Program-made: the position numbers and the translations under genes
Part shown: one piece after another, positions 1 to 64,000 of the stretch
Position numbering within the stretch: position 1 is the stretch's first letter
Layout: each line of letters starts with the position of its first letter
DNA from: Methanocorpusculum sp.
GTDB taxonomy: Archaea; Halobacteriota; Methanomicrobia; Methanomicrobiales; Methanocorpusculaceae
Length of the DNA stretch: 64,000 bases
Direction of reading: 5' to 3'
NCBI GenBank assembly: GCA_017408885.1
Contig: JAFQTT010000003.1
Span: 1-64,000, forward strand
Notes under the pieces: model-generated
Databases searched by the model: none
Seen by the model: only the letters and a program-made list of their open reading frames with translations
Told to the model about the DNA's origin: nothing

Positions 1-6
1 CCACAA

Positions 7-15
7 CTTATAAAC
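7..15 (+). promoter_or_regulatory. Candidate TATA box at window start
   Basis: The string CTTATAAAC has the shape of an archaeal TATA box. It lies about 25-35 nt before the region that contains the strong hairpin at 49-97, so it could drive a short structured transcript. It could equally belong to a gene cut off by the window edge on the other strand. Seen only as a motif. Confidence 0.35.
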
Positions 16-48
16 CCTTCGAAGAAACTTCGAAGAGAGCAAGGCATG

Positions 49-97
49 ACAAGTCCTCAGATTCAGTTTCCCTATCTCAGGAAACTGTCTGACTTGT
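49..97 (+). other. Strong bulged hairpin, candidate structured RNA
   Basis: ACAAGTC (49-55) pairs with GACTTGT (91-97), AGA (59-61) with TCT (88-90), and CAGTTTCC (64-71) with GGAAACTG (80-87). That gives 18 base pairs with two small 5' bulges and an 8-nt loop. No T-run follows, so it does not look like a simple terminator. A TATA-like box sits about 35 nt upstream. It may be a small RNA, part of a long leader for the acetyltransferase at 211, or the end of an upstream transcript. No recognised RNA family is evident. Confidence 0.4.
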
Positions 98-210
98 GAG
101 GTAACATAGTTGGATCCAGATACATAAATAAGCTTCGAAATAATTTCGCAAAAAGACCCGAACCGCTACCCTCATAACCCCAAAACACATACAAAATACC
201 TAAGAAACCC

Positions 211-642
211 ATGTCCAGCATAAATATCGCGCCGGAAAAAATCACCCTCACCGCAGTACGCGCATGGAACGCCGAAGAAGTAATAGACCTGTATCGCGCA
301 GGCGGATGGTGGGAAATGGGATGGGACAAAAACCAGATACCAACACTCATCAACGGAAGCTACCTCGTACTAATCGCACGCGATTTGGAAAACAACGCCG
401 TAGGCATGGGCAGATTAATCAGCGACGGCTCAAGCGACTGCTACATACAAGACGTCGTAGTATTCCCGGAATACCGCGAAATGGGAATTGGAAGCCGTAT
501 AGTAAACACACTAAAGCGCATAGCAGAACTTACCGGACACACCTGGATAGGCCTAATATCTGCGCCCGGCAAAGAAGAATTCTACAAACGCGCAGGATTC
601 TCCGTAATGGAAAACTACACACCAATGCTCACAGAGGAATAA
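211..642 (+). CDS. GNAT family N-acetyltransferase
   Basis: This 143-residue protein has the GNAT fold signature: the acetyl-CoA pyrophosphate loop REMGIGSR follows the strand CYIQDVVVFPEY, and FYKRAGF near the C-terminus is typical motif B. It should transfer an acetyl group from acetyl-CoA to an amine in the cytoplasm; the substrate cannot be told. Its stop abuts the ATG of the next gene with no spacer, so the two are co-transcribed. The coding strand is poor in T, like the following gene. The ATG at 211 is the only sensible start. Confidence 0.85.
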   Translation: MSSINIAPEKITLTAVRAWNAEEVIDLYRAGGWWEMGWDKNQIPTLINGSYLVLIARDLENNAVGMGRLISDGSSDCYIQDVVVFPEYREMGIGSRIVNTLKRIAELTGHTWIGLISAPGKEEFYKRAGFSVMENYTPMLTEE

Positions 643-1554
643 ATGATATCGCGCGCAGACTTTGTTCCCGTAACAGAAAATAACAGACACATCCTGGAAC
701 ACTACTTCGCGCAGTACCCGCAGTACCACTCCGAATCATCCATAGTAACCATACTTACATGGAACAATTACGCCCCGTGCTCATTTACCGAATACAAAAA
801 CCACCTAATTATAGAATGCACAATGGACGGCGAACGCGGAATACACGCAGCCATTGGAAAACCTGACGCAGAACTCTTAGAAGAACTCCTGATATTCGCG
901 CGCGAAGAAAACTGTGCTCTTGAGATATATGACGAAGAAAACCTTCAGATACTAAAAGACACACACCCAAAAATTCCAATCACCGAAAACAGAGGATACT
1001 TCGAATACTGTTATAGTACAGAAGAACTCGCAAACCTCAAAGGAAAAAAATACCTCAACATAAGAGGCCAGATAAACTCATTCAACTCACGCTGGAACTA
1101 CAGCGTTGAAAAAATCACTGACAAAAACATACACGAAGTAACAAACCTCGTAGAAGAATGGAGTATCGAAAAACACTGCGAAACAGACGAAATAATGAAA
1201 GAAGAAATAAACGCAGTAAAATACGCACTCGAAAACTACAAAAACCTTCCAATCGACGGAATAGCAATCCGAATCGAAGAAGACAAACACCTTGCAGGAA
1301 TAGCAGTCTGGGAAATCCAGAACAGCGAATCAGCCCTAATCCACTTCGAAAAAGGCCTCGCACAATACCCTGGAATCTACAAAATCATAAACAAAGAAAC
1401 AGCGCGCAAACTCCTTGGAAAAGTCAAATGGATAAACCGCGAAAGCGACATGGATGTCATAGGACTTCGCGAATCAAAACTCAGATACCACCCCGAATTC
1501 TTCATCAAAGCATACTACATACTGCCGCAAGACATCCCTGCAACACTCAGTTAA
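643..1554 (+). CDS. DUF2156 (LPG-synthetase C-terminal-like) protein
   Basis: The 303-residue protein matches the soluble DUF2156 family, which shares the double GNAT-like fold of the lysyl-phosphatidylglycerol synthase catalytic domain. Supporting stretches are the early LTWNNYAPCSF, the central RGYFEYCYSTEELANLKGKK with the following LNIRGQINSFN, and the C-terminal WINRESDMDVIGLRESKLR with YHPEFF. There are no membrane helices, so it is not a full aminoacyl-PG synthase. It may transfer an acyl or aminoacyl group, but the substrate is unknown. It directly follows the GNAT gene, and both proteins probably modify related small substrates (inference). Confidence 0.75.
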   Translation: MISRADFVPVTENNRHILEHYFAQYPQYHSESSIVTILTWNNYAPCSFTEYKNHLIIECTMDGERGIHAAIGKPDAELLEELLIFAREENCALEIYDEENLQILKDTHPKIPITENRGYFEYCYSTEELANLKGKKYLNIRGQINSFNSRWNYSVEKITDKNIHEVTNLVEEWSIEKHCETDEIMKEEINAVKYALENYKNLPIDGIAIRIEEDKHLAGIAVWEIQNSESALIHFEKGLAQYPGIYKIINKETARKLLGKVKWINRESDMDVIGLRESKLRYHPEFFIKAYYILPQDIPATLS

Positions 1555-1584
1555 ATAAGAGTGAACAACCCACATATAAGACGG

Positions 1585-2541
1585 ATGAAACTGCTGTATG
1601 AACTCTCAGGAGACAATCAGGCATTAGCCGAAGCCGAAATCGCCTGTGTCGGAACTGTAACCGAACGGGCAAACGGCATAGCTGTTGCCGAAACACCGAA
1701 TCCTGATGAGACCACACGGCTCGCAGAAACCCACGTCGTCTCTGAACTTCTTGGAGTGTGCAACGGAACTGCAGATGCTTTACGGGAACTCATGACATCC
1801 CTTAACATCACCGCAGAAAAACCATACTGCTGCAGAGCAAGAAAGATTCATCCGGCCGTCGTTGATATCTCCCAGCTTGAGTTGGAGAAAATGATGGGAT
1901 CCTTAATCAAAGGAAAAGTATCCCTCAAAAATCCCGAGATTGAATACCGTGCAGTATTCAGCGACGGTCAGTGCTGGTTCGGCCGCGTCATTCACAAAAT
2001 AGACCGCGGAAGCTACTCTGAAAGAGATCCGAAACAGCGGGCATACTTCCACCCCGGAGTAATAATGCCCTTACTTGCCCGGGCAATCGTAAACTTAACC
2101 CGGGTAAAACCAGGAGAACTCCTGCTTGACCCGTTCTGCGGAACGGGAGGAGTTGTCCTTGAATGCCGCATGCTTGGAGTAAATGCTGTTGGAAGCGACT
2201 ATGACGAAGAAATGCTTGCCGGATGCAGACTGAATAATCCTGGAAACATCTGCATCAGAGCTGATGCAACTTCAATGCCGTACATGGATGAAACATTCCA
2301 TGCAGTTGCCGCCGATTTACCATACGGCCAGTCCACATCTATCGGAGCAGACAGCCTTGAAGCACTCTACCGCGGCTCACTCGCCGAAATCAGACGCGTT
2401 TTAAGAAAAGACGGACGCGCAGTAATTGTAACACACCGCGACATCCGCCACATAATATCCGAGTTTGATTTTGAACTTGAAGGCTTCTTCGAACAGTACG
2501 TTCACAAAAGTCTCACTCGAAGAATCCACGTTCTAAAATAA
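1585..2541 (+). CDS. trmG10: tRNA (guanine-N2) G10 methyltransferase, Trm-G10/Trm11 type
   Basis: A THUMP region at about residues 40-140 is followed by a Rossmann methyltransferase domain. The SAM-binding loop is LLLDPFCGTGG and the catalytic amino-methylase tetrad is DLPY in VAADLPYGQS. The family makes N2-methyl or N2,N2-dimethylguanosine at tRNA position 10. I place the start at the ATG at 1585 (MKLLYELSG, the usual family N-terminus); an in-frame GTG at 1561 would add eight residues. The downstream gene begins 2 nt after the stop, so the two are likely co-transcribed. Confidence 0.88.
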   Translation: MKLLYELSGDNQALAEAEIACVGTVTERANGIAVAETPNPDETTRLAETHVVSELLGVCNGTADALRELMTSLNITAEKPYCCRARKIHPAVVDISQLELEKMMGSLIKGKVSLKNPEIEYRAVFSDGQCWFGRVIHKIDRGSYSERDPKQRAYFHPGVIMPLLARAIVNLTRVKPGELLLDPFCGTGGVVLECRMLGVNAVGSDYDEEMLAGCRLNNPGNICIRADATSMPYMDETFHAVAADLPYGQSTSIGADSLEALYRGSLAEIRRVLRKDGRAVIVTHRDIRHIISEFDFELEGFFEQYVHKSLTRRIHVLK

Positions 2542-2543
2542 TT

Positions 2544-3953
2544 ATGACACCGGAAACAAGAGAGACATCTTCTATGCTCTCCTGGATTACTGAACAGTTT
2601 ACCCGCTACAAACCGGAACGAGCGGTAGCTGTCCGCGCTCTTCGCCATATGCGTTCGGCTGACAGAAAGAACCTTTTCTCAGACGACATCATGCTGATGC
2701 GCACAGCAGAAGGATACTGGTTTGAATACCTAATCTATGAACAGTTAATCAGGATTGCAGAGCAGACAAAGACAATCAAAAAAATCGTCAGAAAAGGCTC
2801 TGACGTAAAAAAACACAAAACCAAACGCCAGCTTGGAACAAACGGCATCTATTCCGCAGACAAAGGAGACATTCGTGTCAGAGGAAACGGTCAGGACCTG
2901 GCAGAAGTTGACCTTCTCCTATTCGACAAAGATGACCGTGTTGTATTCTGCGAAATCGTCACATCCCCGTCCGACTTAAAGGACCTTGAAGCTGAGATTA
3001 TCTACAAGAAGAAACTCTTCGGATATCTCTTCAGTCAGGACAATGTAGGATTTATCCTGTTCTCATCAGTCGACATCGCAAACACCCAGGTGGTTCGAAG
3101 ACTGCGTGCCGACCCGGACAACGCATACATCTGCACCCGCGAGTGCGAAGTCATGAAGTCCTGCCTCAAAGGCATGCGGATTATGAATCTTCCAACTCAG
3201 CAGGAGAACAGCCCGAAACTTGTCCGCGCAGAAGACCTCCGCACACAGTTATTCGATTACAAAAAACTCCATGACGAAGCATTATCCCAGCTTTACTTCG
3301 CACAGGAACATGACTTAACTGCAAACCAGTTCTTCGACAACCCGTCAGTATCCCCTCTTGTCAAGAAAGTAATCTGCGGAGGAATGTATCCTTCAGCCAT
3401 CAAGAACCTTATTCAAAACTACGGGCTTCGGATTAAATCCGAGCAGCTTACAGTACAGAAGGTAATGGAAGACTACTCCAAAGTAATCATGGCTGTCGAT
3501 TTCCCAGAAATCGAGCCGGTTGTTTACCTCAAACCGAGAAAACAGCGTCAGTACTTAAAGATGGTCCCGGCAAGTACCGGAGGTTTCAAGTACGAACGCC
3601 CGACACCTCCAAGAGTCGGATTCTATCTCTGGCTTGAAACGGTAAAGCCAGGACTTGGAAGCGAGAGAATGGAGTCCATTCTCAACTACTGCGCAAGCGA
3701 GCTTACGGCATTCCCGAAAACAGGAAGGCCCGAACGCCAGCCCGACCCGGAAAACCTTCCAAAGCCGAAAAAAGGAAAGGGTAAGAGACGCTCACGCGGA
3801 AACGTAGCAGGGACAGCGGACAATCAGAAGTCCGGATGCGAGACACAGAAGTCCGCAGAGCAGGTACACAATAAGGTATCCGGCAGGCACCGCAAGAAAT
3901 CCCGCAAGAATTGGCAAAAACCACATTCCGCCGTACTGGACAAACAGGAATAA
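2544..3953 (+). CDS. Unrecognised protein with PD-(D/E)XK-nuclease-like core
   Basis: I do not recognise this 469-residue protein as a named family. Residues 57-70 (GYWFEYLIYEQLIR) resemble the first helix of restriction-endonuclease-like folds with Glu61. Residues 121-137 hold an E-V-D...C-E pattern (Glu121, Asp123, Glu137), as in PD-(D/E)XK cores, but the usual E-x-K lysine is Val139. A charged patch at about 80-97 could bind nucleic acid. The tail from about residue 395 is basic and low-complexity, and residues 417-469 lie antisense to the last membrane helix of the MFS gene. It follows trmG10 by 2 nt, which hints at an RNA- or DNA-related role. Confidence 0.7.
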   Translation: MTPETRETSSMLSWITEQFTRYKPERAVAVRALRHMRSADRKNLFSDDIMLMRTAEGYWFEYLIYEQLIRIAEQTKTIKKIVRKGSDVKKHKTKRQLGTNGIYSADKGDIRVRGNGQDLAEVDLLLFDKDDRVVFCEIVTSPSDLKDLEAEIIYKKKLFGYLFSQDNVGFILFSSVDIANTQVVRRLRADPDNAYICTRECEVMKSCLKGMRIMNLPTQQENSPKLVRAEDLRTQLFDYKKLHDEALSQLYFAQEHDLTANQFFDNPSVSPLVKKVICGGMYPSAIKNLIQNYGLRIKSEQLTVQKVMEDYSKVIMAVDFPEIEPVVYLKPRKQRQYLKMVPASTGGFKYERPTPPRVGFYLWLETVKPGLGSERMESILNYCASELTAFPKTGRPERQPDPENLPKPKKGKGKRRSRGNVAGTADNQKSGCETQKSAEQVHNKVSGRHRKKSRKNWQKPHSAVLDKQE

Positions 3954-4871
3954 TCCGTTCATAACCCCCTGCGGGCGGTTTGTCTTTGCGATGTAATCCA
4001 TAACTCCTGCATTGATTACACCATAAACTGCCCCGACAAGAACAATTCCAACCGGTGAGAATACAACAAGCGGGAGAACAAGCGCAAGACACACAGAGGC
4101 AAATCTTACAACCGCAAGTGAATCGCGGATTGCAAAGCGGGATGTAAGATACACAGTCACAGCTGTAGCAACGCTCATCAGACCTGTTAAGATTCCGGTA
4201 AGGTCTGCGGATAATCCGGAGAGTTCCGGATAAGTGCTTGTTACAACCCCGGTCACTCCCGTGAACATAAAAATTCCAATCCACAGCCAGAGATGGTACT
4301 TTGCAACAGACACAGTCTCTCCTGCGGAAAGGACCTCTTTTGTTTCATTCGAATCCTTAAAGAAGAGAGAGGCAACTGCCGAAATTCCGGAAAGCACTCC
4401 GAAGAACAAAACACCCGCATACGGATGAAGGAATGCAAGAAATCCTGAGATTACAAGTCCTGCAACCATTCCGATGTTCATCAAAGCAATGTATGTGCCG
4501 GATAGTTTGAGGTGGTTTTCCTGAGAGTTGACATAAGAAAATGCCGCGGCAGCAAAGACTCCGGTAAAGATTCCTTCAAGAGCGCGGAATACTATAGACA
4601 GAGTAATATTCGGATAGACCAGGAACAGAAGTATTGCTGATGCAAAAGTTCCAAAGAGCCCTATCTTCAAAAGCGGAGCGCGGCCTGTTTTGTCAGATAA
4701 CCAGCCGACAGGAAATACAGTTGCAAAAGCTCCAAAGAAGTATGCGGCATACAAGAGCCCCTGAACGGATGCATCAGGAGCAATCTCTGCTAAAACAGGT
4801 ACAAGGGCGTTTGAGAACGCCATTGCTGAGAATGCCCCAAGAAGCAGTGTGATTTTTGTGGCTGTATTCAT
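3792..4871 (-). CDS. Major facilitator superfamily transporter
   Basis: A hydrophobic 359-residue protein with about 12 membrane segments and the MFS motif A, GWLSDKTGRAPLL, between helices 2 and 3. The family moves small solutes or drugs across the membrane by ion-coupled transport; the substrate cannot be inferred. The start lies 1 nt after the top6A stop, so it is the last gene of the hisS-top6B-top6A run. Its 3' end overlaps the convergent gene at 2544 by 162 nt. The overlapped part encodes a normal-looking final helix, so the MFS end looks genuine. Confidence 0.85.
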   Translation of the reverse strand: MNTATKITLLLGAFSAMAFSNALVPVLAEIAPDASVQGLLYAAYFFGAFATVFPVGWLSDKTGRAPLLKIGLFGTFASAILLFLVYPNITLSIVFRALEGIFTGVFAAAAFSYVNSQENHLKLSGTYIALMNIGMVAGLVISGFLAFLHPYAGVLFFGVLSGISAVASLFFKDSNETKEVLSAGETVSVAKYHLWLWIGIFMFTGVTGVVTSTYPELSGLSADLTGILTGLMSVATAVTVYLTSRFAIRDSLAVVRFASVCLALVLPLVVFSPVGIVLVGAVYGVINAGVMDYIAKTNRPQGVMNGLFLFVQYGGMWFLPILAGFLAVPAGYLIVYLLCGLLCLASGLLIVRCPCYVSA

Positions 4872-4872
4872 G

Positions 4873-5970
4873 TTACCGCTTTAAGACACCGATTTCCGAG
4901 AGCATCTCCGGGAGATACTCCTTTGTTACGAAGTCAAGACCGTGACTTGCGAATGCCTGCTGTTCAGACTTTAAGCCCATCTTAAGCTGTAAGTTAATTT
5001 CGTTCTTCCAGAACTCGCTTCCAAAGCGCGGATCTGAAAGTTCAGCTTTTAATGCTTCAACATCCTTTTCCGAGAGCTTGTCTGCTGGAAGGTTGTATCT
5101 CTGAATATCAGACGGCTTTACACCGATGAAGTGTGCAGAAGGCGTTGCCAGAAGTTCAGACATGTGAGCTGCCTTAATCGAACCGTATGCAACGGATGCA
5201 TAGATACGGTATGACCACGGATCACCGTCAGTGAATACAACAACCGGGATTCCGAGCTCCTCGTTCATGCGCTTGAGCATTCTGCGGGTTGCACGTGAAG
5301 GCTGACCTTTTAAGTGGAGAAGTACAGTGTTGTAATCCTCATCAAACCCGTTCTCCTGAAGACGGGAGAACATACCACCAGTCTCAATCGCGATAACACA
5401 GGATGCATCATGGTCAACGAGTTCAACGTTTTCTACGTTGTTTGGGATGTTGTATCCGGCTTCTCCTACATCATCCTGACAGTGAATCTCCTTCATTCCG
5501 CGTCTGGTGTTTTCCCTGACACGAAGCGGGCCGAAAATTGATGCCCCGTCCTCTTCCGGACGCATGTGGAAGAACTCGCGCTGAAGGTTTGTGATAATCT
5601 CCAAGTCTTCGACCAGATAGTTGCTTTCGTTCTGGGCATGGAACTTTGCCTGCTTCCATCCTTCAGAGATGTAATACATTTCTCTTAATGTGGATGAACG
5701 GTTTTCCTGTAGCTGCATTTTGATAAAGTCCATGACATATGCCATTTTCAGCATCTGGATAGAGGACTTTACAGTTCCGGCATTTCTTGTGCTTTCCTTT
5801 TCTCCGTACTTCCAGACCTCGGAGTCGTCATCATACTCGATGTTGTGTTTGGTTCTGGTCGGAAGAGTAATTGATGGAACATCTCCGCCGCCAATCTGAT
5901 CATACCAGACTTTGGCGATTTCCATCAGACGTTTTCTTGTTGCGACATCTCGCTCGTTCATCTCAGACAT
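4873..5970 (-). CDS. top6A: DNA topoisomerase VI subunit A
   Basis: A 365-residue Spo11/TopoVI-A protein. The winged-helix part carries the active-site tyrosine pair in [11 protein letters not shown] (Tyr99/Tyr100). The Toprim domain shows the acidic metal ligands in AIETGG and [11 protein letters not shown]. With subunit B it forms the A2B2 type IIB topoisomerase that cuts both strands and relaxes supercoils. Its ATG overlaps the top6B stop by 8 nt (ATGTCTGA), which indicates translational coupling. Length is normal for the family. Confidence 0.97.
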
Positions 5971-7765
5971 CCAAATCCACCTCCACTTTCAGATTCTCTG
6001 CAACACCCTGCATCTGAATAAGTCCTCCGCCTTCTCCATGATAGGTAACTTCGAAGCTCTCGCCTGCGGCCAAAGTGAACTTCCAGAGTTTGGTGTACTC
6101 GCCGTCCATTTCGGAGACGAAACTTGGCGGAATGCTGGCATCTTCTGCACTGTCAAAGGAGATGTCATAGAGTGTAATCTCCTGTTCTTTTGTTGTGTAG
6201 TTATCGATATGAATCTGAATCTGACCGCCTGTTGTTTTCTTCTTTAAGACAACACGGCGCATGATTCTGCCTTCGATAATTGATGTGTCAGGAACAGGCA
6301 GTTCTACAATTTCTGCAACCTTTGCGGCGATCAGTGGAATTACCGCACAGATAGCGCGGGCCCTGTCGTCCTGCTGTTTGTTCTTCTCGCGCCTTGATAA
6401 GAACTGCTTTAAGTCACGTCCGAGTTCCTGTAAGGCGAGAGTAATTTCGCGCTCGACTTCAGGAACAGAGGCTACTGCATCCTTGGATTCACTGGTAAAC
6501 GGCACGTTGGTTGCCGCGACATGAACCAGAATCATGAGAGGGCCGACAGGCAGTCCCTGCTGTGAGACGTTGTAGTTTTTCCAGTTTACACCCTGCACAG
6601 CATTCGTAATCGCACATGCTCCCTGCTGATAGAGAAGCGGTACGCGGTTTGCGAAGCGGAGAAGTGTTGCCTGGCCTTCCGCCTGAAGCTTTCCTCCGTA
6701 TCCGATTGCCGCCTCGACAATGAAGGAGTGTCCTCCAAAAACATTTCCCGGGCGGGTGCGGGCTTTGATGAAGTCAAGCTCGAACTCTTTTTCCATTCCC
6801 TTGACAATGAGCTCTTCGGTAATCGGAGAAAGACACTGGGATGCCGGAGGTGCCGGGATTTTTGTTGTCTGCATTGCTTCAAGCAGAGCGGAGAGTTCTT
6901 CGAGTGAGAGCTCGTCTGTTTTTGCAGTCGGCTTGAGTTTGGAGTACTTACAGATTTCATCTGCAGTCTTTGCCCCGACCTTTGAGAAGCTTTCGACTAA
7001 GAACTCAGATAGCGGAAGTTCGGACGCCGCGGCCATTCTTTTGAGAACTCCAAGTTCAATTCCGTACGGGTGAGGCTTGATTGCCACAGGACATGGCGGA
7101 ACATCAGATGATACGCGGTCAAAGATGAATGCATCATCATCCAACTCCACGCGGAACTTTGCGTGCGGGTTGACGATTGATGTGTACTTGAGGTATTCGA
7201 GAAGTTTTTTCTTTGCGGCGATGTTGCTCTTGAACTCAAGCTCGATTCTTGTACCGTGCGGGAGAATCCAGTCGATTTCTTCGTGAGAGAGAACTTCGGG
7301 TTCGTTGGTCTCGGTCTTGATTGTAAGGCTCATCTTGTGAGCCGGACGGGATGCATCAGTTCTTGAGATGACAGTTGTCGGCTTTCCTGTTGTAAGCTGA
7401 GCGTAAAGCACTGCTGCAGAAATACCGATACCCTGCTGACCTCTGGTCTGTCTTACCTGGTGGAAACGGGAACCGTAGAGTAACTTTGCATAAACAGACG
7501 GCATCTTTTCCGGAATAATTCCAGGGCCGTTATCTTCTACCACCACGCGGAAGACATCCTCTTTGATACGGCGGACGGAGACTAAAATATCAGGTAAAAC
7601 CTGCGCTTCTTCGCAGGCGTCAAGGGAGTTGTCGATTGCTTCCTTAACGGTTGTGATGATTCCCCTGGTCGGGGAATCAAAACCAAGCATGTGCTTGTTC
7701 TTCTCAAAAAATTCCGCTACACTGATGCTTCGCTGTTTCTTTGCAAGCTCGTCAGCAAGAACCAT
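5963..7765 (-). CDS. top6B: DNA topoisomerase VI subunit B
   Basis: A 600-residue GHKL-type ATPase subunit. ATP-binding motifs are [12 protein letters not shown] (N box), VEDNGPGI (G1) and [16 protein letters not shown] (G2/G3). A transducer domain follows, then a C-terminal beta-rich region typical of methanogen Top6B. ATP binding closes the gate of the type IIB topoisomerase. The start overlaps the end of hisS by 14 nt and the stop overlaps top6A by 8 nt, so the three genes form one translationally coupled operon. Confidence 0.97.
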
Positions 7766-8984
7766 GCAGTACCTCTTCTACTGCTGCTTCTAAGGTCATT
7801 TCAGTCTGGACTGCAGTCTCTAAGTTCTTGAGCATGACAGTTCCAGCCTCTGCTTCCTTTGCTCCGATAACAACAGCGTGGGTTGCTCCGGACTTTAATG
7901 CTGAGGAGAGCTGTGCTCCGAATCCTCTGTCAAGTAAGTCCATTACAGCCGGAATTCCTGCCTCGCGGAATGCTGAAGCCGCTTTGTATGCAGCAGTTCT
8001 TGTCTCTTTGGTACAGACTACAGCAACTGATGGTCCGCGGGATGGTTTGAACTCTCCAATGGATACGGCAACACGGTCAAATCCTATTCCAAATCCGCAG
8101 GACGGAGTGTCCTTTCCGCCGAATAAGTGTGCTAAGCGGTAAACTCCTCCGCCTAAGATCTGGTTTTCTGCACCTAAGTTGTCTGCGAATCCTTCAAATA
8201 CCATTCCGGTGTAGTAGTCAAGTCCGCGTGCGATTCCGAAGTTGTAAACAACCGGGATGTTCTGTGCTTCGAGGAAGGCGAAGGTCTCTTCGATGCGTGC
8301 TTTCTCCGGGATGTCTCCGACAACAGCAAAGACGTCGTCAAGGCACTGTGCTTTGGTAAGAGCAACGAGCGGTTCGAAGAGTTCCGGTCTGCCAAGAGAT
8401 GATACAGTGTTTTGGAGAAGTTCTTCGTCACGCTTGTCAAGTGCGGACATGACTTTCTTCTGTTCGACTGCGTCGAGGTCTGAGAGGAGAGATTTCATCG
8501 GGGCGAGGTGGCCGACTTTTAAGATGAAGTTGACGCCAGTACATTTGAGAAGTGCATATGCAACAGAGATAATCTCAGCGTCCGCTGCGGCAGAGTCTGC
8601 TCCGATTAACTCGCATCCAAACTGCCAGAACTGTCTGTAGCGTCCTTTCTGCGGGCGTTCGTATCTGAAGCATTCTTCGAAGTAGAACCAGCGAAGCGGT
8701 TTTGGGGCTACCTGTGCTTCGTTGACATATGCACGGATTGTCGGAGCTGTAAGCTCAGGGCGAAGTGCGATGCCGCGCCCTCCTTTGTCTTCGAAGGCGT
8801 ACATTTCGCCTAAGATTCCTTCTCCTGATTTGAGGACGAAGAGTTCCTGTTCCTCAAACATTGGTGTCATTACTTCGCCGTATCCAAATGATGCGGCAAC
8901 TTTGCGCATTTTCTGTTCGAGTTCGCGGCGCTGTGCCATTTCATCCGGGAGGAAGTCCCGTGTTCCGCGTGGTTTCTGTATCAT
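7752..8984 (-). CDS. hisS: Histidyl-tRNA synthetase
   Basis: A 410-residue class II synthetase. Motif 2 is seen around FRYERPQKGRYRQFWQFGCE, the histidine-specific loop is GLDYYTGMVFEGF, and motif 3 is GFGIGFDRVA; ALRPELTAPTIRAY lies in the catalytic core. It charges tRNA-His with histidine. The C-terminal region from about residue 325 fits the anticodon-binding domain (SVAVVCTKE onwards). The start overlaps the stop of the upstream small membrane gene by 4 nt (ATGA), and the end overlaps top6B by 14 nt. Confidence 0.96.
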   Translation of the reverse strand: MIQKPRGTRDFLPDEMAQRRELEQKMRKVAASFGYGEVMTPMFEEQELFVLKSGEGILGEMYAFEDKGGRGIALRPELTAPTIRAYVNEAQVAPKPLRWFYFEECFRYERPQKGRYRQFWQFGCELIGADSAAADAEIISVAYALLKCTGVNFILKVGHLAPMKSLLSDLDAVEQKKVMSALDKRDEELLQNTVSSLGRPELFEPLVALTKAQCLDDVFAVVGDIPEKARIEETFAFLEAQNIPVVYNFGIARGLDYYTGMVFEGFADNLGAENQILGGGVYRLAHLFGGKDTPSCGFGIGFDRVAVSIGEFKPSRGPSVAVVCTKETRTAAYKAASAFREAGIPAVMDLLDRGFGAQLSSALKSGATHAVVIGAKEAEAGTVMLKNLETAVQTEMTLEAAVEEVLHGSC

Positions 8985-9313
8985 TTATATCTCCGTTGTG
9001 GGGCTGATCCAATGAGGCGTTTCCAGGCTGATTCGTTTCCAACCCATACATCTTCTTTTTTGATTCTTGACTGAAGGTAGAGTGCAAGCAGGATTAATCC
9101 GATTCCAAGGTATAGGAGTGTTACGTCAAGCATTCCGCAAAGCGCACATCCAAACCATGAAAGGGCGGTGATTAGTACTCCCTGATAGGCAGCTTTTCTG
9201 TAGCCGGGTTGTCCGGTTCTGACAAAGATTCGCGTGTCGCGAAGCCAGAGGAAGGATACAGCACAAGCTCCGAAGAGGCCTACGAAGAAGATTGGGTCTA
9301 GAGATACAGCCAT
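8981..9313 (-). CDS. Small conserved membrane protein of unknown function
   Basis: A 110-residue protein with about three membrane segments (near residues 6-24, 43-60 and 62-80) and a basic cytoplasmic tail (SRIKKEDVWVG...QRRYK). I recognise no family. It is the first gene of the hisS-top6B-top6A operon, overlapping hisS by 4 nt. A TATA-like AAATATATAAC at about 9317-9328 lies only a few nt before the ATG, so either the true start is further inside or the motif is not the promoter. Confidence 0.7.
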   Translation of the reverse strand: MAVSLDPIFFVGLFGACAVSFLWLRDTRIFVRTGQPGYRKAAYQGVLITALSWFGCALCGMLDVTLLYLGIGLILLALYLQSRIKKEDVWVGNESAWKRLIGSAPQRRYK

Positions 9314-9489
9314 ATTGTGTTATATATTTGGCGGGATGGTACTTTAAGGTGTAGATTGTATATTCGTTGTTTCAAGTTTTGTTTTTGATGTAGACAGGTT
9401 TTGTTTAACGTGCCCGCCGAGCAGCTTTTGAGTATGATTAGAACAGAACCCAAAAACAACTTAGAAAACAGCCAAATAATTACAATATC

Positions 9490-9510
9490 AAAACAATCAA
9501 AAAAAAAGAA
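9490..9510 (-). terminator. U-rich terminator after prefoldin alpha
   Basis: Read on the minus strand, a T-run (9 T at 9499-9507) starts just after the pfdA stop and is followed by further T-rich sequence. This is the usual form of archaeal intrinsic termination. The rest of the gap 9314-9516 is AT-rich and holds no gene I can support. Confidence 0.6.
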
Positions 9511-9516
9511 TCAGCT

Positions 9517-9957
9517 TTACTGCTGAACGGATGCATAAATTTCCTGCATCCTCTGTTCAACAGCACGCATCTGCTCGGAAAGCTTACCAAGAGACTCGGT
9601 TAAGCGTTTTCCGGATGCATCCATCTCAGTGATTCTGTCCTTTAAGAAAGCAATTGCCTCCTCAGTGGACTTACCGACTGAGACACCTGCACCGATGCCA
9701 ACAAGCGTATTCTTCGTGTCATGCAGAGTTGCCTTAACAGTAACCCCTCCGCCGAGCGGAAGAAGAACATCAGCCTCACCCTCACAAGCAGCAAGTGCTT
9801 CAAGGGCCTCAATCGAAGAGCGTGCCTCAGCCTTTGCAGCCTCCATAAACTTCAGCTGCTCGGACAGAAGACCATACTGCTCCGAATACTCTGCGGCATA
9901 GGACTGGAGGGATTTAATCTCCTGCTCCAGCGCTGCCTGGTTAGTATTAGTTGTCAT
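9517..9957 (-). CDS. pfdA: Prefoldin subunit alpha
   Basis: A 146-residue protein with N- and C-terminal coiled coils and a central beta hairpin (EADVLLPLGGGVTVKATL and the following GIGAGVSVGKST). This is the alpha-prefoldin layout. Two alpha and four beta subunits form the jellyfish-shaped chaperone that passes unfolded proteins to the thermosome. I choose the ATG at 9957 (MTTNTNQAALEQE); a longer reading from 10062 would overlap most of the LX gene with no family support. It overlaps LX by 11 nt and ends the ribosomal operon. Confidence 0.93.
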   Translation of the reverse strand: MTTNTNQAALEQEIKSLQSYAAEYSEQYGLLSEQLKFMEAAKAEARSSIEALEALAACEGEADVLLPLGGGVTVKATLHDTKNTLVGIGAGVSVGKSTEEAIAFLKDRITEMDASGKRLTESLGKLSEQMRAVEQRMQEIYASVQQ

Positions 9958-10132
9958 CGATACCCTGTACGGACTCGATGCTGATATACTTGCGCTCAAG
10001 TCTGTGCTTGCTTCCAAAAGTTGCAAGAGTAAACTCTCCTGCAAGCTTCTCGGACGGAGCACTGACTACTTTTGTGAAAGGTCTCATCTCACCATCGTTT
10101 AAGAAGCGACCCTTAACCTCGAATTTCGGCAT
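9947..10132 (-). CDS. rplX: Large ribosomal subunit protein LX (L18Ae/eL20)
   Basis: A 61-residue protein beginning MPKFEVKGRFLNDGEMRPF, the standard archaeal LX sequence, with GSKHRLERKYISIESV near the end. It is a structural protein of the 50S subunit. It sits between aIF6 and prefoldin alpha, the classic euryarchaeal order L39e-L31e-aIF6-LX-pfdA. Confidence 0.95.
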   Translation of the reverse strand: MPKFEVKGRFLNDGEMRPFTKVVSAPSEKLAGEFTLATFGSKHRLERKYISIESVQGIDDN

Positions 10133-10144
10133 TTTTAATTCACC

Positions 10145-10816
10145 TCACAGAAATCCAAATACATCTTCAATTCTGCCAAGTTCGAAACCGGTGGTGGTGT
10201 TTCCTGCAAGGTAACCCTTATTATTAATCAGAAGACCGGTTCCGATTAAATTGGAACCCATATTGACCGAGCCGGTACCGACCGGGAAGTCTTCTAACGG
10301 GATTGCCTCTTCCATAGCAGAAATCTCCTCCGGAGCACTGCGTGCCGGAAGAAGAATACCTGCATTGGTACAGGCACAGGTCATACCAACAGTTCCAACG
10401 CCTGCAAAAGACATCGGAATTGTCGGAACCTTCAGGAACTCACCAACCATTCTGCGCATCTCAGAGGACATGTCCGGATGCACAACGGCAAATGAATCGT
10501 TGGTCAGAATTACATTCCCTGCCGCGTTCATCTCTTCTCCGAGGAGAAGGACATCTCCGTATTCCTGGAGAAGGTCAAGTTCTGAATCCTGAATGAGACC
10601 TGATACAACAAATCCGTTGGAATTGCCGGTTAAGAGCAGTCCGATAACAGACGAACCCTGAATAAAGGTCTCAATAACCTCAACTTCCAGGTACTCTGCA
10701 ATCTTGGACTTGAACTCATCCGGAGCATCAATTGGGACGAATGCAATGTCGTCAAAGACACGTGCATAGACACCAATGTTTGGGTCGCCATTCAGTGACA
10801 GGGTGGGATCATCCAT
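10145..10816 (-). CDS. eif6: Translation initiation factor 6 (aIF6)
   Basis: A 223-residue protein with the five-fold repeat of aIF6. It begins near DPNIGVYARVFDDIAFVP, and repeats of the form N-x-x-G-x-L/V are seen at SNGFVVSGLI, NAGILLPA and NKGYLAGNTTTGFE. It binds the 50S subunit and prevents joining with 30S. Length is exactly as expected. It starts 4 nt after the L31e stop and runs into LX. Confidence 0.96.
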   Translation of the reverse strand: MDDPTLSLNGDPNIGVYARVFDDIAFVPIDAPDEFKSKIAEYLEVEVIETFIQGSSVIGLLLTGNSNGFVVSGLIQDSELDLLQEYGDVLLLGEEMNAAGNVILTNDSFAVVHPDMSSEMRRMVGEFLKVPTIPMSFAGVGTVGMTCACTNAGILLPARSAPEEISAMEEAIPLEDFPVGTGSVNMGSNLIGTGLLINNKGYLAGNTTTGFELGRIEDVFGFL

Positions 10817-10820
10817 TTAA

Positions 10821-11084
10821 TTACTCCTCAGCAAGTTCTGCCTGGACCTGTCCGTCGTCGAACTTCATAGCACGAACACGGATGCGTCTTGGCGGTTTCT
10901 GAGATCCGCGTGCCCAGACAGCCTCGTTAATGGACTTGTCGAGCTTGACATCATCACTTTTCATGTGATGCTCAAGGAATCCGCGGATGTCTTTAATTGC
11001 AGCGTTTGCGCGTTTGTAACACGGGACACGCTTTACATCACGAAGCGGGATAATGTAGATCTGTTCTTTTTGTACTTCTACCAT
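10821..11084 (-). CDS. rpl31e: Large ribosomal subunit protein L31e
   Basis: An 87-residue protein whose signatures are [20 protein letters not shown] and [20 protein letters not shown], both diagnostic of L31e. It lies near the exit tunnel of the 50S subunit. It starts 4 nt after the L39e stop and is co-transcribed with its neighbours. Confidence 0.96.
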
Positions 11085-11088
11085 TTTC

Positions 11089-11241
11089 TTACACCTTCAG
11101 CGTGCTGCGTCTCCAGCTGCGTCTCTTCGGGTGAGACACAACGTTACGCTTTGTCTTAATCATGACCCAGGCCGGAACTCTGCGGTTCTGCTGGGTTGCC
11201 TTTGCAAAACGAATTTTGCGGCCTTTGGTAAGTTTGCTCAT
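11089..11241 (-). CDS. rpl39e: Large ribosomal subunit protein L39e
   Basis: Reading the minus strand from the ATG at 11241 gives a 50-residue, very basic protein starting [20 protein letters not shown] and ending [11 protein letters not shown], which matches archaeal L39e along its length. It lines the peptide exit tunnel. It lies 2 nt after the PP-loop gene and 4 nt before L31e. Confidence 0.95.
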
Positions 11242-11243
11242 GG

Positions 11244-11837
11244 TTAGTTCACCACTTTTTTTCTAATAACCAATGACTGCTCATGATTCTTCGGGAACAA
11301 AGGAACATAGTCAATTCCCCGGCGAATCATTTCAGTTCTGATTTCACTTTCATAGTCTCCGTTTGCGATTTCTCCAGTTTCGCCGTAGGCGATTTCGTAG
11401 AATCTCTCTGCGAGACGTATGATTTCGGTTTTTCCGATTCCAAGAAGCGGGCGCACATAACTTACGCCGTACTTCATCTCAAGGCTCTGTACTTCAGAGT
11501 GTGTCCTCATAGGAACTCTGTCATCTCGCCGCGTTCCATCAGCGACCACCTCATATTCTTGGGCTGCAGCACCGAGAGACCGTCGGTGGATTTCATTGAT
11601 TGCGTTTGCGGGATGTCCATCCTGGACAATCATATTTACGACTTCATCAAGGAAACCTGGCGCAAAGGTCAGTTTCTTCCAGGGGAAACCTAACTCCTTT
11701 GCCGCCGCTTCGATAGAAGGGACAGCATGGTTTTCGTCGAAAACAAAGGTCAGTAACTCTACCTCATAATCCCTTGCAAGAAGGGTTGCTGCAAGACTGC
11801 TGTCTTTGCCGCCGCTGTAGAGAACACCTGCTTTCAT
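11244..11837 (-). CDS. PP-loop ATPase (alpha-hydrolase superfamily), likely RNA-modification related
   Basis: A 197-residue protein with the N-terminal PP-loop [14 protein letters not shown], which binds ATP and adenylates a substrate. Further conserved parts are [12 protein letters not shown] and [19 protein letters not shown]. It resembles archaeal proteins often annotated as tRNA methyltransferase or thiolation-type subunits, but the true substrate is unknown. It overlaps the PDCD5-like gene by 1 nt (TAATG) and precedes L39e by 2 nt, inside a ribosomal operon. That suggests a ribosome- or tRNA-related job (inference). Confidence 0.75.
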
Positions 11838-12178
11838 TAAACCCTGCGGATGTTAAATTCCTTTTTCTGGGGTACAATCTGTGCTAACAGATTCTTGAGC
11901 TGTTCATCGGTAATTTTCTGACGAAGGCGTCCGGACTGGGCAAGAGAGACAATCTGCTGCTCAATGGATGCGGCGAACTCCGGCTTGGTGATGCGGATAG
12001 TGTTTAAGCGCTCACGTGCTGCCGGCTCCATAACCTGCATGAGTACAGACTGAATCTGTGCCTGCATCTGCTGCTGACGCTGAAGCTGTTCCTGTTCTGC
12101 CATCTGCTGCTGCTGCATCTGCATCATGCGCTGACGGCGAAGTTCTGCGAGTTCTGCATCGTCTCCCATTCTTTTCAC
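11837..12178 (-). CDS. PDCD5-family DNA-binding protein
   Basis: A 113-residue protein with a Gln/Met-rich N-terminal helix and the PDCD5 core AARERLNTIRITKPEFAASI, ending KKEFNIRRV. Archaeal members are small helical proteins reported to bind double-stranded DNA; the cellular role is unclear. It follows S19e in the usual archaeal arrangement and overlaps the next gene by 1 nt. Confidence 0.92.
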   Translation of the reverse strand: MKRMGDDAELAELRRQRMMQMQQQQMAEQEQLQRQQQMQAQIQSVLMQVMEPAARERLNTIRITKPEFAASIEQQIVSLAQSGRLRQKITDEQLKNLLAQIVPQKKEFNIRRV

Positions 12179-12197
12179 CTGTATTTTATGTCAGTGT

Positions 12198-12647
12198 TTA
12201 GTACTTTGCAAGGCCCGGTGCTGCCTTGACTGCCTCTTCCTTTAAGGAGTGTGCGATGTTGTCAAGGAACTTGCGGCCTTTTGCGGAAACTGCTCTGCCG
12301 TCGGTAACTTTTTCGATGAAACCTGCTGCTTCGAGCTGCTGCATGACTTTACGTGCGATGCTTCCGCTTCCTTTTCTGAAGTGGGACGGCTTGCTGCCGC
12401 GGTCCTGCATACCACCGTAGACGGTACGCATGCGCTCGACACCAATCGGGCCGTCAACATAGATTCTGCGCAGCACTGCTGCGGAACGGATGTACCACCA
12501 GTCTGGATTCTCTGGCGGCATCTGCTTGTGTACTCCAGTTTTAACAAACTCTGCCCACTCTGGTGCCTGGATCTCAGAAACGTTCTTGAGTTCCTCTGCA
12601 ACCTTGTTGATCAGGTCGTTTGCTGGAATGTCAAATACTGTAGTCAT
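12198..12647 (-). CDS. rps19e: Small ribosomal subunit protein S19e
   Basis: A 149-residue protein starting [20 protein letters not shown] with the S19e core [20 protein letters not shown] and [12 protein letters not shown] choose the ATG at 12647; a reading from 12722 would add 25 residues with no family support and would cross the hairpin at 12670-12687. It heads the operon running down to prefoldin alpha. The leader carries that hairpin. Confidence 0.95.
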
Positions 12648-12669
12648 TAGACAAACCTCACTGTAAGCC

Positions 12670-12687
12670 TCGTGCCTTTCGGCACGA
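12670..12687. other. Perfect 7-bp hairpin in the S19e/MBL divergent region
   Basis: TCGTGCC (12670-12676) and GGCACGA (12681-12687) are perfect inverted repeats around the loop TTTC. It lies 22 nt upstream of the S19e ATG and 126 nt before the ATG of the divergent metallo-hydrolase. It could be an RNA element in the ribosomal operon leader or a protein-binding site. Confidence 0.5.
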
Positions 12688-12813
12688 TTTGTTATGGGCA
12701 CGGATGTCCATAACGATGACATTAACAGTCTTTACATGTTAGACCTCAGACATAATATACTTGACGCCGCCAGAGAAGATATATCTAACTTTCAAGACAC
12801 CGAATATATCTGT

Positions 12814-13608
12814 ATGAGACTGACAGTCCTTGTGGATAACAATACTAATATCGACAAATACTACCTCGGAGAGCCTGCGCTTTCATATTATATCGAGGAC
12901 GGAGACGAGAAGATTCTCTTCGACTGCGGATATTCTGATGTCTTTTTGCAGAATGCAGAGCGCATGAGAATCGATATCTCAGCAGTGAACACGGTTGTTC
13001 TCTCGCACGGACATGACGATCACACAGGAGGTCTGCCGCACCTGATTCGCGTACTCCCTCATGCGCGCCTGATTACCCACCCGGACACTTTAGCCGAAAA
13101 GCAGTACGAAGACGGCAGAAACGCCGGGTCGATGCTTCGGGAAAGTGACATTCCATATGAGATATCCCTCTCAAAAGAGCCGCAGAAGGTGTCAGAACAT
13201 CTGACGTTCCTTGGCGAGATTCCGGAGACAAATGATTTCGAGAAGCGCGTTTGGTTCGGTGTGCATGATACAGGCGGGCGCTTCGAGCCGGACTTTGTGA
13301 TGGAGGATTCAGCACTTGTTTACGAGACAGAGGATTCAATCTATATTATTACAGGATGCTCGCATGCTGGAATCTGTAATATAATAGAGTACGCGAAGTC
13401 TCTTTTCAAAAAGCCGGTCAGAGGAATTATTGGCGGCTTCCACTTAAAAACCGTAAATGAGAGAGTTGAAAAAACAATCGAGTACCTGTCATCTCTCAAT
13501 TTAGAAGAACTCTATCCATGTCACTGCACATCCTTTGCCGTACGCTCCGCGATTCATCAGAAAATCCCTGTTGGAGAAGTCGGCGTTGGCATGAAACTTG
13601 AGTGGTAA
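12814..13608 (+). CDS. Metallo-beta-lactamase-fold hydrolase (COG1237 type)
   Basis: A 264-residue protein with the metal-binding motif SHGHDDHTGG (residues 64-73), then GCSHAG and GGFHL further on, and YPCHCTS at the C-terminus. The family includes archaeal enzymes linked to dihydropterin or beta-RFAP metabolism, but the exact reaction here is not certain. I choose the ATG at 12814 (MRLTVLVDNN), the normal family start; the longer reading from 12694 has no family support. It stands alone, divergent from S19e. Confidence 0.82.
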   Translation: MRLTVLVDNNTNIDKYYLGEPALSYYIEDGDEKILFDCGYSDVFLQNAERMRIDISAVNTVVLSHGHDDHTGGLPHLIRVLPHARLITHPDTLAEKQYEDGRNAGSMLRESDIPYEISLSKEPQKVSEHLTFLGEIPETNDFEKRVWFGVHDTGGRFEPDFVMEDSALVYETEDSIYIITGCSHAGICNIIEYAKSLFKKPVRGIIGGFHLKTVNERVEKTIEYLSSLNLEELYPCHCTSFAVRSAIHQKIPVGEVGVGMKLEW

Positions 13609-13660
13609 ATCACAAGACCACAGTACTTTATCCAATAGAAAACCAATACATATACTGAAA

Positions 13661-14818
13661 ATGTACGCAAAACGTCTTGACAACTTACCCCCGTACTTAT
13701 TTGCACGTATCGACGCCATCAAAGCCCAGAAGCGTGCTGAAGGTGTTGACTTAATCGACCTTGGTGTAGGAGACCCGGACCTTCCGACACCGCCGCACAT
13801 TGTCGATGCGTTATGCGAAGCCGCACGTGACCCGGCAAACCACCACTACCCGGACTACCTTGGAATGCTCGAGTACCGCGAAGCAGTTGCAAAGTGGTAT
13901 GACACCAGATTCGGCGTCAAGCTCGACCCGAAGTCCGAGGTCTTAGCCCTTATCGGTTCCAAAGAAGGAATCGCCAATATCCCGGAAGCATTCGTAAACC
14001 CGGGAGAATATGTCCTCGCCGCAGACCCGGGATACCCGGTTTACAAGACCTCCACCCTCTTTGCCGAAGGAAAATGTCACTTAATGCCGCTCTTAGAAGA
14101 GAACAACTTCCTCCCGGACTACGACGCAATCCCGAAAGAGGTCGTCCGCGATGCAAAACTCATGTTCATCGGATACCCGAACAACCCGACAGGCGCAGTC
14201 GCACCGATGAAGTTCTTCGACGAGACCGTTGAGTTTGCAAAGAACAACGACATCATCGTCGTCCACGACAACGCATACTCCGAAATCTCATATGACGGAT
14301 ACGTAGCCCCGTCCTTCCTCCAGGCATCAGGCGCTATGGATGTGGGAATTGAATGTCACTCCTTATCCAAGACATACAACATGACCGGATGGCGTGTCGG
14401 AATGGCCTGCGGAAACAAAGACTTAATCAGCGCATTCGGACGTGTCAAGACCAACATCGACTCAGGTGTCTTCGATGCAGTCCAGAAAGCAGCAATCACC
14501 GCATTAACCGGACCGCAGGACTGCGTTAAAAACGCATGCGCAATCTATCAGGAACGCAGAGATGCCTTAGTCGAAGGTCTTCGCTCCCTTGGATTCAACG
14601 TCTTTGTACCAAAAGCCACCTTCTACGTCTGGATGAAGGTCAACGACTCTGCAGCATTCACCGAGAAGATGATCAACGAAGCAGGAATCGTTGTAACCCC
14701 TGGAAACGGATTCGGCCCGAACGGCGAAGGCTACGTACGCTTTGCCATCACCAGAACCGTTGACCGCATCAATGAGGCAATCGAGCGCATGAAAGCATGC
14801 GGCCTTAGAGGAAACTAA
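13661..14818 (+). CDS. dapL: LL-diaminopimelate aminotransferase
   Basis: A 385-residue class I/II PLP aminotransferase. Visible motifs are DLGVGDPDLPTP near the N-terminus, GYPNNPTGA, and the PLP lysine in HSLSKTYNMTGWRVG. It converts tetrahydrodipicolinate directly to LL-2,6-diaminopimelate. The assignment to DapL rests on sequence character plus lysA starting 1 nt downstream; a general aspartate-type aminotransferase is the alternative. The start is the ATG at 13661 (MYAKRLDNLPPY). Confidence 0.88.
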   Translation: MYAKRLDNLPPYLFARIDAIKAQKRAEGVDLIDLGVGDPDLPTPPHIVDALCEAARDPANHHYPDYLGMLEYREAVAKWYDTRFGVKLDPKSEVLALIGSKEGIANIPEAFVNPGEYVLAADPGYPVYKTSTLFAEGKCHLMPLLEENNFLPDYDAIPKEVVRDAKLMFIGYPNNPTGAVAPMKFFDETVEFAKNNDIIVVHDNAYSEISYDGYVAPSFLQASGAMDVGIECHSLSKTYNMTGWRVGMACGNKDLISAFGRVKTNIDSGVFDAVQKAAITALTGPQDCVKNACAIYQERRDALVEGLRSLGFNVFVPKATFYVWMKVNDSAAFTEKMINEAGIVVTPGNGFGPNGEGYVRFAITRTVDRINEAIERMKACGLRGN

Positions 14819-14819
14819 G

Positions 14820-16127
14820 ATGAAACTCAACCTCCCAACCTCCCTTTCTATCCAGAACGGACACCTCTTCTGCGGAGGCGCTGACTGCGTCAAACTCGCA
14901 GAAGAGTTCGGCACCCCGCTCTACGTCACAGACGAAAACCACATCATCGAAAACTTCCGCCGCTATGAAGCAGCCTTAAAGAAGTACACCGACAACGTCC
15001 AGCTTCTCTACGCCGCAAAGGCAAACGAGAACCCGGTAATCATGAGAACCGTTGCCGCAGAAGGAGCAGGCGCTGACGTCTTCTCCCTCGGAGAAATGAG
15101 AGCAGCCCTCGAAGCAGGAATGCCTGCTGAAAAACTCCTCTTCAACGGGAGCTCCAAAACAGAAGCAGACCTTCGTGCAGCAATCGAAAACGGAATCAAA
15201 ATCTCAGTCGACTCCGTAGACGAACTCCGCCAGATTGACGCAATCAGCAAAGAACTCAAAAAGCAGGTCAAGATTGGATTCCGCTGCAACCCGGAAATCG
15301 ACGTTCCAACCCATCCAAAGATTGCAACAGGAATCAAAAACAGCAAGTTCGGAATCCCGGCAGACATGATCTTAGACGCATACCGCGAAGCACTCTCGAT
15401 GGAGTACGTCGTACCAGTCGGCATGCACTGTCACATCGGATCCCAGATTTTAGAAGTAGAACCGTTTGGAATCGCATGCGGTGTCATCATGAAGGTCGCA
15501 GCAGAGATTACCAAACTCGGCGTCAAACTCGAGTTCGTCGACTTCGGAGGAGGACTTGGAATCCCGTACCACAGAGGAGAAAACGCCGATGCAGCACCAA
15601 CACCGGAAGAGTACGCAGCAGCAGTCATGCCTGTCTTTGTTGAGGCATGCAAAGAAAACGGCATCTCCCCTGCATTCTGGGTTGAGCCCGGACGCTGGAT
15701 GGTTGGCGAGTCCACAGTTCTCTTAACCCGCGTCAACTCAGTCAAAAAAGTCCACAAGACCTTTGTCAACGTGGATGCAGGATTCAACCTCTTAATCCGC
15801 CCTGCAATGTATGACTCATGGCACGAAGTCGTTGTCGCAAACAAAGCAGACGCAGAAGATGACGGAATCTACACCGTAACAGGACCTATCTGCGAGACCG
15901 GAGACATCTTAGCAGACGACAGAAAACTCCCAAAAGTCATTGCCGGAGACTTAATCGCAGTCCTCGATGCCGGAGCATACGGATATGCAATGTCTTCCCA
16001 GTACAACTCCAGACCCCGCTGTGCTGAAGTTCTCGTAAACGCAGGACAGGCAGAACTCATGCGCCGTGCCGAGACATTCGAAGACATGACCAGAAACGTG
16101 GTCATCCCATCCTGGCACAGAAAATAA
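14820..16127 (+). CDS. lysA: Diaminopimelate decarboxylase
   Basis: A 435-residue fold III PLP enzyme. The PLP lysine is in LLYAAKANENPVIM, the glycine-rich phosphate loop is VDFGGGLGIPY, and the C-terminal substrate region is GPICETGDILADD with the later GAYGYAMSSQYN. It makes L-lysine from meso-diaminopimelate in the last pathway step. It lies 1 nt after dapL, and its stop directly abuts the next ATG, so dapL-lysA-rpa are one transcript. Confidence 0.95.
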   Translation: MKLNLPTSLSIQNGHLFCGGADCVKLAEEFGTPLYVTDENHIIENFRRYEAALKKYTDNVQLLYAAKANENPVIMRTVAAEGAGADVFSLGEMRAALEAGMPAEKLLFNGSSKTEADLRAAIENGIKISVDSVDELRQIDAISKELKKQVKIGFRCNPEIDVPTHPKIATGIKNSKFGIPADMILDAYREALSMEYVVPVGMHCHIGSQILEVEPFGIACGVIMKVAAEITKLGVKLEFVDFGGGLGIPYHRGENADAAPTPEEYAAAVMPVFVEACKENGISPAFWVEPGRWMVGESTVLLTRVNSVKKVHKTFVNVDAGFNLLIRPAMYDSWHEVVVANKADAEDDGIYTVTGPICETGDILADDRKLPKVIAGDLIAVLDAGAYGYAMSSQYNSRPRCAEVLVNAGQAELMRRAETFEDMTRNVVIPSWHRK

Positions 16128-17393
16128 ATGATGCACTACGCGCTCGTATCCGACCTGATGACCAGAGAGGAGTTTGAAGAGCGTGTGGAAGAAAAATCAG
16201 CCGCCTTAGGGGGCATCGTCGATGAAGTAACAGCAGCCATGTTAGTCGTTGAAGACTTAGGCCGCAGTCATGTAAAAATCGGAGACATCCCAAAGTCTGA
16301 GGCAGGCATCGTCTCTTTTTTCGGAAAGATTATCGAAATACAGGGCCCTCGCGAGTTCAGGCGCGAAGGAGAAGAACCCGGCATATTAGCAACACTTATC
16401 CTTGGAGATCCAACTGGTACTACAAAGACCACACTCTGGGACGATCAGGCAGCAGCTGTTGCGGAACTCTGTGAAGGCTCAGTTATTGAAGTAATCGCAA
16501 GGCCGCGTTTTGGAAGAAAGGAGGTTTCATTTGTTGCCATGCGAGAGAGTGCGGTCGAAATTGTCGAGACCAAAAAGCCGCCAACATCAGAGGAGCTCAA
16601 AGCACCGTTTGTTGTAAAAATTCTCCACATGCAGCCAGTCCGTGAGATTGCAAAAAAGAACGGAGACGCCGCATACCTTCAGGAGATTCTGGTCGGAGAC
16701 GAGAGCGGAACAACAAGACTTGTTACATGGTCTCCTGAGAACTTCTCGGACGTGGACGAGGGAACATCAGTTTCAATCACAGGTGTTGTTCGAAAAGAGG
16801 ATGACGGAATTGTCGAGTACATCGCACAGGACACAGCAGTCGTCACCCCGCATCCGACACAGGTCTCGGTTCTCACAATAGACGCAGGGGATGTCGAGGA
16901 AGGTCAGATGCCTGTTGTAACAGGCACTGTTTCATCAGTATCAGATGTTCGAACCTTTGTCACCCGCAGAAACACCGAGTCCAGAGTTCGAAACATCAAA
17001 ATAAAAGGCGAGGATGGAGACATCCTCTCTGTCGCCCTCTGGCGTGAAGAGGCTGACAAATTAATCCTCGAAGGAGACAGTGTTGAGATTATAAACGCGG
17101 TAGCCAAACCAAGCAGATTCTCAGGAATCGAGCTGTCTGTTGGAGGCGGATCGATTATAAGAGTTGTTTCCGGCAAGGAAATTCCAGCTGAAATCTCAGG
17201 CCGCGTTGTTCTAAGAAACTTCGGCCTGACACTTGAGAATTCAGAAGGCGTCTATGTACTCATAGGAGACAATCTCCCGGAACCCGGATTTTCTGTCACA
17301 GTCACTGGAACGCTCTGCGGAGTTCGGATGAAGGTTGAGGAAGGCTGGACAAATCCGGAGGATGCCTCAAAGATTCTCGAACTTCTTCGTTAA
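16128..17393 (+). CDS. rpa: Replication protein A-like single-stranded-DNA-binding protein (multiple OB folds)
   Basis: A 421-residue protein with at least three consecutive OB folds, at about residues 55-150, 165-250 and 265-350, and perhaps a fourth at the C-terminus. Each shows the pattern of a hydrophobic strand plus T-x-x-x-L/V-W, as in TGTTKTTLWDD, SGTTRLVTWSP and DGDILSVALWR. No zinc finger is seen. The family protects ssDNA in replication and repair. It directly abuts lysA, which is probably only a shared transcript. Its stop overlaps the convergent regulator's stop by 4 nt (TTAA). Confidence 0.88.
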   Translation: MMHYALVSDLMTREEFEERVEEKSAALGGIVDEVTAAMLVVEDLGRSHVKIGDIPKSEAGIVSFFGKIIEIQGPREFRREGEEPGILATLILGDPTGTTKTTLWDDQAAAVAELCEGSVIEVIARPRFGRKEVSFVAMRESAVEIVETKKPPTSEELKAPFVVKILHMQPVREIAKKNGDAAYLQEILVGDESGTTRLVTWSPENFSDVDEGTSVSITGVVRKEDDGIVEYIAQDTAVVTPHPTQVSVLTIDAGDVEEGQMPVVTGTVSSVSDVRTFVTRRNTESRVRNIKIKGEDGDILSVALWREEADKLILEGDSVEIINAVAKPSRFSGIELSVGGGSIIRVVSGKEIPAEISGRVVLRNFGLTLENSEGVYVLIGDNLPEPGFSVTVTGTLCGVRMKVEEGWTNPEDASKILELLR

Positions 17394-17599
17394 TCCTTTT
17401 GATACTCTAAAATGTCCCCCGGACTGCACCCAAGCGCCTCGCAGATTCCGGCAAGTGTGGAAAACCTAAGTGCCGTTACCTTGTTGTTTTTTATTTTCGA
17501 GAGATTAACATTCGAGATTCCAACAATCTCCGCGAGCTCATTAAGAGACATTTTGCGTTCCACCATGACGCGGTCAAGGTGAAGGATAATTTTTCCCAT
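17390..17599 (-). CDS. XRE/Cro-type helix-turn-helix regulator
   Basis: A 69-residue protein made almost wholly of one HTH domain: LDRVMVERKMSLNELAEIVG then ISNVNLSKIKNNK, ending GDILEYQKD. This is the compact YozG-like type that often accompanies a DUF2975 membrane protein. It overlaps the upstream DUF2975 gene by 1 nt (TGATG). It probably regulates its own operon through the inverted repeat at 18161-18181 (inference). Confidence 0.9.
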   Translation of the reverse strand: MGKIILHLDRVMVERKMSLNELAEIVGISNVNLSKIKNNKVTALRFSTLAGICEALGCSPGDILEYQKD

Positions 17600-18153
17600 C
17601 AGAGAAGCCCTTCCACTTCATCCTCGAGCTCAACACCGTGCGCAAAGAACTGTGTCAGACAGAGCACGATAATCCCCATAATGAGTCCATCCATGCCTCC
17701 GCTTACTTCAACTGCATCAACACCGACTGCAAGTTTGATAACAGAACCCATTACAAAGCCGACTACAGGGATGATTATCGAAAATACTCCAACCCATTTG
17801 AGTTTTCTGATGTTGTCCTTCTGGAACGAAGTTCTTCCTTCGGATTTTTCGATAACCGAATAGATATTGTGAAATATCAGAGCAATCAGGACAAAGATAA
17901 TTACTGCCCCGAATCCATACAGTGAAAATACGGTCAGATCAGGAAGCCCGTTTAGAGAAGGAGTTATGACCTCAAAGCTGTAAGCAGACAAAACAATCAC
18001 ATTTCCAACCGGTTCGAACTCAACGAAATGATGCAGATACTGAGGTGCTGCAAGAGCACAAACCGCTGCTGCTAAAATAAGAGCTGCTGCAACAAAGTGA
18101 GCTATTTCAACGACCTTCGTTGCCACTTTTGCAACTTTGACGAAAGGGAACAT
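17599..18153 (-). CDS. DUF2975-like membrane protein
   Basis: A 184-residue protein with four membrane segments, at about residues 17-36, 70-95, 118-140 and 152-172, and a charged loop VIEKSEGRTSFQKDN. The F-x-x-x-N-I-R-x-L-K pattern after the second helix is typical of DUF2975. Function is unknown; in bacteria the family is paired with small XRE regulators, as here. The start is 7 nt from the first arm of a palindromic operator candidate. Confidence 0.75.
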   Translation of the reverse strand: MFPFVKVAKVATKVVEIAHFVAAALILAAAVCALAAPQYLHHFVEFEPVGNVIVLSAYSFEVITPSLNGLPDLTVFSLYGFGAVIIFVLIALIFHNIYSVIEKSEGRTSFQKDNIRKLKWVGVFSIIIPVVGFVMGSVIKLAVGVDAVEVSGGMDGLIMGIIVLCLTQFFAHGVELEDEVEGLL

Positions 18154-18160
18154 ACATAAT

Positions 18161-18181
18161 ATTTATCGACAAACGATAAAT
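18161..18181. promoter_or_regulatory. Inverted-repeat operator candidate for the XRE regulator
   Basis: ATTTATCG (18161-18168) and CGATAAAT (18174-18181) are perfect inverted repeats around ACAAA. Pairing continues outward with one mismatch (18156-18160 against 18182-18186). It lies directly upstream of the DUF2975-XRE operon, where a dimeric HTH repressor would block initiation. Binding by this XRE protein is inference. Confidence 0.55.
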
Positions 18182-18207
18182 AATATTCGTTTAAAATTAA
18201 AAATAGA

Positions 18208-19125
18208 TTAGCGGGAGAGTCCCGGCATATAGGATAATATGTCCCATGCAAGAGATTCCGCCTTTTTCAGATTCGTCATCATTGTATCGAGCTTCATAGC
18301 TCCTTCGACCTCGACCGTGTCTTTCATGTCCTGAACGAAAAGGTCAACTGCATCCCCGTAGACCTTGCGGGTACCTGCCGAGTTCGGCTCATATCCCCAG
18401 GCAGTCATGAGAGCTGCGGCAGGCCCGCTTACCGGTCTGTTTCCGATAAACGGACTGACTGCTGCAACAAACTTCTTTGAAAGAGCCTCGCGCACACCTC
18501 CGCACTCGAGGATTGGTCCGATGCTTGTCACAGGGTTTGACGGTCCGATAATTACTCCGTCGCTTTCCTCAATCGCAGAGATTACAGCGTCCGTTGCCTG
18601 AAGCGGAGCTCCGTCTGCGGTAATCCTGCGGATTCCTGTGATTGGAACATTTCCGCGCTTTCCAACCCAGTACTCCTGATAGTGCATGAGACTTCCGTCC
18701 TCTGTTACCACATAGGAGGTAACCTCCTGATCGGACATCGGCAGAATCTTTGCTGAGATACCGTACCCTTCACAGATTTTCTGTGTAGCTTCGGTCAAGG
18801 TCATGCCGGACTGCATAAAGGAAGTTCTTGCAATATTTGTTGCACGGTCACGCTCGCCTAAGGGAAGCGGCTCTTTGTAGCCGATTTTCTCCATTGCATG
18901 GTATGTATCAAGAGTGTCACCTTTGATTCCCCACCATGTATCAGTATTCAGGATTCCTGCAAAGAGATATGTAACAGTATCAACATCCGGCGACACATAG
19001 TGCCCGGACTGATGAAGGTCCTCTGCGGTATTTACAATAACCGTAATCTCATTGTCCCTGAGAATCTGACGGAGACCGCGAATGAGCTTCGGAGTTCCGG
19101 TTCCGCCGGATAAAACAGTAATCAT
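18208..19125 (-). CDS. cofD: 2-phospho-L-lactate transferase
   Basis: A 305-residue CofD-family protein. The N-terminus MITVLSGGTGTPKLIRGLRQ and the motif IGPSNPVTSIGPIL are diagnostic. It transfers the phospholactyl group from lactyl-2-diphospho-5'-guanosine to the deazaflavin FO, giving F420-0. I choose the ATG at 19125; the longer reading to 19251 adds 42 residues outside the family. CofC, which makes its substrate, is encoded at 52901 in the same window but in a separate transcript. Confidence 0.95.
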   Translation of the reverse strand: MITVLSGGTGTPKLIRGLRQILRDNEITVIVNTAEDLHQSGHYVSPDVDTVTYLFAGILNTDTWWGIKGDTLDTYHAMEKIGYKEPLPLGERDRATNIARTSFMQSGMTLTEATQKICEGYGISAKILPMSDQEVTSYVVTEDGSLMHYQEYWVGKRGNVPITGIRRITADGAPLQATDAVISAIEESDGVIIGPSNPVTSIGPILECGGVREALSKKFVAAVSPFIGNRPVSGPAAALMTAWGYEPNSAGTRKVYGDAVDLFVQDMKDTVEVEGAMKLDTMMTNLKKAESLAWDILSYMPGLSR

Positions 19126-19219
19126 ACAATGATGTTGACGGCTGATAATATGTATGTTGTGCTTTGCGGGGTGGAAAAACAGTAAATTCGCTCCAGCACA
19201 CCCATCCCTAAAAAAAGAG

Positions 19220-20347
19220 TTATTCAATAGTTGGGAAAGCAAAGCTTCCATACTTTCCGCCGCCGCCGGGGAAGAGCAGAACTCTGCCCTCTCTCATAGA
19301 GGTAACAGCCGAAGCAACGCCTTTGGATACCTCAGCCATCTCAGACCCGGGAGCTTCGAGAAGCACTGCAATCTCATTTCCGAACCGTTCTATGAATGCG
19401 GAATAGAGAGCTTTTGCCTTCTTGGTGTTTGGAGATGAAACGCCCAGAACACGGGCGATGACGTCGCCTAACGGAATCATCTTCAGATACGGCGGTCGCT
19501 TGGTTTCCGGAATCGAGGACATCGCAAAAGCACGCTCGCGGACACCAAGCTTAATCCTGCCTTTGCAGTCAGGACACTTCCAGTTGTGCGCCAGAGCCTC
19601 CTCATACGAAAACTGCACATAACATCTGGTACAGGCAGTACGGTTGTACTTTCCCTCCTCAGGGAAGAAGCCGGCGTTTAGAGTGATGTTCCCGGACATT
19701 ACTGCGTCAAGAACACCGCGGGCAGTTTTCTTCTGCACAGAGATGCGGTTAAACTCACGGCCGAGCTTTGTCGGATACTGACTGTGTGCATCAGAGTTCG
19801 TCAAAAACGGAACACCTGCAAACTCCGCGATTCCCGCACCGTACGAAGAATCAGCCGATAAGCCCAGCTCGCAGAAGTCAAACTTTTCCGAAAGGTAACA
19901 GTCCGACGGCTTCTCAAAAGCGGCAAACAAAGAAGTCCATGGAGTAAACGCGTGAGCAGGCCCGATGTATCCGCCAAGCTCGTGAACCTCGCGTGCGAGA
20001 ATCTCGCCGGATGCATAAACATGCGGACGTCCGGCTGTATTTAGATGCGAACAGTATGGAGTTAGACGTTTCTGAAGCTCATCGAACTGCTCCAAAGTCT
20101 CCATCAGGATAACGTGATGCACACGTCGCTCATCCTCAACCTCAGTCTGCGGGATGACCACAACGCCCGAATCATTTTCCAGAAACGGCTCCCAAAGGCT
20201 TCGCCAGACAGGATGCAGAGCATCTCCTGTCGCAACCACATCCAGACCTTTAGTCTTACAGCCAGCAAGAATCGTCTCAGGCGAGAGGTCAGGAGACGTC
20301 GCCATCGCAAACTTCGAATGAATGTGAAAATCTGCGTTTAACTCCAT
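19220..20347 (-). CDS. Endonuclease Q-type PHP-domain nuclease
   Basis: A 375-residue protein of the TIGR00375 family, which includes archaeal endonuclease Q. The PHP metal site begins with NADFHIHSKFA, and other metal residues are in GDALHPVW, GPAHAFTPW and TNSDAHSQYP. A zinc ribbon (CTRC...CPDC, at about residues 240-260) and a C-terminal helix-hairpin-helix-like part follow. EndoQ nicks DNA 5' of deaminated bases and abasic sites. The ATG at 20347 is chosen, 1 nt after the PAC2 stop; an in-frame TTG at 20356 is the alternative. Confidence 0.82.
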   Translation of the reverse strand: MELNADFHIHSKFAMATSPDLSPETILAGCKTKGLDVVATGDALHPVWRSLWEPFLENDSGVVVIPQTEVEDERRVHHVILMETLEQFDELQKRLTPYCSHLNTAGRPHVYASGEILAREVHELGGYIGPAHAFTPWTSLFAAFEKPSDCYLSEKFDFCELGLSADSSYGAGIAEFAGVPFLTNSDAHSQYPTKLGREFNRISVQKKTARGVLDAVMSGNITLNAGFFPEEGKYNRTACTRCYVQFSYEEALAHNWKCPDCKGRIKLGVRERAFAMSSIPETKRPPYLKMIPLGDVIARVLGVSSPNTKKAKALYSAFIERFGNEIAVLLEAPGSEMAEVSKGVASAVTSMREGRVLLFPGGGGKYGSFAFPTIE

Positions 20348-20348
20348 A

Positions 20349-21107
20349 TTATCCAATATAGCGCAGATCGTCTGCCGAGTTCTGCTGCATCGATGAAGTC
20401 AGAGCAGACAAATCAGCCTGCATCTCTTCTGCAAGCTTTGAAAGCTCAGTTCTGTCTGCAGTAAAGCCGATGAGTTTCTCTAAGACATCAAGAACCGCAG
20501 TCGAAGAAACAGGATCTACCAGATATCCGGAGGTCTCGCCAAGGAGTGCAACACCCTCCATACCAGACTGGCGGCCGAATGTGATTAAAAGACCTGCTGC
20601 CCCGATAATTCCGCCGACTGGTTCTACCCCATTAGAAACAGCGCCTGATTCGACTACAGCCTCCTTTAAGGAAGCGTGGGAAAGACCGGCAAGCACCCTC
20701 GGATGCTCAACAAGGCGTCCCACACCATAACCTCCAAGAGTATAAATCCGGCGAACACCAAGAAGCGAAAACACCTTCACATAGGCTTCTCCTAGCTTAT
20801 AGTGACCATCAGGTCCTACACTCTGACAGTCTCCGGCAAGGAAAAGCATCGCAGGACGGCCTTCTGCTGCTTCTGCAAAGAAAATCTCATTTCGCGGGAA
20901 CCGCAGAACACCATCTTCAGACAGATACATCTGCGGCGGGAAATGCGTTGACGTAATCTCTGCAACTTTTACCGCGTTTAAAGAACGGATTAAATGATCA
21001 ACAACCAATTTCCCGACATGTCCGACTCCGGGAAGTCCAGCGACTGCGACTTCGCACGAATGTGCCGACACGTCTTCCACATACCAGTGAACGTTAACTT
21101 CTTCCAT
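20349..21107 (-). CDS. PAC2-family protein (proteasome assembly chaperone-like)
   Basis: A 252-residue PAC2 superfamily protein. Typical features are VAVAGLPGVGHVGKLVVDHL at the N-terminus, a central LFLAGDCQSVGPDGHY, and the GGYGVGRLVEHPRVL loop, with a C-terminal coiled coil (ELSKLAEEMQADLSALTSS). Archaeal members relate to proteasome assembly chaperones. It overlaps Nop10 by 14 nt and belongs to the L44e-S27e-aIF2alpha-Nop10-PAC2 run, a conserved archaeal order. Confidence 0.9.
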   Translation of the reverse strand: MEEVNVHWYVEDVSAHSCEVAVAGLPGVGHVGKLVVDHLIRSLNAVKVAEITSTHFPPQMYLSEDGVLRFPRNEIFFAEAAEGRPAMLFLAGDCQSVGPDGHYKLGEAYVKVFSLLGVRRIYTLGGYGVGRLVEHPRVLAGLSHASLKEAVVESGAVSNGVEPVGGIIGAAGLLITFGRQSGMEGVALLGETSGYLVDPVSSTAVLDVLEKLIGFTADRTELSKLAEEMQADLSALTSSMQQNSADDLRYIG

Positions 21108-21261
21108 GAGCGTCTTTTATCATCCGGCGGTACTTCCCGTACCTGTCCTCCGGCGAATAGCGCGCAGGATGAACTGAAACGGTCTCTTTCCCGCAAACCG
21201 GGCAAATCTTCAAAAGAGTGTGAATGTTGTCTATCCGACAGATGCGAATATGACCAGACAT
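21094..21261 (-). CDS. nop10: H/ACA ribonucleoprotein protein Nop10
   Basis: Read on the minus strand from the ATG at 21261, a 55-residue protein begins MSGHIRICRIDNIHTLLKIC and continues CPVCGKETVSVHPARYSPED. The zinc-ribbon half and the H-P-x-R-Y/F-S-P-x-D/E linker are diagnostic of Nop10, part of the archaeal H/ACA pseudouridylation particle. It starts 9 nt after aIF2alpha and overlaps PAC2 by 14 nt. Confidence 0.93.
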   Translation of the reverse strand: MSGHIRICRIDNIHTLLKICPVCGKETVSVHPARYSPEDRYGKYRRMIKDAHGRS

Positions 21262-21270
21262 TTCAAATCC

Positions 21271-22041
21271 TTATTTCTGTTTTCTAATCAGCTTTCCAGA
21301 ACCTTCCGCACGAACCATGACACCGATTGCGGCATCAGAAGCTTTCTCTAATGCACGCTCTGCCTTCTTATAATCGGTGGCTGTAACTTTGATGCGGTAG
21401 TTTGGAGCGCCAAGATACAGAATCTCAATCTCAGCACCGTCAATTTTCGGAGCAGCACTTCTAAGAGCGCGGCGGATGATGTTTACACCATCCGGCTTGT
21501 TGGAGATAAGCTCCAGAATGGCACTGATTGTAACCTTCTGAATCTTAACATTCTCCTCAGCCATCTTCTGGAGAGCGGCCTTTGCCTCATCAGATAAATC
21601 AAACTTGGCTAAAGTCTTCTCCGGCTCAAGCACGATGTCCTCGAACGCGGAGTAAAGAGAAGCATACTCAGCATACATTGCATCCTCATACTCCTTAGCC
21701 GAAACCTTGGATGCTTCGGATGCAAATCCAATCCACTTGTGTGCTTTCTGCTCGTTCTTCCAGTCCTGAATTTTTTCACGGCGCTGATGTTCGTTTACAT
21801 CCTTTAATGAGAGATCAATGTGGCCGCGGGCAGTATCGACGCTTAAGACTTTACAGACAACTTTCTGTCCTTCACGGATATAGTCACGGATATATTTAAT
21901 CCATCCGCGGGCTACCTCCGCAATAGGAATAAGTCCTTCACGCTTTTCGTACTCGTCAAGGGTTACAAATGCGGCGAAGTCTTTGACCTCAGTCACACTG
22001 CAGACGACGAGTTCTCCCTCAATTGGCCACTTTCCACTCAT
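21271..22041 (-). CDS. eif2a: Translation initiation factor 2 subunit alpha
   Basis: A 256-residue protein with an N-terminal S1 OB domain (EGELVVCSVTEVKDFAAFV; DTARGHIDLSLKDV), a helical middle domain and the C-terminal alpha/beta domain (PNYRIKVTATDYKKAERAL). It is the alpha subunit of aIF2, which delivers initiator tRNA. Position between S27e and Nop10 is the standard archaeal order. Confidence 0.96.
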   Translation of the reverse strand: MSGKWPIEGELVVCSVTEVKDFAAFVTLDEYEKREGLIPIAEVARGWIKYIRDYIREGQKVVCKVLSVDTARGHIDLSLKDVNEHQRREKIQDWKNEQKAHKWIGFASEASKVSAKEYEDAMYAEYASLYSAFEDIVLEPEKTLAKFDLSDEAKAALQKMAEENVKIQKVTISAILELISNKPDGVNIIRRALRSAAPKIDGAEIEILYLGAPNYRIKVTATDYKKAERALEKASDAAIGVMVRAEGSGKLIRKQK

Positions 22042-22060
22042 TTATGTAAATTCCACTATT

Positions 22061-22249
22061 TTATTCGTAGGATGCGATAACGTCAGCTTTGATGATTGCC
22101 TTTCCGCCGGTTGGTTCGGTGAGAACACGACCGCAGACGGTGCACTCGACAACAGAGGTTGCCTTGTCAAAGACGAGCTGTTCGTTTTCACAGTCCGGGC
22201 ACTTTACTTTCAGGAACTTGCTCCGGTTTTCGCGATTTGCTTTTACCAT
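22061..22249 (-). CDS. rps27e: Small ribosomal subunit protein S27e
   Basis: A 62-residue zinc-ribbon protein starting [20 protein letters not shown] with the second pair CTVC. The family usually begins MVK, so the ATG at 22249 is chosen; a TTG two codons earlier is less likely. A Shine-Dalgarno GGAGTGAT lies just upstream, overlapping the L44e stop. It is a 30S structural protein. Confidence 0.95.
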
Positions 22250-22255
22250 TTTCAA

Positions 22256-22534
22256 TCACTCCGTAAGTTCGAATTTGCCTGCGCGGAAGCCTGGGCGAAG
22301 GTGTGCTTTTCCACACTCTTTACAGCGGTAGCGGACGTTGATCTTCTTAGTCGGCTTGTCTCCTCCCGGAACTTTGCCGAACTTACCACGGTTTCCGATC
22401 TTGCTTCTGCGTGCCTTCTGGCGGTCGATCCAGTGGAGACCGGTGGTTCTTCCCTTCTTTACCTTTTCAACCTCGTGCTCAGTGTGCTTGCGGCAGTATG
22501 GGCAGTAGGTGTTGAACTTTACTGGTTTCTTCAT
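22256..22534 (-). CDS. rpl44e: Large ribosomal subunit protein L44e
   Basis: A 92-residue zinc-binding 50S protein: [20 protein letters not shown], a basic middle [14 protein letters not shown], and the second zinc pair [10 protein letters not shown]. It heads the run L44e-S27e-aIF2alpha-Nop10-PAC2. The 74 nt between its start and the GINS stop is probably its promoter region. Confidence 0.96.
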
Positions 22535-22608
22535 AATATTTACCCCTTCTAAGGATTGAGCAGCTGACGCTTGTTACGCGCAGCTAAGCCACACTAAATA
22601 TCACCTAT

Positions 22609-23313
22609 TCATTTGCGAATACGGATACTTAATGCTTTGTTGTCTTTACACAGAATATCTGCCATCTGTGGAGGCAGGGACACAACATCTCCTGGCGAAA
22701 GAGAGTAAATTCGTCCGTTATAATCCTGAAATTCTGGAATGTTGGAATGCACAGCTAGAACACTGTACGATTCGGGAGCTGGTCCTGCTACGTTTTCCAT
22801 CAGGAAATCCGCGGCCTCTTCTGGCAGGATTTCCACATCCGGAGGCATCGGAGGCAGTGCGGGTGAAGCTTCCGTGTCTGTTTGTGCCGCCGGAGAGACA
22901 TAACTGTATGCAGTAATCTCTAATGTTGGCTTCCCATCTAAAAGAGCTTTTCTGCAAGACGTACATGAATCGAATACAACTTCGAATAATGCGCGCTCCC
23001 CAGGCACCATCATTTGGAGCTCGCTGCGGTCGATTTCATCCCCGTTTGCCCTTGCAAGGGCGAGATTTAAAATCTTCTGAGTACGAACCGCATACAAATC
23101 GCGCAGATACTCGCGCAGACTTTCACGCTCTTTGATGAGGCTTTGTGCACCCTCCCCAAACGGATCGTCAGAGGCGGCGGCCTGTGCCCGAAGAGCAATC
23201 ATGTCTGCCTGTATCTCCTCATAGAGAGTTGCCGGAATCTCGGATAACGAACCAGACGAGCGCTCGTCAATTAGGTATCCGTGAAGGTCAGATGTCGTGA
23301 TTCTTCCCATCAT
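22609..23313 (-). CDS. gins51: DNA replication GINS subunit Gins51 (Gins15)
   Basis: A 234-residue GINS-family protein. The helical A domain (about residues 1-125; LYEEIQADMIALRA, YLRDLYAVRTQKILNLAL) is followed by a proline-rich linker and a small C-terminal B domain (YSVLAVHSNIPEFQDYNGRI, ending SLPPQMADILCKDNKALSI). The A-then-B order is the Gins51 type. It joins MCM at the replication fork. It overlaps priS by 4 nt (ATGA), a common archaeal pairing of helicase and primase parts. Confidence 0.9.
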   Translation of the reverse strand: MMGRITTSDLHGYLIDERSSGSLSEIPATLYEEIQADMIALRAQAAASDDPFGEGAQSLIKERESLREYLRDLYAVRTQKILNLALARANGDEIDRSELQMMVPGERALFEVVFDSCTSCRKALLDGKPTLEITAYSYVSPAAQTDTEASPALPPMPPDVEILPEEAADFLMENVAGPAPESYSVLAVHSNIPEFQDYNGRIYSLSPGDVVSLPPQMADILCKDNKALSIRIRK

Positions 23314-24449
23314 GCACCTCCAAGCTCTGAGATTCCTCTGGCGCAGAGGAAGACTGCCAGCGCCTCTGGAACCTTTGATGTGCCTTCCGGCACCTCGTAG
23401 GTATTTCCAAGAATAGGCATCGTGACTTTAAACTTCGAGGTAACGGTTACCGGCTCTTCTCCGAAAACCACCGCATCGATTAACGGATCAAAGTCATCCA
23501 AATCCTCTAACGGAATAGGAGTAACTCTCATGCCGGAACCTCCATGGAGGCTTCCGGGGTGTCTGATTAAACGCTTGATATCAGTTGTAACAGGCTCATC
23601 AGCTTGCGCCGCATACTCAAGAACAGCACCATGGAAAACCTCGTTTTCAGGGTTTGTTAGAGCCTTGATTACCTTGTTGTCCTTCAGGCTATCAGGACTT
23701 ACCTGGAACTTTCCGCGAAGCTCTGCAAGACTCTTGTAGAAGTAATCAGCAGACTTTTCAGAAACACCTACAAGCCCGGAGAGATATTCACGGGCTTCAA
23801 GCGGCTGAAGTTTTGCAATGCGTTCAAGCTCGTCTGCGAGCGCCGCACGATAGCGTCCCTGCCAGCCGTCAGCTTTCGGAGATGAGAGCATATGATCAAG
23901 AGAAAGACCAGTGCCTGAGACATAGTTTACAAGTTCGCGGCGCTCGGCGCTTGAAAAGTTTCGAACTGCAAGAGTTGGGATATGGATGTGATATCCGCGG
24001 CCTCCTGAGAAGTTGATTCGAAGATCATGCTTCGAGAATCCAAGCTCACCTGTTAACATGTCGATTAATTTGTACAAATCCTCTTTGACGCGGGCAAGCA
24101 TCATATCATATGCCCCGCGTACAATGTGGTCTGCATCCAGGTCGAAGATTAAGTCTGCACCAAGCCACTCCTTCTCTGCCATTGTTGCAGCGGACGGATG
24201 CGCATAGTATGCCGTTGAGTAGTACACATGCGCAGGGCTCATGGTTTTGAGGTACGCTGAAAGGTCGCTTTCGTCCGGGAAGGTTAAGTGACGGCGCATT
24301 CCTGCCTTAACGCTTTCACTGAAGAAGAGAAAACCCCACTCGCGCTGCGGCATGGATGTGGGGGTGAAGACAGCCCCGGCTCCTTTTAATTCTCCGTTAT
24401 AATACGCAGAGAAGCGTTTTTTTAGGAACTCGAGGGTTGCCGGCTTCAT
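23310..24449 (-). CDS. priS: DNA primase small catalytic subunit PriS
   Basis: A 379-residue archaeo-eukaryotic primase. The catalytic acidic pair is in LIFDLDADHIVRG, and the conserved SGGRGYHIHIP motif follows the zinc-less core; RHPGSLHGGSGMRV is near the end. It makes RNA/DNA primers with PriL, which is not in this window. It overlaps the elp3 stop and the GINS start by 4 nt each, so the three genes are co-transcribed. Confidence 0.96.
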   Translation of the reverse strand: MKPATLEFLKKRFSAYYNGELKGAGAVFTPTSMPQREWGFLFFSESVKAGMRRHLTFPDESDLSAYLKTMSPAHVYYSTAYYAHPSAATMAEKEWLGADLIFDLDADHIVRGAYDMMLARVKEDLYKLIDMLTGELGFSKHDLRINFSGGRGYHIHIPTLAVRNFSSAERRELVNYVSGTGLSLDHMLSSPKADGWQGRYRAALADELERIAKLQPLEAREYLSGLVGVSEKSADYFYKSLAELRGKFQVSPDSLKDNKVIKALTNPENEVFHGAVLEYAAQADEPVTTDIKRLIRHPGSLHGGSGMRVTPIPLEDLDDFDPLIDAVVFGEEPVTVTSKFKVTMPILGNTYEVPEGTSKVPEALAVFLCARGISELGGA

Positions 24450-26023
24450 AAATCCTTAATCATATATGGTCCTTTACGCTGATATCCCTGTCTGTGATAG
24501 TAGGGACGAACACCAACGCCGGCCATGATAGCTACTTTTTCATATCCTGCTTCACGCGACATATCTTCGGCACGTGCGAGGAGCTGTTTTCCATACGAGC
24601 GGTGCTGACGGTCAAAACCTTTTCCTTCCTCGCCTAAAGGCACCATACTTCCGTAGACATGGAGCTCGCGCACCAGAGCTGCGCCGTCAAGCTCCTCGCG
24701 GAACACACGTCCCGGGAATCTCAGGCGCACGAATCCTATCAGAGCATCACCTGCAACGGTTGAGATGAAGTGCTCGTCTCCTCCGCAGCAGCGGTAGGAG
24801 AATACGCGGTCTTCGTCAACTGCATTGGACGGACGTCTGCCAATCTCGCGGCATCTGATGCAGCGGCATCTGCCTCCATGCTCTTCGAGGCGCTTTTGAG
24901 CCATCTGTCTGATGTGTCCGTGAATTGAACCGGAGACGATGAGTTTGGCAGGAATATCGCGCTGGATGCGCTGAAGGCGCACATATTCCGGAAGGCGTGA
25001 TTTGGCATATGCGAGGAGGTCTACGAGTTCGTCCTCGTTGTAGGTCTCGTACTCGCCCTTTTCCCAGAGCTCTTCGAGTTCTGCTCCGGGGGTTACTAAT
25101 GTAGGATAGATTTTGAGGAAGTCCGGGCAGAAGCGCGGATCGGTGAAGAGGGTGTCAAACATGCGTTTGTCCCGCTCCATGTCGCTTCCATATAAGTTCG
25201 GCATCACATGGAATCCTACTTTGATTCCTGCATCATGAAGGAGCGTGTTGGATAATACACTGTCGCCTACTGTGTGCCCTCTTTTGTTGATGTATAAGAG
25301 TTCGTCTTCGGTGTGCTGGAATCCAAGTTCAACTTTGGTGACGCCTAAGTCGAGCATTTTGTTGATGTGAGGCTCCAAGCACCAGTCGGGGCGGGTTTCA
25401 AAGGTCGTTGCGATACAGCGGACGGAAGCTGTTTCGTTTTCGATCATGAGGCCGTCGATATCTTTTGCAGTCGAGGTGCCGCCTGCGTATTCGTTCATGG
25501 CGCGAAGGCACTCTGAGACGAACCATGTCTGATACTCGTCAGGACGTGCGGTCATGGTGCCTCCCATGACGATTAGTTCTGCTTTGTCTACGTGGTGTCC
25601 TAAGAGCTGGAACTGTCCTAAGCGGGCAGTTACCATCCGGTACGGATCGTAGTCGTTCTGACGGGCACGAAGAGCAGCCGGTTCTTCTCCGGTGTAACTC
25701 TGCGGAGACTGGAACTCATGCTCAGGCCCTCCCGGGCATGGGAGGCATTTTCCATGCGGACATGGATGCGGCGAGGTCATAACGGCAACGGGAGCCACGC
25801 CGGAGAGGGTTCTTGTTGGTTTGACAAGAAGTCTTTCGCGGACAGTCTCGTAGACGTCAGGAGATGCTGCACGAAGGATTGCCGAGTTTTTCGGCATCAT
25901 GTCAAGTGAGTATTTCCGGCAGACGGCAAGCTTTTGAGCCTGGACATCTTTTCCCGGCTCGGAGAGGATGAGAGATATTATCTCCTGATAGATTGGTTTG
26001 AGTGCTTCGTCGTCTGCGTCCAT
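24446..26023 (-). CDS. elp3: Elp3-family tRNA uridine(34) 5-carboxymethyl synthase
   Basis: A 525-residue protein with an N-terminal radical SAM domain and a C-terminal GNAT domain. The iron-sulfur motif region reads HPCPHGKCLPCPGGPEHEF, and the acetyltransferase end includes YEKVAIMAGVGVRPYYHRQG. Archaeal Elp3 makes cm5U at the tRNA wobble position from acetyl-CoA and SAM. I choose the ATG at 26023 (MDADDEALKPIY); the longer reading to 26128 has an atypical N-terminus. It overlaps priS by 4 nt. Confidence 0.93.
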   Translation of the reverse strand: MDADDEALKPIYQEIISLILSEPGKDVQAQKLAVCRKYSLDMMPKNSAILRAASPDVYETVRERLLVKPTRTLSGVAPVAVMTSPHPCPHGKCLPCPGGPEHEFQSPQSYTGEEPAALRARQNDYDPYRMVTARLGQFQLLGHHVDKAELIVMGGTMTARPDEYQTWFVSECLRAMNEYAGGTSTAKDIDGLMIENETASVRCIATTFETRPDWCLEPHINKMLDLGVTKVELGFQHTEDELLYINKRGHTVGDSVLSNTLLHDAGIKVGFHVMPNLYGSDMERDKRMFDTLFTDPRFCPDFLKIYPTLVTPGAELEELWEKGEYETYNEDELVDLLAYAKSRLPEYVRLQRIQRDIPAKLIVSGSIHGHIRQMAQKRLEEHGGRCRCIRCREIGRRPSNAVDEDRVFSYRCCGGDEHFISTVAGDALIGFVRLRFPGRVFREELDGAALVRELHVYGSMVPLGEEGKGFDRQHRSYGKQLLARAEDMSREAGYEKVAIMAGVGVRPYYHRQGYQRKGPYMIKDL

Positions 26024-26242
26024 ATATGTTATATATGTAGGGCGTTTAGGATTGATATTGTTTTTGAGAGTGGTTTTCCGGCTGAGGGTTTTGTTCAACA
26101 CCAAAACACAACACAAATGCGCTCCCATGATTCAACCGCAAGCCTAATATAAACAAACCAACATGATGTCAGGTAAATCCTCCAAGAGCTTAAATACTCT
26201 ATCAAACAGATATTTAGATACTGTTCCATAACACTATGGAGG
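26024..26242. promoter_or_regulatory. Divergent promoter region between elp3 and the acyl-CoA ligase
   Basis: This 219-nt gap holds two TATA-like sites for the plus-strand gene, TAATATAAAC (about 26143-26152) and CTTAAATACTC (about 26198-26208). The latter would place transcription start close to the ligase ATG. On the minus strand, ACATATATAAC lies only about 10 nt before the elp3 ATG. I see no gene or long repeat in it. Confidence 0.4.
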
Positions 26243-27928
26243 ATGGAGATTTTGGAAGTATTACATTACACTGAAGAAGATAAGCGTTCGCTATACGAAT
26301 CCTTACTGCGCGGATTTGAACGCTCCGGAGAAAAAAGCATCGCTCTGGCATTCTACGGAAACCACATCACCTGGAAACAGTTCATGCATGAGGTTGACTG
26401 CATCGCGGCAGCCCTCCTGTCACGCGGAGTAAAAAAGGGAGACGCGATAACTGTCTTTACTCCAAACATTCCGCAGGGAGTTATTTCCATCTATGCGATA
26501 AACAGAATCGGCGCTGTCGCAAACATGGTGCACCCCTTATCCTCGATTCAGGAGATTCAGCACGCAATCGACTTAACCGAGAGTAAATTCGTCTTTACAG
26601 TTGAGTTAAACGAAGAGCTTGTCTCAAACCGTGATGTTGAAGTCATCCGCTGCAAAACAGGCGGATACTTCCCGGGAAATCCCATCGGATGCGCCATGAA
26701 GATTGGATACGGCATCGCCATGAAAAAATACGGCCCTGCCAAGAACGTTCGAAAGATTACTCCGTGGACTTCTTTCCTCAAGGAGGGAGAGAAGATGCTC
26801 AAGAGCGGATTTGTTCTTCCGCCTGAGGATGGTAAAGCAGGAGATACCGCAGTTCTGATGTATACCGGAGGAACCACCGGAGATTCCAAAGGAGTTATGA
26901 TCTCCAACTATGCCTTAAACTCTATCTCTATGCAGATGTTAGTGGAGGTTGGAGAAGGAAATACAGATGTCGAGGACGGATTCTTAGCACTGCTTCCAAT
27001 CTTCCACGCATTCGGTCTGGCTGTCTGTATCCACGCTCCGATGATTTCCGGTATGAAGGTTGTTCTTGTTCCGAGATTCGAGACCAAGGGATGCTTTAAG
27101 CAGATTAAGAAAGAACACGTTATCTTTATTCCGGGTGTGCCGGCTATGTTCGAGCGTCTCTATCCGATGCTTCAGGACTATGATTTATCCGATGTGAAGC
27201 TGGTTGTATCAGGTGGAGACCGTGTCTCCAATGATTTAACCGACAAATACAACAAGCTCCTGAAGAAGAACAATGCAAAGGTTAAGTTCCGTGCAGGATA
27301 CGGTCTTACCGAGTCATGCGGTGCATGTGTTTTAACTCCGAATGAGTACGGTTTCCTTCCAAACGGCTGTATCGGTGTTCCGCTTGGCGGTGTTGAGATT
27401 TGTATCACTGAGCCTGGAACTACAACCCCTGTCGCAAAGGGTGAGGAGGGAGAGCTTTGTTACTTAGGCCCTGGTATGATGACCGGATACTACAAGAACG
27501 ATGAAGCCACAAAGGAGGTTCTGATGAAACATGATGACGGACGCGTTTGGCTTCACACAGGCGATGTTGTTCAGGAGGTTGACGGTCTTATCTGTTTCCG
27601 CTCGAGGCATAAGAGGATGATTAAGGTGAACGGTTACAATGTGTATCCGTCTTTAATTGAGGATGTTTTTGCGGATCATCCGTTAGTTGCTCAGTGCTGT
27701 GCGGTAGCAACCCCGTATAAGCAGGACAGGAGAATTAAGCTGTTTGTTGTTCCGGCTGAGGGGGCGAATGCTGAGACTATCGGTGCGGAGTTAATTGCTT
27801 ATGCTCAGGATAAGATGAACCGCTGGAGTGTTCCAACAAAGGTTGAGGTTATTGATGCTCTGCCGCTTACTAAGATGAATAAGGTTGATTATGTGAGTCT
27901 TCAGAAGCAGGAGATGGGCGAGGCCTGA
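26243..27928 (+). CDS. AMP-forming acyl-CoA ligase / fatty-acid CoA ligase family
   Basis: A 561-residue adenylate-forming enzyme. The P-loop motif is MYTGGTTGDSKGVMISN, the second core motif is AGYGLTESCGACV, and the hinge is WLHTGDVVQ...RSRHKRMIKVNG, with the C-terminal catalytic lysine in LTKMNKVDY. It should activate a carboxylic acid to acyl-AMP and then acyl-CoA. No beta-oxidation or fatty-acid synthesis genes are nearby, so the substrate is unknown; archaeal lipid side pathways or an aryl acid are possible. GGAGG directly before the ATG is very close; a TTG at 26252 has better spacing. Confidence 0.85.
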   Translation: MEILEVLHYTEEDKRSLYESLLRGFERSGEKSIALAFYGNHITWKQFMHEVDCIAAALLSRGVKKGDAITVFTPNIPQGVISIYAINRIGAVANMVHPLSSIQEIQHAIDLTESKFVFTVELNEELVSNRDVEVIRCKTGGYFPGNPIGCAMKIGYGIAMKKYGPAKNVRKITPWTSFLKEGEKMLKSGFVLPPEDGKAGDTAVLMYTGGTTGDSKGVMISNYALNSISMQMLVEVGEGNTDVEDGFLALLPIFHAFGLAVCIHAPMISGMKVVLVPRFETKGCFKQIKKEHVIFIPGVPAMFERLYPMLQDYDLSDVKLVVSGGDRVSNDLTDKYNKLLKKNNAKVKFRAGYGLTESCGACVLTPNEYGFLPNGCIGVPLGGVEICITEPGTTTPVAKGEEGELCYLGPGMMTGYYKNDEATKEVLMKHDDGRVWLHTGDVVQEVDGLICFRSRHKRMIKVNGYNVYPSLIEDVFADHPLVAQCCAVATPYKQDRRIKLFVVPAEGANAETIGAELIAYAQDKMNRWSVPTKVEVIDALPLTKMNKVDYVSLQKQEMGEA

Positions 27929-27953
27929 TTTCTGCGGTTTAATATTTCCATCC

Positions 27954-27975
27954 TTCTTTTTTTTTGTTTTTTTTG
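27954..27975 (+). terminator. Poly-T terminator after acyl-CoA ligase
   Basis: Two long T-runs separated by one G follow the ligase stop by about 26 nt, the archaeal intrinsic terminator form. Just downstream (about 27993-28013) an imperfect 7-bp stem CTAAGGG...CGCCTTTAG adds secondary structure between the convergent ligase and fumarase genes. Confidence 0.65.
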
Positions 27976-28040
27976 TGTGGTTTGCGTGCCCGCGACGCCT
28001 AAGGGGCATGCGCCTTTAGCTTAGCCCCAAAGTGTCGTGA

Positions 28041-28535
28041 TTACCTCTTAAACAGATTATTCCCCTTCGAATCAATCCCCACAACAAGCGGCATATCGGA
28101 AAGCTCAATCTCCCACACAGCCTCAGCCATACCAAGCTCTGCATAATGCACACCTTTAAGCTTCATACACGAAGCCGCAAGAGCCGCACACCCGCCTGTA
28201 AACGCAAAATAAACACCGCGTCCGCGTAAAGCCTCAACAACCTCATCAGACATACCGCCTTTACCAATAAGACCACAAACCCCTGCATCAAGCATCGGTT
28301 TGGTGAGCTTATTCATCCGGGCAGAAGTCGTAGGACCTGCTGCCACCACCTCACCACCGGAAATCACAGGCCCGCAGTGATAAAGCACAGCACCCTTTGG
28401 ATTAAACGGAAAACCCTCTTCTAAAATCTTTAAGTGCGCCTCATCGCGTGCAGTATACACAGTACCGGACAAAAGAACCCTGTCGCCCGCATTAAGAGAC
28501 AAAACCTCATCACTCAAAGGAGTTGTAAGCCTCAT
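28041..28535 (-). CDS. fumB: Fumarate hydratase class I, C-terminal (beta) subunit
   Basis: A 164-residue protein matching the beta domain of class I fumarase: LLSGTVYTARDEAHLK, VLYHCGPVISG, GPTTSARM and GKGGMSDEVVEAL. With the alpha subunit it hydrates fumarate to malate using a [4Fe-4S] cluster. The subunits are separate here, as in many archaea. Its ATG overlaps the alpha stop by 4 nt. It serves the incomplete citric-acid route of the methanogen (inference). Confidence 0.94.
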   Translation of the reverse strand: MRLTTPLSDEVLSLNAGDRVLLSGTVYTARDEAHLKILEEGFPFNPKGAVLYHCGPVISGGEVVAAGPTTSARMNKLTKPMLDAGVCGLIGKGGMSDEVVEALRGRGVYFAFTGGCAALAASCMKLKGVHYAELGMAEAVWEIELSDMPLVVGIDSKGNNLFKR

Positions 28536-29350
28536 AACTCAACCCTCCGGCGTCTGCAGCACCAGCACTGAATATTTACCGCAACCGGCAGACTTGCCGT
28601 ATGACATGCCCCGCGCTTCACCTTCACAGCCAGAGCAGTCGTCTTTCCGCCAAGCCCCATAGCCCCGATTCCAAGCTCATTAACCCTGTCGCAGATAGAC
28701 TGCTCGAACTCATCCATCGAATCAATAGGCAAAAGAAGCGCCTCTTTCGCAAGAGCCGGAGCAGAATCAAAAGTACCGCCTATTCCAACACCGACAATCA
28801 TCGGCGGACAAGGACGGGAACCTGCGGCCTTTACAACCTCGCAGACGAAATCAGCAATACCTCCAACCTCTGACGGAAGCATCATCTTAATCTGCGACAT
28901 ATTTTCCGATCCCGCACCCTTTGGAAGAACCGTCACAGAAAACGTATCGCCAGGCGAGATGTGAATCGAAGGCATACCGTATCCGCAGTTATCTCCTGAA
29001 TTATGGCGGGTGACTGGATCTACTGCGTTTGGACGAAGAGGTACAGAAACAGTTGCACGGCGCACACCCTCGGCTGCTGCCTCATAAAGCTCTGCGGAGT
29101 ATGGAACATCAGGCGGGAGTGTGATGTAGAGCACAATAAGCCCTGTATCCTGACAGATTGGAACATCGCGCTCCTTTGCAATCCTAAGGTTTTCGAAAAT
29201 ATTCTCAAACTCGCCTTTTGCAACAGCGCTCGTCTCCTCCGCATAGGCTCTCTGAAGAACAGATACAACATCTGCGGGAAGCTCTGTTTCCGCATCATGA
29301 ATCGCCGCCTCGACTGCTGAAGCGACTTTTTCAAAAAAAGGAGAAGGCAT
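28532..29350 (-). CDS. fumA: Fumarate hydratase class I, N-terminal (alpha) subunit
   Basis: A 272-residue alpha subunit. The three cluster cysteines fit CQDTGLIVLYI, NSGDNCGYGMPSIHI, and the later SRPCPPMIVGVGIGGTFD region. LGIGAMGLGGKTTALAVKV is the conserved end. It forms the Fe-S catalytic subunit with the beta subunit. It starts 10 nt after the sepS stop, so fumAB may be read with the sepS-twy1-mobB run. Confidence 0.94.
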   Translation of the reverse strand: MPSPFFEKVASAVEAAIHDAETELPADVVSVLQRAYAEETSAVAKGEFENIFENLRIAKERDVPICQDTGLIVLYITLPPDVPYSAELYEAAAEGVRRATVSVPLRPNAVDPVTRHNSGDNCGYGMPSIHISPGDTFSVTVLPKGAGSENMSQIKMMLPSEVGGIADFVCEVVKAAGSRPCPPMIVGVGIGGTFDSAPALAKEALLLPIDSMDEFEQSICDRVNELGIGAMGLGGKTTALAVKVKRGACHTASLPVAVNIQCWCCRRRRVEL

Positions 29351-29360
29351 GAGACCTCCT

Positions 29361-30941
29361 TTAGAGAAGTTTTGATGAGACAGTCATGAAGACCGGGCCG
29401 CGTAAATCAATCTTTCTCTTGTTATCGGTGATGTAACGCATTGCCCACTCTTCGATTTTAATGTTGATGTCGCTTGGATGTTTGGACATCTTAATCTGAA
29501 CGCTTGCAGTCTCGCCTAAGCGTGCTGCCTCCTCAATTCTTGCAACCGCAAGGTTTGCGGCGGCGAAGAGGAAGGAGATTCCAACCGGAGTTCCCTCCTC
29601 GCGGACCTCCTTGAACTTCTCGGTGTCAGGCACTCCTAATACAGCGCCGTTTCTAACAAAGATCTCATTGAGTGCGGCAGGGCCGAGGAGTGTGGAGTTC
29701 TCTTCCGGCTCGGAAACAGAGATTTCAACCTTCTGTCCGAAGAGCTCACCCTCCCATGCGGCAAAGGAACACGGGGACTGTGCCTTTGCGTTCTCGGCAG
29801 CAGTCTTCATGATTGCCTGAACTGCGCGGCGGCCTTCGATTGTCTGCGGCTCTTCGCGGAGACCGACTCCGCGGGCGATTTCGCCGTCGGTGTAGTCCGG
29901 AGCATAAAGCTGCGGGTGAGAAAGCTTTCTGACATCCTCTGCCTGAGTTAAGACCATTGCCAGGCGCTCGACACCCATTCCAAGGTTCATTACAGGGACA
30001 CCGACGCCGTACTCGGCAAGGGCGGCAGGCGAGTAGATTCCAAAGGTTGCAACCTCAACCCATCCGTGAACCGGGTGCTTTCCGTAAACCTCGGTCTGGG
30101 TTTCGGGCATATAGTATTTGGAGCGCTTCTCATCCGGCTGGAAACGGAACTCGGTAAAGCCGAATGCGGAAAGGAGACCTGCGGCAACAGCTTTTCCTTC
30201 CTCGACTGTTACATCCTCGCCTGCAACAATACAGGAAGCGGAGTGGTAGGTTCTAAGGTGTGTTGCATCCTCTTCCTGCTCGCGGCGGAAGCAGCGGTCG
30301 ACAGAGAACATGCGAATTGGAAGCGGTCTCTTGTCCCACATCTGGGAAAGGGAGATGAACCAGCCGCTTGTCATGTGTGAGCGAAGCGTTGTTCTCGAAG
30401 ATTCAGGTGCTAAGTTCTTGAACTCCGGGAAGACAGTGTCTAAGATGTGGACAACAACACCGTCATCGACCTTTAATGCCACAGACATCTCATGGGTTAA
30501 ATCGTCTCCGTCGAACTTACCCTTCTTGTATCCGTGCAGACACTTCATCAGCTTCTCTTCGGTTCCCTCTTCGAGCGGGTGTCCAATAATCTCTGCAATC
30601 TTTTCGAGACGCTCATTGGAGATTCCAACATTCGGACGCGGAAGTCCGCCGACATAGTAGACGCGGTCTAAGACTGCTGCTGCTTCAGGACCAAACTGGC
30701 GGTAAACATCAGACTCGTCGATGAAGACCGGGACCATAGCCTCGTCAAAGCCCATGCTCATATATGCTGCGCGCAGGCGGGCAATTGTGTCGTAGATTGG
30801 GTGAACCTTTGCACGCTTATATGTATAGCGCGGATATACAGCAGACGATACAGGCGGGGTAATGACAGACGGTCCCGCATGCCATGCACCTTCGAAATCG
30901 GTTTTACGGCGTTCTTTGAATTCCTCAACGTCAAATCTCAT
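29361..30941 (-). CDS. sepS: O-phosphoseryl-tRNA(Cys) synthetase
   Basis: A 526-residue class II synthetase of the SepRS family, found only in methanogens and relatives. Motif 2 is [20 protein letters not shown], motif 3 is [11 protein letters not shown], and [12 protein letters not shown] is typical. It charges tRNA-Cys with O-phosphoserine, which SepCysS then converts to Cys-tRNA; SepCysS is not in this window. Its ATG overlaps the twy1 stop by 4 nt, so two tRNA genes are coupled. Confidence 0.97.
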
Positions 30942-31861
30942 ACTTTTCTCCTCAGACAGACAACGCGGCTTGGCACGTTTTCGTCCATAATTTCGTATCC
31001 GACTGCATCAGCGATATCTGATGCAAACTTTCGGATTGAATCCATGCCTGGTACAGACGTTTCTGATAATCTCATTCGACTGTATCCCAGATACATGTAT
31101 CCTTTTATCTCCACATACATTGGCTGTGATGTATCGATAATCTTTGCAAAGCCCAAGAGCCATGATTCACTAAGGCCTGCGACAAGTGTGATGCGGACAG
31201 CAGTCCTTACACCTTCCTCCTCCTTCTTTTTCAGGAGTGAAAAGGAACGCATGACATTCTGCCACATATACTCTGCATCCCCTATCGGATTGCAGATTTC
31301 TTTGTAGCTTTCTGCGTCCACAGCATCAAGTGATAAGTAAAGCTGTGTGGGGCGGATTTTTTCCACCATCTCAGGAACTGTTCCATTCGAGACCACAAAG
31401 ACACTGCGCCCCCCTTCCTTTAACAGTTCGATGAGTTCTGCTAAGTGCGGATAAAGCGTCGGCTCTCCGGAAAGGGAGATTGCAAACTGGGCAGGGTTTG
31501 TTGTTGCCTCTTCCCAGAATGCGGCATCGGAAAACGGCTTATCCCCGGAAAGCCCCTTTCTTTGAAGAGCAGGGATGCCTTTTACAATCTCTTCCGGTGA
31601 CAGCACACGGGTGTCTTCTATTTCCTGCTCGATAGAGCGCCAGCAGAAGATGCAGCGCTGGTTGCACCGCAAAGTCGGCGTCATCTGAACACATTTTGCA
31701 GTCTCGATTCCGTAGAACTGATTCTTGTAACAGGAATCTCCTCCACGAACAGCCCTCTTGCACCAGAGACAAGGTTTTACAGCCGCGCTGCTGTCTTCGC
31801 TTATGAAGTTGTATCCCTGCCGGTGAAGCAGTTTGCGGGGTGTATCCGACTTTTCAGACAT
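30938..31861 (-). CDS. taw1: 4-demethylwyosine synthase TYW1-like radical SAM protein
   Basis: A 307-residue radical SAM enzyme. The SAM cluster motif is CNQRCIFCW (CX3CX2C), with further cysteines in [15 protein letters not shown] and ETAKC that fit the second cluster of archaeal TYW1. [12 protein letters not shown] and VSNGTVPEM are family motifs. It condenses m1G37 of tRNA-Phe with pyruvate carbons to make imG-14. The ATG at 31861 ([10 protein letters not shown]) is chosen, overlapping mobB by 8 nt; a longer start at 31903 is possible. Confidence 0.92.
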
Positions 31862-32285
31862 GGAATCCCGGGGTGTAATCCTCGAATGAATCGCGCGCGG
31901 CAAAAATCTCAGCAGGGGTTGCGTTTCTTAGGATAACATTCTCAGCAGTTGTAAGATCTCCTAAGACGACACATGAGAACTGCTCGTCCTTGAAACCTTC
32001 GATTACACAGTAATCATACCCTAAGAGTGCATAGATGTCTAAAATAGTATAGACATCAGTCCCACTGAGTGTAAGGACACATTTTTCAGCATCAATTCCT
32101 GTCCCGCAGGATGCACCGGCTTCATAATGAATCGTTGTATCCTTGCCTTTTGGCAGTTCAAAGATGTGGTGTCCCATGTGTTTTATCGTGCCGACTTTGT
32201 AATTTTTGGCAAGCAGCGGGACTAACTCTTTTATAATAGTCGTCTTCCCGCTGTTGGAGTGGCCGATAATATTAATAATTTTCAT
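31854..32285 (-). CDS. mobB: Molybdopterin-guanine dinucleotide biosynthesis protein MobB-like
   Basis: A 143-residue P-loop protein: Walker A GHSNSGKTTIIKEL, then VGTIKHMGHHIF, and DYCVIEGFKDEQ. MobB-type proteins bind GTP and help attach the nucleotide to molybdopterin. It is divergent from fwdDB, 81 nt away, whose product uses a pterin dinucleotide with Mo or W, so the link is likely functional (inference). Its stop overlaps the twy1 start. Confidence 0.92.
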   Translation of the reverse strand: MKIINIIGHSNSGKTTIIKELVPLLAKNYKVGTIKHMGHHIFELPKGKDTTIHYEAGASCGTGIDAEKCVLTLSGTDVYTILDIYALLGYDYCVIEGFKDEQFSCVVLGDLTTAENVILRNATPAEIFAARDSFEDYTPGFHV

Positions 32286-32366
32286 TAACTGTTAAGAGTT
32301 TCGCGTGAGTTGGATTTATTACTTTTTACCCGCAACATATTGAGTACATACGAGAGGGAAGAGAAT

Positions 32367-34088
32367 ATGAAGATGATGATGAGCAGCGGGCGAACTCCTG
32401 AGCAGGGTGCCCAGCTGTACTATAAGGATACCCCCGAGTACTCTCGTGAGACCTCATACTGTTTCCTTCATCCGATGGACTGCATGGAAATCGGTGTTGA
32501 GGAAGGAGACCATGTCTTAATCAGGAGTACCGCAGGCGAGACGGTCTTTTATGTCCGCGAGTCACCGGAGACACCGGAAGGGGTTGTGTTTATTCCATGC
32601 GGCCCTCATGCAAACTTCATTCTGCATGAGAAGACCCATGCAACAGGTGCACCCGACTTCAAGGGCATGGCAGTCGAGGTAGAGCCGACTGACAAACCGC
32701 TCGAATCTGCATGGGATTTGATGGAGCACTTAGGAGGTCTGCGCTATGAAGTGCCTGAGGGAATTAAGCTTCCAGGAGCAGAGCAGGGCGAAAAGATTGT
32801 AAAACATGCGGCATGTCCTCTCTGCGGCTGTCTCTGTGATGATATCGAGCTTCACGTAAAAGACGGTGTTGTAACCGAAGTTGTTAACGGATGTCTGCTG
32901 TCTGCCGGAAAGTTCTGTTCCAAGGGCAGAATGATCTCTCCAATTGAGCGTCAGGGCGACCGCTGGGTTGAGACTGACTTTGATGATGCGGTAAAGAAGG
33001 TCGCAAAGATGTTCGTTGACGCAAAGCGTGCTCTCTTCTACGGATGGTCCGGCACCTCAACTGAGGCGATGCATATCGGTCTGGAGATTGCAGAAGAGAT
33101 TGGTGCTGTGATGGACAACTGTTCGTCTGAGTGTCACGGACCGACTATTATGGCTGTCCAGGAGGTAGGACATCCGGGATGTACGCTTGGTCAGATTAAG
33201 AACAGAGCTGATGTTATTGTGTACTGGGGATGCAATCCGATTGCCGCACACCCAAGACATTTATCCCGTTACTCGACGTTTTCAACCGGCGCATTCCGCG
33301 AGGAGGGAAGAGGTAACAGAACAGTTATCGTAGTCGATATCAGAGAGTCCGAGACCGCAAAGCTTGCGGATGTGTTTGTGCAGGTAAAGCCAGGAGGAGA
33401 CTTTGCTCTCTTCAATGCTCTTCGCGCCTGTGTGCGTGGAGAAAGGGATGTCATCCCGGAGACGGTTGCAGGTGTTGAGAGAAATGTTATCTTCAAGCTA
33501 GCAGACATCCTGCTCTCTGCAAAGTTCGGTTCGTTCTTTACAGGAATCGGTCTGACGCAGTCCCGCGGTAAGTACAAGAATGTAAGAGCAGGTATTGAGT
33601 TAGTTGATGAACTCAACCGGCATACTAAGTACACGTTAACTCCTCTTCGCGGTCACTGGAATGTGGACGGAACAAACCAGATGTTTTCTCTTGCCGCAGG
33701 ATATCCGTACGCTGTTGATTATTCCAGAGGTATTGTGCACTACAACCCGGGAGAGACAAGCGGTGTTGACATCTTAGGAAACCATGAGGCGGATGCGGTT
33801 TTAATTATCGGAACTGACCTTGGCGCACACTTCCCGCGAGAGACTGTAGCCCACCTTGCAAATATCAATACTGTGGTTCTCGACCCGTTCATCTCCCTCT
33901 CGACGGCTGTCGCAAAAATCCACATCCCGGTGGCATCTGTTGGAATCGATGCGGAAGGTACAGCATACCGCTTAGACGGTGTTCCAATCCATGTGAAGAA
34001 GGCGTTTGAAACCGATATGCCGTCTGATGAGGTTATCTTAACGAAGATTTTAGAAGAAGTCAGACGCTTAAAGGCTGAGAGAAAATAA
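32367..34088 (+). CDS. fwdDB: Formylmethanofuran dehydrogenase, fused D and B subunits
   Basis: A 573-residue fusion. Residues about 5-115 match FwdD (SSGRTPEQGAQLYYKDTPEY; GVVFIPCGPHANF), the molybdopterin dinucleotide-binding domain. Residues about 145-573 match FwdB: the [4Fe-4S] region ACPLCGCLCDDIEL, GKFCSKGR, and the metal-ligand cysteine region CSSECHGPTIM (Cys, not selenocysteine). The enzyme reduces CO2 to formylmethanofuran, the first step of methanogenesis. Subunits A, C, F and G are not in the window. I choose the ATG at 32367; GAGGGAAG precedes it. Confidence 0.93.
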   Translation: MKMMMSSGRTPEQGAQLYYKDTPEYSRETSYCFLHPMDCMEIGVEEGDHVLIRSTAGETVFYVRESPETPEGVVFIPCGPHANFILHEKTHATGAPDFKGMAVEVEPTDKPLESAWDLMEHLGGLRYEVPEGIKLPGAEQGEKIVKHAACPLCGCLCDDIELHVKDGVVTEVVNGCLLSAGKFCSKGRMISPIERQGDRWVETDFDDAVKKVAKMFVDAKRALFYGWSGTSTEAMHIGLEIAEEIGAVMDNCSSECHGPTIMAVQEVGHPGCTLGQIKNRADVIVYWGCNPIAAHPRHLSRYSTFSTGAFREEGRGNRTVIVVDIRESETAKLADVFVQVKPGGDFALFNALRACVRGERDVIPETVAGVERNVIFKLADILLSAKFGSFFTGIGLTQSRGKYKNVRAGIELVDELNRHTKYTLTPLRGHWNVDGTNQMFSLAAGYPYAVDYSRGIVHYNPGETSGVDILGNHEADAVLIIGTDLGAHFPRETVAHLANINTVVLDPFISLSTAVAKIHIPVASVGIDAEGTAYRLDGVPIHVKKAFETDMPSDEVILTKILEEVRRLKAERK

Positions 34089-34090
34089 TC

Positions 34091-34120
34091 TTTCTTTTTT
34101 TTTTAGGCTTTGCATAAGCC
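34091..34120 (+). terminator. Terminator after fwdDB
   Basis: A long T-run (about 34091-34104, one C inside) follows the fwdDB stop almost directly and is followed by a small stem GGCTT-TGCAT-AAGCC (34106-34120). The T-run itself is the likely archaeal termination signal. Confidence 0.65.
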
Positions 34121-34165
34121 AAAACCTTACTTACATAAAACAATAAACTAAGACTTAAGGATACC

Positions 34166-35218
34166 ATGCTGACCTGCACATACATCGAGAAAGGAAAGTT
34201 CGCCCTGACAGAAAAGCCAAAACCAAAAATACAGCACGAGCGTGACGCTGTGGTCAGAGTTACTCTTGCAAGCATATGCTCAAGCGACCTGCACATAAAG
34301 CACGGAAGCGTGCCAAGGGCAGTTGAAGGAGTTACTGTAGGGCACGAGATGGTAGGTGTTGTAGAAGAGGTCGGATCTGCTGTAACAAACGTCAAACCAG
34401 GAGACCGCGTAACAGTCAATGTTGAGACCTTCTGCGGAGAGTGCTTCTTCTGCAAACGAGGGTATGTCAACAACTGCACCGACAAAAACGGAGGATGGGC
34501 ACTTGGATGCCGCATTGACGGCGGCCAGGCTGAGTACGTGAGAGTGCCTTTCGCAGACTGCGGCCTAAACAAAATACCGGACTGCGTCACAGACCGTCAG
34601 GCACTTTTCGTTGGAGACGTTCTTGCCACAGGATTCTGGGCGGCACGAATCTCTGAGATTACAAAAGACGACACAGTCTTAATCATAGGTGCAGGGCCTA
34701 CTGGAATCTGCACTCTCCTTTGCGTGATGCTGAAGTGCCCAAAGCAGATTATAGTCTGCGAAAAAGATGAAAGCCGCATCCGTTTCATCCGCGAACACTA
34801 TCCAAATGTGCTCACAGTCACCCCTGACAAATGCCTGGAATTTGTAAGAGAAAAAAGCGGACAAAGAGGAGCTGATGTTGTACTCGAAGTCGCAGGCGCT
34901 GATACAACATTTAGATTAGCATGGGAATGCGCCAGACCAAACGGGCTGGTCACAGTGGTCGCGCTCTATGACAGCGCACAAACCCTGCCGCTTCCAGACA
35001 TGTACGGCAAAAACCTGACATTCAAAACAGGAGGGGTTGACGGATGTGACTGTGATGAAACACTAAGGCTCATTGCTGAGGGTAAAATTGACACAGAACC
35101 TCTTATCACGCACACCTATCCGCTTGAAGAAATAGAAGAAGCGTACAGGATTTTTGAAAACAGAGAAGACGGTGTAATCAAAATAGCAGTGGAATGCGGG
35201 ACAACAGATAAATCCTGA
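34166..35218 (+). CDS. Zinc-dependent medium-chain alcohol dehydrogenase
   Basis: A 350-residue MDR dehydrogenase. Catalytic zinc ligands fit Cys38 (SICSSD), His60-Glu61 (GHE) and Asp151. The structural zinc lobe is complete, with Cys90, Cys93, Cys96 and Cys104 in CGECFFCKRGYVNNC. The coenzyme fold shows VLIIGAGPTGICTL. Substrate is not certain. Some Methanocorpusculum species grow on secondary alcohols, so an NADP-type secondary alcohol dehydrogenase is possible, but a sorbitol or threonine dehydrogenase-like role is also open. It has its own promoter region after the fwdDB terminator. Confidence 0.87.
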   Translation: MLTCTYIEKGKFALTEKPKPKIQHERDAVVRVTLASICSSDLHIKHGSVPRAVEGVTVGHEMVGVVEEVGSAVTNVKPGDRVTVNVETFCGECFFCKRGYVNNCTDKNGGWALGCRIDGGQAEYVRVPFADCGLNKIPDCVTDRQALFVGDVLATGFWAARISEITKDDTVLIIGAGPTGICTLLCVMLKCPKQIIVCEKDESRIRFIREHYPNVLTVTPDKCLEFVREKSGQRGADVVLEVAGADTTFRLAWECARPNGLVTVVALYDSAQTLPLPDMYGKNLTFKTGGVDGCDCDETLRLIAEGKIDTEPLITHTYPLEEIEEAYRIFENREDGVIKIAVECGTTDKS

Positions 35219-35226
35219 AACATCAT

Positions 35227-35259
35227 ATGAAAAAACGCAAATACGGAGTTTACCCATGA
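35227..35259 (+). CDS. Possible 10-codon leader ORF before pyridoxal kinase
   Basis: ATG at 35227 opens the peptide MKKRKYGVYP, whose TGA overlaps the pdxK ATG as ATGA. Its codons also contain the CGGAG that would serve as Shine-Dalgarno for pdxK. It could be a translationally coupled leader peptide or simply chance. No RNA hairpin pair typical of attenuation is obvious. Confidence 0.25.
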   Translation: MKKRKYGVYP

Positions 35260-36092
35260 CTGACAAACGGGTTCTTACCATTCAGGACATCTCCTGTTTC
35301 GGACAGTGTTCACTAACCGTGGCACTCCCGATTATCTCGGCCTGCGGAATTGAAACAGCAGTTATCCCATCAGCAGTTCTATCAACTCATACGAGCGGCT
35401 TTACCGGATTTACCTGCCGTGACTTAGCAGAAGACATCCCGAAAATCCGCGACCACTGGAAAGAGGTCGGCATAAAGTTTGATGCAGTCTATACCGGGTA
35501 TCTTGGAACTTCCGAGATGATTTCTGATGTCATCTCGATTATGGATGAACTCGGAGCCGAAGGCAGCAAAAATATTGTAGACCCGGCAATGGCTGACGAA
35601 GGAGTTCTCTATCCTGCATTCGATATGGCATATGTTGAGGAGATGAAAAAACTCTGCGCAAAAGCAGATATCATCCTTCCAAACATCACAGAAGCCTGTA
35701 TGCTGACAGGTATGGAGTACAGAACCGAGTATGACGAGGCATATATTGATGAGCTTCTTGCAAAGCTCAGTGCTCTTGGCGCATATACGGTTATCTTAAC
35801 CGGTGTCGGATACAAGCCCGGAAGAACAGGTGTTGTTGTGTTCGAGAATGGAGAGAAGTCCTACTACGAGCACCACAGAATCGATAAGGGCTGTCACGGT
35901 ACAGGAGATGTTTATGCATCAACATTCGTTGGAGCACTCATCAACGGAAAAGATGCCTTCACCTCTGCAAAAATCGCGGCAGACTATACCGTCCGCTGTA
36001 TCGAGCTTACCAAAGGAGATACTGAGCACTGGTACGGTGTAAAGTTCGAGAAGGCAATGCCGGAATTAATCTCTGCAATCCATGCAGAGTAA
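35256..36092 (+). CDS. pdxK: Pyridoxal/pyridoxamine kinase
   Basis: A 278-residue ribokinase-fold kinase of the PdxY/PdxK type. Visible are VLTIQDISCFGQCSLTVALP at the N-terminus, YTGYLGTSE, the PNITEACMLTGM region, and the C-terminal anion hole and catalytic Asp in GCHGTGDVYAS. It phosphorylates pyridoxal or related vitamers with ATP to give PLP. It starts 37 nt after the dehydrogenase stop with a possible 10-codon leader ORF between. Confidence 0.92.
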   Translation: MTDKRVLTIQDISCFGQCSLTVALPIISACGIETAVIPSAVLSTHTSGFTGFTCRDLAEDIPKIRDHWKEVGIKFDAVYTGYLGTSEMISDVISIMDELGAEGSKNIVDPAMADEGVLYPAFDMAYVEEMKKLCAKADIILPNITEACMLTGMEYRTEYDEAYIDELLAKLSALGAYTVILTGVGYKPGRTGVVVFENGEKSYYEHHRIDKGCHGTGDVYASTFVGALINGKDAFTSAKIAADYTVRCIELTKGDTEHWYGVKFEKAMPELISAIHAE

Positions 36093-36093
36093 C

Positions 36094-36110
36094 TTTTTTT
36101 TTAATTTTTC
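36094..36110 (+). terminator. T-rich terminator after pdxK
   Basis: A run of nine T, then AA, then five T follows the pdxK stop by 1 nt, as for other archaeal terminators in this window. Confidence 0.65.
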
Positions 36111-36190
36111 TGAACCGCATCTCAATATTTCTGAAGTTTGAATTGATATAATCCAAAAATAGATATACCAACTCTCAAAGACTATGAAAT

Positions 36191-36559
36191 ATGTCAGCAG
36201 GAGATTACTGTGTAAAGTTTTTATCGACTGAGAAATCGGTTAGAAGCGAAGCTGCAAAGAGTCTTGGGAAGCTTGGAAAAGCCGGAGCAGAAGCAGTAAT
36301 CCCTTTGCTCTCAGCAGATGACTGGGTGTTTCGTTATCGGGCATGCGAGGTTCTTGGGCTTTGCGGATGCAGGGAATTTGCAGATCGTCTCATTCCAATG
36401 CTGTCAGACGAAAATGACATGGTTCGATGCTGTGCAGCAAAGAGTCTTGGAATTATTGGAAATCCATCTCACGTACAGTACATAAAACCATTAATGGGAG
36501 ATAAAAATCCATACGTTGTCCGCGAAGCACACAGGACACTTCAAAAGTGGAAGCGGTAA
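36191..36559 (+). CDS. Small HEAT-repeat protein
   Basis: A 122-residue protein with three or four HEAT (PBS lyase-like) repeats of about 30 residues, each with a V-R-x-x-A-A/C-x-x-L-G pattern: VRSEAAKSLGKLG, FRYRACEVLGLCG, VRCCAAKSLGIIG, VREAHRTLQKWKR. Such proteins act as scaffolds; the partner is unknown. A TATA-like TTGATATAATCC (about 36141-36152) lies upstream. The ATG at 36191 is chosen by the repeat frame. Confidence 0.85.
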   Translation: MSAGDYCVKFLSTEKSVRSEAAKSLGKLGKAGAEAVIPLLSADDWVFRYRACEVLGLCGCREFADRLIPMLSDENDMVRCCAAKSLGIIGNPSHVQYIKPLMGDKNPYVVREAHRTLQKWKR

Positions 36560-36638
36560 AAGAGGAGTTCCAGAAGAAAAATAAGAAAAGGGTGTTTCTA
36601 AGATATATCAGATAACTCTAATACACGGGTTGTCATAC

Positions 36639-37904
36639 TTATATTTTCTTTTCCAAAGCCTGCTCGACGATTTTTATCGCACATAAATCCCCGCACATCG
36701 AACAGGTTTCGCATTCTCCGTCTCTTTCATGGATTGCTTTTGCATGCTCGCCAAACATCGCTGCGGCATACTGTCTTTCCCAGTCAAGAGCATGACGGGC
36801 TTCTCCCATCTCGATTTCGCAGTCGAGTGCTGATTCACGTTTTCTTGCAAGGTCTCCGACGTGAGCTGCAATTTTTGCGGTTCTTGTTCCCTCTATGATA
36901 TCGTTTTTATTCGGGAGGGCTAAGTGTTCAGAGGGAGACACCATGCAGATGAAGTCAGCTCCGGCAGAGGCGGCAGCAGCCCCGCCTATGGCTCCTGTTA
37001 TGTGGTCATAACCTGGGGCTATATCTGTTACAAGCGGACCTAACAGATAGAGCGGAGCAAAACCTGTTATCTCTTTTATCATCTTCACGTTGTAGGAAAT
37101 CTCTGAATAGTCCATATGCCCGGGGCCTTCAATCATTCGGAAAACACCTTTATTAAAAGCCCTTCTGGCAAGTTTTCCCAAGGTCACGTACTCCTGGGAT
37201 TTGGCAAGTTTTACTGAATCCACATATGCTCCAGGACGCATGCCGTCACCTAAAGAGATTGGGATGTCATACTCGTCTAAAATTTCTAAGAGGTAGTCAT
37301 ATTCTTTGTAGAGAGGATTCTCTTCGCCTGTTGCAAGCATCATCGCTGTGTGGAATGAACCGCCGCGTGAAACAACTCCCATAGTCCGCGGATCAAGCTT
37401 TAGGGCATCAAGTACCTCGAGATTTACTCCGCAGTGAAGCGTCATGAAGTCAACGCCTTCCTTTGCCTGGTCGCGAATAGTGTTGAAGAGTGTGTCAGCA
37501 TCTAAATCGACTACATTGCCGGCACGGCGCACAGCTTCATAAATCGGAACAGTTCCAACCGGAATGTCAAGCTTTAGAATCTCGCGGCGCATGGATACAA
37601 TATCCCCTCCGGTCGATAAATCCATTATCGCGTCCGCTCCGTTTTCGATTGCAGCTTTTGCCTTCTCAATCTCCATTTCAGGAGAACATGTAATGCCGGA
37701 TGTTCCGACATTCACATTTACCTTTACACTGACATCCTCGCCAATCGCGCACGGAGTGTAAGGTCTTTTGTCATTTCTCAAAACAATGCATCGGCCGGAT
37801 AGAATATTTCGAGCAAGTTTTTCTGTTGAGACATTCTCATTTTTCGAAACAACATCGAGAGAGGAGTAATCCCCGCTCATACATTCTCTAAGTATCGAAT
37901 GCAT
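36639..37904 (-). CDS. thiC: Phosphomethylpyrimidine synthase ThiC
   Basis: A 421-residue ThiC. Family motifs are VNVNVGTSGITCSPEMEIEK, DAIMDLSTGGD, VDFMTLHCGV, and the C-terminal Fe-S motif CETCSMCGDLC (CX2CX4C) that binds SAM. It converts aminoimidazole ribotide into HMP phosphate for thiamine. I choose the ATG at 37904; ATG at 37880 is also possible, and a longer reading to 37982 would overlap the permease gene. It lies 56 nt after that gene with a T-run between, so it is probably transcribed alone. Confidence 0.95.
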   Translation of the reverse strand: MHSILRECMSGDYSSLDVVSKNENVSTEKLARNILSGRCIVLRNDKRPYTPCAIGEDVSVKVNVNVGTSGITCSPEMEIEKAKAAIENGADAIMDLSTGGDIVSMRREILKLDIPVGTVPIYEAVRRAGNVVDLDADTLFNTIRDQAKEGVDFMTLHCGVNLEVLDALKLDPRTMGVVSRGGSFHTAMMLATGEENPLYKEYDYLLEILDEYDIPISLGDGMRPGAYVDSVKLAKSQEYVTLGKLARRAFNKGVFRMIEGPGHMDYSEISYNVKMIKEITGFAPLYLLGPLVTDIAPGYDHITGAIGGAAAASAGADFICMVSPSEHLALPNKNDIIEGTRTAKIAAHVGDLARKRESALDCEIEMGEARHALDWERQYAAAMFGEHAKAIHERDGECETCSMCGDLCAIKIVEQALEKKI

Positions 37905-37959
37905 AACTGATGAGATTAATTGTATCTTTTCGATAAAATACTTGGCGGTAAAAAATAAT

Positions 37960-39216
37960 TTAGTCGGTTGACATAGCTTCAACCGGGTTTAAGTTTGCGG
38001 CCTTCCATGCAGGATAGAGACCGGATGCCAGACAGACTACAAGTCCTACGACAATTCCAAGCGGGATGTATGACAGAACCGAGACGGAGAACATCGCGGT
38101 AAATTCAAGTCCCATAATCATCATGAAGACTGGAGAGACAATCAATGACAGAGCAACTCCGAAGACAGAGCCGATAAGTCCGATTAATCCTGCTTCATAG
38201 AGGAACATCTGAAGAATCTGACTGCGGTATGTTCCAATACTTCTGAGAATTCCAACCTCACGGGTTCTTTCTTTGACGCTCATGAGCATCACATTTGTGA
38301 TTGCAACAGCGGCTACCAGAAGAGAGATTCCGGATATGACGGTGGTGAAGATAGAACTCATGTTCATAATCTCGTCAAAGATGTCCATCAGTTCATAGGA
38401 GTTTAAGATGGAGACGGTGTTGTCTGAATCTTTGTCCTCTTTTCCGTTCATCTTCTTGTCGACTGCTTCGTCAATTAAGGCGAGGTCTTCTGGATCGTAT
38501 GCTTTGATGATGATTTTGTCATAGAGACCATAGTTGTTTCCGACAACTGAGCTGTACCACTCGGTTGTTCCAAGAATTGAGCTGTCTGTTGCAATTCCAA
38601 AGGTCAGAAGGCCTGTATTCTCCATGATTCCGACAACACGGCAGGTAATTTCCTGACCGCTTACGCCGAGGAATGAGATGCGGCTTCCAAGACGCAGTTC
38701 GTTGTCTTCTGCGAACTGTTCTCCAACGATTACGTTGGTGCCTCCCTTAGGCCATGTGCCGGATACAAGAGTTACAAGACCTGACATGTCATTTGAGTCA
38801 AGGCCGTAAACCGATGCAGTCAGCAGGTCTTTGCCGACAGTAACCGGTTTGTATGTGTTGTAGTATGGAACCAGTTCATACTCTTTGGTAACGGATTTTG
38901 TCGCAGACTCAATATTTCGGACATCTTTTTCCGAGAAACCAACTGCTGTGTGTCCGCCGACGACCTTTTCGCCCAAGGGTGATAAGGTCAGTGTGTCTGC
39001 GGTGTCGGTAATCATGTTGTCCATTTCGTCTGTAAATCCGGCACTCACCATTCCCATAGCGCAGATAGCAAAGACACCAATTACGATGCCTATCATGGAG
39101 AGGATGGTTCTGAATTTATTCAGTTTGAGATTGCGCAGAGCTAGAGACACAATCATTGGCGAATAGATTTTCTGCCAAAGCGTTTTTTCGTCACTCTTCG
39201 CCAACAATCTCACCAT
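37960..39216 (-). CDS. MacB-type ABC transporter permease
   Basis: A 418-residue FtsX/MacB-family permease. One membrane helix near the N-terminus (TILSMIGIVIGVFAICAMG) is followed by a large extracytoplasmic domain of about 230 residues, then three C-terminal helices with the conserved SVKERTREVGILRSIGTYRS coupling loop. With the ATPase it forms an exporter or envelope-lipoprotein-type machine. The ATG at 39216 overlaps the ATPase stop by 26 nt; a shorter start at 39156 (MIVSLALRN) is possible. Confidence 0.9.
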   Translation of the reverse strand: MVRLLAKSDEKTLWQKIYSPMIVSLALRNLKLNKFRTILSMIGIVIGVFAICAMGMVSAGFTDEMDNMITDTADTLTLSPLGEKVVGGHTAVGFSEKDVRNIESATKSVTKEYELVPYYNTYKPVTVGKDLLTASVYGLDSNDMSGLVTLVSGTWPKGGTNVIVGEQFAEDNELRLGSRISFLGVSGQEITCRVVGIMENTGLLTFGIATDSSILGTTEWYSSVVGNNYGLYDKIIIKAYDPEDLALIDEAVDKKMNGKEDKDSDNTVSILNSYELMDIFDEIMNMSSIFTTVISGISLLVAAVAITNVMLMSVKERTREVGILRSIGTYRSQILQMFLYEAGLIGLIGSVFGVALSLIVSPVFMMIMGLEFTAMFSVSVLSYIPLGIVVGLVVCLASGLYPAWKAANLNPVEAMSTD

Positions 39217-39874
39217 CCCTGATAATGATTACGCGGTCTGCATACTCTGCGGTCTCCGGGTTGTGGGTAACCATGACAAGCGTTCTTCCCTGTTTGTGAA
39301 GGTCGCTTAAGATTTCCATAATCTGCGTGCTCATCTTTGAGTCAAGGTTTCCTGTCGGTTCGTCGCAGAGGAGAAAAGTCGGATCGTTTGCAAGGGCGCG
39401 GGCTATAGATACGCGCTGCTGCTGACCGCCTGAGAGCTCATACGGGGTGTGCTGCATGCGGTCTTCGGTAAAGCCAACCATTCTCAGGAGTTTTTTAACA
39501 CGCTCTGAGTGGTCACGCTGTCCGTACTTTAAAATCAGCGGGTATTCGACGTTTTCGTATGCTGTAAGCAGGCTGATTAAGTTGAACTTCTGGAAGATGA
39601 AGCCGATTGTATTTAAGCGGTGTTCGGTCAGTTCATCATCCGTCATGTCTGTTGTTGAGACACCATTTATCTTAATCGTGCCGGAGGTTGGAACATCGAG
39701 GCAGCCGATCATGTTCATGAGTGTGGATTTTCCTGAACCTGACGGTCCCATGATTGCGACAAACTCTCCGCGTCTGACCGAGAAGTTTACGTGGTTGAGG
39801 GCATAGACGTCTCCTGCCTTCATCTGATATACTTTGGAGACGTCGATTAACTCAACAACTGGGGCATCATCCAT
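39191..39874 (-). CDS. ABC transporter ATP-binding protein, LolD/MacB type
   Basis: A 227-residue ATPase: Walker A IMGPSGSGKSTLMN, Q-loop GFIFQKFNLIS, signature LSGGQQQRVSIARAL, Walker B FLLCDEPTGNLDS and the H-loop VMVTHNPE. This is the MacB/LolD subfamily. The ATG at 39874 (MDDAPVVELIDVSK) is preceded by CGGAG; a longer start at 39928 would run into the upstream gene. It lies 11 nt after that gene's stop, within a three-gene operon. Confidence 0.95.
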   Translation of the reverse strand: MDDAPVVELIDVSKVYQMKAGDVYALNHVNFSVRRGEFVAIMGPSGSGKSTLMNMIGCLDVPTSGTIKINGVSTTDMTDDELTEHRLNTIGFIFQKFNLISLLTAYENVEYPLILKYGQRDHSERVKKLLRMVGFTEDRMQHTPYELSGGQQQRVSIARALANDPTFLLCDEPTGNLDSKMSTQIMEILSDLHKQGRTLVMVTHNPETAEYADRVIIIRDGEIVGEE

Positions 39875-39885
39875 GTGATTCTCCG

Positions 39886-41085
39886 TTACTTCTGCTCTTT
39901 CTTCGGAATCAGGTTTCCTTTCTTCCATACAAGGAATACTGCGCCTCCAACGATAAGAATCAGGAGAACAACAACGATTCCGGCAAGAATCGGGTTTCCA
40001 CCGGATGGGGAGTTTCCGGCACTATTTGCTGCGGAAATGGATGCGGATTCCTTTTGTACGTAGGTGTTTCCGTTCTCATCTTTGTAGGTGAAGACAAGGT
40101 CAATCTCATCCGATTCAGGGCTGGTGAAGGTTAATTCGAATTCAGACAGTCCATCAGAGTCAAGAGAGCCGATTACAAAGACCGGATACGGCTGGACTGC
40201 TTCAGCTCCGTCAAGGGTTACAACAAGTCCTTTTGCTGTTGCAAGACCTGCGTTGTTTACATCACCGGTGATTGTTGTGTATCCTGAGCCGGATGTTACT
40301 TCAACGTTGTTGATGAAGAGTTCTGCTCCGGTTTTCAGTTCTCCGCCTTCGACCGGGATGACAAGTGTTTCGGTGTGCCAGTTTGCTCCGTTTTTGTAGC
40401 TGACATCAAGGTTTATTTCTTCGGTTTTGTCGGTGGTGATTACAGTGAGGAAGACATCTTTAGAGCTTCCAGGGGTAAGGGAGCCTGCAAAGACCATGCC
40501 TTCTTCACAGGAGACGCCTTCTCCGGATGCAGTGACGGTGATTGAGTCAATCTGGTTGGAGCGGAGGTTTCCAATGGAGAGGCCGACAACCTGAGTGGTG
40601 TCAGGTTCGAAGTATTCAGGACGCTCGACTACAGAAAGCGAGACGGATTTGCTGTCAACGGTTACTGCGAACGGGTATTTCAGATAAGTATACTGTAGAT
40701 TTGTTGCAGAGTCATATTTGAAGTCAACATAGAGGGTTGGATAAAATGTTCCTTCAACAGATTTTGCTGAAATTGGAAGAGTAATGGTTAATGATTTACC
40801 TGCACCAATCGCGCCAAGAGCAGTAATTGCAGGATGTTTTACTGAAATAACACCATCTGAATCAGTTACAGAAACTTTGTCTATGACAAGAGGAGACAAA
40901 CCGGTATTCAGAATTGTTACATCAAGCTGTCCTGTTTCTCCAGGTAAAAGGGTGCTTGGTGTGATGGTCAAACTTTGAACAGAGTAAGACGGTTCAGTAA
41001 TGGTAGCCGCATTTCCTGCGCCTGCAAAAACCAGGGCGAAGACGGCTGTCACTAACAGGAATTTAAGACAGGATGATGATTTCAT
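39886..41085 (-). CDS. Secreted, C-terminally anchored CARDB-like protein, ABC partner
   Basis: A 399-residue protein with a signal peptide (KFLLVTAVFALVFAGAGNA), about three beta-sandwich repeats of the CARDB/NEW3 kind (PGETGQLDVTILNTG; SGYTTITGDVNNAG), a Gly/Ser/Pro linker, and a C-terminal membrane helix (GIVVVLLILIVGGAVFLVW) followed by lysines. It should sit outside the cell, anchored in the membrane. It heads the operon with the MacB-like ATPase and permease, an arrangement seen often in methanogens, and probably works with that exporter. Confidence 0.82.
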   Translation of the reverse strand: MKSSSCLKFLLVTAVFALVFAGAGNAATITEPSYSVQSLTITPSTLLPGETGQLDVTILNTGLSPLVIDKVSVTDSDGVISVKHPAITALGAIGAGKSLTITLPISAKSVEGTFYPTLYVDFKYDSATNLQYTYLKYPFAVTVDSKSVSLSVVERPEYFEPDTTQVVGLSIGNLRSNQIDSITVTASGEGVSCEEGMVFAGSLTPGSSKDVFLTVITTDKTEEINLDVSYKNGANWHTETLVIPVEGGELKTGAELFINNVEVTSGSGYTTITGDVNNAGLATAKGLVVTLDGAEAVQPYPVFVIGSLDSDGLSEFELTFTSPESDEIDLVFTYKDENGNTYVQKESASISAANSAGNSPSGGNPILAGIVVVLLILIVGGAVFLVWKKGNLIPKKEQK

Positions 41086-41113
41086 ATCTGATTTATTATG
41101 ATGTCCCGTGAGG

Positions 41114-41121
41114 TTATATAC
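41114..41121 (-). promoter_or_regulatory. TATA box of the ABC operon
   Basis: On the minus strand, AAAGTATATAACC lies about 30-40 nt before the ATG at 41085. The A-rich triplet before TATATA could act as the BRE. The predicted start site is a few nt before the coding region. Confidence 0.55.
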
Positions 41122-41162
41122 TTTCTATGATTGGCAAAAATGGAGGGGGGTGTCTTTGGTAT

Positions 41163-42152
41163 TTATGCCTCTTTGAGACCTTCCATCTCGACAGAGAATG
41201 CGGCCTCTCCTTCCGGCAGGTTCGGGCTGTCTACAAGGCGCGCGATACGCTTTCCGCCCTTGCTCTTTCTTAAGTAAATACGGAACGTTGCTGTGTGTCC
41301 GACAATGTTTCCTCCAATCGGTCTGGTCGGATCTCCGAAAAGGACACCCGGACTTGCCATGACCTGATTTGTGACTATACCTACAGCATTTAAGCTGTCG
41401 ATGAGTTTGAAGAGGTCGTGCATGTGGCGGTTGAGCTTCTGCTGGCGGCCAGCAAGAGTTCCGCGTCCTGCATACTCAGCACGGAAAAGACCAGTTAATG
41501 AATCGATGATGACAAGTTTTACAGGTCTTCCTTCTGCACCCATCTGATTTGCGAGCTCGCGGGCTGCGTCGATTAAGAGCATCTGGTGATCAGACGAGTG
41601 GGCGCGTGCCACGTGGATGTTTGCGAGGAAGGTTTCAACCGGCGGAATCTCATAACCTTCCGGAAGCTTTTCGAACTCAAGTCCGTTTACCATCTGCTCG
41701 ATACGCTCCGGGCGGAAGGTGTTTTCTGTGTCAATGTAAAGACACGATCCGCCAAGACCTCCAAGTTCCGGCGGGAGCTGACAGTTTACTGCCATCTGAT
41801 GAACAATCTGGGATTTACCGGAACCAAATTCACCATATACTTCAGTGATTGCCTGTGTTTCGAAACCTCCTTCGAGCATTTCGTCGAACTCCGGCACAAG
41901 GGTTTTGAGTTTTAAGACATCCTTTCTGCGAAGGAGGATATCGGTTCCTGTCTTGAAACCTCCAATGTCTGCGAGTTCGCCTGCTGCACGGATGATTTTC
42001 TTTGCGGTGGTTTCTCCAATCTCGGTCGCTTCGGATAAATCAGCCGGAGAAGCCGTCGCAATGGATTCAACGGTTAAGTATCCTGCTTCGCGAAGGCGGT
42101 CTGCTGTTGCCGGCCCAACTCCTGGTAAATCTTCAATTTCAACTGATGACAT
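41163..42152 (-). CDS. radA: DNA repair and recombination protein RadA
   Basis: A 329-residue archaeal recombinase. The N-terminal helix-hairpin-helix is [20 protein letters not shown], Walker A is [13 protein letters not shown], Walker B is [15 protein letters not shown], and the L2 region is [20 protein letters not shown]. It forms filaments on ssDNA for homologous recombination. AAAGGAG precedes the ATG. A strong TATA box and an upstream inverted-repeat arm mark its promoter. Confidence 0.97.
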
Positions 42153-42213
42153 ATCTTCTTTTCTCCTTTATTGTATGAGATATACTAATACATCAACCTC
42201 CGAGTATATAAAC

Positions 42214-42222
42214 CCCCAACCG
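42214..42222 (-). promoter_or_regulatory. TATA box of radA
   Basis: On the minus strand, GGTTTATATACTC (about 42211-42223) is a strong TATA box. Its distance to the radA ATG implies a leader of about 35 nt that carries the AAAGGAG Shine-Dalgarno. The box GCGAAAGTGC lies just upstream of it. Confidence 0.65.
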
Positions 42223-42228
42223 CGCGGT

Positions 42229-42328
42229 GCGAAAGTGCCCTCCATTTCAAAATTTTCAAAAAATCAGAACCCAATAAACTGTTAAATTTAGAATCAAATC
42301 CCTAAATGAACTCAAAACGCACTTTCGC
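42229..42328. repeat. Pair of 10-nt inverted repeats between radA and the phosphatase gene
   Basis: GCGAAAGTGC (42229-42238) and GCACTTTCGC (42319-42328) are exact reverse complements 80 nt apart. The first lies just upstream of the radA TATA box, the second about 45 nt upstream of a TATA-like GTTATATC (about 42373-42380) for the divergent phosphatase. Mirrored placement suggests a protein-binding site for both promoters. The rest of the gap shows no gene I can support. Confidence 0.5.
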
Positions 42329-42403
42329 GAAGGTCAGAAAAAACGGCAGATTTGAAGCCGGAATCAGAGAATTGTTATATCATCCGGACACAAAAATAAG
42401 AGT

Positions 42404-43084
42404 ATGTACAAGGCATTTATCACCGATATTGACGGCACGCTGACAGACAACCGACGCCGTCTTTCAACAAAGGCGGTAGAGGAGATTCGCCGCCTGATAG
42501 ATGCCGACATTCCAGTCGTTCTCGCATCCGGAAACACTCTCTGTTTCTTAGACTGCCTCTCGCATATGATAGGTACAGACGGAAATGTGATTGCCGAAAA
42601 CGGAGGAGTGTATAGGAAAGGATTCCTTGGGACACGGACTGTTGCCGGAAACAAGGAGCTTTGTATGAGAGCATACGAAAAAATCCGCGAAACAGTCTGC
42701 CCGAAGGAAGGAGAACTTAGGCTTTTCAGTGCGGAGCTTCGCCACTCTGATGTGGCGTTCTCACGTGATGTCTCAATTGAGAAAGTGGATGAGATAATTG
42801 CCGGAATGGGGGTTATTGCTGTAGATACAGGATTTGCGATTCACCTGCATACCCCGGGACTTTCCAAGGGCGCAGCGTTTGAAAAGCTTGCCGCTGAAAT
42901 GGGAATTTCCCCGTCTGACTTCCTTGCAGCAGGAGATTCCGTCAATGATGTTTCGATGTTAAAACTTGCCGGATTTTCAGTTGTTCCGTCAAACGGAACA
43001 TCAGATGCGAAGGCCTCGGCATCTGCAGTTCTTGATGAACCCTACGGGGATGCTGTGGCAAAAGCTCTAAGAGAATTTTTCTAA
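42404..43084 (+). CDS. pgp: Phosphoglycolate phosphatase-type HAD hydrolase
   Basis: A 226-residue HAD phosphatase with a C2 cap. Motif I is ITDIDGTLTDNRRR, motif II is PVVLASGNT, and motif IV is DFLAAGDSVNDVSML. Archaeal members of this length and N-terminus are 2-phosphoglycolate phosphatases or sugar phosphatases. It is single, divergent from radA and convergent with pyrC, with stops 6 nt apart. A TATA-like GTTATATC about 25-30 nt upstream suggests a near-leaderless mRNA. Confidence 0.88.
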   Translation: MYKAFITDIDGTLTDNRRRLSTKAVEEIRRLIDADIPVVLASGNTLCFLDCLSHMIGTDGNVIAENGGVYRKGFLGTRTVAGNKELCMRAYEKIRETVCPKEGELRLFSAELRHSDVAFSRDVSIEKVDEIIAGMGVIAVDTGFAIHLHTPGLSKGAAFEKLAAEMGISPSDFLAAGDSVNDVSMLKLAGFSVVPSNGTSDAKASASAVLDEPYGDAVAKALREFF

Positions 43085-43090
43085 AAAAAG

Positions 43091-44335
43091 TTATCCGCGA
43101 AGGAAGCAGGCTCCTTCACGGGAGAACTCACCTTCCTTCCAGGCACAGACACCGGATACCACAGTAATATCCGGGAACAGTCCATACATTCCCTCATACG
43201 GAGACCATCTGCATTTACTGTGGAGGTTTTCGGCATCGATTTTTACAGGAGACTCTGCATATAAGGCAAAGTCTGCGCGTGCACCTGGTACAAATGCCGG
43301 AGATTCGATTCCTAAAATCCTATTCGGATTCGTTACAGTTTTTTCGATAACCGCGTTGAGATTCAGGCGGCCTGCATACACCTCATTCATCAAAAGAGGA
43401 AGCATCGTCTCAACACCCGGGATTCCAGACGGAGCAGATGCAAACTCAGCAGATTTTTCTGCTATGGTGTGCGGAGCATGGTCTGAGGCTATCACATCAA
43501 TTTTATCGAATGCAGCAAGAAGACTCTTTCTCTCTGATTCCTCACGAAGCGGAGGATTCATTCTCATATGCGTATCTGCAGGGTTTTCTGCTCTTTCATA
43601 CGAGAGGAATAAATGGTGCGGGGCTACTTCGAATGTTGAACCTGCCTTCATTGCAGAGAAAGAATCAGTGCTGCTTATGTGACAGTAGTGAAGCTTCGCG
43701 TTCCTGGGAGATAGAGAATTGACGAGGGAGATGGTCTTTGTTTCACCTGATGCAGGGCGGGATGCTGCATGTTCTGCAAGCGAGTGAACCATGCCCGGTG
43801 CTACCTCTTCTGCGTGCACAGTGATGAGCTTTCCAAGAGCCGCAGCCTCTTTTGTCACGCGGGCGATTACTTCCGGAGTAAGTGCTGAACCGTAGCTCGA
43901 GGGTGCTGCAAACATCTCGCCGAATGCAAGAACCCCGGCTTCTGCAAGCCCTTTGATGTCTGCCGTATCATTTAACGAACCGTTTACAGCAAAGCGGCAG
44001 TAAGCCTGGGATTTTGCAAGCTCAACGCGTTTTGAAAATATTTCGGCATTATCTATGGCTGGAACAGAGTTTGGCTGGTCAACAACCGTTGCCACGCCGC
44101 CTGCGACAGCAGACTGAGTTCCGGTCTTCCAGTCCTCTTTTGCCTTCTGTGTCCCATCACGCATGTGCACGTGCATATCCGTTGCCGCCGGAACACAAAG
44201 GCGGTTTTTGCAGAAGATTACTTCTGCACCGTTCTTATCAGACGAGCCGATGTGCGAGACTCGTCCGTCTTTGATACTGATGTCTGTAATTCTTCCATCA
44301 GGAAGACGAACATCTGCTAAGATGAGGTCTGCCAT
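43091..44335 (-). CDS. pyrC: Dihydroorotase
   Basis: A 414-residue amidohydrolase. The first metal motif is DMHVHMRDG; further metal histidines appear in TVHAEE and YCHISS, and the catalytic Asp in IASDHAPH. It closes carbamoyl aspartate to dihydroorotate. At the position where many dihydroorotases have a carboxylated lysine the sequence reads FGEMF, so a Glu may replace Lys; related methanogen enzymes seem similar, from memory. It lies 2 nt after hypE, an unusual pairing with hydrogenase genes. Confidence 0.9.
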   Translation of the reverse strand: MADLILADVRLPDGRITDISIKDGRVSHIGSSDKNGAEVIFCKNRLCVPAATDMHVHMRDGTQKAKEDWKTGTQSAVAGGVATVVDQPNSVPAIDNAEIFSKRVELAKSQAYCRFAVNGSLNDTADIKGLAEAGVLAFGEMFAAPSSYGSALTPEVIARVTKEAAALGKLITVHAEEVAPGMVHSLAEHAASRPASGETKTISLVNSLSPRNAKLHYCHISSTDSFSAMKAGSTFEVAPHHLFLSYERAENPADTHMRMNPPLREESERKSLLAAFDKIDVIASDHAPHTIAEKSAEFASAPSGIPGVETMLPLLMNEVYAGRLNLNAVIEKTVTNPNRILGIESPAFVPGARADFALYAESPVKIDAENLHSKCRWSPYEGMYGLFPDITVVSGVCAWKEGEFSREGACFLRG

Positions 44336-44337
44336 TT

Positions 44338-45357
44338 TCAGCAGACTCTCGGTACAGGATCTCCCATCGGCGGCTCAATGAAGCGCTCGCTGCCGATTCT
44401 GGTAAGCATCACAACACCTGAGCCTTCCACGACCTCTCCTACAATTCTTGCATCCTTGCCGTACGGGTGTGCGCGGAGGGCTTCTAAGATTTTATCTGCA
44501 GCTTCCGGTGCTACGCCCATGACACATTTTCCTTCGTTTGCAACCTGAAGAGGATCAATGCCTAAGAGACCGCCTGCGGATGCAACGCTTTCGCGAATTG
44601 GAACTGCCTCTTCATGAACGACAACTTTAACGCCGGCCTTTCTTGCCATCTCGTTCATACATGCAGCAAATCCTCCGCGGGTCGGATCTTTCATGGCATG
44701 GATTGCCCCGTCTCCGCCTGCAAGGATTGCTCCTTCAATCATCTTCCAGAGAGGTGCCACATCAGACTTTAACTGGTCTCCTAAGTCGAATCCCTCGCGG
44801 TATGAAACAATAGCCATGCCGTGGTCTCCAAGGTTTCCGGATACGATAATCTTGTCTCCGACTTTTAAGTTTCTGTCGCGGATGAGGTAGTTATCAACAA
44901 CACCAACGCCTGCTGTATTGATAGCGATGCCATCAATGCTTCCCTTCTCGACAACCTTGGTGTCTCCGGTAATAATTGAAGCTCCGACTTCTCCTAAGGC
45001 TTCATCCATAGATGCCACGATTTTTTCAAGATCAGCGATTGGGAATCCTTCTTCGATGACCATGGCACAGGTAAGAGCGATTGGACGAGCTCCCATCACA
45101 GATAAATCATTGATAGTTCCAGAGACAGCTATTCTTCCAATGTCTCCTCCCGGGAAGAAAAGAGGCTTTACAACGTGTGAATCCGTAGTTAGGACAACAG
45201 TCTTATCACCTACAGTGAAGGTTGATCCGTCATCAAGAGATTCGAGACCGATTCCGCCTGCGTTGTTGTTCTTGAAAGCAGTAAGAGTCTGGAGAAGTTC
45301 TCCCATGACTTCGCCTCCTGCTCCGTGCATCATATTGACTTCAGTATCTTTTACCAT
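44338..45357 (-). CDS. hypE: Hydrogenase maturation protein HypE
   Basis: A 339-residue PurM-like protein. It begins near MMHGAGGEVMGELL, contains LTTDSHVVKPLFFPGGDIG and DPTRGGFAACMNEMA, and ends exactly in PRVC. The terminal cysteine is carbamoylated by HypF and dehydrated to thiocyanate as the source of the nickel-iron cyanide ligands. It lies 2 nt after hypA and 2 nt before pyrC. Confidence 0.97.
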   Translation of the reverse strand: MVKDTEVNMMHGAGGEVMGELLQTLTAFKNNNAGGIGLESLDDGSTFTVGDKTVVLTTDSHVVKPLFFPGGDIGRIAVSGTINDLSVMGARPIALTCAMVIEEGFPIADLEKIVASMDEALGEVGASIITGDTKVVEKGSIDGIAINTAGVGVVDNYLIRDRNLKVGDKIIVSGNLGDHGMAIVSYREGFDLGDQLKSDVAPLWKMIEGAILAGGDGAIHAMKDPTRGGFAACMNEMARKAGVKVVVHEEAVPIRESVASAGGLLGIDPLQVANEGKCVMGVAPEAADKILEALRAHPYGKDARIVGEVVEGSGVVMLTRIGSERFIEPPMGDPVPRVC

Positions 45358-45359
45358 GT

Positions 45360-45698
45360 TTAATCCTCAGCTTCTATTTCGATATTTTTCACAAGAATTT
45401 CCTTGCCCTGAATCATATGCGGAAGTTTTCCGCAGGTCGGACATACGAAAATCTCTGAACCCTTGTATCCGCAGGAACACTCGGCTAAGGGAAGAACCGT
45501 ATTGAATATCAGTTTTGTGTCCTTGAAGAGCGGGTCTTCTGCGATAAAGGTGTTGAACATGAACTCAACCTGGTCAGAGTTAACCATAGCCATACTGCCC
45601 ACGTCTACATGAATGGCTTTGACAAGAGTTGCACAGTTATCTTCTGCTGCGCGTTTTGCGGTTGCGTAGATATCGTAGGCGATTCCTGATTCATGCAT
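45360..45698 (-). CDS. hypA: Hydrogenase/urease nickel insertion protein HypA
   Basis: A 112-residue protein with the nickel-binding start MHESGIAYDIY and the zinc site CSCGYKGSEIFVCPTCG. It delivers nickel to [NiFe]-hydrogenases, which these methanogens need for hydrogen use. It starts 7 nt after hypC and ends 2 nt before hypE. Confidence 0.97.
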   Translation of the reverse strand: MHESGIAYDIYATAKRAAEDNCATLVKAIHVDVGSMAMVNSDQVEFMFNTFIAEDPLFKDTKLIFNTVLPLAECSCGYKGSEIFVCPTCGKLPHMIQGKEILVKNIEIEAED

Positions 45699-45705
45699 GG
45701 CTTAT

Positions 45706-45945
45706 TTATTCCGTAACTCCGTCTTCAGCCATTGCCTGATAGACTTCTTTGAAGATTTCGCGGGTTTCAAGACCTTCTTCGCGGGATAAGCGCTGAATGG
45801 CAAATCCAACGTGTACAAGAACGAACTCGCCTACTTTGACATCAACAAGGTCGATTCTGACCTCCTGCTGAAGTTCTCCATAGTCTACGAGTGCGACATT
45901 TCCGTCACGGATTTCTAAAACCTCTGCGGGAACTGCAATACACAT
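45706..45945 (-). CDS. hypC: Hydrogenase assembly chaperone HypC
   Basis: A 79-residue protein starting MCIAVPAEVLEI, with the essential Cys2, and VKVGEFVLVHVGFAIQRL. It binds HypD and the hydrogenase large subunit during iron-center assembly. It heads the operon hypC-hypA-hypE-pyrC; hypD, hypB and hypF are not in this window. Confidence 0.97.
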   Translation of the reverse strand: MCIAVPAEVLEIRDGNVALVDYGELQQEVRIDLVDVKVGEFVLVHVGFAIQRLSREEGLETREIFKEVYQAMAEDGVTE

Positions 45946-46031
45946 GATGTACTATTAGTCGGGCTTATTGATAAAGGAAACGAAGTGATACGGGAAAAAA
46001 GGTATAACCGAGTGTCTCGAATAGTTATAGA

Positions 46032-46391
46032 ATGGCTCTCTATCAGTTTCCGGTTACCCGCAGGTTCAATAAATATATGGCACGTCTTGTTTCTGGTTCG
46101 AAGAAAATCAGAGCTCTTTTGGAGGAGGGGCAGATTATCTCGGCAGAGAAGAGGTACAATAAGCTCTGTATGGATTATGCTGAATGCCGTGTGCTTGTAA
46201 AACGCCGGGCAGAGGAGATTGAGAAAAGAAAACAGTTTGCAGACGGGGTGTTGGAGATTCAGAAGATAAGAGGGGCATTTTTGGAGTTTTATTCTCTGGC
46301 GGAAGTGTTCAAAGTGGATATTGGAAGGCAGAGATCTGATACTTTGCATGTTTTAGATGAGATAGAATCTCTCTTTGCTTCAAAGGTGTAA
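46032..46391 (+). CDS. Unrecognised small helical protein
   Basis: A 119-residue protein I do not recognise. It is basic at the N-terminus (TRRFNKYMARLVSGSKK) and mostly predicted helix, with a coiled-coil-like stretch at about residues 25-75. There is no signal peptide or membrane segment. It lies between hypC (divergent) and the LCAT-like lipase gene, 47 nt downstream on the same strand. The ATG at 46032 gives the only sensible start. Confidence 0.65.
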   Translation: MALYQFPVTRRFNKYMARLVSGSKKIRALLEEGQIISAEKRYNKLCMDYAECRVLVKRRAEEIEKRKQFADGVLEIQKIRGAFLEFYSLAEVFKVDIGRQRSDTLHVLDEIESLFASKV

Positions 46392-46406
46392 CTTCCTCCT
46401 TCAGAA

Positions 46407-46416
46407 ACTATTTATC
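46407..46416 (+). promoter_or_regulatory. TATA box of the LCAT-like gene
   Basis: ACTATTTATC lies 24-30 nt before the ATG at 46439. With the usual archaeal spacing, transcription would begin at or next to the start codon, a leaderless message; no Shine-Dalgarno is seen. Confidence 0.45.
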
Positions 46417-46438
46417 TTTTTGTAAGTAACAATTTTTT

Positions 46439-47467
46439 ATGTCACGCGGCTGTCCGGTTATATATATTCCAGGTATTCTTGGAAGCCAGCTTTATCTTCC
46501 AGAGGATGGTAAGAAGCTCTGGTTCTCAGCACCGGCTGTGCTTACTGATGCAAAGAGGCTTGATATCAGTTCTGATCTCCGCGTGAAAAATAATGGGGTG
46601 AATCTGCAGAATGTTTCACTTCTGGAGAAGGAGTACGGGGTTTTAAAGCAGGATGTTATTCTGGTTGAGTGGCTTTGCAGGACTATGTCGGATTCTCCGG
46701 TGTACTTTTTCTCTTATGATTTCAGGAAGTCGTGCAGGGATACGGCAGAGCTTTTGTGTCAGCAGATAGAGGAGTTGATAGCAGAGGGATTTTCTTCGGT
46801 AAATATTGTATGCCACAGTATGGGGGGTATTGTTACTTCAGCATATGCCGCAAAGTACGGGACAGGACGTCTGAATAAGGTTGTTATGCTTGGTGTTCCG
46901 TTTGAGGGTTCATATGAGATTATCAATACTTATATGACAGGGGACATTATTATGGTTCCAAATGCTGTTGCAGACACTGTTGGTATTACACGTGAGATTA
47001 TGATTGGGTTCCAGAGTCTTGCTGAGCTGATGCCGAGTGTCCGCTATCTTGAGGCAAGTCCTCTTGTGAAGTACGGGGTGTCTATGTCTGTTGAGGATAT
47101 GGAGGATTTTCTCTATGATTTAGCACCTGATACCTATGCTGGTGCGAGGGTGTTTCAAAGTTATGTACGAAAGGGTTATTCTCTTCTTCTTGAGAAGGAG
47201 GATTGTTTCTTTGGATTCGGGACTAAGAAGTCTACTTTGCAGTCTGTAACTCTTACTGATAAGCCGAATCAGATTGTTAAGACGGAGAGTAATAAGGGCG
47301 ATGGTCTTGTCGGTTGTTTTTCGTCAACTATGGGCGGGGAGATTCTAAAATTGCCATATCTTCGTGTTAAGGTCTTTCAGTTGAATCATGCAAATCTTTT
47401 GAGGCATCCTGATTCTTTGAAGTGGATTAGTCAGTGTCTCCGCGGCGATGTTTTGGATTTGGTGTAG
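46439..47467 (+). CDS. LCAT-like alpha/beta-hydrolase (lipase/acyltransferase)
   Basis: A 342-residue protein of the lecithin:cholesterol acyltransferase type. PVIYIPGILGSQLYLPEDG is the oxyanion-strand start, the nucleophile elbow is VCHSMGGIV, and the catalytic Asp and His fit GDGLVG and LNHANLL. No signal peptide is clear, so it may act inside the cell. Archaeal lipids are ether-linked, so the substrate is uncertain; an ester side group or an outside lipid is possible. Codons favour T in the third position compared with its neighbours, which could mean recent acquisition. Confidence 0.85.
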   Translation: MSRGCPVIYIPGILGSQLYLPEDGKKLWFSAPAVLTDAKRLDISSDLRVKNNGVNLQNVSLLEKEYGVLKQDVILVEWLCRTMSDSPVYFFSYDFRKSCRDTAELLCQQIEELIAEGFSSVNIVCHSMGGIVTSAYAAKYGTGRLNKVVMLGVPFEGSYEIINTYMTGDIIMVPNAVADTVGITREIMIGFQSLAELMPSVRYLEASPLVKYGVSMSVEDMEDFLYDLAPDTYAGARVFQSYVRKGYSLLLEKEDCFFGFGTKKSTLQSVTLTDKPNQIVKTESNKGDGLVGCFSSTMGGEILKLPYLRVKVFQLNHANLLRHPDSLKWISQCLRGDVLDLV

Positions 47468-47494
47468 GAGAGAGGAGAGAGCGCCGCGCCTTGG

Positions 47495-47537
47495 TCGGGT
47501 CGATTAGACCCGACAGCGGCGGGACACAACAAAAAAA
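47495..47537. terminator. Hairpin and T-run between convergent lipase and MFS genes
   Basis: TCGGGTC-GATTA-GACCCGA (47495-47513) is a perfect 7-bp stem, with GCCGC/GCGGC pairing possible outside. On the minus strand an eight-T run (47529-47536, flanked by mixed T) follows the MFS stop directly and would end that transcript. The hairpin probably helps end the lipase transcript. Confidence 0.6.
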
Positions 47538-47538
47538 A

Positions 47539-48996
47539 TTATGCATCCGGTTTTAACCGGCTTTCTCTCACAAACAAACAGATAACAAACGTCAGGACAG
47601 CTATACCCATAGAAATAAAGAAGCAAAGATCAAAACCGGACGTCAGAATATTTGCCGCTACCTCCTGCATAGGACCAGTTGTGATATCTGTGTGTTTTGC
47701 AATCGCCTTAACACCCACAATAATCATAGTGTTGAAAAATGCGATACCTATAGTCATAGGAGCAAAACGCTCAAGACTTGTAATACTGGAAACCATACCG
47801 CTCTTTGAAGGATTTACCGAACCCTGAAGAAGAGTGGATGCAGGAGTTGTCACAAAACCCAATCCAAAACCGATCATAACAAGACCTAAAGCAACAATTC
47901 CAAGTCCTGACACCGGACTCAGCTTCGAGAGCAGGAAGAAACCAACAATTATTGAGCCGATTCCAACAAGCAGCATAACTCTGATCTTACCAACCATCTT
48001 AGCATAAAGCTGACCCGCAAGAACTCCTGCGACCATCATCCCAAGAGACATCACCGTAAGCACAATACCTGACTCAAAGGTTGAAAGCTGCTTGATGAGC
48101 TGAAGATAGAACGGAAGGAGATACTGCGCGCCTGCAAGAGTAAAGTACATGAGAGTCAGCACAAGATTCAGCAGAAGGAATGACCGATTTCTGAAAAGAC
48201 TGAGTTCAAGAATCGGAGACGCACAATGTGTCTCGCGCCAGAGAAAACCCGTAATACAGACAACAGCGAGCACAATACAGGTAATAATCGGAACCGAAGT
48301 CCAACCAAGATTGTACCCCTCAGAGAAAGCATAAAGCAGGAAAGCAAGACCTGCGAAGATGAGAACAGCCCCTGCTGCATCAAATCCTTTGAGAGTAAAC
48401 GGCTTGGTGTTATCCTTTGGAAGAACAAAAATGCCAAGGAGAAGAGTAACGATTCCAACCGGGACATTGATGTAGAAAATCCAGTTCCACGAAAGATACT
48501 CTGTCAGAAGACCTCCAAGTGTCGGACCGAGAGCCATACCGATAGACGCGAAAAGAACAACAACAGAAAGACCTTTTGCGCGCTGAACTCCCGGCATGTA
48601 TCTGGTAAGCATTGCAGGCCCGATAATTGTCATCATGACACCTCCAAGTGCCTGAATCACACGGGATAAGAGAAGCAGACCAAACGAACCGGTAACATCA
48701 GGGAAAAAACCGCAGGCAAATGAACCAAACGTGAAAAGAACAAAACCGGTCAGGAAAATTTTCCGATACCCAATACTGTCTGTCAGTTTTCCAACAATCA
48801 AAAGCGAACCGGCCATCACAAGCAGATAGATAGTAGAAACCCATGACACAGAAGAGCTTGGAAGGTCAAAAATATCAGAAATCGTCGGAAGAGCGATATT
48901 TACAATTGTTCCGTCCAGCGACGACATAAACGCGGCAAGAGCTGCCGAGAGAATAATCAGCTTTAGTGTTTTCTCAGAAGGAACAGCTGTGTTCAT
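47539..48996 (-). CDS. 14-TM MFS drug exporter, EmrB/QacA family
   Basis: A 485-residue DHA2-type transporter with about 14 membrane helices. It shows LDGTIVNIALPTI in helix 1, the motif A-type loop GKLTDSIGYRKIFL, and the antiporter motif C SIGMALGPTLGGLL. It should export a drug or metabolite by proton antiport. It is a single gene with its own promoter upstream and no nearby regulator. Confidence 0.93.
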   Translation of the reverse strand: MNTAVPSEKTLKLIILSAALAAFMSSLDGTIVNIALPTISDIFDLPSSSVSWVSTIYLLVMAGSLLIVGKLTDSIGYRKIFLTGFVLFTFGSFACGFFPDVTGSFGLLLLSRVIQALGGVMMTIIGPAMLTRYMPGVQRAKGLSVVVLFASIGMALGPTLGGLLTEYLSWNWIFYINVPVGIVTLLLGIFVLPKDNTKPFTLKGFDAAGAVLIFAGLAFLLYAFSEGYNLGWTSVPIITCIVLAVVCITGFLWRETHCASPILELSLFRNRSFLLLNLVLTLMYFTLAGAQYLLPFYLQLIKQLSTFESGIVLTVMSLGMMVAGVLAGQLYAKMVGKIRVMLLVGIGSIIVGFFLLSKLSPVSGLGIVALGLVMIGFGLGFVTTPASTLLQGSVNPSKSGMVSSITSLERFAPMTIGIAFFNTMIIVGVKAIAKHTDITTGPMQEVAANILTSGFDLCFFISMGIAVLTFVICLFVRESRLKPDA

Positions 48997-49070
48997 ATAT
49001 TTTTATGAGATGTAATCTGTTATGAATCAAACTATGTGAATAATAATCTGCCAAGACCACCCAAAGGAAT

Positions 49071-49080
49071 TACTATATGA
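49071..49080 (+). promoter_or_regulatory. TATA box of rpiA-purN
   Basis: TACTATATGA lies about 22-28 nt before the rpiA ATG at 49099, which again suggests a leaderless or near-leaderless message. Confidence 0.45.
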
Positions 49081-49098
49081 TAAGACCAATATTACCCC

Positions 49099-49770
49099 AT
49101 GAGTGATGCAGCTGCAAATGCCAAGCAGGACGCAGGATTCCGCGCGGCAAATATGGTAGAAGACGGCATGATTGTCGGTCTTGGAACCGGTTCTACAGTT
49201 TTCTTCGCAATGGAGAGACTTGGTGAGAGAATCAAGAACGAAGGCCTTAGAATTATGGGTGTTCCAACCTCACACCAGACAGCAATGCGTGCCGAAGAGT
49301 ACGGCATTCCGCTGACCACATTATCCCTTCACCCGGTTTTAGACATCGCAATCGATGGAGCAGACCAGGTATCTCCAGAGAAGAACTTAATCAAAGGAAG
49401 AGGAGCAGCACTTCTTCGCGAGAAAATTGTAGCTGACGCCGCAAAGAAGTTTGTTGTCGTAATCGACCCGTCCAAGGCAGTTGAGGTTCCAAACGCAGCA
49501 GTACCTGTTGAGATTCTTCCATTTGCATACGGAAGCGTCTGTGAGAAATTAAAGGCATTAGGCGGAGAGCCTGTTATGAGAAACGGAACCAAGAAGGATG
49601 GACCTGTTATCTCAGACAACGGAAATTACATCTTCGACTGTGCATTCGGAGAGATTAAAGATGCAAAGGCACTCGAAGCAGCTATCAACGCAATCCCGGG
49701 AGTTCTCGAGAACGGTATCTTTGCAAACCTGACTGAGAAGACAGAAGTCATCATCGGCGGACAGCCATGA
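49099..49770 (+). CDS. rpiA: Ribose-5-phosphate isomerase A
   Basis: A 223-residue RpiA: GLGTGSTVFFAMERLGER, the catalytic DGADQVSPEKNLIKGRGAAL, and LREKIVADAAKKFVVVID. It interconverts ribulose-5-phosphate and ribose-5-phosphate for nucleotide synthesis. The stop overlaps the purN ATG by 4 nt, which couples pentose supply with purine synthesis. Confidence 0.96.
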   Translation: MSDAAANAKQDAGFRAANMVEDGMIVGLGTGSTVFFAMERLGERIKNEGLRIMGVPTSHQTAMRAEEYGIPLTTLSLHPVLDIAIDGADQVSPEKNLIKGRGAALLREKIVADAAKKFVVVIDPSKAVEVPNAAVPVEILPFAYGSVCEKLKALGGEPVMRNGTKKDGPVISDNGNYIFDCAFGEIKDAKALEAAINAIPGVLENGIFANLTEKTEVIIGGQP

Positions 49771-50378
49771 AAAAGATTGCAGTTCTCGCATCCGGCAGAG
49801 GATCCAACTTCCAGGCAATCCTAGACAGCCTTGCTGCCGGTAAAATCAACGGAGAGTGTGTTGCACTCCTTACCGACAACAAAGATTCCTACTCTATTGA
49901 GCGGGCAAAGAATGTTGGAATTCCGGCTATCGTCCACAACTTTAAGGATTATCCAGACAAGGCATCCTTCGAAGCAGACCTTCTTGAATCAATGAAAAAG
50001 ACCGGAGCAGACCTTTTTGTCTGTGCAGGATATATGCGAATCATTGGTCCAGAGATCTCAAGAACCTTTGCCGGCAGAATGCTCAACATCCACCCGGCCC
50101 TTCTTCCGGCATTTCCGGGACTGCATGCACAAAAGCAGGCCTTAGACTACGGAGTCAAGATTGCCGGATGCACAGTCCACTTCGTTGATGAAGGCTTAGA
50201 CTCAGGGCCAATCATCATCCAGAAGGCAGTTCCTGTCTTTGATGATGACGATGAGGACAAAATTGATGCCCGTATTTTAGAGCAGGAACACATCGCATAC
50301 TCTGAGGCCATCGCTTTATTCTGTGATGACCGCCTCGTAATTGAGGGCAGAAAAGTGCGTGTGTTACCCAAAGTATGA
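49767..50378 (+). CDS. purN: Phosphoribosylglycinamide formyltransferase PurN
   Basis: A 203-residue PurN: VLASGRGSNFQAILDSL binds phosphate, and NIHPALLPAFPGLHAQ with the later GCTVHFVDEGLDSGPII carries the catalytic Asn, His and Asp. It formylates GAR in purine synthesis. It is folate-type in bacteria; in this methanogen the formyl donor may be a pterin analogue or formyl-folate, which the sequence cannot tell. Confidence 0.94.
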   Translation: MKKIAVLASGRGSNFQAILDSLAAGKINGECVALLTDNKDSYSIERAKNVGIPAIVHNFKDYPDKASFEADLLESMKKTGADLFVCAGYMRIIGPEISRTFAGRMLNIHPALLPAFPGLHAQKQALDYGVKIAGCTVHFVDEGLDSGPIIIQKAVPVFDDDDEDKIDARILEQEHIAYSEAIALFCDDRLVIEGRKVRVLPKV

Positions 50379-50411
50379 AGAGCTTTTACGTTCCATAAAT
50401 TAGGGCATAAC

Positions 50412-50735
50412 ATGGCAAAGTCTGAGAAGGGTGCATCGGTCAAGCAGATCGCACGGGAACGGATTGAGATTCTGTTCTCTCTTGCGCATGACAAACAGGA
50501 TAATCCTGAGCTTGCCAACCGATATGTTTCCCTTGCGCGCGAAATATCCATGAGACAGCGTCTCAGACTTTCAAAGCAGCAGAAGAGGACCTTCTGCCGC
50601 TGCTGCGGAACACATTTTGTTCCGGGCAAGAATCTCCGTGTGCGTGTTCAGCACGGCAAGGTTGTCTATACCTGTCAGGAGTGCGGGAATGCTGTTCGTA
50701 TTCCCTTGAGGAAAAATACAAACCAGGTGAGATAA
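50412..50735 (+). CDS. rnp4: RNase P protein Rpp21 (Rnp4)
   Basis: A 107-residue protein with a helical N-terminus (KQIARERIEILFSLAHD), then SLAREISMRQRLRLSKQQKR, and a zinc ribbon CRCCGTHF...CQECG. It is the archaeal RNase P subunit Rpp21, which aids 5' processing of tRNA. The start is the ATG at 50412. Its end overlaps the CRM-domain gene that follows. Confidence 0.93.
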   Translation: MAKSEKGASVKQIARERIEILFSLAHDKQDNPELANRYVSLAREISMRQRLRLSKQQKRTFCRCCGTHFVPGKNLRVRVQHGKVVYTCQECGNAVRIPLRKNTNQVR

Positions 50736-51076
50736 TCACGGATAATACAGAAAACTATGTCCAGACCTTAAAGCCAACAATTTGGGTCGGAAAAAACGGC
50801 TGTACGGATGATATCGCAGACGAAGTCCGCCGCCAGCTCGAAGCACGCAAAGTAATTAAGATTAAGTGGCTCCAGAATTCTGACGCAACAGAAGAAGAGA
50901 TTCGCGAGCTTGCAAAACTCGTTGCCGCAGACGTTTTAGCTGTCCGCGGAAAGATTGCGGTTCTTGGTGCAAAGAACCGCGGAAAGGCAGTGTCCCTTGG
51001 CCCGCAGAAGAAGCAGCAGGCAAAGCCGGCACCAACAGCCAGAAGAAAACTGAAGAACGCGTACTGGAATAAGTAA
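50681..51076 (+). CDS. YhbY/CRM-domain RNA-binding protein
   Basis: The CRM fold runs from about residue 30 of this reading: LKPTIWVGKNGCTDDIADEV, then RKVIKIKWLQ, and ADVLAVRGKIAVLGAKNRG. It resembles ribosome-associated YhbY proteins. The only common start codon in frame before the domain is GTG at 50681, inside rnp4; there is no ATG, GTG or TTG between 50684 and the domain. A GGTGAG at 50726-50731 precedes ATA, ATC and ACG codons at 50732-50740, so the true start may be non-AUG. The stop at 51076 is followed by a T-run. Confidence 0.85.
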   Translation: MRECCSYSLEEKYKPGEIITDNTENYVQTLKPTIWVGKNGCTDDIADEVRRQLEARKVIKIKWLQNSDATEEEIRELAKLVAADVLAVRGKIAVLGAKNRGKAVSLGPQKKQQAKPAPTARRKLKNAYWNK

Positions 51077-51176
51077 CGCGTTTTCTTTTTTTATTTTCTT
51101 AATTTATCCAGGACATCTTTTGACTATTTACTCACCATGTAATTGCCGCAGATAAGAGCAGCATTTGCAGAGAAAC

Positions 51177-51182
51177 TATATA
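51177..51182 (+). promoter_or_regulatory. TATA box of small membrane protein gene
   Basis: TATATA within AACTATATACCC ends 24 nt before the ATG at 51207. Its place inside a longer possible reading (from 51165) supports 51207 as the real start. Confidence 0.5.
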
Positions 51183-51206
51183 CCCATCAAACCCATTCTA
51201 TTAACT

Positions 51207-51419
51207 ATGAAGAAAAAGACTATTCTTCGGCTGATTAGTCTTATAATGCTGATAATTGCGGTAATATTTGTAACCTGTGCACTCTGCTGTCCGACACTTG
51301 GAACTACTATCTATATTGGAAGTTTTGCCTTTGGTGCTGAGCAGTGGAGAATCTGTTATGCTATCTACATCTTTGTGATGGTAGCTCTCTTCGGCGCTTC
51401 CTTCATCGTCAAAGACTAA
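51207..51419 (+). CDS. Small two-helix membrane protein, unknown function
   Basis: A 70-residue protein starting MKKKTILRLISLIMLIIAVI with two membrane helices (about residues 6-28 and 43-65) and a short loop. I recognise no family. The start at 51207 is chosen because a TATA box lies just upstream. It is a single gene convergent with the ArfC-like gene. Confidence 0.6.
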   Translation: MKKKTILRLISLIMLIIAVIFVTCALCCPTLGTTIYIGSFAFGAEQWRICYAIYIFVMVALFGASFIVKD

Positions 51420-51448
51420 AATACAATCAAAAAAGCAGTTCGATGCGG

Positions 51449-52126
51449 TCAGTAAACCACATCATACTCGGTTACGAGATTTTCCCCGTACATTGCAGTC
51501 CCTTTAAGCTTTAAGCGAATCATCTCGTTCTCCGAACCAATCCGCATACCGCCGACCAGAGACGGAGTATCACTTCCGCCGACAATAAAGGGCATATGGA
51601 TTAAACGAATCTCATCGACAAGCTTTGCATTCAGCATATGCCAGTTCAAGGTAGGACCTCCTTCAACAATTAAGGACTTGACACCGTACTGCTCAGATAA
51701 AATCTGCATCAGACGCGGATACTCAACATGCTCAGAACCGGCAACAACCACATCAACACCTTTTGCACGGAAAATATCGATGCGTTCCTCTGCTGCCTTC
51801 TCACTTACCGCGAGCACTGTCTTCGCAAGAGATGTATCAAACACATTCGAGTTCTCATCAAGGTCAGCCTTCGCATTCGGAATCACCCGAAGAGGGCTTT
51901 TCCCTTCCACCATACGAACCGTCAAAAACGAGTTATCGATTCGAATCGTCGAAGAGCCGACCATAATTGCATCATACTCTGCACGCGTCTGGTGAAGCAG
52001 AACTTCTGCTTCGTGCGACATATGCTTCATCAGAATTTTACTGGAAATGCCCTTGCCGAGAGTCAGTTTTCCATCGGCAGTAATTTCTGAGATCATCAGA
52101 ACATGTGGGCAGGATATCATATTCAT
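51449..52126 (-). CDS. arfC: 2,5-diamino-6-(ribosylamino)-pyrimidinone 5'-phosphate reductase
   Basis: A 225-residue RibD C-terminal-domain reductase. It has SEITADGKLTLGKGISSK at the N-terminus, DAIMVGSSTIRIDNSFLTVR in the core, and LIVEGGPTLNWHML near the NADPH site. The archaeal enzyme reduces the ribosylamino sugar early in riboflavin and F420 (FO) synthesis. I choose the ATG at 52126. It is divergent from the CDP-alcohol phosphatidyltransferase gene 72 nt away. Confidence 0.92.
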   Translation of the reverse strand: MNMISCPHVLMISEITADGKLTLGKGISSKILMKHMSHEAEVLLHQTRAEYDAIMVGSSTIRIDNSFLTVRMVEGKSPLRVIPNAKADLDENSNVFDTSLAKTVLAVSEKAAEERIDIFRAKGVDVVVAGSEHVEYPRLMQILSEQYGVKSLIVEGGPTLNWHMLNAKLVDEIRLIHMPFIVGGSDTPSLVGGMRIGSENEMIRLKLKGTAMYGENLVTEYDVVY

Positions 52127-52198
52127 CAAGGGCCTCTGATTATTATATTTTGAAGATGTATATTATTTGGTACAAGACTTCAAATACTCTCCCATCCC

Positions 52199-52855
52199 AT
52201 GAACATCACATCAATACGCCACAAACTAACAGGCTGGCTCGACCCGTTCATCCTGCTTCTCTCAAAAACAGGAATAACACCGAACCAGATAACATTCCTA
52301 TCATTCCTTTTCGGAATGGCTGCTGCCGCATGCTACCTTACAACTCACTTCGTAATCGGAAGCATTCTTCTTTCAATCTCCGGAATACTTGACTTAACAG
52401 ACGGATCTGTAGCTCGTCTTACAAACAAGAAAAGCGACTTTGGAGCAATTATTGACTGGATTGTGGACAAATATGTGGATGGTATAGTTCTCTTCTCAAT
52501 AGGTCTCTCATGCTTTATCAGTGTCCCCGCATACCTTGCAGAATTCAATATTCCAACAATCGCATACATGGGTGTTGCAGGCCTCGCAGTGATCGGCTCA
52601 ATAATGAACACCTTCATCAAACCGGTAACATATGCCGAGACAGGATACACTGCAAAAGAGGATGGAAAAATATCGGACCCGCTGGAAGGGGTTGGATTTT
52701 TTGGAAGACCTGAGACCATGCTCTTTTTAATCGCGGGCGGTCTTTTCGGATTCATCTGGATATCTGTTGCCGTTGTTGCCGTCTGTACAAACCTCTCGGC
52801 AATACAGAGAATCTGCTACCTCTGGAAACGACATAGCGGATACAAAAACGAGTGA
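52199..52855 (+). CDS. CDP-alcohol phosphatidyltransferase
   Basis: A 218-residue membrane protein with the full family motif D-G-x2-A-R-x8-G-x3-D-x3-D at DGSVARLTNKKSDFGAIIDW and the following IVD. It has about five or six membrane helices. It should join a CDP-activated archaeal lipid to an alcohol such as inositol phosphate, glycerol or serine; the acceptor cannot be told. It lies 45 nt before cofC on the same strand with a strong hairpin between. Confidence 0.9.
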   Translation: MNITSIRHKLTGWLDPFILLLSKTGITPNQITFLSFLFGMAAAACYLTTHFVIGSILLSISGILDLTDGSVARLTNKKSDFGAIIDWIVDKYVDGIVLFSIGLSCFISVPAYLAEFNIPTIAYMGVAGLAVIGSIMNTFIKPVTYAETGYTAKEDGKISDPLEGVGFFGRPETMLFLIAGGLFGFIWISVAVVAVCTNLSAIQRICYLWKRHSGYKNE

Positions 52856-52866
52856 TACGAAGGAAA

Positions 52867-52897
52867 GTATCTATTTGCTCTGGAAGCAAATAGGTAC
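52867..52897 (+). promoter_or_regulatory. 13-bp hairpin directly upstream of cofC
   Basis: GTATCTATTTGCT (52867-52879) pairs with AGCAAATAGGTAC (52885-52897) around the loop CTGGA, 13 pairs with one G-T. It ends 3 nt before the cofC ATG and leaves no room for a Shine-Dalgarno. In RNA it would put the start codon at the foot of a stem; in DNA it could be an operator. No T-run follows, so a terminator is unlikely. Confidence 0.6.
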
Positions 52898-52900
52898 TAT

Positions 52901-53539
52901 ATGTATTTTCATGCCCTGATTCCCTTCCGGCCGGTTAACCCGAAGACCAGGCTGTCAGGTGTTTTATCCGAGGAGGAACGCGAAGAGTTTGCACAAGTCA
53001 TGCTCGGAGACGTTATTTATGCAGTCCGGAGAACAGGATGTACTGCTACTCTTCTCTGCACCTCCAAATACGAGTGCAGGGATGCACTGGTGGCCATTCG
53101 CCGTGAAGGATTAAATGAGGCAATCAACTGGGCTCTTCCGCAGTTTCACTGCCCGGCATTAATTATCATGTCAGATCTTCCAATGGTAACTCCGGGAAGC
53201 CTTCAGCGTGTGGTATCCACCAAGGCAGATTTAGCAATTGTCCCGGGACTTGGCGGAGGCACCAATATTCTCTTTATCAAAAACCCTGAGAAGTTCCATG
53301 TTGAATACTACGGATTCTCATTCCGCCGCCATTTAGAAATTGCAGAAGAGCTTGGAATGTCTGTTGAGATTATCGATTCAATGCGTATGTCAACAGATGT
53401 GGATGAACCGGCAGACCTTGTTGAACTGATGATTCATGGACATGGAAACGCCCGTGAATGGCTCTATAATCATGGATTTTCACTATCCACGGAATCAGGA
53501 CGCGTGAGAGTTGTTAGGGACGGTGTCGAAATTGCCTGA
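52901..53539 (+). CDS. cofC: 2-phospho-L-lactate guanylyltransferase
   Basis: A 212-residue nucleotidyltransferase of the CofC family: LIPFRPVNPKTRLSGVLSEE, the metal-binding SDLPMVTPGSLQRV, and VPGLGGGTNILFIKN. It makes lactyl-2-diphospho-5'-guanosine from 2-phospho-L-lactate and GTP (some relatives use phosphoenolpyruvate), the substrate of CofD. The gene end overlaps the TPR gene. The hairpin just upstream may control it. Confidence 0.94.
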   Translation: MYFHALIPFRPVNPKTRLSGVLSEEEREEFAQVMLGDVIYAVRRTGCTATLLCTSKYECRDALVAIRREGLNEAINWALPQFHCPALIIMSDLPMVTPGSLQRVVSTKADLAIVPGLGGGTNILFIKNPEKFHVEYYGFSFRRHLEIAEELGMSVEIIDSMRMSTDVDEPADLVELMIHGHGNAREWLYNHGFSLSTESGRVRVVRDGVEIA

Positions 53540-54377
53540 TAAAATCGAGGAAGCAGAAGACTTAGCGCTTGCCGGAAAGCTGGACGAAGCGGTTGTAAAA
53601 TATGATGAGGCAATCGCTGACGATGACAAAAACCCGCTCGCATATGTGGGCAAGGCATCGGTTATCAAAGCGCAGGGAAAGTTTAGCGAATGTGCAGAAG
53701 AGCTTGAGAAAGCCCTCTTAATTCTTCCAGAATGGAATGTTGCAAAGGAAGACGAGAAGAGATTTGCTGATTTCAAATCAATGCTTCATGTGTTAAAGGC
53801 AGAAGCACTCCTCTACGCGGACAATCCTGATGCAGCTTTTGCCGAACTTGACAAAGCAGATTCAGTCCGCGCGGCAGATGCAGCATCTTTGGTTGTCCGC
53901 GCAAACGCTCATGCACAGAAAAAAGAATGGGAAGAGGCTGGTAACTGTATCTACCGTGCAGAAGAATGGTGTTTCTTTAATGATGACTCGATGCTGACGC
54001 AGGTCTGGCTTACAAAAGTTCACTGCGCTCAGGAGGCAGGCGGAGTTTTTGCACCGCCCTATGCAGCAGAGATTTACAAATCAGGAAACTGGAGAATGCC
54101 TAAAGGAACAGCAGAAGAACTATTAGAGCGGGCTGGAAATCTCAGAAAAGAGGGACTCCTCTACGATGCGCTCCGATATTATGATGCCTGTCTTGCGGCA
54201 GAGCCGGCAGACAAAGCCCATGTGCTTTTCCTGAAAGGAATCGTCTTTGAGCAGCTCAAACGCTTCGATGATGCATACAGTACCTATGCAGATGCGCTCG
54301 CCGCAAATCCAACACAGGCGGAAGAGTTTACGATTCGCGTACGCTGGGCAAATACGAAGGCAATGAGAGGTGACTGA
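53523..54377 (+). CDS. TPR-repeat protein
   Basis: A protein of about 284 residues with tetratricopeptide repeats at the N-terminus (AEDLALAGKLDEAVVKYDEA; PLAYVGKASVIKAQGKFSEC), in the middle, and near the C-terminus (AHVLFLKGIVFEQLKRFDDA). TPR proteins act as scaffolds; the partner is unknown. The start is uncertain: GTG at 53523 and TTG at 53511 or 53532 are all in frame, and each overlaps the end of cofC. It overlaps the PsiE-like gene by 1 nt (TGATG), so the two probably work together. Confidence 0.82.
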   Translation: MSKLPDKIEEAEDLALAGKLDEAVVKYDEAIADDDKNPLAYVGKASVIKAQGKFSECAEELEKALLILPEWNVAKEDEKRFADFKSMLHVLKAEALLYADNPDAAFAELDKADSVRAADAASLVVRANAHAQKKEWEEAGNCIYRAEEWCFFNDDSMLTQVWLTKVHCAQEAGGVFAPPYAAEIYKSGNWRMPKGTAEELLERAGNLRKEGLLYDALRYYDACLAAEPADKAHVLFLKGIVFEQLKRFDDAYSTYADALAANPTQAEEFTIRVRWANTKAMRGD

Positions 54378-54874
54378 TGATAACAGTAGCTCAGCTTCGT
54401 GACTTTCTGGTAAAAGGGTGTTCTCTTGTTACCATCCTCATCTATCTCTTAATCGCAGCACTTCTTGTTGCAGCGGCAGTTGTTGGTGCAGTAGAATCGA
54501 TTCAGCTCTTAAAAGCAGCGGCAGCCATGCCGACACAAGAGACACTCACCGCAGCACTCCAGTCAATTCTCTTAATCATCGTTATTGCGACATTAATCGA
54601 CATGGTGAGATCCTATGTGACCTTCGGCAGAGTCCTGGTCCGCCCGATTTTAATCGCAGGTATTACAACAATGGTTCGCCGGCTTCTTGTCGCATCCCCG
54701 TCATTTCTGGATGTCATCGGCATCACGATAGTTATCCTTGGTCTGACCGTCGCTATGATTTACTTAGGCCGTGAAGACAGAACGGTTACAAAGTTCTTAA
54801 GCGGTGAAAAAGACGCGGCAAATATTGAAAATGAAGCAGCAAAAGCCGGCGAGCCGGAATCTGCATCCAAATAA
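54377..54874 (+). CDS. PsiE-like membrane protein
   Basis: A 165-residue protein with four membrane segments (about residues 18-42, 60-76, 88-102 and 112-130). It resembles the phosphate-starvation-inducible PsiE family, with TFGRVLVRPILIAGITTMVR between helices. The tail after residue 130 is charged and probably cytoplasmic. Function is unknown. It is the last gene of the cofC-TPR run and ends with a T-run just before the convergent metallo-hydrolase gene. Confidence 0.7.
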   Translation: MITVAQLRDFLVKGCSLVTILIYLLIAALLVAAAVVGAVESIQLLKAAAAMPTQETLTAALQSILLIIVIATLIDMVRSYVTFGRVLVRPILIAGITTMVRRLLVASPSFLDVIGITIVILGLTVAMIYLGREDRTVTKFLSGEKDAANIENEAAKAGEPESASK

Positions 54875-54882
54875 CTTTTTTT

Positions 54883-55725
54883 TCAGATAGAGATACGCAC
54901 CATTCTCTTCTCGCGATATTCAGGAAGCTGGTCTGAGACATAAATCACGCATCCGCTTTCGCGAACTGCATCTTCTGCTTTCTCGCGTGCAAGGTTTGGG
55001 CGGTTGTAGTTTTCCGACAAATGGGCGAGAGCAACACAGCCTACATGGTCTTTTAGAACCGAGAGAGTTTTTGACGAGGCCTCGTTTGATAAGTGACCGT
55101 CTTCTCTGATTCTGTCCTTTAAGTAGCGCGGGTAAACCCGTTTTACTGCACAGTCGCCTCCGCAGGAAGCACCGCAAAGCCTGCACATTTTGCATGCAGG
55201 GAAGCGGTCGGTCTTCATGGCCTCTTCTGAGTAATTGCTCTCGAGAACAACAGCATCACAGGAACAAAGCGCTGTCATCATAGAGTCTGAGACAGTATGC
55301 GTATCAAGACACACTCCAATTCTTGAATCTCCATCCTCGATAATGAATCCTGTAGGTTCTGCCGCATCGTGATATGTTCTAAAAGAGGTAACAGTCAGTG
55401 TACCGAAATCAACACCGATTCTGTCATGCATGAGAATCTTATCAGCAGACTGGGAAAGCACACCACTTTTCTGCATCGCAGAAAGTGTCCCGCCTGATGC
55501 CGCAGCCGGAATCTTTGCAGCCTTTAGAAATGCCTTTGCCGAGCGTACGTGGTCTGCGTGTTCGTGCGTCACACAAAGAGCACGCACTGTTTCGGCAGGG
55601 ATGCGATACTCCTCAAGCGTCCGCTTCAGATATCCGATACCCGCATCTATAACTACGGCATCACTGCCGTTTCCGATGTAGATACAATTTCCTTTGCTCC
55701 CGCTTGCTAAGAGTACACAATCCAT
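54883..55725 (-). CDS. Metallo-beta-lactamase-fold protein (YycJ/WalJ-like) with Cys-rich insert
   Basis: A 280-residue MBL hydrolase of the YycJ type: LLASGSKGNCIYIG, metal motif THEHADHVRS, VVLESNYSEEAM and GHLSNEASSK, with ALAHLSENYNRP near the end. Between LESNYSEEAMKTDRFPA and the GHLSN motif is an insert with Cys178, Cys181, Cys184, Cys188 and Cys192. The first four fit CX2CX2CX3C, the spacing of ferredoxin-type [4Fe-4S] sites. The family includes nucleases; cluster binding is inference. Confidence 0.85.
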   Translation of the reverse strand: MDCVLLASGSKGNCIYIGNGSDAVVIDAGIGYLKRTLEEYRIPAETVRALCVTHEHADHVRSAKAFLKAAKIPAAASGGTLSAMQKSGVLSQSADKILMHDRIGVDFGTLTVTSFRTYHDAAEPTGFIIEDGDSRIGVCLDTHTVSDSMMTALCSCDAVVLESNYSEEAMKTDRFPACKMCRLCGASCGGDCAVKRVYPRYLKDRIREDGHLSNEASSKTLSVLKDHVGCVALAHLSENYNRPNLAREKAEDAVRESGCVIYVSDQLPEYREKRMVRISI

Positions 55726-55792
55726 TTATGATATGTTGGTGCTTGAAGAAGAAATACCCGCGCTAAATTATTCTTCAAGACTTGAATTGGCT

Positions 55793-56200
55793 TTAACCCT
55801 TGAACACAAAAGTTCCGGTGTACAAAGTCTGAACCGTCCCGTCATCAAAGCTTGCCGCAATACTTACCGTCTGGCGCCCGACAGCTCCAAGACTAAATTT
55901 AGGATCTGATGTATACGGCTTTCCAACAAGCGGGTTTGACACAGAGATTACAGCCTCCTCTGTACCAGACACATAGACGGTCAACTTTTCCACATACTCA
56001 GCATCAGCCCCTCCGACAACAGTTACCACAGGCAAAGTTCCTGCGTCGTTCAAAGTTACAACAGCCGATACAGACTTTACCGTCCCGATATTTCCAGCCA
56101 TCGGGATAACTGTCGATGCAACAACCGCTGCTAAGACGACAACTATAGCCACGAGAAGAATTGTGGCCACAACAGGAGATACCGCATCATCAGAACTCAT
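55793..56200 (-). CDS. Type IV pilin-like secreted protein
   Basis: A 135-residue protein with a short charged N-terminus MSSDDAVSPVVATILLVAIV, the class III signal of archaeal pilins in which the prepilin peptidase cuts before the hydrophobic helix. A beta-rich extracellular part follows. It matches the archaeal pilin N-terminal (DUF1628-type) pattern. No assembly ATPase or other pilin gene lies nearby, so it uses machinery encoded elsewhere. A TATA-like CACTAAATATCC lies about 35 nt upstream. Confidence 0.85.
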   Translation of the reverse strand: MSSDDAVSPVVATILLVAIVVVLAAVVASTVIPMAGNIGTVKSVSAVVTLNDAGTLPVVTVVGGADAEYVEKLTVYVSGTEEAVISVSNPLVGKPYTSDPKFSLGAVGRQTVSIAASFDDGTVQTLYTGTFVFKG

Positions 56201-56263
56201 AATTTTTAATTATCCGTTCAGCAATTTAAGGATATTTAGTGTCAAAATGTGCACAAAAAAGAG

Positions 56264-57361
56264 TTAATGAAGCCTGGAGACCTCATCAAGGAAGGTCTCG
56301 ACAACATCACGCGTTACATGCGGCATCATAACAAATCTCATATGTCCTGCCCGCGTTCTGGAAACCTTCCAGCCCTCCGGAATATCTGCCGCATAAAATG
56401 ATGCGAGGTTTAGTACAGGATTTAGCACCTTTTTGTACCCAAAAGCCTCCATCCCGGAAACAAGACGTCTTGTATTTTCAAGACATCCAGACACAATATC
56501 ACGGAATCCCTCGCGTCCAAGATACTTAAGGACAGCATAAGCGCCTGCAACATCAGCTCCGGGGCGCGTGCCTGTCAAAGTAAATGAGGTCTTCATCGTA
56601 AGATACGGTGAATCAACACTTAGAAGTTTTAAGTGTTCAGGCTCTCTGATGAGAAAAGTTCCGCACGGGATTGTACTCATCCCCATCTTATGCGGATCAA
56701 GAGTAATTGATGACACCCCGTCAATTTCGAAATCGAAGGGCACTGGATTTTTCATAAACGGAATTACCAGACCTCCAAATGCAGCATCCACGTGACACCA
56801 GATATCATTTTCCAAGGCGATAGAGGACACAGATTTCACATCATCGATAACACCATACTCCGTAGTTCCCGCAACACATGCTACAGCAATCGTATTTTTA
56901 TCCACAAGCTCTGCCATCTTCCCAGTATCAACGGTAAAGCTTCCCTCTTTGTATGGTGCCATTCTCATCTCAACTCCTAAGATATCACTTGTTTTGTCAA
57001 ACGAGAAGTGGGCAGATTTGGGAACCACAATATTTGGTTTGTCAGTTGGATGCAGTTTTTTTGCGATGCGAACCGCCTGAAGATTCGATTCAGTACCGCC
57101 TGATGTTGCATATCCGCCAATATCTTTTCCGTGAAGAAGACATCCAAGATCTGAAATCAGCCTTCGCTCAATCTCAGCAGTTCCTGGATAAAGCCCGGGG
57201 TCTCCAAGATTTGTTGACGCAAAATACTTGTGGACCTCAAGAGCAATTTTGTGCGGAACAGTACACATCGAACTGAAAATCCTCTCATGCGGCACATCAC
57301 GTGCACGATATCCGGCAAGCAGAGACAGCACCTCTTCCCTGCTGCATCCAATCTCATCCAT
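56264..57361 (-). CDS. mfnA: L-tyrosine decarboxylase MfnA (methanofuran biosynthesis)
   Basis: A 365-residue group II PLP decarboxylase. It includes GYATSGGTESNLQAVRIAKK, WCHVDAAFGGLVIPF and the PLP lysine in TLDPHKMGMS. Archaeal MfnA makes tyramine from tyrosine for methanofuran; some homologues decarboxylate aspartate to beta-alanine for coenzyme A. CAAAGGAG precedes the ATG. It is preceded by the carB terminator, so it has its own promoter. Confidence 0.94.
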   Translation of the reverse strand: MDEIGCSREEVLSLLAGYRARDVPHERIFSSMCTVPHKIALEVHKYFASTNLGDPGLYPGTAEIERRLISDLGCLLHGKDIGGYATSGGTESNLQAVRIAKKLHPTDKPNIVVPKSAHFSFDKTSDILGVEMRMAPYKEGSFTVDTGKMAELVDKNTIAVACVAGTTEYGVIDDVKSVSSIALENDIWCHVDAAFGGLVIPFMKNPVPFDFEIDGVSSITLDPHKMGMSTIPCGTFLIREPEHLKLLSVDSPYLTMKTSFTLTGTRPGADVAGAYAVLKYLGREGFRDIVSGCLENTRRLVSGMEAFGYKKVLNPVLNLASFYAADIPEGWKVSRTRAGHMRFVMMPHVTRDVVETFLDEVSRLH

Positions 57362-57404
57362 ATGTTACAAAGTATAGGGGCTCCTTTGTATTTTAGATTT
57401 GGGA

Positions 57405-57432
57405 TTAAAAAAAGGAAAAGTCCCAAAGGGAC
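57405..57432 (-). terminator. Hairpin plus T-run terminator after carB
   Basis: On the minus strand GTCCC-TTT-GGGAC is followed by TTTTCCTTTTTTTAATC, the pattern of a bacterial-type intrinsic terminator. It starts 5 nt after the carB stop (57438) and separates carAB from mfnA. Confidence 0.75.
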
Positions 57433-57437
57433 GGTAT

Positions 57438-60400
57438 TTACTGATATTCCGAGTGATAGTGTGACAGAGGCTCAATAGTTATCGGATTCTTCTTCATAGA
57501 TTCGATAGCAAGAGCTGCCGCCTCTGCACCAAAGATGGTTGTAACATACGGAATAGAGTAGTCGATTGTTGCTCTCATCATCTGGAAGTGGTCGGCACGT
57601 GCATTCTTGTCACCTGGCGTGTTGATGACTAAATCAACGTCTGCTCCGCGAATCATGTCGATGATGTTTGGAGAGCCTTCCTGAACTTTGCGAACCAGAG
57701 ACATCGGGACACCGTTGTTTTCCATGTAGCGGACAGTGCCGACAGTTCCGTAGAGTGTAAATCCTAAGTCATGGAGCTTCTTTGCAATCGGCAGAATTTC
57801 AGGTTTCTGGGAATCTGTAACCGAGATAAATACATTGCCTGCAAGCGGCAGAGTGTTGTCTGCAGCCTGGGATGCCTTGTAGAATGCACGGCCAAAGTCA
57901 TAGTCGATACCAATAACTTCTCCCGTACTCTTCATCTCAGGACCGAGGATTGGGTCAACACCCGGGAGCTTGGAGAACGGCAGCAGAACTTCCTTGACTG
58001 CAACGTGCTTAATCTCCTTTTCCTGGTATCCAAGCTCGGAAAGCTTCTTTCCAAGCATGACTTTAGCTGCAATCTTTGCAAGCGGGACACCTGTGGCTTT
58101 GGAGACGAACGGAACGGTTCTGCTGGCACGCGGGTTTGCCTCAAGGACATAGATTGTTCCGTCGTGGAGTGCGTACTGGATGTTGATTAATCCGATGACG
58201 TTTAAGGAAAGAGCAATCTTTCTGGTGTACTCTTTAACGGTCTCAATCTGCTCAGGGGTTAAGGTCTGGGCTGGAAGAACACATGCAGAATCACCGGAGT
58301 GGACACCTGCTTCTTCGATGTGTTCCATAACACCGCCGATTAAAACCTGTTCGCCGTCACATACAGCATCGACATCCAGTTCGGTTGCGTTGTCAAGATA
58401 GCGGTCGATTAAAACCGGGTGAGTGTTGGAAACACGAACTGCCTCTTTGATGTAGGTCTGGAGCTGAAGTTCATCATGGACTAACTCCATTGCGCGTCCT
58501 CCAAGAACATAGCTTGGGCGGACTAAGACCGGGTATCCGATTCTTGCTGCGATATCGTATGCTTCCTTCTCGGAGTATGCAGAACCGTTTGCCGGAGACG
58601 GGATGCAGTCTTTTTCTAAGAGAACGCTGAAACGGTTTCTATCCTCTGCAATATCCATGTTGTCCGGAGCAGTTCCAAGAACCTTGGTCTTTAGGCCGAA
58701 GTGCTTGAGTTCTTCCTGAATCGGGATTGCAAGGTTTACAGAGTTCTGACCTCCGAACTGGACGATAACTCCGTCATAGTCACCTTTTCTTAAGATATGG
58801 ACAACATCTTCAAGCTGCATCGGCTCGAAGTAGAGGCGGTCTGAGGTGTCGAAATCAGTAGATACAGTTTCCGGGTTGTTGTTTACGATGTGTACCTCGA
58901 CTCCTTCCTCGCGCATGGACTGGACTGCGTGAACCGTACAGTAATCAAACTCAATACCCTGTCCGATACGGATTGCACCGGAACCAAGGATTAAGACCTT
59001 CTTCTTGTCAGAGACGGTCAGTTCACACTCGTCCTCCCAGGTGGAGTAGTAGTACGGAGTCTTTGCAGGGAACTCAGCAGAACAAGTGTCGACCATCTTG
59101 TAAGTCGGAAGACCGACTAAGCTTTCGACACGGTAGATATTCCATCCGGTAAGCTCATGAATCTCGGATGTGGAGAAGCCGAACTTCTTTGCGCTGATGA
59201 CAAGCTCATCGGTCGGATGGGTTTTGAGGTCATTTTCCATCTGGACGATGTTTTTAATCTTCTCGAGGAAGAACGGCTCAATCTGGGTTAAGGCATAGAC
59301 ATCGTCTACGGTCATGCCGATTCTGAAGGCATCAAAGAGTGTCGGGAATCTCTCGTCGGTCGGGCGGGAGAGAATCATCTTAATCTCGCTGATGTCGGTG
59401 TGCTGGGTGATGTCGGTATCAAGGGAGCGAAGTGCCTTCTTGAATCCTTCCTCAACGGTTCTGCCGATAGCCATGACTTCACCCGTACTCTTCATGGCTG
59501 TGGTTAAGGTTCTGTCTGCGGTCTTGAATTTGTCAAATGGCCAGCGGGCAACTTTGACGACAACGTAGTCTACAGCAGGCTCGAAACATGCCGGAGTACA
59601 TCCGGTAACCGAGTTGTCAATCTCATCAAGGCGTAATCCGATAGCGATTTTTGCGGCGACACGTGCAATCGGGTATCCTGTGGCTTTCGATGCGAGAGCA
59701 GATGAACGGGAAACACGCGGGTTGACTTCGATAATTCTGTAGTCACCGTCTTTGAATGCCATCTGGATGTTGCATCCGCCCTGAACATTTAATGCGCGGA
59801 TGATTTTGATGGCTGCTCTTCTCATGACACCGAACTCGTCAGCGGTTAAAGTCTGGATTGGAGCGACGACGACAGATTCTCCGGTATGTACTCCCATCGG
59901 ATCGACGTTTTCCATGCTGCAGATGATGATACAGGTATCACTTGCATCACGCATGACCTCAAACTCAATCTCGTTCCAGCCTTTGACGGACTCTTCGATT
60001 AAGACCTGGTGAACACGGGATTTGGTTAAGCCGTGCTCAACGATTTTCTTCAGTTCGTCTTTGGTGTTTGCAACGCCTCCGCCGGCACCTCCAAGGGTGT
60101 ATGCAGGGCGGATGATTGCCGGAAGGCCGACTTCGTTGTAGGCTTCTTCAAGCTGAGCGATGTCGGTTAAGATGAAACTCTTCGGGACCGGCTCTCCGAT
60201 GTCAATCATGAGCTTTTTGAAGAGGTCGCGGTCTTCTCCGTGGTAGATTGCATCAAGCGGAGTTCCAAGAATCTGGACGCCTTCTAAGGCACCCATTTCG
60301 TAGAGTTCGGCAGTCAGGTTTAATCCGGTCTGACCGCCCATACCGGATAAGATTCCATCCGGCTTTTCCTTTTTGATAATCTCGGCGATAATTTCTGCTT

Positions 60401-60608
60401 TGAGCGGTTCGACGTAGACGCGGTCTGCAGTTTCGACATCGGTCTGAATAGTTGCCGGATTGGAGTTGACGAGGACGACTTCGATTCCTTCCTCACGGAC
60501 AGCCTTACATGCCTGACTTCCTGCGTAGTCGAATTCTGCGGCCTGTCCAATCTGAATCGGTCCGGAACCGATTAAGAGAACTTTTTTGAGTGTTGGGTTT
60601 TTAGGCAT
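57438..60608 (-). CDS. carB: Carbamoyl-phosphate synthase large subunit
   Basis: A 1056-residue CarB with two homologous ATP-grasp halves: N-terminal VLLIGSGPIQIGQAAEFDYA and its partner VLILGSGAIRIGQGIEFDYC near residue 550. The C-terminal MGS-like allosteric domain follows (FISVTDSQKPEILPIAKKL). Length is normal. It joins bicarbonate, ammonia and two ATP to carbamoyl phosphate for arginine and pyrimidines. I choose the ATG at 60608 (MPKNPTLKKV), which overlaps carA by 8 nt; a longer reading has no family support. Confidence 0.97.
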   Translation of the reverse strand: MPKNPTLKKVLLIGSGPIQIGQAAEFDYAGSQACKAVREEGIEVVLVNSNPATIQTDVETADRVYVEPLKAEIIAEIIKKEKPDGILSGMGGQTGLNLTAELYEMGALEGVQILGTPLDAIYHGEDRDLFKKLMIDIGEPVPKSFILTDIAQLEEAYNEVGLPAIIRPAYTLGGAGGGVANTKDELKKIVEHGLTKSRVHQVLIEESVKGWNEIEFEVMRDASDTCIIICSMENVDPMGVHTGESVVVAPIQTLTADEFGVMRRAAIKIIRALNVQGGCNIQMAFKDGDYRIIEVNPRVSRSSALASKATGYPIARVAAKIAIGLRLDEIDNSVTGCTPACFEPAVDYVVVKVARWPFDKFKTADRTLTTAMKSTGEVMAIGRTVEEGFKKALRSLDTDITQHTDISEIKMILSRPTDERFPTLFDAFRIGMTVDDVYALTQIEPFFLEKIKNIVQMENDLKTHPTDELVISAKKFGFSTSEIHELTGWNIYRVESLVGLPTYKMVDTCSAEFPAKTPYYYSTWEDECELTVSDKKKVLILGSGAIRIGQGIEFDYCTVHAVQSMREEGVEVHIVNNNPETVSTDFDTSDRLYFEPMQLEDVVHILRKGDYDGVIVQFGGQNSVNLAIPIQEELKHFGLKTKVLGTAPDNMDIAEDRNRFSVLLEKDCIPSPANGSAYSEKEAYDIAARIGYPVLVRPSYVLGGRAMELVHDELQLQTYIKEAVRVSNTHPVLIDRYLDNATELDVDAVCDGEQVLIGGVMEHIEEAGVHSGDSACVLPAQTLTPEQIETVKEYTRKIALSLNVIGLINIQYALHDGTIYVLEANPRASRTVPFVSKATGVPLAKIAAKVMLGKKLSELGYQEKEIKHVAVKEVLLPFSKLPGVDPILGPEMKSTGEVIGIDYDFGRAFYKASQAADNTLPLAGNVFISVTDSQKPEILPIAKKLHDLGFTLYGTVGTVRYMENNGVPMSLVRKVQEGSPNIIDMIRGADVDLVINTPGDKNARADHFQMMRATIDYSIPYVTTIFGAEAAALAIESMKKNPITIEPLSHYHSEYQ

Positions 60609-61662
60609 CTGGGATTCCTCTGTACATGATGTCGTAGATTGGTTTTTCCGCGCCGTCATACATTGCATCGTGCTCAGGCTGGAACTGCACACAGGTGATT
60701 CCAAGGTCTGTGTTCTCGAATCCTTCAAGAGTACCGTCGTTTGCGTTTATACAGGTGACAGCACATCCTTCAGGAAGAGAGTCTGCTTTGACCGCATATC
60801 CATGGCTCTGGAAGGTGACAGCAACAGTACCATCACTGAACTTAACCGGCTGAGAGGCACCTCTGTGTCCTAGTTTGAGTTTTTCGAACTCTGCACCAAG
60901 GGCTGCTGCGATAATTTCAGAACCCATGCAGATTCCCTGTACAGGAATTGTTCCAAGGATGTCTTTGACAGTTGAGATTGCCTTCGGTGCTGCAAGCGGG
61001 TATCCCGGACCGTTGGTTACAAAGAGTGCATCCGGTTTGTTTTCGAGGATTACGTCTGCTGTGGTTCCGTACGGATAGACGTATAAGTCTGCTCCGCGCT
61101 TTTGTAAGCTCTGGAATACAGATTTTTTGCATCCTAAGTCAAGGACTGCAATCTTTTTGCCGGTACCTTCGATGCGGTATGCTTCATCGCAGGTTACTGC
61201 CGGGATTAATTCACGGGTTTCCTGAACAGGGGAAGCGCGGGCTAAAGCAACTGCTGCTTCTCCATCGTCAGAGCCGGTGATTACAGCAGCCCTCATGACT
61301 CCTTCTTCACGGAGTTTGATTGTGAGGCGTCTGGTGTCGATTCCTTCGATGCCTATTAAGCCGTTTTCCTCGAAGAATGAGGATAAAGTCGGCTGATGTT
61401 TTGGCTGAGTACAAAGCTCGCGGACGATAGTTCCTGCTGCGTGAACTTTCGAGCTTTGAAGCTGGTCTTTATTTGCCCCGTAGTTTCCAACGAGAGGATA
61501 ACCGAACATTAAAAGCTGTCCAGATACTCCCGGGTCGCTTAAGGCTTCCATGTATCCGTTGGATGCAAGGTTTACTATCAGCTCACCGGATGCCTGGCCT
61601 TCCACGCCAAAACCAGTTCCTGTGAGGATAGTTCCGTCTTCAAGTCCTAAGACCGCTTTCAT
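60601..61662 (-). CDS. carA: Carbamoyl-phosphate synthase small subunit with altered glutaminase site
   Basis: A 353-residue CarA: N-terminal domain with GTGFGVEGQASGELIVN and a class I glutaminase domain. The nucleophile Cys235 is kept in GICMGSE, but the usual GICLGHQ reads Ser238-Glu239, and the catalytic His of the HPE motif is Gln318 (VQFQPEHDAM). NGPGDP also reads NGPGYP. The triad thus lacks its histidine, so glutamine hydrolysis is doubtful and free ammonia may be used. The ATG at 61662 is chosen; it overlaps carB by 8 nt. Confidence 0.92.
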   Translation of the reverse strand: MKAVLGLEDGTILTGTGFGVEGQASGELIVNLASNGYMEALSDPGVSGQLLMFGYPLVGNYGANKDQLQSSKVHAAGTIVRELCTQPKHQPTLSSFFEENGLIGIEGIDTRRLTIKLREEGVMRAAVITGSDDGEAAVALARASPVQETRELIPAVTCDEAYRIEGTGKKIAVLDLGCKKSVFQSLQKRGADLYVYPYGTTADVILENKPDALFVTNGPGYPLAAPKAISTVKDILGTIPVQGICMGSEIIAAALGAEFEKLKLGHRGASQPVKFSDGTVAVTFQSHGYAVKADSLPEGCAVTCINANDGTLEGFENTDLGITCVQFQPEHDAMYDGAEKPIYDIMYRGIPDA

Positions 61663-61865
61663 AGTAAATACCAAACATATTTATTTATTCGGAGGGATAA
61701 TAAGGCTATTCTCTGATAAGAATATAGTATGATTCATTAAATATGATTTCGCTGAGAATACACAATATATATTATAAAATCACAATAGTTTTGTCTGCAT
61801 GTTTTATATACAAGTCACACGATCGTGTGCATTAAAAAAAGAAGAGTATTGAAAATCTATGAAAA
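61663..61865. promoter_or_regulatory. carA promoter and leader region
   Basis: This 203-nt gap holds a TATA box on the minus strand, TGTATATAAAACATG (61799-61813 region), 140 nt before the carA ATG, and other TATA-like stretches (TATAATATATATTG near 61765-61780). A perfect 14-bp palindrome, CACACGATCGTGTG (61816-61829), lies directly upstream of the first TATA box. TATTCTC and GAGAATA (near 61712-61718 and 61753-61759) could pair in a leader. On the minus strand a T-run (about 61832-61840) ends the upstream gene. Confidence 0.5.
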
Positions 61866-62498
61866 TCAAATCTTCATTCGATTCTTTTTGATTTTCCGAT
61901 AACGCATCCAGGCAAGAGCCAGAACAACAAGCCATCCTGCAAGGAAAGCGTAGAGAACCGGTTCGCGGTTGTCCTCGTAGAATGTCAGCGATGCGACCTT
62001 TGTCTGGTTAAACGTAACAACAGTCTTTTCCGCATCCTCTTTGATGATGCCTCCGGAAGACACAGTTCCAAGAATCTTGTTGCCTGTCGTGTACGGCTTT
62101 GGAAGCGTGACTGTTACATCAAAGAACTCCGGAAACTTTGCGTAAACAAAACCTGCAGAGATTGGAACTTCGTACGTTAAGGTATAGTTCCCTTCGGGAA
62201 AAGTCAGTGTCCCTTTCGTATTCTTCGGCTCAACAACAGTTCCGTCTTCAGAGATTAATGTCAGACTGCCCACTGTTTCAAGAGCTGCATCCTCGCCTAA
62301 AATACCCGGAGTTACCAGGAGGTATGAAGAACCGGAGAAACGGGCTTCGGCAAATAATACCGAGCCGTTTTCCGAGACGGTAAAGTCTGCGGTGTTGGCA
62401 GCCGCCGGGACTGCCAGCATGAGAAGTACTATCAGCAGACTTACAGCACAGAGAGAAGTGCTTCGATGGTTGGATCGATCTCGATTGGGGCTGCGCAT
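61866..62498 (-). CDS. Signal-peptide and membrane-anchored protein (DUF5803-like)
   Basis: A 210-residue protein with an N-terminal signal (SLCAVSLLIVLLMLAVPAAA after a basic region), a beta-rich outer domain at about residues 36-180 (FTVSENGSVLFAEARFSGSS), and a C-terminal membrane helix (LYAFLAGWLVVLALAWM) followed by lysines. It resembles archaeal DUF5803 proteins; function unknown. The only good start is the ATG at 62498, inside the 3' end of thrC (58-nt overlap). Confidence 0.7.
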   Translation of the reverse strand: MRSPNRDRSNHRSTSLCAVSLLIVLLMLAVPAAANTADFTVSENGSVLFAEARFSGSSYLLVTPGILGEDAALETVGSLTLISEDGTVVEPKNTKGTLTFPEGNYTLTYEVPISAGFVYAKFPEFFDVTVTLPKPYTTGNKILGTVSSGGIIKEDAEKTVVTFNQTKVASLTFYEDNREPVLYAFLAGWLVVLALAWMRYRKIKKNRMKI

Positions 62499-63640
62499 TG
62501 CTTGATAACGGTTTCTGGGTCTTTTAAGAGGTGACCGGTTACAACACAGACAATCTTTTCGTCTGCATCGAGAAGTCCCTGTTCTGCCATCTTCTTGATA
62601 CCTGCAACGGATGCTGCAGATGCAGGCTCGACTCCAATACCCTCAAGGCGTGCTAAGTCGCGCTGCATTGCAAGAATCTCTGCGTCAGTTACGAACTCTG
62701 CAGTACCGTTGGTGTCACGGATTGCACGAAGTGCCTTTTCTGCGTTGACCGGTGCTCCGATACGGATTGCGGATGCAACAGTCTCCGGGTTCTTCTCGAC
62801 AACAACTTCCGGCAGGTTGCCCTTGATTGCGTTTACAACAGGCATTGCTCCTTCTGCCTGGATTGCGGTCATCTTTGGAAGAGTGTCGATGAAGCCGATC
62901 TCTTTCCACTCGGTCAGACCCTTGTAGACTGCAGAGATGTTTCCTGCGTTTCCAACCGGAAGAACGAAGCGGTCCGGAACACAGCCAAGCTGATCAACTG
63001 CTTCGAAACCGATGGTCTTCTGACCTTCAAGTCTGTACGGGTTGATAGAGTTTAAGAGGTAGATGCCGTGGGAGACACAAAGCTCGTGAACCATCTCTAA
63101 TGCGCGGTCGAAGTTTCCGCGAATGGAGATGACTTTTGCTCCGTGCATGAGTGCCTGTGCAACTTTTCCAAGAGCGACGTGGCCTGCCGGAAGAAGGACA
63201 ACGCCCGGCATTCCAGCCTTTGCGGCATACACAGCCATGGATGCAGAGGTGTTTCCGGTGGATGCGCAGGCAACGATGTTTTTGCCAAGCTGCTTTGCCA
63301 TGGAGACACCAAGAGTCATTCCTCTGTCCTTGAAGGAGCCGGAAGGGTTCATACCTTCGTGCTTGACGTAGAGGTTCTTTAATCCAAGCTCCTCACCAAG
63401 GCGCTTTGCGTGGTAGAGCGGAGTGCCTCCTTCCTGTAAGGTTACAGGCTCAATCTTGACCGGCAGGAATTCCTTGTATCTCCATACACCAATCTTTCTG
63501 CTCTGCAGTTCCTCGCGGGTTACAGTGATTTTGTCGAGGTCGTATTTTACTGCGAGCAGGTGTCCGCATTTTTCACAGTTATACACAATTGCGTCGGGGG
63601 AGTACTCCGCACCGCAGTGTACACAGACGAGTTTATACAT
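62441..63640 (-). CDS. thrC: Threonine synthase
   Basis: A 399-residue PLP enzyme with an N-terminal zinc-ribbon-like stretch (CVHCGAEYSP...CEKCG), the PLP lysine in NPSGSFKDRGMTLG, and the phosphate loop PVGNAGNISAVYKG. It converts O-phosphohomoserine to threonine. It starts from MYKLVCVHCG, normal for archaeal ThrC. Its 3' end overlaps the signal-peptide gene by 58 nt. Confidence 0.95.
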   Translation of the reverse strand: MYKLVCVHCGAEYSPDAIVYNCEKCGHLLAVKYDLDKITVTREELQSRKIGVWRYKEFLPVKIEPVTLQEGGTPLYHAKRLGEELGLKNLYVKHEGMNPSGSFKDRGMTLGVSMAKQLGKNIVACASTGNTSASMAVYAAKAGMPGVVLLPAGHVALGKVAQALMHGAKVISIRGNFDRALEMVHELCVSHGIYLLNSINPYRLEGQKTIGFEAVDQLGCVPDRFVLPVGNAGNISAVYKGLTEWKEIGFIDTLPKMTAIQAEGAMPVVNAIKGNLPEVVVEKNPETVASAIRIGAPVNAEKALRAIRDTNGTAEFVTDAEILAMQRDLARLEGIGVEPASAASVAGIKKMAEQGLLDADEKIVCVVTGHLLKDPETVIKQCAAPIEIDPTIEALLSVL

Positions 63641-63725
63641 GCCTATGTATTGGCGTGCTTACATTAGAAGGGTTTCGCTCAGGAGAGGGGTGAAGAAGCA
63701 GGTTGAAAAAATGGAGGGTGTTATC

Positions 63726-64000
63726 TCAGCTCAGATCACGGTTCTGTTTCTTTGCCGGAACACCGGATGCTGGAAGGAAAATAATCCAGAGGATGAGCGC
63801 AGCAAGGATTCCAACGAATGCCGGAAGGCTGAGGATAAAGGATGCCGCGCAGAGGATTACCGCGGCGATCAGAAGAATGACAGTGTACACACGCGGGCGT
63901 ACATCGGTTCCGTCTCCAAGGATTTTCCCGCGGAGTCTGCGGAAGGAGAATGGATAGAAGTAGTGGATGCCTGCGATATCACAGGTGTCTTCGACTAAGT
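63726..64000 (-). CDS. C-terminal part of a membrane protein, cut by the window edge
   Basis: Minus-strand reading gives 90 residues up to a stop at 63726, with the start beyond 64000. It begins LVEDTCDIAGIHYFYPFSFR, has a basic patch FRRLRGKILGDG, then two membrane helices (VYTVILLIAAVILCAASFIL and FVGILAALILWIIFLP) and a hydrophilic end. The smooth hydrophobic pattern supports this strand over the plus-strand readings. The family is not recognisable from this part. A T-run lies about 15-20 nt after the stop. Confidence 0.6.
   Translation of the reverse strand, partial: LVEDTCDIAGIHYFYPFSFRRLRGKILGDGTDVRPRVYTVILLIAAVILCAASFILSLPAFVGILAALILWIIFLPASGVPAKKQNRDLS

Follow-up and report, generated by a model that had tools for sequence, protein, structure and literature searches.

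What is a tight run of cysteines doing in the middle of a metallo-beta-lactamase (MBL)-fold hydrolase, and might it hold a metal? The question is raised by a yycJ-like gene in a 64,000-nucleotide stretch of DNA from Methanocorpusculum sp., the whole of which we refer to as the window. A preliminary description had placed five cysteines, within residues 178 to 192, ahead of the GHLSN motif of a YycJ/WalJ-like protein encoded at 54883 to 55725, and coordinates, residues, and placement all proved correct. The argument below draws on the following features:

54883 to 55725, minus strand: yycJ-like gene for an MBL-fold metallo-hydrolase, an open reading frame (ORF) of 280 aa, identified by Pfam and by alignment with bacterial relatives
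55549 to 55566, minus strand: THEHADH (HxHxDH), residues 54 to 59, the active-site metal motif; H54, H56, D58, and H59 invariant in 27/27 sequences
55303 to 55305, minus strand: D141, invariant in 27/27
55231 to 55242, minus strand: ESNY, residues 162 to 165, directly N-terminal of the insert; E162 and N164 invariant in 27/27, Y165 in 25/25 sequences of the genus
55135 to 55200, minus strand: Cys-rich insert, residues 176 to 197; ESN-GHLSN spacing 48 in the genus versus 26 to 27 in others
55162 to 55194, minus strand: C178-x2-C181-x2-C184-x3-C188, four cysteines invariant in 25/25, with TGC/TGT exchange
55150 to 55152, minus strand: C192, the fifth cysteine (its place is taken by residue 189 or 193 elsewhere in the genus), from the genus alignment
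55084 to 55098, minus strand: GHLSN, residues 210 to 214, C-terminal of the insert; G210, H211, S213, and N214 invariant in 27/27
55012 to 55026, minus strand: AHLSE, residues 234 to 238, containing H235; H235 and S237 invariant in 27/27

The assignment to a YycJ/WalJ-like MBL fold was borne out by Pfam, where the ORF matches Lactamase_B_2 (6.9e-13) and Lactamase_B (1.3e-12), and by motifs conserved throughout a family alignment of 27 sequences, nine from Methanocorpusculum and 18 from bacterial YycJ-like relatives with 29 to 34% identity. No NCBIfam model scored above its cut-off, nor did any YycJ-specific model match the ORF in the Pfam and NCBIfam searches. The ten closest loci all belong to Methanocorpusculum, those spanning the gene being 65 to 95% identical. 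Residues invariant in all 27 sequences include S8, S10, G12, N13, H54, H56, D58, H59, H119, D141, E162, N164, K203, R205, G210, H211, S213, N214, H235, and N241; the MBL metal motifs (HxHxDH, H119, D141, and H235) are thus complete, as expected for the YycJ/WalJ family, with D141 presumably the bridging metal ligand by the general MBL rule. The ESN, GHLSN, and HLS..N signatures, which we take to be those of YycJ, are common to the ORF and its bacterial relatives, and in calling the ORF YycJ/WalJ we assume that these motifs and signatures mark the family. At 55231 to 55242 on the minus strand, the genus has ESNY where the other Methanomicrobiales that were read have ESNH; in the latter a cysteine follows immediately (ESNHC), and the same cysteine is present in 15/25 genus members.

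Two AlphaFold2 models, built from 27 and 18 alignment rows, reached mean pLDDT values of 89.6 and 89.7, with only 62 and 51 in block 181-190, such that the loop is uncertain in both. The closest solved folds were 1zkp, YhfI, PqqB, and RNase Z (Z 23 to 25). Overall, the structure searches returned MBL proteins generally and singled out no one family. Because a sequence search of the PDB matched no YycJ structure, the place of the insert beside the active site is given by motif order. It falls between D141 and H235 in sequence, presumably the stretch in which beta-CASP nucleases carry their extra domain, a nucleic-acid clamp. The window protein itself is no beta-CASP protein, its ESN-GHLSN stretch of only 48 residues offering no domain inserted in the MBL fold.

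Is the insert more than a chance accumulation of cysteines? We reduced 36 loci of the genus to 25 distinct sequences, leaving out one fragment of less than 230 aa (locus L011); one of the rows ends at 240 aa, at a contig end, and another lacks the first residues. The cysteines of the window protein (178, 181, 184, 188, and 192) form a CX2CX2CX3CX3C pattern between ESNY and GHLSN. Across the 25 sequences, C178, C181, C184, G185, C188, G190, and V194 are invariant, while positions 177, 179, 180, 183, 187, and 191 vary. All four fixed cysteines are among the 8/23 invariant positions in residues 176 to 198 (hypergeometric P 0.008), and the other insert positions have a mean entropy of 1.35 bits versus 0.76 for the remaining protein. 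The cysteine pattern is therefore more than chance. The codons of the four invariant cysteines alternate between TGC and TGT (18/7, 21/4, 21/4, and 20/5, in order), and dN/dS (NG86) was 0.03 to 0.10 in six of seven pairs, the seventh being saturated. Invariance, synonymous codon exchange, and low dN/dS together indicate that these four thiolates are under selection.

The fifth cysteine behaves differently. Each of the 25 sequences has exactly one further cysteine of the conserved set, and it lies at position 189 (nine sequences), 192 (nine), or 193 (seven), every position corresponding to one clade; two of the 25 have a sixth cysteine within the insert. Mapped onto a tree from which the insert had been left out, these three positions require two changes, which is the minimum. 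With a cysteine in 25/25, this means that the fifth cysteine moved at least two times and, in this sample, was never lost, as if five thiolates were needed. Free variation of the cysteines among close relatives had been named beforehand as the observation that would speak against the insert being a site at all; when this was checked, four of the five survived and the fifth shifted. Conservation of a five-cysteine insert thus stands for the four that are invariant in 25/25 and needs amending for the one whose position depends on the clade. This moving cysteine is the oddest part of our finding, and none of the readings discussed below explains it fully.

How widely is the insert distributed? 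The preliminary description had asked whether it is limited to methanogens, which turned out to be too wide: in everything examined, the insert is limited to the genus Methanocorpusculum. ESN and GHLSN are 48 residues apart in 25/25 genus sequences; they are 26 or 27 apart in 24/24 other Methanomicrobiales, eight of them from the sister genus and none with the insert, and likewise in 18/18 bacterial relatives, these 18 loci being the bacterial scope of the comparison. In keeping with this, 28 related loci divided into ten from Methanocorpusculum with the insert (one copy being split over two loci) and 18 others without. A 65-column profile of the insert region gave a full-length match in 25/232 genomes of the class, all Methanocorpusculum, and matched three more at the GHLSN end only; in a phylum sample it matched full length in 9/392, again all Methanocorpusculum, with one more end-only match.

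As to the origin of the insert, 49 viral contigs (L145-L193) encode distant relatives of the window MBL protein, and a viral structure search returned mainly phage and giant-virus MBL proteins. A motif search found both motifs in 7/49 of these relatives, and all seven have the short ESN-GHLSN spacing; a viral source was rejected as far as these seven sequences reach. In the tree, support for the genus as a single clade is 100/100; its stem measures 1.55 changes per column, and it does not group with its sister genus, although a constrained grouping of the two was not rejected (p-AU 0.179). We therefore prefer descent in place with fast change over a horizontal origin of the genus version, since the sister grouping stands unrejected and the gene order of yycJ and DNA ligase is kept in 16/25 members.

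That gene order offers a hint at function. An ATP-dependent DNA ligase gene, identified by Pfam DNA_ligase_A_N, _M, and _C, lies directly behind yycJ in those 16/25 genus members; in the 189 and 193 clades (16/16), 7 to 14 bases separate the final sense codon of yycJ from the ligase start. The clade to which the window belongs has the two genes adjacent in 0/9 cases, and in the window genome the ligase sits on another contig. Among the matches listed for other Methanomicrobiales, yycJ and ligase lie within 7 kb of each other in 77/96 genomes, and in 73/96 the ligase is found within that distance downstream of yycJ and on its strand; this set comprises 86 plus 10 genomes with both genes among the matches listed, its rows were copied by hand, and genes on two contigs were scored as a miss. 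Instances of yycJ next to or near a ligase gene across the order include L008 (5001-7486), L112, L111, L109, and L110. Conservation of the gene pair across Methanomicrobiales suggests a shared role in repair. In addition, a MutS-family domain occurs in 31/33 genomes of the family. The neighbours in the window itself encode a TPR protein, a PsiE-like protein, a type IV pilin, a pyridoxal-dependent decarboxylase, and CofC, none of which explains the insert. In locus L007 (6513-7451, minus strand), the TPR neighbour gene is found in two open frames, compared to one in the window.

Excerpts from two published studies bear on the same question: exonuclease activity of YycJ is reported for B. anthracis (PMC4801191), and a replication-arrest screen lists walJ of B. 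subtilis as a metallo-beta-lactamase/5'-3' exonuclease (PMC9836290). Together with the ligase pairing and MutS, this work leads us to favour a DNA-repair nuclease; that is, gene order and analogy with bacterial YycJ suggest that the product of archaeal yycJ is a DNA-repair exonuclease. Searches of the open-licence literature found neither functional work on this archaeal MBL protein nor a paper on the cysteine insert.

Which metal, then, might the insert hold? According to excerpts from PMC3320576, a [4Fe-4S] site takes three ligands from CXXCXXC and its fourth from an outlying cysteine, most often followed by proline. Excerpts from PMC10946529 describe 16-residue peptides of the short four-cysteine type that hold a [4Fe-4S] cluster, and some 22 residues, the length of the insert, could for this reason be enough. 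The insert has the CX2CX2CX3C spacing of ferredoxins, which is the part of the earlier label "ferredoxin-like" that holds. The remainder does not: proline after the fourth cysteine is absent in 25/25 (C188 is followed by G, C, Q, or L), the motif occurs once in the ORF with no second ferredoxin motif, Pfam gave no Fer4 match at E values up to 1, and the insert is below ferredoxin-fold size, for which reasons we rejected a ferredoxin domain. A redox-sensing or electron-transfer role, also raised earlier, found no support here, unlike a metal site. A profile of the insert retrieved insignificant PDB matches including RNA polymerase subunit D (E 0.17, the best) and PsaC (E 3.8). The cysteine spacing has 94 DNA matches in the window genome; of the first 30 by position, 28 have an open frame across the motif, with proline next in 10/28, several of these frames being short and possibly not genes. 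Literature searches on MBL proteins with [4Fe-4S] clusters or on iron-sulfur nucleases, and on the structural zinc of PhnP, found nothing relevant. Judged from its sequence, the insert is a probable metal site near the active site, for either iron-sulfur or zinc; we rank [4Fe-4S] marginally above zinc, which the preliminary description had also allowed for, and either of them well above a loop that binds no metal.

Our preferred reading, to which we give a little less than an even chance, is a predicted, genus-specific metal loop beside the active site of a probable repair nuclease. The gene would be the yycJ of Methanomicrobiales, its MBL-fold product probably trimming DNA 5'-3' in repair and handing the trimmed DNA to the ATP-dependent ligase encoded beside yycJ in many relatives. 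On the stem of Methanocorpusculum, some 22 residues would have been gained between ESNY and GHLSN, adjoining the active-site motifs, and the four fixed cysteines plus the one that moved would bind metal, with one [4Fe-4S] cluster marginally favoured over zinc. Bound metal might fold the loop as a stiff lid and so assist in placing the DNA, a structural task, with electron transfer an unlikely one. Several observations count against this account: the window's own clade has no ligase beside yycJ (9/9), the shifting fifth cysteine leaves at least one thiolate without a fixed place, both models are unsure of the loop, no proline comes after the fourth cysteine, polar residues are frequent between the cysteines, and the CxxCG step fits zinc equally well. 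The last point leads to a structural zinc loop, in which one Zn, bound by four of the five cysteines, would stabilise the segment next to the active site; this we consider plausible, if clearly short of an even chance. Four invariant cysteines suffice for Zn (a zinc-knuckle Cys4 site, by number), albeit in a loop of low confidence in both models; C181-x2-C184-Gly corresponds to what we take to be the CxxCG step of zinc knuckles, proline is missing after the fourth cysteine, and PhnP and PqqB, which carry a structural, Cys-bound zinc elsewhere in the fold, are structural relatives (Z 22.1 and 24.3). Against this, CX2CX2CX3C is very tight around one tetrahedral ion, and a fifth cysteine kept in 25/25 is superfluous for Zn(Cys)4.

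A loop with no metal site at all, serving as a thiol/disulfide or persulfide switch or in metal trafficking while mostly disordered, would agree with the low model confidence and with a moving fifth cysteine, as a reactive thiol could behave; we think it improbable, given that the 2-2-3 spacing with G185, G190, and V194 fixed in 25/25 goes beyond what a loose thiol loop needs and that disulfides are unlikely in the cytoplasm of an anaerobe. Were the protein instead a different hydrolase of the MBL fold, such as a cyclic phosphodiesterase or an RNase Z-like enzyme, the insert could shape its substrate pocket. The folds of YhfI, RNase Z, PqqB, and PhnP type all score Z 22 to 25 with no family singled out, which speaks for this reading; we nevertheless hold it to be unlikely in view of the ligase gene pairing and the motif agreement with bacterial YycJ-like proteins. 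The boldest version of the preferred reading, in which the insert, at the place of the beta-CASP clamp, made an iron-sulfur nuclease of an ancestral repair exonuclease, the migrating cysteine letting the cluster swap a ligand and the cluster state gating DNA-end processing before ligation, strikes us as improbable.

If the loop does hold metal, a probable DNA nuclease would have acquired an iron-sulfur or zinc site recently, and the insert-free enzymes of sister genera are ready controls. The case would show how a short loop becomes a metal site, and how a ligand cysteine can shift without loss of the site. The yycJ-ligase pair, in addition, gives this archaeal MBL protein a functional assignment that can be put to the test.

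How does the protein compare with known systems? In its cysteine spacing, it is like ferredoxin, PsaC, and archaeal RNA polymerase subunit D, the last of which we take to be an iron-sulfur protein, and it differs from [4Fe-4S] proteins of the CXXCXXC type in lacking the proline, a second motif, and the ferredoxin fold. The same spacing recurs within the window in an ORF that is ThiC-like by eye (36639-37982, minus strand), as a C-terminal CX2CX2CGX2C motif (36681-36713) with glycine after the third cysteine, as in the insert, and again no proline after the motif. ThiC is a [4Fe-4S] enzyme of unrelated fold and activity; the likeness is one of motif only. With PhnP and PqqB, and with RNase J and CPSF73 by structure search, the window protein has the MBL fold in common, the beta-CASP domain being confined to the latter two. 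It shares its MBL, ESN, GHLSN, and HLS..N motifs with the YycJ/WalJ exonucleases of Bacillus anthracis and B. subtilis, as judged by bacterial YycJ-like relatives, to which it adds a net 21 to 22 residues with cysteines between ESNY and GHLSN and, in many archaeal relatives, a nearby DNA ligase gene. The yycJ-like proteins of other Methanomicrobiales are encoded at the same locus near the ATP-dependent ligase; in contrast to them, Methanocorpusculum has both the insert and a long stem.
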